Below are positions 1 through 40,036 of a stretch of 40,036 bases of DNA, piece by piece. Made by a program: the position numbers and the translations under genes. The DNA is taken from positions 1 to 40,036 of the forward strand of contig JASHOB010000128.1 in the NCBI GenBank assembly GCA_030041335.1, in the 5' to 3' direction. A model generated the notes under the pieces. That model did no database searches. It had not been told where the DNA came from and saw nothing but the letters and a program-made list of their open reading frames with translations. Origin of the DNA: Alphaproteobacteria bacterium (GTDB lineage Bacteria; Pseudomonadota; Alphaproteobacteria; ATCC43930; CGMCC-115725). Within the stretch, counting starts at the first letter, position 1. Every line of letters starts with the position of its first letter.

Positions 1-439
1 CTCAGTGGTTTCCTGCTTTGGGAAGGTCGGCTAAGGGGCATCAAGAGCCGTTCAACATACGAACGCGAAGCGGCGAAGAAGGGTCAAAAATTGCTGATCG
101 ACTGCCCATCGAACAGTGCGATCGACAGAATCATCGCCAGTCTCCATAGAAAGCATCACAAACTCGATGCGCCGGAATCCAGAAAAAGCCGCGAAGCGCA
201 ATTCGCCACGCTTCCTTCGATATCCCGCGATTTCCGGTTGGCTAAGTATATATCCGCGTGGGCTTTACGGCCAGGCGCAATCTCATTTGTTGTCGTTACA
301 CACGTTACTGTAGTGTGGCGGTCGTTGCGTAGGAGAGCGTAGCCTTGCGTAAGTAAAGGCGATTGTCCAATTCGGGGGTTTCAACGATTCCTGTTCCGTC
401 TCCCGGGCGACTTGCCCGCGCCCACTCGGAACTGGGACC
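1..439. other. Left-edge stretch without a recognisable gene
   Basis: This is the part of the integrated element upstream of the traG remnant. One plus-strand frame is open from the window edge to a TAG at about 340-342, so a truncated 3' end of an unknown gene is possible, but the translation has no motif I recognise. The base composition looks less GC-rich than the chromosomal genes further right. No promoter or RNA gene is evident. Confidence 0.3.
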
Positions 440-2059
440 ATGACTCCAACACGCTTCCTCGTCGGCCAGATCCTTGTCGTCTTCGCCATCGTGATCGGTG
501 GACTCTGGTTGTCGACCGAATGGGTCGCTACCGCGCTCGGCTATCAGCCCCGGCTCGGCTTACCCTGGTTCGAGGCTCTCTCGCTACCGGTTTATTACCC
601 ATGGCGCCTCTTCGAATGGTGGTACGCGTTCGATGCTTATGAGCCGACGGTCTTCAACAAGTCGGGCATCATGGCGGCGTCGAGCGGCGTGGCCGGCATC
701 GTGGTCGCGGTCATCGGTTCGCTGTGGCGGGCGCGGCAGAGCCGCCTCGCCACCACCTACGGGTCGTCGCGCCGGGCAAGCCGGCCTGAGCTCGAGGCCG
801 CCGGCCTGTTCCGGCCCGCCGGCGTCTTTCTCGGACGACTGAAGGACCGGTATCTGCGACACGACGGGCCGGAGCATGTCATGGCCTTCGCCCCGACCCG
901 AAGCGGCAAGGGCGTGGGGCTTGTCATTCCAACGCTTCTGTCGTGGACCGGAAGCGCTGTAGTCCACGACATCAAGGGCGAGAACTGGCAACTGACCGCT
1001 GGGTGGCGCGCACGGTTCTCTCATTGCCTGCTGTTCAATCCGACCGATCCTCGTTCGGCCCGGTACAACCCGTTGCTCGAGGTGCGTAAAGGCCCGAACG
1101 AAGTCCGCGACGTCCAGAACATCGCCGACATATTGGTCGATCCCGAAGGCGCGCTCGAACGCCGCTCCCATTGGGAGAAGACCAGTCATTCACTCCTGGT
1201 CGGCGTGATTCTCCATGTCCTCTACGCCGAACCGGAAAAGACCCTGTCGCGGGTCGCGACCTTCCTCTCCGATCCGCGGCGCAGTTTCGAGCACACGCTA
1301 CGCCACATGATGGAGACCAATCATCTTGGCACGGCGGACCATCCCATTGTCCATCCGGTGGTCGCCTCGGCGGCACGGGAGGTGCTGAACAAGTCTGACA
1401 ACGAACGCTCGGGCGTGCTCTCGACGGCGATGTCCTGCCTTGGCATTTGCCGCGACCCGGTAGTTGCCGTGACGACCGCGTCCTGCGACTCGCGCATTGC
1501 TGACTTGGTCGACGCCGAGCTGCCTGCCTCGCTCTATCTCGTGATCCCGCCTTCGGACATCTCCCGGACCAACCCAAAGCCTCGAAGGCGACCCGGCCAA
1601 GCGGCGCCGTCATCTCCTCCTAATGATGCTAGACGAGTTCCCGGCCCCGGAACGGCTCGAATTCTTCGAGACGGTACTCGCCTTCAAGGCTGGCTACGGC
1701 ATGCGCGACTATCTCATCGCCCATTCCCTGAACCAGATTTCCAAGGCTTATGGCGAGAACAGCGCCATCCTAGACAATTGCCATGTTCGGATCGAGTTCT
1801 CCGCGAGCGACGAGCGCACGGCAAAGCGCATCTCGAATGCGCTCGGGACGGCAACGGAACGGCCGTTGCAGCGGAACTATGCTGGACACCGTGTCGCGCC
1901 AGGAAACGGCCCGCCCATTGCTCCCGCCCATTGCTGACGTCGGGCGGCGTGATGCAGCTCCCGTCGGCGGAGGAGCTGATCCTGGTCTCGGGCCTGGCGC
2001 TGATTCGCGCCCAGAAGCTGCGTTACTACGAAGACCGTAACCAACCGGCAACGAGATGA
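440..2059 (+). pseudogene. traG: Broken conjugal coupling protein TraG/VirD4
   Basis: Type IV coupling proteins are inner-membrane ATPases that deliver relaxosome DNA to the mating channel. Two N-terminal hydrophobic segments (about residues 7-25 and 83-96), a Walker A motif (APTRSGKG, residues 151-158) and the front of the ATPase domain read in one frame to about 1575. The Walker B region (LLMMLDEFPA) continues in another frame from about 1581, with roughly 16-17 family residues missing between. That frame runs to about 1890; the SRQETARPLL segment is in the third frame from 1894, with about 10 residues missing. A 13-bp tandem duplication at 1910-1935 then restores the first frame for the C-terminal VMQLP...YYED segment. 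The missing-residue counts come from memory of the family. The start ATG and final stop are intact, but no full-length protein can be made. No mpf genes adjoin it, so the transfer module is defunct or deleted. Confidence 0.9.
1910..1935 (+). repeat. 13-bp perfect tandem duplication inside traG remnant
   Basis: CCCGCCCATTGCT occurs twice back to back (1910-1922 and 1923-1935). The added 13 bp is one more than a multiple of three and shifts the reading frame. The residues RPLL are encoded once in each copy, in different frames, which fits a slippage duplication in an ancestral gene. Confidence 0.95.
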
Positions 2060-2313
2060 CGGGTCAGCATTTCGAGGATCTAGCGGAGACCATGAGCGTC
2101 CGGCAATTACGCGAGACGCTCGGGATAACAGAGGCCCAGCGCATCGCTTGGCAGCGTGCTGGCCGAATCCCGTCATTCATACCTGGCACACACAGATATC
2201 TGACCCGCAGAGTCATGGAGCGGCTAGGGCTTGACGCCGACGGTCAACGGACGGTTAGTTTGCCGGAGCTCGAAAAGGAGGCGCTCCGCGCTGTTGATCG
2301 ATGGGACAAGTGA
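2056..2313 (+). CDS. Small helix-turn-helix protein, possible excisionase
   Basis: An 85-residue basic protein. The stretch from residue 13 (SVRQLRETLGI, then an AWQRAGRIPSF segment and a GTHRYLTRR wing-like segment) resembles the compact winged HTH of MerR/AlpA-type excisionases. Its ATG overlaps the TGA of the traG remnant (ATGA), and its end overlaps the integrase start by 13 bp, so it is probably translated together with the integrase. A second ATG at 2092 would remove 12 residues and is an equally plausible start. The position directly before an integrase suggests a recombination directionality factor or a regulator of it. This is inference, because the family match is weak. Confidence 0.5.
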   Translation: MTGQHFEDLAETMSVRQLRETLGITEAQRIAWQRAGRIPSFIPGTHRYLTRRVMERLGLDADGQRTVSLPELEKEALRAVDRWDK

Positions 2314-3377
2314 CAGTCCCGTATTTCCGCACAAAAGCGAGTGGCTTCTATTGGGAGCCTAGCCGAAAACTGCGGAAGTTCGGCTTCGCGCCGCGACCGC
2401 TTGGAACCGATGAAGGGGCTGCCTTAAGGGTGGCCATTGCGCTGAACGAACAAGTTAAATCCGCTATTCATGATGCCCTAGGATCGGCCGCACCCGTCCA
2501 CGGGTCCATCGCTTGGGCCTGCATACGGTATCGGGCGTCGCGGCAGTGGCACAATCTCGCTCCTTCCACGCGGCGGTCGTACGGTCAATGTCTCGACCGG
2601 ATCGAAAAGGTGTTTGGCCCCCTCCCCTGTCAAAGCATAACTCGGGTGGTCGTTAAACGTTGGCAGGAAAAGCTCGAAGCGAGAGCTCCTGCATTTGCTG
2701 CTGCAACGCTGCGTGTGCTGAGGATCCTGATGGGCTTTGCCAATGACCAAGGCATCAGGATCGACATGGATAATTTCGCGCGATTGCATCTGCACACGGC
2801 CGGTGGCGGGGAGGAGCCATGGCAGGCTTACGAAATCTCGGCATATTGCGACGAGGCGCGCTGGCAGGGGCGGCCAAGCATTGGTTTGGCGGCCCTATTG
2901 GCGGTTTGCCTGGCACAGCGCGAGGGCGACGTCCTGCGCCTGCCCTGGTCGGCGTGGGACAAGGAGGCCGGGACGATCACACTACGCCAGCGCAAGACTG
3001 GCCGTGCGATTGCCATTCCGGCCCTACCCTCGCTCACGCACGCGCTGTCGACGACTCCCAAGCGCGGAACCGTCATGGTGATTTCCGAAAAGAGCGGCCG
3101 ACCTTATGGCGAGCATCATTTCCGCCATCTGCACCGCGCCATCTGCCGCGCCGCTGGCATCGACCAGGGCCGCAAGTTCATGACGCTGCGCCACACAGGG
3201 GCCACCTGGCTCGGAATCGCGGGCGCGACAGACGACGAGCTGCGCGCCGTCACAGGCCACCAGACGCGGGGTGTCGTCGCGCGTTACGTACGTCCCGATG
3301 AGACCATGGCGCGTGCCGCCGTGGCAAAGCTAAGGCTAAGGGATAAAGCATTGACGCCCGACCGCGAACAAAATTAG
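2301..3377 (+). CDS. int: Tyrosine recombinase (phage/ICE-type integrase)
   Basis: A 358-residue site-specific recombinase that would integrate or excise the element at the neighbouring tRNA gene. The N-terminal half holds a SAM-like core-binding domain (about residues 60-165). The catalytic domain follows, with Arg207 (AQREGDVLRL), a Lys in the beta-hairpin (RQRKTGRA), Arg297 (TLRHTGAT), His320 (VTGHQ) and nucleophile Tyr329 (ARYV). The usual HxxR histidine is Met294 here. The gene ends 75 bp before the 3' end of tRNA-Lys, the classic position for an integrase beside its attachment site. The reading frame is intact, unlike traG, so the enzyme may still be active. Confidence 0.9.
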   Translation: MGQVTVPYFRTKASGFYWEPSRKLRKFGFAPRPLGTDEGAALRVAIALNEQVKSAIHDALGSAAPVHGSIAWACIRYRASRQWHNLAPSTRRSYGQCLDRIEKVFGPLPCQSITRVVVKRWQEKLEARAPAFAAATLRVLRILMGFANDQGIRIDMDNFARLHLHTAGGGEEPWQAYEISAYCDEARWQGRPSIGLAALLAVCLAQREGDVLRLPWSAWDKEAGTITLRQRKTGRAIAIPALPSLTHALSTTPKRGTVMVISEKSGRPYGEHHFRHLHRAICRAAGIDQGRKFMTLRHTGATWLGIAGATDDELRAVTGHQTRGVVARYVRPDETMARAAVAKLRLRDKALTPDREQN

Positions 3378-3381
3378 CACT

Positions 3382-3415
3382 GCGACGGAAAATCGGCGAC
3401 GGAAAGCGACGGAAA
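3382..3415 (+). repeat. Three direct repeats GCGACGGAAA between int and tRNA
   Basis: The decamer GCGACGGAAA is perfect at 3382-3391, 3396-3405 and 3406-3415. The spacings of 14 and 10 bp put the sites on one or nearly one face of the helix. The copies lie between the integrase stop and the tRNA 3' end, where arm-type integrase or excisionase binding sites are often found. The function is inferred. Confidence 0.75.
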
Positions 3416-3452
3416 GGCCAGCCGAACTGACCATCTAACTATTTGATTTGTT

Positions 3453-3528
<76 letters not shown>

Positions 3529-3546
3529 GCGCGTAGCGAGGCGCGG

Positions 3547-3575
3547 TGTATAACAAGGGGGGCGCCGCTTGTCGA
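3547..3575 (-). promoter_or_regulatory. Sigma-70-type promoter for tRNA-Lys
   Basis: On the minus strand a -35 TCGACA (3575-3570, 5 of 6 to TTGACA) is followed by a 17-bp spacer and a -10 TATACA (3552-3547). The tRNA begins 18 bp downstream. The element lies between rodA and the tRNA, so the tRNA can be transcribed independently of the mre operon. Confidence 0.55.
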
Positions 3576-3589
3576 GGATGAGAAGCACA

Positions 3590-4741
3590 TCATTCCTCTT
3601 CGCCATGGCGACCGATGCGGGCATCACGATGAATGTAAACGCTCATCAACAAGCCAAATCCCAGCATGATCGTCAACATTGCGGTGCCCCCATAGGACAC
3701 GAGCGGCAGCGGTACACCGACGATGGGGATCAACCCCATGACCATAGCCATATTGATGACGACGTAGAGCGCGAAGTTGGTGGTGATGCCTAAAGCCAGC
3801 AGCCGACCAAAATTGTTGCGGCTCGAGAACGCGATCGCAAAGCCATAGACAAAAATCAGAAGATAAATCACCAGCAAGGTCACCCCGCCTAACAGGCCAA
3901 ACTCTTCGGCAAACATGGTGAAGACGAAATCGGTCTGTTTTTCCGGGAGGAAATTGAGATGGGCCTGCGTGCCGGCCATGAAACCCTTGCCGAACTCCCC
4001 GCCCGAGCCGATTGCAATCTTCGACTGGAGACCGTGGTAGCCGGCCCCGAGCGGATCGCTTTCGGGATTGAGGAAGCTCAGTATGCGTGCCCTCTGATAG
4101 TCACGCAGATGGCGCCAAATTAGCGGCACGGCACCGCCGCCCGCCGCACCGACGAAAACGAACATCCACCATCGCACCCCGCCGAGAAAGAACATCGCAG
4201 CGCCGCCGAGCACCAACATTAAAGCGGTGCCGAGATCGGGCTGTTTCAAAACCAGCCCGGCAGGAATCAGAACCATCGCCGCCGGCACGATTAGTCGCCA
4301 AGGCCGCCCGATGCGTTCGAGATCCAAGGCATGGAAATAGCGTGCCAGCGCCAGCACCAGGGCCACCTTCATCAATTCGGAGGGCTGAAGTTGGATCACG
4401 CCAAGATCGATCCAGCGTTGCGCGCCCATGCCGACCGCGCCGCGCATGCCGACACCGACCAACAGCACCAGCATGAGTGCATAAACCGGATAAGCGAGCC
4501 GCAACCAGACGCGAATATCGACGAGTGCCACCGCGATCATGATGCAGGCGGCGACGCCGAGCCGGATCGATTGCTTGCCTGCCCAAGGCTGCCAGCTACC
4601 ATTCGCGGCAGAATAGAGCATCGCGAGGCCAATGCCGCCGACCAACGCGATCAAGAGGACGAGGCCCCAATTCAGACGCAGAAGCTTCTCCGGCACGGTG
4701 AGATGCATGCGCCCACCAAAGAAGAAACGGCCGTCCGCCAT
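3590..4741 (-). CDS. rodA: RodA, SEDS peptidoglycan glycosyltransferase
   Basis: A 383-residue polytopic inner-membrane protein of the SEDS family, which polymerises lipid II into glycan strands for side-wall elongation together with PBP2. About ten hydrophobic segments are visible, starting with LNWGLVLLIALVGGIGLAML. Family blocks include the region around QPSELMKVALVLALARY, the large periplasmic loop with KQTDFVFTMFAEEFG, and the C-terminal VPLPLVSYGGTAML. The length is normal for RodA. It starts 2 bp after the mrdA stop, so the two are translationally linked, as expected for partners that act as one complex. It is the last gene of the rod-shape cluster. Confidence 0.97.
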   Translation of the reverse strand: MADGRFFFGGRMHLTVPEKLLRLNWGLVLLIALVGGIGLAMLYSAANGSWQPWAGKQSIRLGVAACIMIAVALVDIRVWLRLAYPVYALMLVLLVGVGMRGAVGMGAQRWIDLGVIQLQPSELMKVALVLALARYFHALDLERIGRPWRLIVPAAMVLIPAGLVLKQPDLGTALMLVLGGAAMFFLGGVRWWMFVFVGAAGGGAVPLIWRHLRDYQRARILSFLNPESDPLGAGYHGLQSKIAIGSGGEFGKGFMAGTQAHLNFLPEKQTDFVFTMFAEEFGLLGGVTLLVIYLLIFVYGFAIAFSSRNNFGRLLALGITTNFALYVVINMAMVMGLIPIVGVPLPLVSYGGTAMLTIMLGFGLLMSVYIHRDARIGRHGEEE

Positions 4742-4743
4742 AA

Positions 4744-6654
4744 TCAGCGCTTTTCCCCGGCGTCGGCCACAGTGAACAGCCGATCGGGAACACGTCGTGC
4801 TGGATCGCGCCGTTGTACTTCACGCAGGATATCGCGGCAGATCGGCGCCGCCACTGCCGAACCGCCGCCGCCCGTGGTGCCGCCATGCTCTATCACCGTG
4901 GCGCAGACATAGCGCGGCGCACTGACTGGGGCGAAGGCGATGAACAATGCGTGGTCGCGCTCCTTCCACGGCAGCTCCAGCGATTTCTTCACGCCGCGTT
5001 CGCGTTCGGCCTGGCTGATGTGGCGGACTTGCGAGGTTCCAGATTTACCCCCCATCGCCATGCCCGGCTCGGTAATACGTTCGGCATAAGCAGTTCCACC
5101 AGGTTCGTTGACCACCGCCTTCATGCCGTCGACGACCAACGCTAGATGCTTCTCCGGAATATTCAGCTCGTCGAAAGCACCAACGGCATCATCGTGCCCT
5201 ACCGTCCCGGTCGCGCCGCCGGTGACGATGCCCTCATCGCGCAACAGGCGCGGGATCACGACGCGGTTCGTGACAAGGCGTGCCGCCATGACGCAAAGCT
5301 GCAGCGGCGTAGTTGTGTCATAGCTTTGTCCGATGCCGGCACTCACCGTCTCACCCTGTTGCCACCGGATTCCCGTGGTCCGCAATTTCCAGTCCGTGTC
5401 GGGAATGAGACCAGGGGCTTCAGCGGGAAGATCGATACCGGTCGGGCCGCCCAGACCGAAACGGCGCGCCATGCTGGCGATGCGATCGATCCCGGTGCGA
5501 TGAGCGGTCTCGAAGAAAAATACATCGCAAGAATGCTTGATGGCCTCGCGCAGCACCAGCGTGCCGTGGCCGCCTTTTTTCCAGCAATGGAATGCGGCAT
5601 TGCCGAGATAGAATATGCCGTGACATTCGATACGCGTCTGGGGCGTGATCGTGCCGGCGCCGAGCGCCGCTAGCGCCACCATCGGCTTGAAAGTCGAACC
5701 CGGCGCATAAGTCCCTGCGATCGCCTTGTTGATCAGCGGCCGATAGGGATCAGTGTGCCACAGTCGCCACTGCGCATCCGAGACGCCGCTGGTGAAGCTC
5801 GAAGGGTCGAAGCTCGGCACCGAGACGAGCGCCAGGACGTCACCCGTCCACGCATCCAGCAGCACCGAAGCGGCGCTGGGGAATTCGGCACAGCGGCGTG
5901 TGACGAAATCCTGCATCGCCATGTCGATGCCCAGCACCGTATCTTGTCCGGGCTTGCCATCGTCCTGCTTGAGCTCGCGCACCACACGGCCATAGGCATT
6001 GACTTCCACCTGCTTCGAACCCGCGACGCCGCGCAAGTCGACGTCGTACTCCTTCTCGATCCCGCTCTTGCCGACGCGCATATCAGGCAACTCAAGCACC
6101 GGATCGCCGTTCAGCTCGTCTTCCGACACCACCGCGACATAACCCACGAAGTGCGACGCAATGGCGCCGAACGGATATTCGCGGATCAAGCCTTGCTCGA
6201 TGGAGACGCCCGGCAATTCGAGCGTGTTTACCTCGACGCGCGACATCTCGTCCCAAGACAGGTTCTCGCGCAACGAGACCGGAACGAAACTGTACCGGTG
6301 CCTGGCGTCGCGCAGGACGCGACGCCGGTCGGCATCGCTCAAAGGCACCAGAGTCGCAACCGCGTCGAGCGTCGCAATCAAATCGCGCGCCTGTTCCGGT
6401 ACCAACACCGCGCGATAAGTCGGGCGATTGCCGGCGAGCTTCACGCCGAACCGATCGAGGATCAGACCACGGCGTGGCGCAATCAGGCGAATGCCGATGC
6501 GGTTCTCGTTTGACAATGTCGTGTAGCGATCGGCCTCGACGACCTGCAAGTAATAGAGTCGGCCTCCGAGGGCGGCGAGCGCCGTGACTTGCGCGGCGCC
6601 AACAAGCATCGCACGTCGCGTCAAAAGGCGGGATTTGTTCCGGTCCCGGTTCAT
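4744..6654 (-). CDS. mrdA: Penicillin-binding protein 2, class B transpeptidase
   Basis: A 636-residue DD-transpeptidase that cross-links peptidoglycan during cell elongation. It has an N-terminal membrane anchor (about residues 14-36), a PBP dimerisation domain (about 60-230) and a C-terminal transpeptidase domain. The active-site motifs are complete: S320-T-F-K323 with nucleophile Ser320, S375-C-D377, and K537-S-G-T540. The start follows the mreD stop by one base. It is the cognate partner of RodA just downstream. The target class is that of mecillinam-type beta-lactams. Confidence 0.97.
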   Translation of the reverse strand: MNRDRNKSRLLTRRAMLVGAAQVTALAALGGRLYYLQVVEADRYTTLSNENRIGIRLIAPRRGLILDRFGVKLAGNRPTYRAVLVPEQARDLIATLDAVATLVPLSDADRRRVLRDARHRYSFVPVSLRENLSWDEMSRVEVNTLELPGVSIEQGLIREYPFGAIASHFVGYVAVVSEDELNGDPVLELPDMRVGKSGIEKEYDVDLRGVAGSKQVEVNAYGRVVRELKQDDGKPGQDTVLGIDMAMQDFVTRRCAEFPSAASVLLDAWTGDVLALVSVPSFDPSSFTSGVSDAQWRLWHTDPYRPLINKAIAGTYAPGSTFKPMVALAALGAGTITPQTRIECHGIFYLGNAAFHCWKKGGHGTLVLREAIKHSCDVFFFETAHRTGIDRIASMARRFGLGGPTGIDLPAEAPGLIPDTDWKLRTTGIRWQQGETVSAGIGQSYDTTTPLQLCVMAARLVTNRVVIPRLLRDEGIVTGGATGTVGHDDAVGAFDELNIPEKHLALVVDGMKAVVNEPGGTAYAERITEPGMAMGGKSGTSQVRHISQAERERGVKKSLELPWKERDHALFIAFAPVSAPRYVCATVIEHGGTTGGGGSAVAAPICRDILREVQRRDPARRVPDRLFTVADAGEKR

Positions 6655-6655
6655 C

Positions 6656-7174
6656 TCACACGCGCAGCAACAGGCGGCGCTGCAGTTGCGCCAAGACGTA
6701 ATCGGCGATGGGAAACACCGCCACCGTCACCAGCACTTGAAACATAAAGGGCCGTGGCGCTAACGGTGTCATGCTCAGCAGGCAGATCGCCAGCCATTGC
6801 AAACCGATCGCGACGGCAGCCGCCGCGAAAAACCCCGCCCAAATGAGGGCAAATTCCTGGTTCGCCGCGCGACCGCGGAACACCAGGATCAGACTGCGCA
6901 AGATGAGAAAGGTGAGCGACGAGAGACCAATGTAGGGCGTGCCGTCCAGTACATCGAGCATGATGCCAATGACGAAGATTGCGGAAGGCGGCATCAGGTC
7001 GGGTCGGTACACCGTCCAATAATAGACCGCCATCAAGGCAAAGGCCGGCATCGCCACCGCCAGCCCCGGCACCTGAAGCGGCACCACGGACAAAATGACG
7101 GCGAAGACGCTGCTGGTAAGCGGAACGAGGCGATAGATGACTTGGGCATCCCGCTGCAAGAAAGCGTGGCGCAT
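6656..7174 (-). CDS. mreD: Rod shape-determining protein MreD
   Basis: A small inner-membrane protein of about 172 residues with five or so hydrophobic segments, which links MreC and the elongasome in the membrane. Identification rests on size, hydrophobicity and position between mreC and mrdA, because MreD sequences are weakly conserved. The frame extends upstream to a TTG at 7189 that overlaps the mreC TGA (TTGA). I chose the ATG at 7174 because TTG is rare, but the overlapping TTG start would fit tight coupling and cannot be excluded. Confidence 0.85.
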   Translation of the reverse strand: MRHAFLQRDAQVIYRLVPLTSSVFAVILSVVPLQVPGLAVAMPAFALMAVYYWTVYRPDLMPPSAIFVIGIMLDVLDGTPYIGLSSLTFLILRSLILVFRGRAANQEFALIWAGFFAAAAVAIGLQWLAICLLSMTPLAPRPFMFQVLVTVAVFPIADYVLAQLQRRLLLRV

Positions 7175-7185
7175 GGCCTCATCCG

Positions 7186-8091
7186 TCAACGCTGAAACAG
7201 GCCGGCGGGGCGATTGGGGCCGGCGCGGGGCGCGGGTGCTGGCACCGGCTGCGGCAGAAACGCCGACAGCCCGAGATCGACAATGCGGACATAATCGAGA
7301 CGCGCCAATTCGGCATAGGGCGCGACGCGCACCTCGTCGCCTCTGATTGAGGCCACCACGCCCACCGGCAGATCGGGAGGAAACACGCCCTCAGCGCCGC
7401 CGGTGACAACGTGGTCGCCGACCTTGATCGCATTGTTGCCCGGGAGAAAAAGGAGCACAGGTTCGGCGGAATTATCGCCGGCGAGCACGGCGCGCTGTCG
7501 CGAAGCGCCGACGACGACTGGAATGCGTGAATTAAGGTCGCTCAAAAGCAAGATGCGCGCCGTGCGTTCGCCGACCTCGGCGACGCGGCCAATCAACCCC
7601 TCGCCGGTCATTCCCGCCTGCCCGCGCGCAACCCCGTCGCGCGCGCCCGCATCGACCAGCACATTGCGGGCAAACGCCCCGCCGGAATTGGCGATCACCT
7701 GCGCGGTGATCGAGAAACTCGCGCCATAGGGCTGGTAGCGGGTGAGCGCTCGCAACTCCGTGTTCTCGCTCGCCAGCCGCCGTGCCGCTGCCTGCCACTG
7801 CATGAGCCGGTCGTTGTCCTCGCGCAGACGCAGATTTTCCTGGTAAAGGTCGAACAGCCCTTCGACATGGCGCACGCCCGACGCCAGCGACGCCGCCGGC
7901 CTGGCAAGCGCCGACAATACCGGCGCCACGAAATCGGCGGCGGCCACCCGGACGCGCTCGAACATGATGAGATCGGCCTTGCCGAGGACGATCAGCAGCA
8001 GCGAGGCCAACACCAGAAACGGCACTCCAAGCCGTTGCGCCAGAAGGCGCTGGGTGGAGGGGCGAAGGGTCGATTCCGAGCGTTCGCGCAA
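7186..8091 (-). CDS. mreC: Rod shape-determining protein MreC
   Basis: A 301-residue bitopic periplasmic protein that dimerises and couples MreB to PBP2/RodA. One transmembrane segment (about residues 24-42, LGVPFLVLASLLLIVLGKA) is followed by a coiled coil (about 75-105, LYQENLRLREDNDRLMQW) and the two beta-barrel domains with GLIGRVAEVGERTARILLLSD and VVTGGAEGVFPPDLPVG. The only start ahead of the membrane segment is a TTG at 8091, preceded by GAGG at suitable spacing. A proline-rich C-terminal tail is typical of alphaproteobacterial MreC. Confidence 0.95.
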   Translation of the reverse strand: MRERSESTLRPSTQRLLAQRLGVPFLVLASLLLIVLGKADLIMFERVRVAAADFVAPVLSALARPAASLASGVRHVEGLFDLYQENLRLREDNDRLMQWQAAARRLASENTELRALTRYQPYGASFSITAQVIANSGGAFARNVLVDAGARDGVARGQAGMTGEGLIGRVAEVGERTARILLLSDLNSRIPVVVGASRQRAVLAGDNSAEPVLLFLPGNNAIKVGDHVVTGGAEGVFPPDLPVGVVASIRGDEVRVAPYAELARLDYVRIVDLGLSAFLPQPVPAPAPRAGPNRPAGLFQR

Positions 8092-8140
8092 GGCCGCTAC
8101 CTCGAAAAATCGCCCAATTATACCGGGTTGCAGCTAAAAC

Positions 8141-10929
<2,789 letters not shown>

Positions 10930-11521
10930 GGCACGGGTCCTTGAGTATCGGGAGGAAGTGTGCGGAAAGTTGGAATGCACCCCTAAACGCCAGGCCAAAA
11001 TCCGCCTAGCCTCGCGCTCAGGGGATGCTAAGTCGCAGAGCCCCCCGGCTCGTACCGCGGCGCGAGAAACCGCGATCCAAAATGGACCGGGTGGGGATCG
11101 CCTTGGTCGACGTGCCGAACATGCCTTTAGAAATGCGCCAAACCGCCGTGCAGGTCAAGGGAGGGTGCCACCCCGTCCGGCCGTCGGCCTCACTGGCTGA
11201 AACTGGGCGCTCGGTCTGCAAATCGCCGCCCTGGCCGGGGATCGGCGATCACGACGAGCGAGAGAGAGTGCCGAGGTTTTGCGTCAAGTGCTGACGCCGG
11301 CAATCCCCGGGCACGTCGCCGATGGCACCGCTCGCTGATCTGTGGCACGGACGTCGTGGGGCCGCCGGCCGTGCCGAGCTCGCCGCTGACGGTCGAGGGC
11401 TGTGCGCGCGACACACAACGGTCATTCGAGCCGCCGCGTTGGAAGACGGTATTATCGTCCTACATGCCCTATGGCCGGCGATGCGTCTAGAATGGACCTC
11501 GGATCGGACTGAGAGAATCGG
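10930..11521. other. 592-bp divergent spacer between leuA and patatin gene
   Basis: No gene is supported here. The region must carry the leuA promoter (minus) and that of the patatin-like gene (plus). Two small hairpins are visible: GAGCC-N4-GGCTC at 11038-11051 and GCGTCA-N5-TGACGC at 11281-11297. A 67-codon minus frame (11018-11221) has no run of leucine codons, so it is not a leucine attenuator peptide. I recognise no T-box or riboswitch. Confidence 0.5.
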
Positions 11522-15644
<4,123 letters not shown>

Positions 15645-15647
15645 GGT

Positions 15648-17411
15648 TCAAACCAGAACCATGCCCTCTTCGGATGCCGGCGCGGCGGCTTTGTCCTTAG
15701 GACCGAGCAGGATTTCGTTGTGCGCCGCACCCGAAGGGATCATCGGAAAGCAATTCTCTGTCGGGTCGACCGCGATGTCGGCGATCACGGCGCCGTCATG
15801 CGCCAGCATCGCCGTGATGACGTCGTCGACCTCCTCGGGCTTGGTGGCGCGCAAGCCCTTGGCACCGAATGCCTCGGCCAGCTTGACAAAATCAGGCAGG
15901 GCCGCGGTGTAGCTTTCCGAATAGCGGGCGCCATGCATCAATTCCTGCCATTGCCGGACCATGCCCATATACTGATTGTTGATGATGAAGGCCTTCACCG
16001 GCAGGCTGTACTGCGCGATGGTCGACATTTCCTGGATGTTCATCAGGATCGACGCCTCGCCGGCGATGTCGATCACCAGCGCTTCGGGATGCGCGACCTG
16101 GACTCCGAGCGCAGCAGGCAGGCCGTACCCCATGGTGCCAAGCCCGCCGGAGGTCATCCAATGCATCGGGGCATCGAACTTGAAAAGCTGTGCCGCCCAC
16201 ATCTGGTGCTGACCGACCTCGGTGGTGATATAGACCGGCTTGCTGCCGCGCGTCAGCGCGTAGAGCCGCTCGATTGCGTACTGCGGTTTGATGACCGTAT
16301 CCGACTTCTCGTAGCGCAGCGATTGCCGGGCCTTCCAGCCGTCGATCTCTTTCCACCATTTGGCGAGATGTGCCTTGTCGGGCTTGAAGCGTCTGGCTCT
16401 GAGCTGTGCCAGCAACGCCTCCAGCGCCGCGGCGGCGTCGCCGATCACCGGCACATCGACGCGGATGTTCTTGTTGATCGAGGACGGATCGATATCGATG
16501 TGCACTTTCTTCGAGCCGGGTGAAAACGCGCTGACCTTGCCGGTGACACGGTCATCGAAACGGGCGCCGACATTGATCATCACGTCGCAATCGTGCATTG
16601 CGAGATTGGCTTCGTAAGTACCGTGCATGCCGACCAGGCCAAGGAAGCGCGGATCCGATGCCGGCAACGCGCCCAGTCCCATCAAGGTGAGGGTGCAGGG
16701 AAAGCCGGTGAGCTGCACCAGCTCGACGAACAGTTTGCACGCCTTGGGACCGGAGTTGATGAGCCCGCCGCCGCCGTACAATATCGGCTTTCTCGCATTG
16801 ACGATCAGCTCGGCGGCGGCGGCGATCCGCGCCGGATCGGGTTTGGTCTGCGGCTGATAGCGACGGTGCGCTTGCTCGTCCGGCTCGCGATAGGTGCCGG
16901 TGGCCATCAGGACATCCTTGGGAAGGTCGACCACCACAGGCCCAGGCCGGCCGGTGCGCGCGACATAGAAGGCCTCGTGCATGGTGTGGGCCAGTTCATT
17001 CACGTCCTTCACCAGGTAATTGTGCTTGGTGCAGGGACGGGTGATTCCGGTGGTGTCGGCTTCCTGGAAAGCATCGTTGCCGATCAGATGGGTCGGCACC
17101 TGGCCGGTCAAACACACGAGCGGCACGGAATCCATGAGAGCATCGGTGAGGCCGGTGACCGCATTGGTCGCTCCCGGGCCACTGGTCACCAGCACCGCGC
17201 CAACCTTGCCGGTCGACCGCGCATAACCCTCCGCGGCATGGACGGCGCCCTGCTCATGCCGCACCAGAATATGGCGCAACCGGTTTTGCTTGAACAACGC
17301 ATCATAGATCGGAAGGACGGCGCCGCCGGGATAACCGAAAACGACCTCAACGCCCTGGTCCACCAAGGCCTTGATGACCATTTCGGCTCCCAACATCTCA
17401 CTCGCGGCCAT
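15648..17411 (-). CDS. ilvB: Acetolactate synthase catalytic (large) subunit
   Basis: A 587-residue ThDP- and FAD-dependent enzyme that condenses pyruvate with pyruvate or 2-oxobutyrate, the first common step of branched-chain synthesis. The N-terminal Pyr domain has VFGYPGGAVLPIYDAL and the catalytic-Glu region (ILVRHEQGAVHAAEGYAR). The central FAD-binding domain spans about 195-335. The PP domain has the ThDP/Mg motif starting at GDxx-type DIAGEASILMN with the downstream NNQYMGMVRQWQ. The ATG at 17411 has GAGGAG upstream; the longer frame to 17498 starts at a TTG within a likely promoter. It leads ilvH and ilvC. Confidence 0.98.
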   Translation of the reverse strand: MAASEMLGAEMVIKALVDQGVEVVFGYPGGAVLPIYDALFKQNRLRHILVRHEQGAVHAAEGYARSTGKVGAVLVTSGPGATNAVTGLTDALMDSVPLVCLTGQVPTHLIGNDAFQEADTTGITRPCTKHNYLVKDVNELAHTMHEAFYVARTGRPGPVVVDLPKDVLMATGTYREPDEQAHRRYQPQTKPDPARIAAAAELIVNARKPILYGGGGLINSGPKACKLFVELVQLTGFPCTLTLMGLGALPASDPRFLGLVGMHGTYEANLAMHDCDVMINVGARFDDRVTGKVSAFSPGSKKVHIDIDPSSINKNIRVDVPVIGDAAAALEALLAQLRARRFKPDKAHLAKWWKEIDGWKARQSLRYEKSDTVIKPQYAIERLYALTRGSKPVYITTEVGQHQMWAAQLFKFDAPMHWMTSGGLGTMGYGLPAALGVQVAHPEALVIDIAGEASILMNIQEMSTIAQYSLPVKAFIINNQYMGMVRQWQELMHGARYSESYTAALPDFVKLAEAFGAKGLRATKPEEVDDVITAMLAHDGAVIADIAVDPTENCFPMIPSGAAHNEILLGPKDKAAAPASEEGMVLV

Positions 17412-17469
17412 GATGCCACTCCTCGATGCCGAATTTTGCACTGCGATAGCCCGCCGGCGTGAGCGCGCC

Positions 17470-17498
17470 AAACTAATGAGGTCGTCTTTCAGGGTCAA
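17470..17498 (-). promoter_or_regulatory. Possible promoter for ilvB-ilvH-ilvC
   Basis: In the 90-bp miaA-ilvB spacer the minus strand has TTGACC (17498-17493, 5 of 6 to the -35 consensus), a 17-bp spacer and TAGTTT (17475-17470, 3 of 6). The weak -10 keeps this tentative. It would allow ilv expression apart from the upstream miaA gene. Confidence 0.3.
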
Positions 17499-17501
17499 CC
17501 G

Positions 17502-18434
17502 TCATCGGCGAATAAATGAAAAAATCTCGGGTAACAATCTTTCCGAAAATTGCTCGACGACTATTCTTTTTTGCAGGTTTCGCGTCTCCGGCAATTGCCG
17601 CTGGAACCAGGTGAGTTGCCGCTTGACGTAATTGCGGGTCGCCTGTTGCGCTGCAGCAATCGCGCACTCCCGGTCGCTGTCGCCGCGAAGCCAAGCCGCC
17701 AGTTCACGCACGCCCAGTGCCCGCATAGCGGGTAGCGCGGGATCGAGTTCACGATCGAGCAAGGCCTGGACTTCGGCCGCGGCGCCACGGGTGACCATAT
17801 CGAGAAAACGCGCATCGCAAGCGGCGTAGAGCCGGTCGCGCGGCGGCAGCAGGACGATGGCTTGCGCCAAAAAACCCGGCACAACAGGATGATCGCGCTG
17901 CCAATCGCCGAGCGTGCGGCCGGTGGCGATCGCCACCTCGTAGGCGCGGATGACGCGCTGCGTGTCGCCTTGATGGAGACGCGCCGCGGCCTCGGGATCG
18001 AGCCGACCGAGCGTCTGATGAAACGCGGGGGCGCCCAGAGCCGCGTGTAGCGCGCGCGCGGCGCGGCGCACTTCGGGGGGGATCGGTGGCGTCGGCGCGA
18101 GCCCATCAAGCAAAGCCCGGAGATAGAGCCCGGTGCCGCCGACCAGGATCGGCAGGCGGGCGGCGGCGCGGCTGGCCGCGATCTCGGCCATCGCGCGCTG
18201 CCGCCAGGCACCGGCGGAAAAACCCTGGGCCGGATCGATCTCGCCATAGAGCCGGTGTGCCGCGCGCGCCTGCATGGCGGCGTCCGGCTGCGCCGTCAGG
18301 ACCGGCAAACCGCGATAGACCTGCATGCTGTCGGCATTGATGATGGTGCCGCCCAAACGCTCGGCAACCGTCAGTGCGAGCGCCGATTTGCCGCTCGCGG
18401 TCGGTCCCGCCACGATGAGAATTTCATCGTTCAT
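17502..18434 (-). CDS. miaA: tRNA dimethylallyltransferase
   Basis: A 310-residue enzyme that transfers a dimethylallyl group to the N6 of A37 in tRNAs reading UNN codons. The P-loop is G10-PTASGKS17, followed by the typical INADSMQVYRGLPVLTAQP and the ARLPILVGGTGLYLRALLDGLAP stretch. The C-terminal part contains the ATRNYVKRQLTWFQRQ helix. The ATG at 18434 gives the family-standard N-terminus; the frame extends to 18554, but that extension is Arg-rich and unlike the family. It is divergent from serB with only 29 bp between starts, and its stop is 90 bp upstream of ilvB on the same strand. Confidence 0.96.
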   Translation of the reverse strand: MNDEILIVAGPTASGKSALALTVAERLGGTIINADSMQVYRGLPVLTAQPDAAMQARAAHRLYGEIDPAQGFSAGAWRQRAMAEIAASRAAARLPILVGGTGLYLRALLDGLAPTPPIPPEVRRAARALHAALGAPAFHQTLGRLDPEAAARLHQGDTQRVIRAYEVAIATGRTLGDWQRDHPVVPGFLAQAIVLLPPRDRLYAACDARFLDMVTRGAAAEVQALLDRELDPALPAMRALGVRELAAWLRGDSDRECAIAAAQQATRNYVKRQLTWFQRQLPETRNLQKRIVVEQFSERLLPEIFSFIRR

Positions 18435-18463
18435 TTGACGTGAGCATAACGATAAAAGGTGGC

Positions 18464-19324
18464 ATGCCTCATCATGTTCTGACCCTGATCGCCGCCGACA
18501 AGCTCGGCGACGTCGCCACCGACATTGGGCGGCGGCTCGGCGGCGATGTTGCATGGTTGGCGCCCGACCGCGCCGCCGACATTTTTTTTGACGGTGATCC
18601 GGCGAGGGTAGTGCAGCTCGTGCGGCGCCTTGGCGCCGCCGTCGATGCGATCATTCAGCCTTTGGCCGATCGCCGCAAGGCGCTGCTGGTCGCCGACATG
18701 GAATCGACGGCGATCCAAAACGAGATGCTCGACGAGATGGCCGATCTCATCGGCCTCAAGGACCGCGTCGCCGAGATCACCCATCGCACCATGAACGGGG
18801 AGCTCGATTTCGCCGCAAGCCTCGAGGCGCGGGTCGCCTTGTTCGCCGGCCAGCCCGAAACGCTCCTGGCACAGGCATCGAAGCGCATCCGCATCACTTC
18901 CGGCGCCGCGACGTTGGTGCGCACCATGCGGCGGCACGGCGCGCACACCGTGCTGGTCTCCGGCGGTTTCCGCGCCTTTTCCAGGGAGGTGCGCGACGCG
19001 CTGGGCTTCGAGCGCGATTGTGCCAACGAGTTGGTCGTCGACCGCGGCACGATTACGGGCAAGGTGCGCGAACCGATACTCGACGCGGCCGGTAAAGCGG
19101 TTGTGCTGCGCCGCTGTGCCGACGAGTTCGGCGTACCCCTGGCACAGACCCTAGCCGTCGGCGACGGCGCCAATGACCTGCCGATGCTCGCGGCGGCCGG
19201 GATCGGCATCGCCTATCATGCCAAGCCGCATGTCCAGGCGCACATCGCGCATCACATCGATCATGCCGACCTGACCGCGTTGCTTTATCTGCAAGGCTAC
19301 CGCATCAGCGACTTTGCGACTTAA
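18464..19324 (+). CDS. serB: Phosphoserine phosphatase
   Basis: A 286-residue HAD-family enzyme that dephosphorylates phosphoserine, the last step of serine synthesis. The HAD nucleophile motif is D78-M-E80-S-T82; motif II is the Ser in VLVSGGFRAF, and motif III/IV is GKAVVLRR with VGDGANDLPML. An ACT-like N-terminal segment (about 1-65) precedes the HAD core. The ATG at 18464 has AAAAGGTGG 1 base ahead of its C-spacer and gives MPHHVLTLIA, the usual start; an in-frame GTG at 18440 is less likely. It is divergent from miaA. Confidence 0.96.
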   Translation: MPHHVLTLIAADKLGDVATDIGRRLGGDVAWLAPDRAADIFFDGDPARVVQLVRRLGAAVDAIIQPLADRRKALLVADMESTAIQNEMLDEMADLIGLKDRVAEITHRTMNGELDFAASLEARVALFAGQPETLLAQASKRIRITSGAATLVRTMRRHGAHTVLVSGGFRAFSREVRDALGFERDCANELVVDRGTITGKVREPILDAAGKAVVLRRCADEFGVPLAQTLAVGDGANDLPMLAAAGIGIAYHAKPHVQAHIAHHIDHADLTALLYLQGYRISDFAT

Positions 19325-19428
19325 ACGCCGGCAACCTGCCTGTCGTCCGATGCGGCACCGATCATTTTCAAAGGCATGGCCGTTTCCGGCCCTCATCGCT
19401 AATATCAGGGTCAAAACGGGAGCGCTAA

Positions 19429-20634
19429 ATGGACTTCGCTTATTCCGCCAAGGTCAGGGAATTGCAGGACCGGCTCGGCCGCTTCATGGACGAGCATGTC
19501 TACCCGAACGAGCGCCGCTACGATGAAGGCATTGCGCCCGATGCGCACTGGCAGCCGCGGCCGATTGTCGAAGACCTGAAGCCGAAAGCGCGCGCCGCTG
19601 GGTTGTGGAATCTGTTCCTCCCCGAATCGGAGGATGGTGCCGGTCTCACCAATCTCGAATATGCGCCGCTGTGCGAAATCATGGGCCGCGTTGCCTGGGC
19701 GTCGGAAGTGTTCAATTGTTCGGCACCCGACACGGGCAACATGGAGGTGTTGGCACGCTACGGCACCGAGGCACAGAAGAAGCAATGGCTCGTGCCGCTG
19801 CTCGAGGGCAAAATCCGCTCCGGGTTCGCCATGACCGAGCCGGCGGTTGCGTCTTCCGACGCCACCAATATCGAATCGAGCATTCGCCGCGACGGCGACC
19901 ATTATGTGATCAACGGCCGCAAATGGTGGACCTCGGGGGCTCCCGATCCGCGCTGCAAGATCCTGATCTTTATGGGCAAGACCTCGCCCAACAATCCGGA
20001 CAAGTACAAACAGCAATCGATGATCCTGGTGCCGAAGGACACGCCGGGGGTGACGGTTCGACGCTGGCTGCCGGTTTTTGGTTATGACGATGCACCGCAC
20101 GGCCATGCCGAGGTCGATTTCGTTGATGTCCGCGTGCCGGCCTCCAACATGCTGCTCGGCGAAGGTCGCGGCTTTGAGATCGCGCAGGGCCGCCTCGGCC
20201 CCGGCCGCATCCACCATTGCATGCGTGCCATCGGTCAGGCCGAGTATGCGCTCGAAAAAATGTGCAAGCGGGTCAAGTCCCGCGTCGCCTTCGGCCGCCC
20301 GATTGCCGAACAAACGGTGACGCTCGAGCGCATCGCCGAGGCGCGCGTCATGATCGAGCAATGTCGACTGTTGGTGTTGAAGGCCGCCTATATGATGGAC
20401 ACCGAGGGGAACAAGGCGGCACGCGCAGAAATTGCAATGATCAAGGTCGCGGCCCCCAACATGCTGTGCAAGGTTCTCGATTGGGCGATCCAGGCGCACG
20501 GTGGCGGGGGTGTTTCCGACGATTTCGGACTGGCCCGCGCCTATGCCCATGCCCGAACGCTACGCCTGGTCGACGGACCGGACGAAGTGCACCGCAATCA
20601 GATCGGGCGGTTGGAGCTGCGAAAATATAACTAG
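19429..20634 (+). CDS. Acyl-CoA dehydrogenase (ACAD10/11-like group)
   Basis: A 401-residue flavoprotein that would form the enoyl-CoA double bond in fatty-acid or branched acyl-CoA breakdown. N-terminal helical domain about 1-125 ([22 protein letters not shown]), middle beta domain about 126-235 ([15 protein letters not shown], the flavin/substrate contact) and C-terminal helical domain ([48 protein letters not shown]). The ending resembles the ACAD10/11-type group. A GGGAG site precedes the ATG. It follows serB by 104 bp and its stop overlaps the hpnK-like stop by 4 bp. Substrate not inferable. Confidence 0.93.
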
Positions 20635-21407
20635 AGGGCGGCGAAGGCGATCGGTTTGATCCCAAGCTGCCGGAGCGATGCCGCGACGCGCGGTTCAACC
20701 AGCGTCTGGTGCTCGATATTCCCTTGCGACGGATGGAAATAGATCTCGCTGACGCCGTCCGGCAGGTGCGTCAATAGTTTCTGCGTCCGCTCAGAATCCA
20801 TTGCGCCGCTGTGACGGAGGCCCAGTTGCCAGTCGTTGTGGCTGATCCCGGCACGCTCGAGGCGACGGCGCAATGAAGCAACGAACGGCTGCACGACCAA
20901 ATTGCCGAGACCGACGGTCGGCTCTCGCGGCACCCGAACGGCTCGGATGCCGAACTCGGGCGCCAGTTCGATGACGATATCGCGGATTGTCGGATGGAGA
21001 TGGAGATGGTGATGCGCGTTGACATGGTCGAGCGCGAGCCCGGTGGCGCGAAACGCCTCAAGCTGTGCGCGGATTTCGGCCGCTGCCTGTCGCCGCGCCG
21101 CGGCGCTCAAATAAATCCGCGCACCGACCGGTACCAGGGCGTTGCGAAATCGACCGCTCGCATCGACCAGGCCAACCAATTGTTCGGGCGGCAGCAGCGG
21201 TCTGCCGTCCACCAGCACAAGATGAAGCCCGACGCCCAGGCTCGGAATTCTTCGAGCACGCGCGATCGCGTCGGCCGCCGCGTCGCCACCGACCATCAGG
21301 CTCGCCGCGCTCAAAATACCGCGACGATGCGCGTCCTCGACGGCTGCATTGACCGCGGGTGACATGCCGAAATCGTCCGCCGTGACAATGAGCCGCCTCA
21401 TCGCCAT
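20631..21407 (-). CDS. hpnK: ChbG/HpnK-family deacetylase
   Basis: A 258-residue member of the YdjC/ChbG family of metal-dependent carbohydrate deacetylases. It opens with [17 protein letters not shown], whose paired Asp is a metal-binding signature, then [15 protein letters not shown] and the His-rich [13 protein letters not shown] metal site. These blocks resemble HpnK, the hopanoid-associated member. HpnK is usually found with other hpn genes; none is seen here, so the substrate may be a different acetylated sugar lipid. I chose the ATG at 21407, with 21401 and 21428 also possible. It faces a glycosyltransferase and a PIG-L deacetylase across a 350-bp spacer. Confidence 0.85.
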
Positions 21408-21762
21408 ATCGTAGCGGAGTGGCGGCAATTTCCCTAGTCTCGCACCCTTTGTGAAAACCCCGACCGCGATGCCCTGGCGTGCCGGCGGTACCGATGAATT
21501 TCAACCTTCCCCGCCAATTCTCCACCGGCATCGCGGGGCCATGTTCTCGGCTGATCGCGATCCTCGCCAGGCATTTCGCGCCGCTGCTGTTCGACGGGAA
21601 GACGGGCGGCCCCGCCGCGCATCGCCAATAGTTGATGAAACCTGCGATTGAGCCGGCTCCTCTTGTCCACTTGAGTTGGCTTCGCCATACTTCGGGGAGC
21701 GTAAAAACCGTCCCTCGGTTGTTATTTGCGATTAGCCTGCTTCCGTTCGACAATTCGTGACC
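21408..21762. other. Divergent spacer between hpnK-like gene and glycosyltransferase
   Basis: No gene is supported in these roughly 350 bp. Minus and plus frames of 60-85 codons are present but have no recognisable motif and look like chance frames in GC-rich DNA. Promoters for both divergent genes should lie here. A TTGCGA/17 bp/GACAAT pair (21726-21754) is the best plus-strand candidate, but it would place transcription start almost at the glycosyltransferase ATG. Confidence 0.4.
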
Positions 21763-23079
21763 ATGATGGATACGCGGACCCTGCAAACTCCGGCATTGTT
21801 TCGGGTCCGCGGCCGCCGCCGGTTGCGGATTGGCGTTCTGGTTGATCTCCCTCTCGGGATGTCGGCGGGCGGTCATGTCAGGTGCTGGGAGCGGCTGGCA
21901 GAGGCAGCGTGCGATTTTACCGAGGAGATCGATGTCACCGTCCATTTTATGGGCACCGAGACGGCGCGCCACGATCTAGGCGAGACCGTGCGTTATCACA
22001 TCGAGCCGCCGGTATTCAGCACCAGCCGCCTGCCGTTCCTGTCGCACGTACCCGATCACACCGATTTAGCGCCATGGCACCCGCGGCTCGCGCGTTGTCT
22101 CTCGGACTACGACGTTATCCACTCGACCGATGCTTATTTCGCCTACGCCAAGACAGCGATGGTGTTCGGCCGACGTTACAACATCCCGATCGTCAATTCG
22201 GTACATACCAATACGCCCGAATATGCTCGTCTCTTCACGGTCCAGACCATCGAGCGACTATTCGGCGACTCGATTGTTTCGTCGGTCTTACTGTCACGTT
22301 TGCAGGTCGCGCAGCGCATGGAGCGTCGCATGCTCCGTCAGCTCGCAGCCTACCAGCGGCAATGCGCTTTCGTGTTGGTGTCGCGCCCCGAGCAGCTTGG
22401 CGGCGTACGCGCCATGCTGGGGCAACGCGCCGGATTGTTGCGTCGCGGCATCGACCCGCTCCTATTCCACCCCGCCCGGCGCGACCGCGATTGGCTGTGC
22501 CGGCGCTACGGGATTCCGCCCCAGCGGCTGGTGATTTTCGCCGCCGGGCGACTCAATCGCGGCAAGAATATTCTGCTCCTTGCCGAGGCGGTCGAACTTG
22601 TGCTGCGGCAGGGTGTCGACGCACAGCTGGTCTGCGCCGGCGACGGTGAAGATCGTCCCGCCGTGGTCGAGCGGCTCGGTGCGCGCGCCACGTGCCCGGG
22701 AAGCGTCGACCCAGTGGAGTTAGCGAGACTCTATGCCTCGGCCGATCTGTTCGGGTTGCCGTCGCGCATCGAGGAATCGGCCAATGTCCTGCTCGAGGCC
22801 TTGGCCTCAGGTCTGCCGGTGCTGGTCGCGGGTGACAGCGGCATGGGCCGGGCGGTGCGTGAAAGAGAGACAGGACGGGTCCTACCCGGGGCTGATCCTG
22901 CCTTGTGGGGGCATGCGCTTGCGGAGCTCGCGGCGCACCCGGCGCAGCGGCTCGCCATGGCCCGCGCCGCCCGTCAATACGCCGAACGCTCGGTGCCGTC
23001 TTGGCACGAGGTGCTGGCGCAGGACCTGCTGCCGCGTTGGGCGCAAGCGGTACGGCAGCAACGTCCGGTCGTGGATTAA
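21763..23079 (+). CDS. Glycosyltransferase, GT4-type (GT-B fold)
   Basis: A retaining sugar transferase of about 438 residues. The N-terminal Rossmann-like half holds a glycine-rich acceptor loop (LPLGMSAGGHVRCWERL). The C-terminal half has the nucleotide-sugar site: FAAGRLNRGKNILLLAEA, then a GDGEDRPAVVE stretch, and the GT4 E-x7-E motif (RIEESANVLLEALASGLPVL, about residues 338-357 from the GTG). Two ATGs (21763, 21766) and an upstream GTG (21757) are possible starts. Only 6 bp separate it from the PIG-L deacetylase gene, so the two are an operon. A GT4/PIG-L pair recalls MshA/MshB or BshA/BshB, but acceptor and donor here are unknown. Confidence 0.88.
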   Translation: MMDTRTLQTPALFRVRGRRRLRIGVLVDLPLGMSAGGHVRCWERLAEAACDFTEEIDVTVHFMGTETARHDLGETVRYHIEPPVFSTSRLPFLSHVPDHTDLAPWHPRLARCLSDYDVIHSTDAYFAYAKTAMVFGRRYNIPIVNSVHTNTPEYARLFTVQTIERLFGDSIVSSVLLSRLQVAQRMERRMLRQLAAYQRQCAFVLVSRPEQLGGVRAMLGQRAGLLRRGIDPLLFHPARRDRDWLCRRYGIPPQRLVIFAAGRLNRGKNILLLAEAVELVLRQGVDAQLVCAGDGEDRPAVVERLGARATCPGSVDPVELARLYASADLFGLPSRIEESANVLLEALASGLPVLVAGDSGMGRAVRERETGRVLPGADPALWGHALAELAAHPAQRLAMARAARQYAERSVPSWHEVLAQDLLPRWAQAVRQQRPVVD

Positions 23080-23085
23080 GACGCA

Positions 23086-23841
23086 ATGGCGCGCATCCTG
23101 TTGTTGATCCCGCATCCCGACGACGAGGTGGTCGGCGCCGCCGCGACCATCGTTCGTTGCCGCGGCGCCGGCGACCAGTTTTTCGGCATTTATCTGACCG
23201 ATGGCATTCCCGGCCGCGAACAGCTTTGGTCCTGGGATCGGCCAAGGCGAGCGGCGCGCGCACGGCGGCGGCGTGAGGAAGCGCAAGCCGCGGCGAGCAT
23301 GCTCGGCATCAAAGCGGTTGCGTTTTGCGATTGGCCGGCGCGAACCCTGAAGGCGCATCTCACTGAGGCAACAGCGCACGTCGCCGCCGTGCTCGCCACA
23401 TATGCCATCGACGCAGTATGGGTCTCGGCCTGGGAGGGTGGTCATCAAGATCACGATGTCGCCAACTTCCTTGCGGCGCGGGTCCGCGGCGGGCGGCCGG
23501 TGACCGAATTCGCCGAGTACAATCACGGTGGCGGCACGCTTTGCTGGAACCGGTTCGCCATGCCCAACGGCACCGAGGCAGAAGTGCGACTGACGGCAGC
23601 GGAGACCGCGGCGAAACGGCGGCTGCTCGCGCTTTATCGGTCGGAGAGAGCCAATCTTGCCTTGGCGCGGGTTCAGGTCGAGAGCCGGCGGCCATTGCCG
23701 GTTTACGATTATGGCCGCCCGCCCCACGCCGGAACGCTGCTACGCGAGCGGTTCCATTGGGTCGGGCGGCTGGTGCGTCATCCCCGCGTCGATTTCGAGC
23801 CGAGTGAGGCCATTTACCCGGCGCTTGGACGCCGGCGCTGA
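23086..23841 (+). CDS. PIG-L/LmbE-family N-acetylglucosaminyl deacetylase
   Basis: A 251-residue zinc-dependent deacetylase-like protein. The signature H10-P-D-D13-E appears at the N-terminus after a hydrophobic strand (ARILLLI), and the second zinc motif is H120-Q-D-H123. The family removes the N-acetyl group from GlcNAc units in GPI precursors, mycothiol, bacillithiol and some antibiotics. It directly follows the glycosyltransferase (6 bp), which suggests a transfer-then-deacetylate sequence on one product. Its stop is immediately adjacent to the stop of the converging phosphatase gene. Confidence 0.9.
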   Translation: MARILLLIPHPDDEVVGAAATIVRCRGAGDQFFGIYLTDGIPGREQLWSWDRPRRAARARRRREEAQAAASMLGIKAVAFCDWPARTLKAHLTEATAHVAAVLATYAIDAVWVSAWEGGHQDHDVANFLAARVRGGRPVTEFAEYNHGGGTLCWNRFAMPNGTEAEVRLTAAETAAKRRLLALYRSERANLALARVQVESRRPLPVYDYGRPPHAGTLLRERFHWVGRLVRHPRVDFEPSEAIYPALGRRR

Positions 23842-24420
23842 TCAGACCGCATCGGCGGCAGCCAACTCGCGGGCACGGCCGAGCCTCGCCATGGCGCCGC
23901 GCAATTTGGGCCGCTGCCTGAGTAACTCGCGATAACGCTCGACTGTCGCCGCAATCAATTCCCCGTCGCGCGCCATCATCGCATCGCCCAGCTCGACGAT
24001 GCGCAGATTGGGCCAGGCATGCGGCCGGATCCGCACGACCTCCGCCAGCAGTTCGGCGGCGGTGCGATCCGGTCGCGCCTGCGCCAGCAGCAGAAACGTG
24101 GCCGCACTCGAGCGTGATATGCCCATCTGGCAATGGACCAGCAGATGACCGCTGCGGACATTTGCCAAGCCGCGACCAAATGCCAGAAGCCGTTCGACGT
24201 GCTCGGTCTGCGGCGCTGCAAGTGCCGGATGAGGATCGATAATGTCGTAGAAGCGCAACTCGAGATACTGGCGTGCGCCCAGGGTCGCCAAGGCGTCGGG
24301 AGACGGCCAACCGGGATCGAGCAGCGTCAGGACATGAGTTACGCCGCGATCGCTGTGCGACGGCAACTCGTCGATGCCGCAGATGGTGATCTCGAATGGC
24401 ACTATGGGCTCTGGGGTCAA
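23842..24420 (-). CDS. Dual-specificity/tyrosine-phosphatase-like protein
   Basis: A 192-residue protein with the cysteine-phosphatase signature H96-C97-QMGIS-R103-S, that is HC(x5)R, supplying nucleophile Cys97 and phosphate-binding Arg103. Asp59 or Asp62 in the preceding FYDIIDP loop is a likely general acid. No signal peptide is seen, so it is probably cytosolic. The TTG at 24420 is the longest start, with GAGGGA 11 bases upstream; a GTG at 24402 would also keep the domain. It begins 5 bp after the YkoP-like gene and is probably co-transcribed with it. Substrate unknown: phosphoprotein, phosphoinositide-like or sugar phosphate are all possible. Confidence 0.85.
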   Translation of the reverse strand: MTPEPIVPFEITICGIDELPSHSDRGVTHVLTLLDPGWPSPDALATLGARQYLELRFYDIIDPHPALAAPQTEHVERLLAFGRGLANVRSGHLLVHCQMGISRSSAATFLLLAQARPDRTAAELLAEVVRIRPHAWPNLRIVELGDAMMARDGELIAATVERYRELLRQRPKLRGAMARLGRARELAAADAV

Positions 24421-24425
24421 CGCGG

Positions 24426-25079
24426 TTACGATCCCTCTACCATCATTTCAGTCTTGTCCGCCTTACCCCCAATGTCGGTACGCACGGCGTAGCGGTCAAG
24501 CAGCCGCGACCGCGACATCCAGACTTCGATGCGGCTGTAGGATGCGCCGCGGCCGCGCAAGGCAGTGGGATTGAAGGCCCAGATCAACCCCCAGACCAAC
24601 AGGCTATCGAGCCAAGCATGAAGGAAATGGAAATGCCTCCTGTGTTCCGGCGCGACGATCTCCCAACCGAAATATTCGCAGACCCGAGTCAAGGTCAGCG
24701 GCCCGAGCCGGTCCGGAAAAGTCGGCGAGGCGGTGATCGCGACGATGTCGTGGTAATGTGGTTCCTGCTCTAAGTGATGGCTGAGGAGCGCCAGCGAGTG
24801 CCGCATCCGGCGCTTGAAGAGGTTGCCCCAGGCCGCCGTGCTTCCGGTCTGAGGAATGATGGCGAGATGTTCGTTCCATAAATGGATCTGCAGCACCGGT
24901 TCGCCGGGCCGGACGGCGTCGCCGCTGGGCATCACCACCAATCGCGGCGCCCGGCCCTGCGAGATGCGGATCAGACATTCCGGATCTTCGGTGAACTCCA
25001 AAATGCCGAGCTGCCGCCGCAATAGCGCGTCGATGCCGCGCATCGCCCAGGTGAGATTGGGACCGCTCATCGCCACCAT
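24426..25079 (-). CDS. Conserved protein, possibly YkoP-like
   Basis: A 217-residue protein. Its central region (residues 35-72: ECLIRIS, then [14 protein letters not shown]) resembles YkoP of Bacillus as I remember it, a family of unknown function found beside glycosyltransferases. One hydrophobic stretch (about 154-170, [17 protein letters not shown]) may be a membrane-associated helix. The rest is mostly basic and helical with several His residues (94-110). It is the first gene of a two-gene minus-strand unit with the phosphatase. The neighbourhood of sugar transfer and deacetylation suggests a role in envelope glycoconjugates, but no function can be assigned from sequence. Confidence 0.55.
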
Positions 25080-25095
25080 TCTCGCCGATGGTGGC

Positions 25096-25123
25096 TTGAC
25101 AGGCTAGGTTCAAGCGATAACTT
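25096..25123 (+). promoter_or_regulatory. Promoter candidate for rpmG
   Basis: A perfect -35 TTGACA lies at 25096-25101, followed by a poor -10 region, either TAACTT (25118-25123, 16-bp spacer) or GATAAC (25116-25121, 14-bp spacer). The rpmG ATG is at 25161. It falls in the 81-bp gap between the YkoP-like start (minus) and rpmG (plus). Confidence 0.45.
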
Positions 25124-25160
25124 TCTGTCAATTGCAGGGTTTTCCCAAACGGATCGCGCC

Positions 25161-25328
25161 ATGGCCAAGTCCAACACGGTACTCATCAAGCTCGTCAGCA
25201 CAGCCGACACCGGCTATTATTATGTGACGAAAAAGAATCCGCGCGCAAAAACCGAAAAGATCGAGTTGAAGAAGTTCGACCCGATCGCGCGCAAACACGT
25301 CGCGTTCAAGGAAGCCAAGATCAAATAG
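25161..25328 (+). CDS. rpmG: Large-subunit ribosomal protein L33
   Basis: A 55-residue basic protein of the 50S subunit. The translation starts [18 protein letters not shown] and continues [35 protein letters not shown], the typical alphaproteobacterial L33. It lacks the CxxC zinc pairs, so it is the zinc-independent form. Length is standard. It converges on pleD with 12 bp between stops, where a perfect 16-nt palindrome lies. Confidence 0.97.
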
Positions 25329-25335
25329 CCAGCGT

Positions 25336-25351
25336 TCGGACTATAGTCCGA
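25336..25351. terminator. Perfect palindrome between convergent rpmG and pleD
   Basis: TCGGACTATAGTCCGA is self-complementary over all 16 nt. It begins 7 bp after the rpmG stop and spans the pleD stop codon. A hairpin would form from either transcript, so a bidirectional terminator is plausible. There is no T-run on either side, so a protein operator is the alternative. Confidence 0.5.
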
Positions 25352-26741
25352 CCTTTGCCAGGGGGCGCATGGTGGGCTGCCAATGGATCGCGCAATTGCG
25401 ACCGTTGGCCTTGGCTTCGTAGAGCGCCGCGTCGGCGCGGCTCAGGGAGGCGGTGGCGCTGTCGCCGCGTTCCTCTACGATTGCGATGCCGATACTGATC
25501 GTTACTGATATTTCACTGCCGCGTTCGGGCAAGGTTATCGGCTTGTCGGCGACAGCGTTGCGAAGGCGCTCGGCGACCATGGCGGCGATCGGCAGCGTGG
25601 TCTCGGGCATCACGACGACGAATTCCTCGCCGCCGTAGCGGGCGACCAGGTCGAAGCTGCGGACGTTGCGCGCGAGGCGGTGTGCCACCTCGCGCAGCAC
25701 CGTGTCGCCTGCAGCGTGGCCATAAGTGTCATTGATCTTCTTGAAAAAATCGACATCGAGCATCAGCACCGCGGCGCCTTGCGCACCGTCGGCAATGCGC
25801 GTCATCAACCCTTCGAGATGGGCGGTGAAGTAGCGGCGGTTGTAGAGGCCGGTGAGACCGTCGGTGAGCGCCAGCGCGAGGCTCTTCTGGTAATTCTCCT
25901 TGAGCCGATCCTGCAACCGTTTGCGACGCATTTGGGTTTGGACACGTGCGAGCAGTTCGTTCCGGTCGATGGGACGGACGATGTAATCATTGGCGCCGAG
26001 GTCGAGACCCTTTGCCAGGCGCGTCGTTTCCTCTTCGGCGGCAACCAGCAGGACTGGCGTGAACCGGCTCGCCTCGGCGCTGCGCAGCTGACCGACGAGC
26101 CGCAGCACGTCGAACGGACCGCCGAGGCCGAGGATTACCAGATCGGCAGGCCGGATCAGGCTCCGGACGAGCTCCTCGGGAGACTTTACCCTTACCGTGG
26201 CCTCGACCACCGGCCTCAGCATCTCGGTGATGCGCTGCGCCGCGGTGTCGCTGTGCTCCCACAACACCACGCGCGCCGGGGGCATGTCCTCATCGGGGTC
26301 GTGACCGTTCCCTAGTACGTTCTCGAACCGGCCCGAGACTTCCTCGCGCAGCCGCCATTCCTCCATCATGCGCTTCAGCCGCACCAGGGAGCGGACCCGC
26401 GCGAACAGGGCGACATCGTCGACCGGCTTGGTCAAGAAATCGTCGGCGCCGGCCTCGAGGCCTTTGACCCGGTCGGCAACATCGGAAAGCGCGGTCACCA
26501 TGACCACCGGAATTTCGGCGGTGGCGGGATTAGTCTTCAACCGTCTGCAAACCTCGAACCCGTCCATGCCGGGCATCATGACGTCCAGCAGCACCAGATC
26601 GGGGCGCTCGGCTCTCGCCACGTCAAGCGCCGTTTCGCCGCTCGAGGCAGTCAGCACGTGGAAATATTCGCTGGCGAGTTTCGCCTCGAGCAAACGAACG
26701 TTCACCATGACATCGTCGACGACCAGGATGCGGGCGGACAT
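25341..26741 (-). CDS. pleD: PleD, two-receiver diguanylate cyclase
   Basis: A 466-residue response regulator that makes cyclic di-GMP on phosphorylation and controls polar development in alphaproteobacteria. Receiver 1 (1-120) has acidic D9/D10, phospho-acceptor D53 and K105. Receiver 2 (about 156-275) lacks an obvious acceptor Asp (VILGLGG), as expected for the adaptor domain. The GGDEF domain (about 285-455) has the active G370-G-E-E-F374 loop and an RxxD inhibitory site (R361-D364) exactly five residues before it, so product inhibition is expected. It starts 8 bp after divK, forming the conserved divK-pleD operon. Confidence 0.97.
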   Translation of the reverse strand: MSARILVVDDVMVNVRLLEAKLASEYFHVLTASSGETALDVARAERPDLVLLDVMMPGMDGFEVCRRLKTNPATAEIPVVMVTALSDVADRVKGLEAGADDFLTKPVDDVALFARVRSLVRLKRMMEEWRLREEVSGRFENVLGNGHDPDEDMPPARVVLWEHSDTAAQRITEMLRPVVEATVRVKSPEELVRSLIRPADLVILGLGGPFDVLRLVGQLRSAEASRFTPVLLVAAEEETTRLAKGLDLGANDYIVRPIDRNELLARVQTQMRRKRLQDRLKENYQKSLALALTDGLTGLYNRRYFTAHLEGLMTRIADGAQGAAVLMLDVDFFKKINDTYGHAAGDTVLREVAHRLARNVRSFDLVARYGGEEFVVVMPETTLPIAAMVAERLRNAVADKPITLPERGSEISVTISIGIAIVEERGDSATASLSRADAALYEAKANGRNCAIHWQPTMRPLAKVGL

Positions 26742-26749
26742 ATTGCCGT

Positions 26750-27115
26750 CTAGCCCAGGAAGCGTTTGACGGTTTCGAGGAAGTGGGCGATCGAAATCGG
26801 CTTCGCGATATAGGCCTCGCAGCCGCCTTCACGGATCTTTTCCTCGTCGCCTTTCATTGCGAACGCGGTCACGGCGATGATCGGGATCGCTTTGAGGTCG
26901 TCGTCTTCCTTGATCCATTTGGCCACTTCGAGCCCCGAGACCTCCGGCAGTTGAATGTCCATCAGGATCAGGTCAGGACGATGTTGGCGCGCGAGCTGCA
27001 GCGCCTCGAGCCCGTCCTTGGTCTGCAACGTGGCGTAGCCGTGCGCCTCGAGAAGATCGTGGAAGAGCTTCATGTTGAGCTCATTGTCCTCAACAATGAG
27101 CACGCGTTTGCTCAT
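26750..27115 (-). CDS. divK: DivK, single-domain response regulator
   Basis: A 121-residue CheY-like receiver that in Caulobacter acts with DivJ, PleC and DivL to control CtrA activity and cell-cycle progression. It has the acidic pocket E9/D10, phospho-acceptor D53, the T83 switch region (AVTAFAMKG) and K105. There is no output domain. The ATG at 27115 has GAGGACGAGG upstream and gives the standard [14 protein letters not shown]; the 24-residue upstream extension is not family-like. PleD follows 8 bp downstream on the same strand. Confidence 0.97.
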
Positions 27116-27457
27116 GGCCTCGTCCTCGGAGTCGGAACGATGCGTCAGGGGCGGCGCGGGATCGTCGCGTGGCCGCAACGCTGACATTTATTCCCCCTCC
27201 CGTACGGCACCACAGGAGCCGACGCATCAATATAATCGCCAGGCTTAAGATTCGGTAACTTTCGTCATGAAACCGGCCTTTGGCAAGCACGCCGTCATGC
27301 CCGGGCCGGCAAGGGACGCGGCTTCGCCACGCGGCGCGCCGCCCGCGGCCGCTTCTCCCGCCCCCGCTCATCGGCCCTGGTTTCGCGCCTCATCCACTCG
27401 AAGTCGTGACCCTCGCGCTCCCGGCGAGCAAAGGAGATGGGCGGCAACGGCAAGCGG
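27116..27457. other. divK upstream spacer
   Basis: About 340 bp without a supported gene, holding the divK promoter region. The minus strand has a TATATT -10-like element (27234-27229), and two GANTC sites are present (27129-27133, GAGTC; 27249-27253, GATTC). A TTAA-N7-TAAC string at 27245-27259 is only a partial CtrA-type match. The part nearest the eipB-family stop (27290-27450) is GC-rich with nothing recognisable. Confidence 0.4.
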
Positions 27458-28639
27458 CTAGTCACAGCTCGGGTGGGGCAAGGGCTCGATATGATCGAGG
27501 CGAGCGTTGACGATGTAATCGCCGTAATCGAGCGCCATGTCCTGCGATACGCCATTGTCCATCAGGCGCATGCCGAGCTCGTAATCGGGCTCTTCCGCCT
27601 TGCTGTCCGCCGGGAAAAAACCAAGGCGCATGTGCCAGGACGGCCGCTCGAGGAGCGGCGATTTGATCGGGTGCTCATCGGCATTTTCCTCGCCGGGCTT
27701 GAGCGTGGGACCGATCACGGCCGAGATGGTAGTGGCATCGTCGACGGTGGTGCCGTCGAACACCCGGCGCACGACAAACCGGACACCGGCTTGGGCTTGA
27801 TCGATGAGGAAAAGCGTGTGCGCGGTGGGAAACAGGACACCCGGCCGCAACGGGATAGTGACTTGTTCGGGTTTCGAAAACGACGCGACGCCGCCCTTGC
27901 TGGTCGGCTCCAAGAGGATCTCGACCGGATTGCCGGCCGGCTTGGCGGTGGTCTCCTGCGCCGCCAGGGTTGCCATCGGACCCGCGCTCGCGGAGATCTG
28001 GACGGATGTCGCCGGAATGCCGGCATGGATCAGCTCGGCACGGACGGTATCGGCGCGGCGACGTGACAGCCGCTCGTCTTCCGCCTTGGCGCCCTTGGCG
28101 GCGGCGTTGGGATGGCTCAGCACCAAGACGTGGAAGCTTGGCTCGCGTTTGCTGGCGGCGGCCGCCTGTTCGATAGTGGCACGCGCGTCGGCGCCAAGCT
28201 TGGCGCTGCCCATATCGAAACCGAGCAGGTAGCTCTGCGGAATGTTGATATGGGCCTCGCCCTTGATTTGCTGGTCGAGTTCACCGTTGCGGGTCCGCGT
28301 CTCATTGAAGCGATAGCGCGAGCCGTCCTTTGATTCCCAGGTCACCAGGTTAGAGGTGATTTCCGTCGCATCTTCATCGGCGTATTCGAGGCGCAACCGA
28401 AAGCGCTGCTCGACGGTCCACCCACCGCAGGTTTCGCCCCACTGATAGATCATTGCGCCGTCGGCGCCGAGTACGCCGCTCGAGGTCTTGGCCGAACCCA
28501 GCGACAGAATATAGAGTGCGCGGTGGGGTTGAATGTCGGTGGCGGCGGCCGGCGCGGCCGCAAGCGCCGCCAGAGCGGCTAATGCGGTCACGCGAAGAGC
28601 GGGAAAACTCATTATCATCTCGTGTCTCGCCTTGATCAT
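27458..28639 (-). CDS. EipB-family (DUF1849) envelope protein with embedded OmpA-like domain
   Basis: A 393-residue secreted protein. The signal peptide ends near Ala33-Ala34 (ALAAAPAAA); starts at M1, M8 or M10 all keep it. Residues 36-131 match EipB/DUF1849 (HRALYILSLGSAK, GWTVEQRFRL, VTWESKDGSRYRFN), and 248-393 match the rest (FSKPEQVTIPLRPGVLFPTAHTL, FFPADSK, YELGMRLMDNGV). Between them, residues about 132-245 look like an OmpA C-terminal domain (FDMGSAKL, LSRRRADTVRAELIHAGI). EipB is a periplasmic beta-spiral protein needed for envelope integrity in Brucella; its disulfide cysteines correspond to C71 and C392 here. The OmpA GHTD motif reads S175-H-P-N178, so the peptidoglycan-contacting Asp is absent. 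Usual EipB length is nearer 280. Gene lies downstream of aspS, same strand. Confidence 0.85.
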   Translation of the reverse strand: MIKARHEMIMSFPALRVTALAALAALAAAPAAATDIQPHRALYILSLGSAKTSSGVLGADGAMIYQWGETCGGWTVEQRFRLRLEYADEDATEITSNLVTWESKDGSRYRFNETRTRNGELDQQIKGEAHINIPQSYLLGFDMGSAKLGADARATIEQAAAASKREPSFHVLVLSHPNAAAKGAKAEDERLSRRRADTVRAELIHAGIPATSVQISASAGPMATLAAQETTAKPAGNPVEILLEPTSKGGVASFSKPEQVTIPLRPGVLFPTAHTLFLIDQAQAGVRFVVRRVFDGTTVDDATTISAVIGPTLKPGEENADEHPIKSPLLERPSWHMRLGFFPADSKAEEPDYELGMRLMDNGVSQDMALDYGDYIVNARLDHIEPLPHPSCD

Positions 28640-28658
28640 ACGGATACCGCCGCGAAAA

Positions 28659-30452
28659 TCATCCCCCAGCTTTACCCGCCGGCGGCGGTAGCGCTACCCG
28701 GATATGCAACTCCTTGAGCCGGTCGGGAGCCACTTCGGCAGGGGCGCCCATCATTAAATCCTGGGCCTGCTGATTGAGCGGAAACGCCGTGATCTCTCGG
28801 AGATTGGGCGTGTCGGCGAGCAGCATGACGATGCGGTCAATCCCGGGGGCCGAACCGCCGTGCGGTGGCGCGCCGTAGCGAAACGCGTCGAGAAGCCCGC
28901 CAAAACGGGCCTCGACTTCGGCCGCCGAATAGCCGGCGATGGCGAAGGCCTTGATCATCACATCGGGCCGGTGATTGCGGATTGCCCCGGAGCTGAGCTC
29001 GACGCCATTGCAAACGATGTCGTACTGGAACGCTTTGATGCGCAGCGGATCCTCGTTCTCTAGCGTCTCGAGGCCGCCTTGAGGCATCGAGAAAGGGTTG
29101 TGGCTGAACACGATCTGGTTGGTTTCCTCGTCGCGTTCGTACATTGGAAAATCGACCACCCAGCAGAACTCAAAGACGCCGTCACGCGCGACACCCAGCT
29201 CTTTGCCGAGTTTTTGGCGCGCCTGGCCGGCGAAGGTCCGGAAAGTCTTGGGCTGGCCGGCGACGAAGAACACCGCGTCATTGTCGCCGAGGCCGAGCTG
29301 CGCCCGCAATCGTTCGCTCCGTTCCGGCCCGATATTGTTGGCAATCGGCCCGGCACCCCCTTCGGCGCGATAGAAGATGTAGCCGAGACCCGGCTGGCCC
29401 TGGTCCTGCGCCCAACCATTCATTCGGTCGCAGAAGGCGCGATTGCCACCGCTCGGTGCAGGAATCGCCCACACACGCACCGCGGGGTCCTTGGCAATCA
29501 TGCCGGCGAACAGCTTGAAGCCCGAGCCCGCGAAAATCTCCGTGGCGTCCTGCATGACGATGGGGTTGCGCAAATCGGGCTTGTCGGAGCCATATTTGCT
29601 CAGCGCCTCATCATAGGCGATCCGCGGAAACGGCGGCTTGGCGACGGTGCGACCGTCGCTGAATTCCTCGAATACCCCGGCGAGGACCGGCTCGATCGCC
29701 GCAAACACGTCCTCCTGCGTCACAAACGACATTTCGAAATCGAGCTGATAGAACTCGCCGGGCGAACGGTCGGCGCGGCTGGCCTCGTCGCGGAAGCACG
29801 GCGCAATCTGGAAATAACGGTCGAACCCGGCCACCATCAGCAACTGCTTGAATTGCTGTGGCGCCTGCGGCAGCGCATAGAATTTGCCGGGATGCAAGCG
29901 GCTCGGCACCAGATAATCCCGGGCCCCTTCAGGCGAAGACGCCGTCAGAATCGGCGTCTGGAACTCGGTAAAGCCCTGCTGCAGCATGCGACGACGGAGG
30001 CTGGCAATAACGCCCGCACGCAGCACGATATTGTTGTGGACCGCCTCCCGGCGCAAGTCGAGGAAGCGGTATTTGAGCCGCATTTCCTCGGGATAATCGG
30101 CGTCCACGTTGATGGGAAACGGCAGCGTCTCCGCCGCACCGAGAAGCTCGATGCCCTCGATCTTGAGCTCGACCTCGCCGGTTGAGAGCTTAGGATTAAT
30201 CGTGTCGTCGGAGCGCCGCACGACGGCACCGGTGACGGTGACGACATTCTCGAGCCGCTGCGCGTCGACAGCCGCGAACAGCGGGCTCGATATATCGATC
30301 ACGCATTGGGTGATACCGTAATGGTCACGCAGATCGATGAAGAGAAGCTGCCCGTGATCCCGCTTTCGATGCACCCAACCCGACAACCGCGCCGTCTTGC
30401 CCTGGTCGGCGAGACGCAATTGGCCACAAGTCTGGGTTCGGTAGGGATGCAT
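28659..30452 (-). CDS. aspS: Aspartyl-tRNA synthetase (bacterial type, possibly non-discriminating)
   Basis: A 597-residue class IIb synthetase that charges tRNA-Asp. The N-terminal OB-fold anticodon-binding domain (about 8-105) contains [19 protein letters not shown]. Motif 1 and motif 2 regions are present ([51 protein letters not shown]), followed by the bacterial GAD insertion (about 295-420) and motif 3 ([14 protein letters not shown]). The ATG at 30452 gives the usual [12 protein letters not shown] start. Whether it also charges tRNA-Asn cannot be told from this window. It is divergent from rnd with 97 bp between starts. Confidence 0.97.
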
Positions 30453-30506
30453 GGCAAAAAAATTCCGGGAGTAACCCGTCTTGTCGCCTTTTCGGCCGCA
30501 AATGTC

Positions 30507-30523
30507 CAAGGGTTTTACCCTTG
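30507..30523. promoter_or_regulatory. Inverted repeat in the aspS-rnd divergent promoter region
   Basis: CAAGGG-TTTTA-CCCTTG is a perfect 6-bp inverted repeat with a 5-nt centre, in the 97-bp spacer between two divergent start codons. The position suits an operator acting on either gene. No regulator is identified. Confidence 0.35.
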
Positions 30524-30549
30524 CTCAATTGGGTGTATAGCCGTCGGCA

Positions 30550-31722
30550 ATGAGTTTGATAACCGATAGCGTCGCGCTGGCCGAATTCTGCGGGGGTCTT
30601 GCCAGCGCCGATTTCATCACGGTCGACACCGAATTCATGCGGGAAAAGACTTATTGGCCTGTCCTGTGCCTGGTCCAGATCGCGGGCCCGGGCAGTGCCG
30701 CCGCGATCGACCCGCTGGCGCCGGGCATCGACCTCGCTCCCGTGCTCGCGCTGATGTCGGACGCCCGTCTGCCGAAGGTGTTTCATGCCGCGCGGCAGGA
30801 CGTTGAGATATTTGTCCGCATGACCGGCGCAGTGCCGGCGCCGCTCTTCGACACGCAGGTCGCAGCGATGGTCTGCGGCTTTGGCGAATCGGCCAGCTAC
30901 GAGACGCTGGCGGCCAAGCTCGCCGGCGCCACGATCGATAAATCTTCGCGCTTCACCGACTGGTCGCATCGCCCCTTGAGCGAGCGGCAACTGCATTATG
31001 CGCTCGCCGATGTGGTGCCTCTGCGCAAAGTCTATGAAAGGCTCGCGGCCCGGCTCGACAAGACCGGCCGTGCCAGCTGGGTTGCCGAGCAGATGGCGAT
31101 GCTAAGCGACCCGAAGACCTACCGGAACGACCCTGCAGAAGCATGGCGCCGCCTAAAACCGCGCACTCAAAACCGCCGCACCCTGACCCTGGTGCGCGAG
31201 CTGGCGGCGTGGCGCGAGGCGGCGGCGCAGAAGCGCGATGTGCCGCGCAATCGCTTGCTGCGCGACGAAGCGCTGCTCGAAATTGCTGCGCATCCGCCGC
31301 GTCATGTCGAGGATTTAGCCCGCGTCCGCGCCTTCGGCCGCTCACTCGCCGAAGGCCGGATCGGCGCCGAGATTTTGGCGGTCATCGAGCGCGCTCGCAC
31401 CCTGCCGGAAGCGGCATGGGCGGAGTTGCCGGCGACGCACAAGCTGCCGGCGGGCATTGGCCCTCTGGTGGAACTGATGCGCGTGCTGTTGCGGCTGGTC
31501 GCGGAGGAAAACGATGTGGCGCCGCGCCTCATCGCTGACAATGACGATCTCGAAGCGATCGCCGCGGACGACAACGCCGCCGTGCCGGCATTGTCCGGCT
31601 GGCGCGCGGAACTCTTTGGTCGCGATGCGCTCGACCTAAAGCATGGCCGTTTGGCGCTCACGGCCTCGGGCACCAGGATCGAGCGGCTCCATCTCGCGAC
31701 GGCGGCCGCAGCAGCACAGTAA
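30550..31722 (+). CDS. rnd: Ribonuclease D
   Basis: A 390-residue 3'-5' exoribonuclease that trims tRNA and small stable RNA precursors. The DEDDy nuclease domain (about 1-175) shows D26-T-E28 (Exo I), the FHAARQDVEIF stretch (Exo II) and YALADVVPL (Exo III with the Tyr). An HRDC domain follows (about 205-290, LVRELAAWREAAAQKRDVPRNRLLRDEALLEIA). The ATG lacks a strong ribosome-binding site, and a TATAG element lies close upstream, so a very short leader is possible. It is divergent from aspS. Confidence 0.95.
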   Translation: MSLITDSVALAEFCGGLASADFITVDTEFMREKTYWPVLCLVQIAGPGSAAAIDPLAPGIDLAPVLALMSDARLPKVFHAARQDVEIFVRMTGAVPAPLFDTQVAAMVCGFGESASYETLAAKLAGATIDKSSRFTDWSHRPLSERQLHYALADVVPLRKVYERLAARLDKTGRASWVAEQMAMLSDPKTYRNDPAEAWRRLKPRTQNRRTLTLVRELAAWREAAAQKRDVPRNRLLRDEALLEIAAHPPRHVEDLARVRAFGRSLAEGRIGAEILAVIERARTLPEAAWAELPATHKLPAGIGPLVELMRVLLRLVAEENDVAPRLIADNDDLEAIAADDNAAVPALSGWRAELFGRDALDLKHGRLALTASGTRIERLHLATAAAAAQ

Positions 31723-31725
31723 CGT

Positions 31726-31739
31726 GCCTGCGCGCAGGC
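31726..31739. repeat. 14-nt palindrome after the rnd stop
   Basis: GCCTGCGCGCAGGC is a perfect palindrome beginning 4 bp after the rnd TAA. No T-run follows, so an intrinsic terminator is not convincing. The remaining 170 bp to the next gene show nothing recognisable. Confidence 0.35.
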
Positions 31740-31910
31740 GCCGCCTGACAGCGCTTCCTCGGCCGCGGCCGGCACAAATGACCGGAGCGAAACGGCGAGG
31801 CTTGGCATCGGCGCGCACGGCACTTCCGCAAAAAATCGGGATGCTGTCGGACCGCCTCCCGGACCTCGCTCGTCGATCGGAATTGCGGAGGAACCCTTGG
31901 CAATGCGCCG

Positions 31911-33065
31911 TCAAACGAATTGCAAGTCGGTAGCAAAACCCAAGAGGTGGCGGCCGACGGTCTCAAAATGCGTGCGGCGGGCTTGGACCTGCTGCGCGAC
32001 CGAATGAATGTCACGGAAGCGCCGCTCGAACGGATTGCGCTCGAAGATGGCGGTGGCGCCGGCGGCATGATAAGCCGCGTCGGCGACCGCGACCGCCTCG
32101 TGGATGGTGTGAGTGGCGGCAAGGCGGAGCGCCATCCGCTGGTCGAGATCGAGCCGGTTCGTACGTTCGACGCCCTGCCAGATCTCGGCGAGCGTGCCCA
32201 TCAAGTACATGTGCGCGGCGCGCCACCGCGCCTCTGCTGTTGCAATTTCCGCCTGCGCCGAAGCGCTCTCGGCCAGCTTGGTCTTGTAGCCGCGCGGCGT
32301 TTTCTGCGATGCCAGCGCGATCAACGCATCGAGCAGGCTGCGCGCCAATCCGAGGGCGACGCAAGCGAACCCGGAGGCAAAGAGCAGGTGGGTGCTCATG
32401 GCATAAAGCGGCCCCGGCTCCCGCCGTGTTTCCGGGATATCGCGAATAACGGCAAAAGCCTCCGGCACGAACAGGTCGTCGACCGCGTAGGCATCGCTCG
32501 CGGTGCCACGGAGTCCCACGACTTGCCAAATGTCGGTCATCGGCGCCGCACTGGCGGGGAACAGCACCGTGAGTTCAATCGGCGCGCCGGCGGCGCCAAG
32601 CCGCTGCGTGCCGTCGGCCTCGAAGACGGGGCAATGGGCGCCGAGCCAGGTTGCATGACGGCCGCCGCTGGCGAAGGACCAGCGCCCGGTGACGCGATAG
32701 CCGCCGGGGGTCGCTTGGGCGCGCGCCGGACCGGGACCCCAAGCGAGCACGGCATTGGGCGCAGCGAATATCGCGCCTGCGCTTTCGACCGGCAGCCACG
32801 CGGCCACGATCGAGCAGACCGTATTCTGGCACAGGCACCAGGCGGTGCTGCCATCGGCCATGGCGACCGTTTTGACGACCCGTGCGAACGTGAGCGGATC
32901 GATCTCGGCGCCGCCGAGGGAGCGCGGCAACAGCAGACGGAACATGCCGGCGTCGTGGAGTGCCGCGAGGAGGTGGGCCGGCAACCGCCGCTCGCGCTCG
33001 ATCTCGTCGGCAGCTTCGGCGATGCGCGGTGCCAGGACCGCGGCACGCGCGACATAATCGGTCAT
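31911..33065 (-). CDS. Acyl-CoA dehydrogenase-like flavoprotein, probable flavin-dependent monooxygenase
   Basis: A 384-residue protein with the acyl-CoA dehydrogenase fold. The N-terminal helical domain has PAHLLAALHDAGMFRLLLPRSLGG; the beta domain has GYRVTGRWSFASGGRHATWL and WQVVGLRGTASDAYAV. This wording (WSFASG, GLRGTASD) is typical of the two-component hydroxylase branch (HsaA, DszC, hydroxyphenylacetate-type) rather than of true dehydrogenases, and the C-terminus differs from them. Such enzymes need a separate flavin reductase, which is not in the window. The ATG at 33065 gives a family-like start. It follows the VOC gene by 55 bp on the same strand. Confidence 0.8.
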   Translation of the reverse strand: MTDYVARAAVLAPRIAEAADEIERERRLPAHLLAALHDAGMFRLLLPRSLGGAEIDPLTFARVVKTVAMADGSTAWCLCQNTVCSIVAAWLPVESAGAIFAAPNAVLAWGPGPARAQATPGGYRVTGRWSFASGGRHATWLGAHCPVFEADGTQRLGAAGAPIELTVLFPASAAPMTDIWQVVGLRGTASDAYAVDDLFVPEAFAVIRDIPETRREPGPLYAMSTHLLFASGFACVALGLARSLLDALIALASQKTPRGYKTKLAESASAQAEIATAEARWRAAHMYLMGTLAEIWQGVERTNRLDLDQRMALRLAATHTIHEAVAVADAAYHAAGATAIFERNPFERRFRDIHSVAQQVQARRTHFETVGRHLLGFATDLQFV

Positions 33066-33120
33066 GACGCCCAAATCCCTCCGGCGCGTCGGGGACGGCG
33101 ACAGATCGGCCGCGGCATCG

Positions 33121-33999
33121 TCAACGCGCGCTTTCAAGCGACCAGATCCACGCGTCGCGCCCCGGCATATAGGCGATGTTGGTCTGGTCGGGGTTGCGGT
33201 TCACCAACGGCCGGTTAAACAGCGGATGCCGCATGCTGCGGACTTCATGCTCGACCGTGAACAGCAGCCGGCCGCTGTCGAGATCGACGATATCCTTGAA
33301 CCGGTACTGGTGCTGGTCGCTTTCCTCCATGATCAATCCGCGCTGCTTGAGCCGCTGATGGGGCCGCGCGAAGTCGGCGATGTAAATCTGGATGTGATGA
33401 CCGTCATAGGGCGGCAGGGTCTCGTCGGTCTCGCGAAACACGAGCTCCTGTTCTTTGCCGGCTTGGACACGCGCCCCCCGTCCCTCGTTACCGTCGAACA
33501 GCCGAGCCGGGGCGCCAAGGACCTCGCGGTAGAAGCGCGCGATGCCGGCGGCGCTGTCGGGCGGCACCGTGAATTCGACATAGGGAATGCCGAGATTGAT
33601 CCGGCCGAAGCGGTCTTGCGGCGCGTGGCAACGAATCCGATTGCCCCAGGGCGAGACGGTGTCGACGTAACCGTCGCCCTCGCGGAATTCGAACCGAGTG
33701 CCATCAAGTTGCGCGCGCACCTTGGCGAGGCGCCGCGCCAGCGCGGCGAGCTCGGGCACGACGATGCCGACGCGGCCGCGCACCGCCTGCGGGGCGCCGG
33801 TCGGCAAATGGAATTGGCTGCGACCGACATTGATCCACATATTGTCGGTGCTGGTCATGAGATAGGGATCGCGGGTCAAGCCGAGCCCGGTCACGTGGAA
33901 CAGCGTCGACAGCCTCTGGTCGGGGATGCGAACGTTGACATGCTCCAGTGCCACCACATTGCCAATGTCCTCGGCGGCGCGATCATAGTGCTGGTCCAT
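33121..33999 (-). CDS. Two-module VOC-superfamily protein (glyoxalase/extradiol-dioxygenase-like)
   Basis: A 292-residue protein made of two beta-alpha-beta-beta-beta VOC modules (about 12-128 and 132-255). Module 1 opens VVALEHVNVRIPD (His20) and includes SQFHLPTG (His64). Module 2 opens IPYVEFTVPP, with H201-H202 (YDGHHIQIYIADF) and E250/E252 (FTVEHEVRS). In type I extradiol dioxygenases the first module-2 strand carries a metal-ligand His; here that place appears to be Tyr140, so ring cleavage is uncertain. It is upstream of, and probably co-transcribed with, the monooxygenase-like gene, an arrangement seen in aromatic catabolism. Confidence 0.75.
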   Translation of the reverse strand: MDQHYDRAAEDIGNVVALEHVNVRIPDQRLSTLFHVTGLGLTRDPYLMTSTDNMWINVGRSQFHLPTGAPQAVRGRVGIVVPELAALARRLAKVRAQLDGTRFEFREGDGYVDTVSPWGNRIRCHAPQDRFGRINLGIPYVEFTVPPDSAAGIARFYREVLGAPARLFDGNEGRGARVQAGKEQELVFRETDETLPPYDGHHIQIYIADFARPHQRLKQRGLIMEESDQHQYRFKDIVDLDSGRLLFTVEHEVRSMRHPLFNRPLVNRNPDQTNIAYMPGRDAWIWSLESAR

Positions 34000-34076
34000 C
34001 CCGTGTCTCCCTTCCGCAAGGCGCTCCCTATTGAAGCCGGTATGGCGACAGCAGGCAACGGGTGCGGCGACACCGG

Positions 34077-35564
34077 CTAAAGTCTGATCTCGACCTTCTT
34101 GCCGATTGCCTTGCCGAGAGCGTCGAGGCGACGATAAACCGTCTCGCCCAAGCGCTTGGTACTCTCGCGTCCCAGTGTCAGGTGCAGGGTCCCGTTTTCA
34201 AGACCGAGCCTGGCACCCGACAGCAAGCCCGGCACTCCTCCCGTCAACGTGGTGCCGAGCCGCAGCGCCAGGCCGATGCTGCGGGCCATCGTCAGGCTCT
34301 CGTCATCGAGGAGGCGGCGCACCGTTTCGCCTGGATCGTCGCCGCCGTACCGGGTATGGAGCGTGGTCGCGAGAAACGCCCGCTCGCCATGGTTGATGCC
34401 GGGAAGCGGCATGAACAGCGTCATACGCAGCGCCTGTTCGGCGCGATAATCGGGATGCTCGGCCCAGGCAATTTCGCTGAGCAGCGCCGCGGCATGCCGC
34501 AGGCGGCGATGATCCGGCGTCTCGCGCGGATAGAGCGGTTGGGTCCAGGCGAATAGTTCGTCGCCCGCGCCGCCGAAGCGACGGTGGCTCTGCGCCATCG
34601 TGGCGGCACCCACCAGCAGCGGGTCCTGCTGCTGCTCGAGCTCGTCGAGGAGATGATAGAGGTGGCCTTCGCGCAGACCGTAGGCCGAGAAGATGAGTCG
34701 CTTAGGCTGCGTGCGACGGAGCAGGCGGTAGAGTACGCGAGCCGCGAATGGCACCGTTTCAAGCCGCTTTCGCGAGATCGCCGTAATCTTCTCCAGAGAT
34801 TTGCGCGATTGCTGCGCCACGACCTGGAGGAAGTCCTCAGACGCGCTGCGCGACAAGGTGTATTGCTGGATGACATGGAGCGGATAGCCGCTTTGTTCCA
34901 TGTGGATGCGCGCGAGGGCGCGCCACGCGCCACCTACCGCATAAAACTCGTTGAAGGTGCGATCGTCGAGCCAACGCAGGCTGTCGAGGTGCCGGTCGAT
35001 GATATCGCGCAACCGCCGCTCGTCATCGGCAATATCGTGGAGGCGCAGCGGCCCGATCGGCAGCGACGCCGACGGCCCGATCTGCCCGCCCGAGAGTGGC
35101 ACCAATTCGACGCTGGCGCCGCCGAGATCGCCCATCAGCCCGGCAGCGCCGGGGATGCCGGCGATGACGCCGAACGCGGAAAGCCGGCCTTCCTCCGCGC
35201 CCGAGAGAATGTTGGCGCGGATGCGCAAGCTGCGTTCGAGCTTGCGGACGAAGGCGCCGCCATCCGCGGCATCGCGCACGGCGGCCGTTGCCAGCACGTG
35301 CAGCCGCGACACCGGAATCGCCCGCGCCAGCGACACGAAGCGGCGCAGATTCTCGGTCGCGAGCTTCACCCCTTCGGGATGCAGCTTGCCGGTCTCGTCG
35401 ATGTCCCGCCCGAGGCCGCACAGCACTTTCTCATTGAACAGCACGCGCGGCGCCCGGTTGAGGTCGTCATAAACGACGAGACGCAACGAGTTCGAGCCGA
35501 TGTCGATGACGGCAACCGCGCCGCGGCGGCGGCCGACCGTCTTCCTTCGCCGCGACGAAGTCAC
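34077..35564 (-). CDS. ppx: Exopolyphosphatase / GppA-type phosphatase
   Basis: A 495-residue ASKHA-fold enzyme that releases phosphate from polyphosphate ends or hydrolyses pppGpp. The phosphate-1 loop is [17 protein letters not shown] (about residues 17-33), a catalytic-acid region lies in [13 protein letters not shown], and phosphate-2 is [19 protein letters not shown]. The C-terminal half holds HD-like helices (about 310-480). The start is a GTG overlapping the ppk TGA (GTGA), so ppx translation is coupled to ppk. Neighbouring synthesis and breakdown enzymes set the polyphosphate level. Confidence 0.95.
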
Positions 35565-37717
35565 GATTTGGCGGGCACCAACCGTGGCGAGTGGCGGGGG
35601 CGATGGGTCAAGGCGCTGCCGCGGCCGGAAAGCGAGGGGTTGGTCATGAAATAGGTATGTGCACTGAAAGCGGTCGGTTCCCTGGGTTCGTGCTCGTAAC
35701 TGCCATCGGGTTTCAGGTTCCAGCTTTGCGCCTTGTCTCGCAGGTTGGCCACCATGATCTCGTCGAGAACCTGACGATGCACGGTCTCATTTTCAATCGG
35801 AACCAGCGACTCGACACGCCAATCGAGATTGCGTGGCATCCAATCGGCTGAAGAGATGTACACCTTCGCCTTGAGCGACGGCAGCTTGGCGCCGCTGCCA
35901 AAACAGACGATGCGGCCATGCTCGAGGAAACGGCCGATGATGCTTTTGACGCGAATCCTGTCCGACAGCCCCGGCACGCCGGGTCTCAGGCAACAAATGC
36001 CGCGCACCACCAGGTCGATCTCCACCCCGGCCTGAGAAGCCTTGTAAAGCAGATCGATGATTCCGGGATCGACCAGCGCGTTGAGCTTGGCCCAGATCTG
36101 CGCCGGTTTGCCGGCGGCGGCGTTGGCAATCTCGGCTTCGATGTCTTCCGTGAGCCGGGCGCGCAGGTTGATTGGCGCCACCGCTATCTTTTCCAGCAGC
36201 GCCGGCGTGGCGTAGCCCGTCATGTAATTGAACAAACGCGCGGCATCGCGGCACAACGCTTCATCACAGGTAAAGAAGCTGAGGTCGGTATAGACTTTCG
36301 CGGTGTAGGGATGGTAGTTGCCCGTGCCGAAATGCACATAGGAGCGCAATTGCCCGGTCTCGCGCCGCACCACCAACGAAACCTTGGCGTGAGTCTTGAG
36401 TTCGAGAAAGCCGTAGACGACCTGCACCCCGGCCCGCTCGAGGTCGCGCGCCCAGCGAATATTGGCCTCCTCGTCGAAGCGTGCCTTGAGTTCGACCAGT
36501 GCGGTCACCGACTTGCCGGCCTCCGCCGCCTCGATCAACGCGTGGACGATCGGGCTGTCATTGCTGGTACGGTAGAGCGTCTGCTTGATCGCGACCGCTG
36601 CGGGATCACGCGCCGCCTGGCGCACGAACTGCACGACCACGTCGAAACTCTCGTAGGGATGATGGACAATGATGTCCTTCTGCCGGATCGCGGCGAAACA
36701 ATCGCCGCCGAAATCGCGGATGCGTTCGGGAAAGCGCGGATTGTAGGGCGTGAACAACAGGTCGGGTCGTTCATCGACGATCAACTGCTTGACGTCGCCG
36801 AGACCGAGCAGGCCGTCGAGCGCGAACACATCCTCGGGCGAGACGGCAAGCTGCTCGATCAGGAAGAGGCGCAGGTCGCCGGGCATCGAAGCCTCGACGC
36901 TGAGCCGGATGACGTTGCCGAGGCGACGTCGTTTCAGCGCGCTCTCATAAACGCGTACCAGGTCCTCGGCTTCCTCCTCGACTTCGACCTCGCTGTCTCG
37001 CAAGACCCGGAACATACCCTGCCCGGCCAGCGAAAAGCCGGGAAAGAGACGATCGAGGAACAGCCCGATCAACTGTTCGACCGGCAGGAAGCGCAGCTCC
37101 TTGCCGGGCAGGCGGATGAAGCGATTGATCGGCGGCGGAATGAGAATCAGCGCGCGCATCGCGTCACGCTCCTGCGTGCTCGTGCCGCGCTTCAGCTCGA
37201 GGGCGATGCCGAGGCCAAGATTGGCGATGAACGGGAAAGGATGCGCCGGGTCGATGGCGAGCGGCGTCAGCACCGGAAAGATCTCGGCGAGGAAGCGCTC
37301 TTCGAGCCAGCCGCGTTCGTCACCCGACAAATCCGCTGGCCCGACCACCGAGAGATTGGCCTGCCGCAAGAGACGACGCAGTTCACGCCAGGTCACCTGC
37401 TGCGCCTGCATCAGGACGCTGGCGCGGGCATTGATCTCTTGCAGTTGCTGCGCGGGGGTCAACCCGTCCTGGCTCGGCACCCGCACGCCGGCCTCCACCT
37501 GGCCGTTCAGGCCGGCCACGCGCACCATGTAGAATTCGTCAAGATTGGTCTCGGAGATCGAGAGAAAGCGCAGCCGCTCCAAGAGCGGATGATTCTCGTT
37601 GTCGGCTTCGGCCAGCACGCGCTCGTTGAAGGCGAGCCACGATAATTCACGATTGATGAATCGATCTGTGTCGAGGAGGGTGAGGGCCCGGGCTTCGGCA
37701 GTGACGGAACCTTCCAC
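35561..37717 (-). CDS. ppk: Polyphosphate kinase PPK1
   Basis: A 718-residue enzyme that polymerises the ATP gamma-phosphate into polyphosphate. The N domain ([20 protein letters not shown]), head domain and two phospholipase-D-like C domains are in order. The autophosphorylated His is H443 ([11 protein letters not shown]), and the second active-site His lies in [11 protein letters not shown] (about residues 459-469). The C-terminus is the usual [12 protein letters not shown] followed by a short Arg/Pro tail. The GTG start has GGGAG upstream. The 93-bp spacer to the divergent histidine phosphatase holds a Pho-box-like element. Confidence 0.97.
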
Positions 37718-37752
37718 GCGATGCTCCCGTTGCAGTCCGAGCGGAGAAGTTT

Positions 37753-37776
37753 ATAACGGCCGAATGACAATGTCAT
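37753..37776 (-). promoter_or_regulatory. Pho-box-like and palindromic element upstream of ppk
   Basis: The minus strand reads TTGTCAT-TCGG-CCGTTAT (37770-37753): two 7-bp units with the 4-bp gap typical of PhoB boxes, matching CTGTCAT at 6/7 and 5/7. The first unit is also half of a palindrome ATGACA-T-TGTCAT (37764-37776). A TATAAA string overlaps the second unit, which is not the usual -10 placement for a Pho-activated promoter, so the call is tentative. Confidence 0.35.
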
Positions 37777-37810
37777 GGCGCCGCCGATATTTGGCAGGAG
37801 CGCGTCGCCG

Positions 37811-38323
37811 GTGAACGAACTCTATCTCTTTCGCCACGCCAAGGCCGTGCCGCAGGCCGACAATGTGCGCGACACCGACCGCCCGCTCGAAGAGCGTGGC
37901 CGCGTCGGCGCGCGCAGAATGGGCAAATGGCTCAAACAACAAAAGATTGTCCCTGACCTGGTGCTGTGCTCGCCTGCGGTGCGTACCCGCGAAACCCTCG
38001 ATCTTGTCGCCGACGCTTTTGCGCCGAAGCCCGCGATTGAATACGAACCCGGGCTCTACCTCGCGACGGGAGCCCGGCTCATGGACCGCCTGCGCGAGCT
38101 TCCCGACAGCGTCAGACGGGTGATGGTGGTCGGCCACAATCCCGGCCTGCACGAGCTCGCGCAGGTGCTCACCGACCGTAACGTCGGTCCGCTCGCGGAC
38201 CGGCTCGCCACCAACCTCGCCACCGCGGGCCTGGCGCGTTTCGAGGTCAGCATCGAATGGGCGGGCCTGCGCCGCCGCGGCGCTCGCCTGGTCGCGCTCG
38301 TCAGTCCGAAGGATTTGGGCTAG
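37811..38323 (+). CDS. sixA: SixA-type phosphohistidine phosphatase
   Basis: A protein of about 170 residues in the histidine phosphatase (phosphoglycerate mutase) superfamily. The RHG-type motif is FRHAKA, with catalytic His near residue 8; the second Arg is in CSPAVRTRETL, and the second His is in MVVGHNPGLHELA. The family removes phosphate from phosphohistidine or small phosphoesters. I chose the GTG at 37811, which gives NELYLFRHAK and has AGGAG upstream; an ATG at 37775 adds 12 residues. It is divergent from ppk, and its 3' end overlaps the hda-like gene by 23 bp tail to tail. Confidence 0.88.
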   Translation: MNELYLFRHAKAVPQADNVRDTDRPLEERGRVGARRMGKWLKQQKIVPDLVLCSPAVRTRETLDLVADAFAPKPAIEYEPGLYLATGARLMDRLRELPDSVRRVMVVGHNPGLHELAQVLTDRNVGPLADRLATNLATAGLARFEVSIEWAGLRRRGARLVALVSPKDLG

Positions 38324-38996
38324 GCGATCCGGCGTCGCTCAATCCCAACACACGGCGCGCGAGCGGGATGGTGATCGGACGGTGCTCTGCCATGGCGGCG
38401 CGATCGAGCGTCGATACCGCATCCTGCGCCGCGGCAAAGCTGCGCTCGAGGCGTAATGACAGAAAGTCGACGACATCGCGCGATACCGGCAGGCGGCGAT
38501 CGGCAAACAGCTTCACCAGCAGCGTGGCGATCAGCTCTTCGTCCGGCGCGGCAACACCGATCGCCGGCATGGCGCGGAGCCGTGAGCGCAAATCGGGGAG
38601 CGTCAGGTTCCAGCGTCCGGGCGGCTCGCGTGCGACAATGAGCAGGTGACCGCGGCGCTCGGCGACCATGTTGAAGAGGTGGAGCAGCGGCTCCTCGGCC
38701 GCGCGATCGGCGGCGTCGACCAGCACCGCGCGCGACTCGCCCAACAAACCCGGCAGCGCGGCATTGCCGAGGGCGTCGGCAGGCAACTCGCCTGCCTCGG
38801 CGCGAGCACGCCAGATCTGCGCGAGATGAGTCTTGCCCGCGCCTTTGGGGCCGTAAAGCGCGAGCGCGGCGGCGGGCCAATCGGGCCAGCGTTCGATCCA
38901 ACCGAGCGCCGCCGCGTTGGCCGGGGCGGCGACAAAATCGGCTCGGGTCAGTGCGGTGTGATAGGGATAGTCGAAGACGTACTGGTTCTCGGCCAT
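38301..38996 (-). CDS. hdaA: Hda-like DnaA regulatory ATPase
   Basis: A 231-residue protein with the AAA+ core of DnaA but without its DNA-binding domain IV, matching Hda/HdaA, which promotes hydrolysis of DnaA-ATP at the sliding clamp to prevent re-initiation. Walker A is G49-PKGAGK55-T, the Walker B-like strand is RAVLVDAADRA, and a C-terminal small domain is present (LSLRLERSFAAAQDAVSTLD). The N-terminal clamp-binding segment is NQYVFDYPYH, with aromatic residues where Leu is common. It begins 3 bp after the perM-like stop. Confidence 0.9.
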   Translation of the reverse strand: MAENQYVFDYPYHTALTRADFVAAPANAAALGWIERWPDWPAAALALYGPKGAGKTHLAQIWRARAEAGELPADALGNAALPGLLGESRAVLVDAADRAAEEPLLHLFNMVAERRGHLLIVAREPPGRWNLTLPDLRSRLRAMPAIGVAAPDEELIATLLVKLFADRRLPVSRDVVDFLSLRLERSFAAAQDAVSTLDRAAMAEHRPITIPLARRVLGLSDAGSPSPNPSD

Positions 38997-38999
38997 GGG

Positions 39000-40036
39000 C
39001 TATTCGGCGGCGTCACGCCGATCATCGCGCGGCCGGTTAAGCGGCGCCCGATAGAGCGGGCTGCCCAAATAGCGGCTCAAGGCGAAACGGACCACGACTC
39101 CGGTGACCGCCGCGGCCGGCAACGCAATCAGGACGCCGAGAAACCCGAAGAGCGAGCCGAAAGCGAGCAGGGCGAAGATCATCCAGACGGGGTGAAGGCG
39201 GACGCGCTCGCCCACAAGCTTTGGCGACAGCAGACTCGATTCGAGTACTTGGCCGATCGCGAAAGTCAGCAGCACCAGCACCAGACCCCAGCCCCAGCCG
39301 AATTGCATCAGGGCAAGGCCGGTCGCCAGCACAAAGCCCGTGGCGAAGCCGAGATAGGGGATCAAAGCGAGGATGCCGGTGAGGATGCCAACGATCAGGC
39401 CGAATTGCAGGCCGGATAGGCTGAGCGCCGTGGCATAGAAAATGCCGAGAGCGAGGCAAACCAACAGCTGGCCGCGGATATAGCCGCCGAGCATGGCGTC
39501 GACTTGTCCCGCCTGCTCGCGCAGGGTCTGGAGATGATCGCGTGGCAGCCAGCCGTCGATCGTCGCGACGATGCGATCCCAATCGCGCAATAGAAAGAAT
39601 GCCACCACCGGCGTTATGAGGACGAGCGACAGCAGATTGGCGAGCGCCAGGCCGCTGGTCAGAATGCTCTGCGCCCGACTCACGGCCCAGGCCAGCACGT
39701 TGCCCATGCTGCCGCCCAGCGTGCTTTGCAGCTTTTGATAATCCTCCGCCGGCAGGCGCTGCGCCGCCACCACCATCCAGTGATTGAGCTGGTCTTGTAC
39801 CTGGCGGAACAGCGCCGGCAGGCGGGCGACCAGCTCCGTGATCTGCAGGCGCAACAGCGGCACGATCAGCGCGATCAGCAGGGTCAGCACCAGTCCGAAG
39901 ACGAGGAGCACGAGAAATGTCGCGAGACTCCGCGGCAAGTGCCAGCGCACCAGCCAGCGCACCGCAGGATCAAGAAGATAGGCGATGATGCCGCCCGCCA
40001 CGAACGGCAGCAGGATCGGGCTAAGGAGGTACAGCA
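39000..40036 (-). CDS. perM: PerM/AI-2E-type permease, N-terminus beyond the window
   Basis: A membrane protein of the AI-2E transporter (UPF0118/PerM) family, cut at its start by the window edge; at least 345 residues are present. The frame stays open to the last base (an LSPILLPFVAGGIIAYLLDP stretch), so the GTG at 40001 is internal. About seven hydrophobic segments are seen, with a cytoplasmic or periplasmic helical region (about ARLPALFRQVQDQLNHWMV) between the first segments and the rest. Family roles range from signal export to sodium/proton exchange, and the substrate is unknown here. The downstream hda-like gene is nearly contiguous, a common alphaproteobacterial pairing. Confidence 0.9.
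   Translation of the reverse strand, partial: LYLLSPILLPFVAGGIIAYLLDPAVRWLVRWHLPRSLATFLVLLVFGLVLTLLIALIVPLLRLQITELVARLPALFRQVQDQLNHWMVVAAQRLPAEDYQKLQSTLGGSMGNVLAWAVSRAQSILTSGLALANLLSLVLITPVVAFFLLRDWDRIVATIDGWLPRDHLQTLREQAGQVDAMLGGYIRGQLLVCLALGIFYATALSLSGLQFGLIVGILTGILALIPYLGFATGFVLATGLALMQFGWGWGLVLVLLTFAIGQVLESSLLSPKLVGERVRLHPVWMIFALLAFGSLFGFLGVLIALPAAAVTGVVVRFALSRYLGSPLYRAPLNRPRDDRRDAAE

Follow-up and report, generated by a model that had tools for sequence, protein, structure and literature searches.

What can a wall-binding domain of the OmpA type be doing in the middle of an EipB protein, and does it still bind the wall there? The question is raised by an open reading frame at 27458..28639 on the reverse strand of the window, by which we mean the whole stretch of 40,036 nucleotides that was analysed. 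The frame encodes 393 amino acids and, judged by the reading frame and its Pfam matches, is an EipB protein with an OmpA-like domain insertion. A sequence-only reading of this DNA had proposed such an architecture, with the key aspartate of the OmpA-like module changed to asparagine, and had suggested that the insertion couples the sensing of envelope integrity to the wall. EipB and OmpA are both known families, and it is the nesting of an OmpA-like domain in EipB that appears to be new. In the literature searched, most subscription papers being outside its scope, we found no description of this nesting, of OmpA domain insertions or of OmpA-like domains that do not bind peptidoglycan, which agrees with the earlier supposition that the architecture had not been described.

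Domain organization and the insertion site

The Pfam match to EipB_like (PF08904) has an E value of 4.9e-67 and 226.5 bits against a curated cut-off of 25, and it covers the profile whole, in two pieces (2-104 and 101-249). The OmpA profile (PF00691) matches residues 141-219 of the same protein with 34.8 bits, above its curated cut-off of 27.2, and the stretch that had been marked out earlier as the module (27905..28246) scores 38.4 bits when it is taken alone. An OmpA-like domain inside an EipB/DUF1849 protein is thus what the two profiles describe, the OmpA HMM matching the insert itself. A weak Pfam match to the alanine racemase N domain over the insert stretch lies below its cut-off; the NCBIfam matches of the protein all lie below theirs and are nearly all to OmpA-type families. 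Among PDB sequences, the DUF1849 protein of Brucella (6NTR) matches residues 34-131 and 251-382, and YiaD of E. coli matches residues 131-246.

The likely start of the protein is M8 or M10, and residues 10-33 (28541..28612, on the reverse strand like the other parts of the gene) form a probable Sec signal peptide, recognised by eye, with a modelled helix of low pLDDT at residues 15-26; no lipobox cysteine was seen by eye in the signal region. The N half of EipB (residues 34-130, 28250..28540), identified by PF08904, the 6NTR match and the model, has six strands and holds C71, and the C half (residues 247-393, 27461..27901), identified by PF08904 and the 6NTR match, holds C392. Residues 131-246 (27902..28249), within about a residue of the bounds proposed earlier, form the OmpA-like insert, which is placed by PF00691, the junction alignment, the model and the fold search.

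The insertion site was located in an alignment of 38 EipB rows, 36 of them without the insert, in which L035 and L059 look like one gene; it omits rows L105-L107 as well as the duplicates L001 and L005. The second inserted protein of this alignment, L034, comes from another genome of the same genus (G002); it has the identical architecture, 83% identity and the same in-frame junction, and its own PF00691 match reaches 34 bits against the cut-off of 27.2. The stretch from GEA to GKGG counts four residues in 34 of the rows, three in two, and 115 in the 393-residue protein and L034, so the OmpA-like domain 131-246 replaces one tight turn. The proposed in-frame insertion into a loop of the EipB beta-structure accordingly holds on the evidence of Pfam, this alignment and the fold search, and the loop can now be named as a hairpin turn of three or four residues. 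The rest of the EipB core is kept: 63 of the 64 positions with a conservation of 90% or more among the rows are retained in the 393-residue protein, both cysteines included. C71 and C392, to which attention had been drawn before, are present in every one of the 38 rows and may be the disulfide cysteines of EipB.

Predicted structure

A first model, for which four EipB rows were used, had a mean pLDDT of only 47; a second, to which 22 OmpA domains from viral contigs were added, reached a mean pLDDT of 72. These viral rows were chosen by a pattern requiring GHTD and are uninformative on the conservation of its aspartate. The second model shows six strands, then a beta-alpha-beta-alpha-beta-alpha-beta unit and then the EipB C half. 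Using VIA-align, its residues 33-388 match 6NTR with Z 24.2 (rmsd 2.2, 225 aligned of 241) and its residues 128-247 match 3TD5, the A. baumannii OmpA with peptide, with Z 13.4; 9UU2 is matched with Z 13.6. The fold matches include OmpA-like domains complexed with protein partners, namely TolB/Pal and YfiB-YfiR. The insert is thus modelled as OmpA-like and not as an ordinary EipB loop. The added OmpA rows bias it toward this fold, and hence the four-row model was also searched with Foldseek: 6NTR came first (E 2.2e-13), and OmpA-like entries (5WTL, YfiB, Pal) followed from E 1.6e-3. These matches of a low-confidence model lend weak support to the fold of the insert.

How firmly might the two bodies be joined? 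In the model, the first OmpA strand (135-139) comes after the EipB strand 120-130, and the last one (239-245) precedes an EipB strand at 252-254, which gives linkers of about four and six residues. Since residues 248-272, directly after the insert, are of low confidence in the model, the rigidity of the insert rests mainly on the length of these linkers.

The mDAP pocket of the insert

Comparison with other OmpA domains shows several changes at the positions that line the mDAP site. In LVLSHPN (residues 172-178, 28106..28126), which occupies the GxTD position, the aspartate is replaced by N178 and the glycine by S175; the GHTD tetrapeptide reads SHPN (175-178) here and SHTN in L034, so that both proteins have Ser for Gly and Asn for Asp. 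The next motif, AEDERLSRRRADTV (residues 186-199, 28043..28084), has D188 in place of the Asn of YNxxLS and keeps the Arg of LSxxRA as R195 (LSRRRA), and L034 agrees at both positions. In the segment GNPVEILLEP (residues 236-245, 27905..27934), which by the comparison and the model includes the last OmpA-like strand, the Asn-Arg-Arg near the domain end has become G236-N237-P238, again Gly-Asn-Pro in L034. The Asn-Arg-Arg motif presumably takes part in mDAP binding, and we found no further support for this role in the literature. The pocket loop of the insert also carries two extra residues. The exchange of GHTD for SHPN with the Arg retained had been seen correctly from the letters; the losses of the YN Asn and of Asn-Arg-Arg, together with the exact position of the insertion in the hairpin turn, go beyond what had been noticed. 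Because the pocket is changed at several positions and not at one, ordinary wall binding is less likely than was implied before.

To how unusual a pocket do these changes amount? Among 29 better-scoring OmpA domains the Gly is present in 29, the Asp in 28, the YN Asn in 27, the three positions of Asn-Arg-Arg in 28, 29 and 23, and the LSxxRA Arg in 29; this set, drawn from seven genomes of the family, leans toward canonical, well-scoring domains. It comprises the domains in the first 30 loci obtained for 67 hits and in five other loci, some of them duplicates, after three spurious rows were dropped. When all 65 OmpA hits besides the two inserts are taken from the seven genomes, the Asp is found in 50, another residue in 13 and no aligned residue in two, with the caveat that the alignment of the low-scoring rows is unsure and many of the Asp-less ones are weak. 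The Arg of LSxxRA is present in 60 of these hits and the YN Asn in 47, and the Asn-Arg-Arg positions are kept in 47, 58 and 36; nine of the Asp-less domains retain the Arg. Asn at the Asp position was found in none of the 65. By these counts, OmpA-like domains without the Asp are not rare in these genomes, and the pocket of the insert is unusual in its letters and not unique in being altered. As 96 of the 116 insert positions are identical between the 393-residue protein and L034, the pocket letters that they share are not significant alone.

A recurring OmpA-like domain that lacks the Asp and bears the Arg was also observed in four genomes (L221, L222, L226 and L227, on G002:C406, G000:C234, G009:C137 and G010:C6); in each of them its contig also has a canonical OmpA domain, at a distance of about 2 kb.

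Distribution

The nested architecture is not common among the genomes surveyed. An EipB match is present in 33 of the 39 genomes of the family and in 37 of the 43 of the order, and in both the profile is split only in the genome of the window (G000) and in G002. Of 385 genomes sampled from the class, 231 have an EipB match, and no other EipB split at the hairpin site with an OmpA match was found among the rows read, which were the stronger hits plus those of 80 genomes and 12 genomes for weaker or multiple hits; the sample is a part of the class, and divergence beyond the reach of PF08904 would hide an inserted EipB from it. A scan of an 84,980-species collection with the 393-residue protein, which reaches close relatives only, gave three loci, one of them inserted (L034). 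The inserted genomes found are therefore two, G000 and G002, L034 being the gene of the latter.

Two further genomes of the genus have no EipB match and are uninformative on the insert, because the contig of G001 ends inside aspS and G003 is 61% complete, with neither aspS nor EipB. Partial EipB rows leave a small gap in the survey. In G062, of the same family, the match covers profile positions 3-49 only and the contig ends 16 bases on, before the insert site; the EipB on G403:C1 starts at profile position 95 and has no OmpA in it by Pfam; that on G168:C49 stops at position 103, at a contig edge; and G110 has positions 5-93 in a 246-residue frame, where, as L108, no ORF of at least 120 amino acids matched the 393-residue protein. 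Among viral contigs no relative was found by the insert alignment, the EipB alignment or an EipB DNA pattern, and a further scan of viral contigs gave one partial OmpA. Plasmids gave 13 records with a match, none covering 80% of the query; the 10 of the 13 that were listed comprise seven EipB proteins without the insert, two fragments of the EipB N half and one OmpA protein. EipB matches were seen in Azospirillum plasmid records.

Some other EipB genes of the survey have features of their own. The EipB of G088 (L106, G088:C137, 544-1560) has an acidic, unrelated insertion, about 43 residues long, which sits elsewhere, between profile positions 173 and 184. L105 (G403:C1, 1299-2921) is a diverged EipB that matches profile 94-248 only and continues at its C end for about 230 residues rich in Pro, Thr and Ala. 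In a sister genus (L097, G018:C654; 1045-1491, 1658-2503) a small stand-alone OmpA-domain gene lies after mutM and directly upstream of a second EipB paralog; its OmpA domain also lacks the GxTD Asp, and the arrangement links the OmpA and EipB families as neighbours. No OmpA match was listed on the contig of the second EipB paralog of G009. In L100 (G023:C143; 3153-4061, 4137-4757) the gene after a second EipB paralog encodes a PagL lipid A deacylase (PF09411, 54 bits).

Gene neighbourhood

By Pfam and synteny, the upstream neighbour of the inserted gene is aspS (28659..30509), and downstream lie a single-domain response regulator of the divK type (26750..27187) and a pleD-like protein with two receiver matches and GGDEF (25341..26741), all three genes being on the reverse strand. 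The names divK, for the receiver protein, and pleD, for the protein with two receiver matches and GGDEF, are those we take to be appropriate. In G009, of a sister genus, the uninserted EipB gene stands in the same order as in the window (a divergent rnd, aspS, eipB, divK, pleD). There aspS and eipB are separated by about 1.6 kb, in which a GGDEF-like match lies, and eipB and divK by about 2.3 kb. G002 has aspS, eipB, divK and pleD in the order of the window, and rnd, aspS and eipB are present on the stretch of G023 that was examined. A YkoP-domain protein (44 bits) is encoded downstream of pleD at 24426-25079 of the window, and one is also found beside pleD in G002.

Selection and origin of the insert

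The window gene and L034 were compared by the Nei-Gojobori method, the precision of which is limited here by having two sequences only and a dS near 1. Omega is 0.04 for the EipB N half (34-130), 0.14 for the insert (131-246; bootstrap 0.07-0.25) and 0.13 for the EipB C half (249-393; bootstrap 0.07-0.22), with dS about 0.8-1.5 depending on the segment. Protein identity is 92.8% in the N half, 82.8% in the insert and 82.1% in the C half. The insert is under purifying selection, and its constraint is close to that of the C half of EipB.

Where did the insert come from? The closest OmpA domains compared have 33% identity to it over the whole domain, and one local match, on G018:C174, has 42% over residues 136-227; with identities no higher than these, no donor can be named. 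A recent foreign insert was rejected, the GC3 of the insert (0.82) being near that of the EipB halves (0.73, 0.77). A tree in which the inserts form a long branch close to L075, L072 and L090, with an open fork (80/95), was not used.

Discussion

The insertion is genuine, under selection and, among the genomes surveyed, restricted to one genus. We hypothesize that it furnishes EipB with a rigid docking head, an OmpA module that probably lacks the canonical mDAP clamp; we would put the chances of this explanation at about even. EipB is a periplasmic beta-spiral protein, and in the ortholog of this genus an OmpA C-terminal-like domain has entered in frame at the tight mid-protein hairpin. The protein would be exported and do the usual work of EipB, while the very short linkers on both sides would fix the OmpA-like module rather rigidly to the EipB barrel. 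With Asp changed to Asn, Asn to Asp and Asn-Arg-Arg to Gly-Asn-Pro, the canonical clamp would be lost, and the module, as a docking head, could bind either a protein of the periplasm or a modified wall ligand, which would put EipB at a particular site of the envelope. There are precedents for protein partners: Pal binds TolB, and YfiB binds YfiR, through their OmpA-like domains. A fuller history is to our mind plausible, at somewhat below even chances: the EipB hairpin would have taken up a wall-binding OmpA module, which was then re-specialised away from mDAP, and the resulting rigid periplasmic machine of two bodies, barrel and docking head, would have gained a new ligand or protein partner and become fixed in one genus.

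Could the insert instead still bind peptidoglycan, with lowered or shifted specificity, and so hold EipB at the wall, as the sequence-only reading proposed? Its fold in the model is that of OmpA and it has kept the LSxxRA Arg, the residue whose replacement in PapS of R. rubrum abolishes mDAP binding according to the part of PMC11369160 available to us. Wall binding could thus persist through this Arg, and the Asn could make a weak contact. Yet the Asp, the YN Asn and Asn-Arg-Arg, near-invariant in the better-scoring domains, are replaced in both genomes, and the accessible portion of PMC6572160 reports both Asp and Arg of A. baumannii OmpA as critical for DAP binding, the Asp by means of the D271A variant. 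We regard such a tether as a serious rival, though the less likely one, and the loss of Asp in some of the 65 OmpA hits does not alter this, since it bears equally on the tether and on the docking head. It is also conceivable that the insert is a structural decoration, tolerated and folded and with no function of its own beyond stability, given that it is seen in one genus only and that in the EipB of G088 an unrelated insertion is tolerated in a loop elsewhere. We consider this improbable: the omega of the insert equals that of the EipB C half, although constraint by folding alone could explain a part of it. As to an assembly chimera or chance similarity, the four genomes of the genus in the collection are drafts of 70 to 500 contigs, but two separate genomes share the in-frame junction at such divergence in identity and dS, the Pfam score lies above the cut-off in both proteins, and the structure agrees. 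This leaves an artefact a negligible probability, and we take it to be ruled out by the second genome.

The insertion and the change of Asp to Asn in the sequence-only reading have stood, and the coupling of envelope sensing to the wall is conjectural: the part of PMC10787603 at hand assigns EipB of B. abortus a role in envelope integrity, leaves open whether it acts in LolB-like lipoprotein delivery, as an OMP chaperone or otherwise, and there has no wording that makes it a sensor. A natural EipB-OmpA fusion is a clue to where EipB works, and it marks a permissive site in EipB. We see here a very common wall-binding domain nested in another fold, with its ligand seemingly lost or changed, and the insert can help to work out on which residues of the OmpA-like fold wall binding depends. 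It is an unusual protein design that deserves bench testing.

Comparison with known systems sets the protein apart in several ways. With EipB of Brucella abortus (PF08904, 6NTR) it shares the core, both cysteines and the fold, whereas the Brucella eipB locus is linked to bamA, as described in the available part of PMC10787603, and that of the window is not. Uninserted EipB proteins have a hairpin turn of three or four residues where this one has an OmpA-like domain of 116. With the OmpA-like and Pal domains (PF00691; 3TD5, 1OAP, YfiB) the insert has the fold and the LSxxRA Arg in common, but it is nested in another domain, its Asp, YN Asn and Asn-Arg-Arg are replaced, and its pocket loop is longer. 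PapS of Rhodospirillum rubrum is likewise an alphaproteobacterial periplasmic protein that joins an OmpA-like domain to another domain; unlike the 393-residue protein, it is described in the accessible portion of PMC11369160 as a lipoprotein whose OmpA-like domain stands C-terminally on a linker and binds mDAP.
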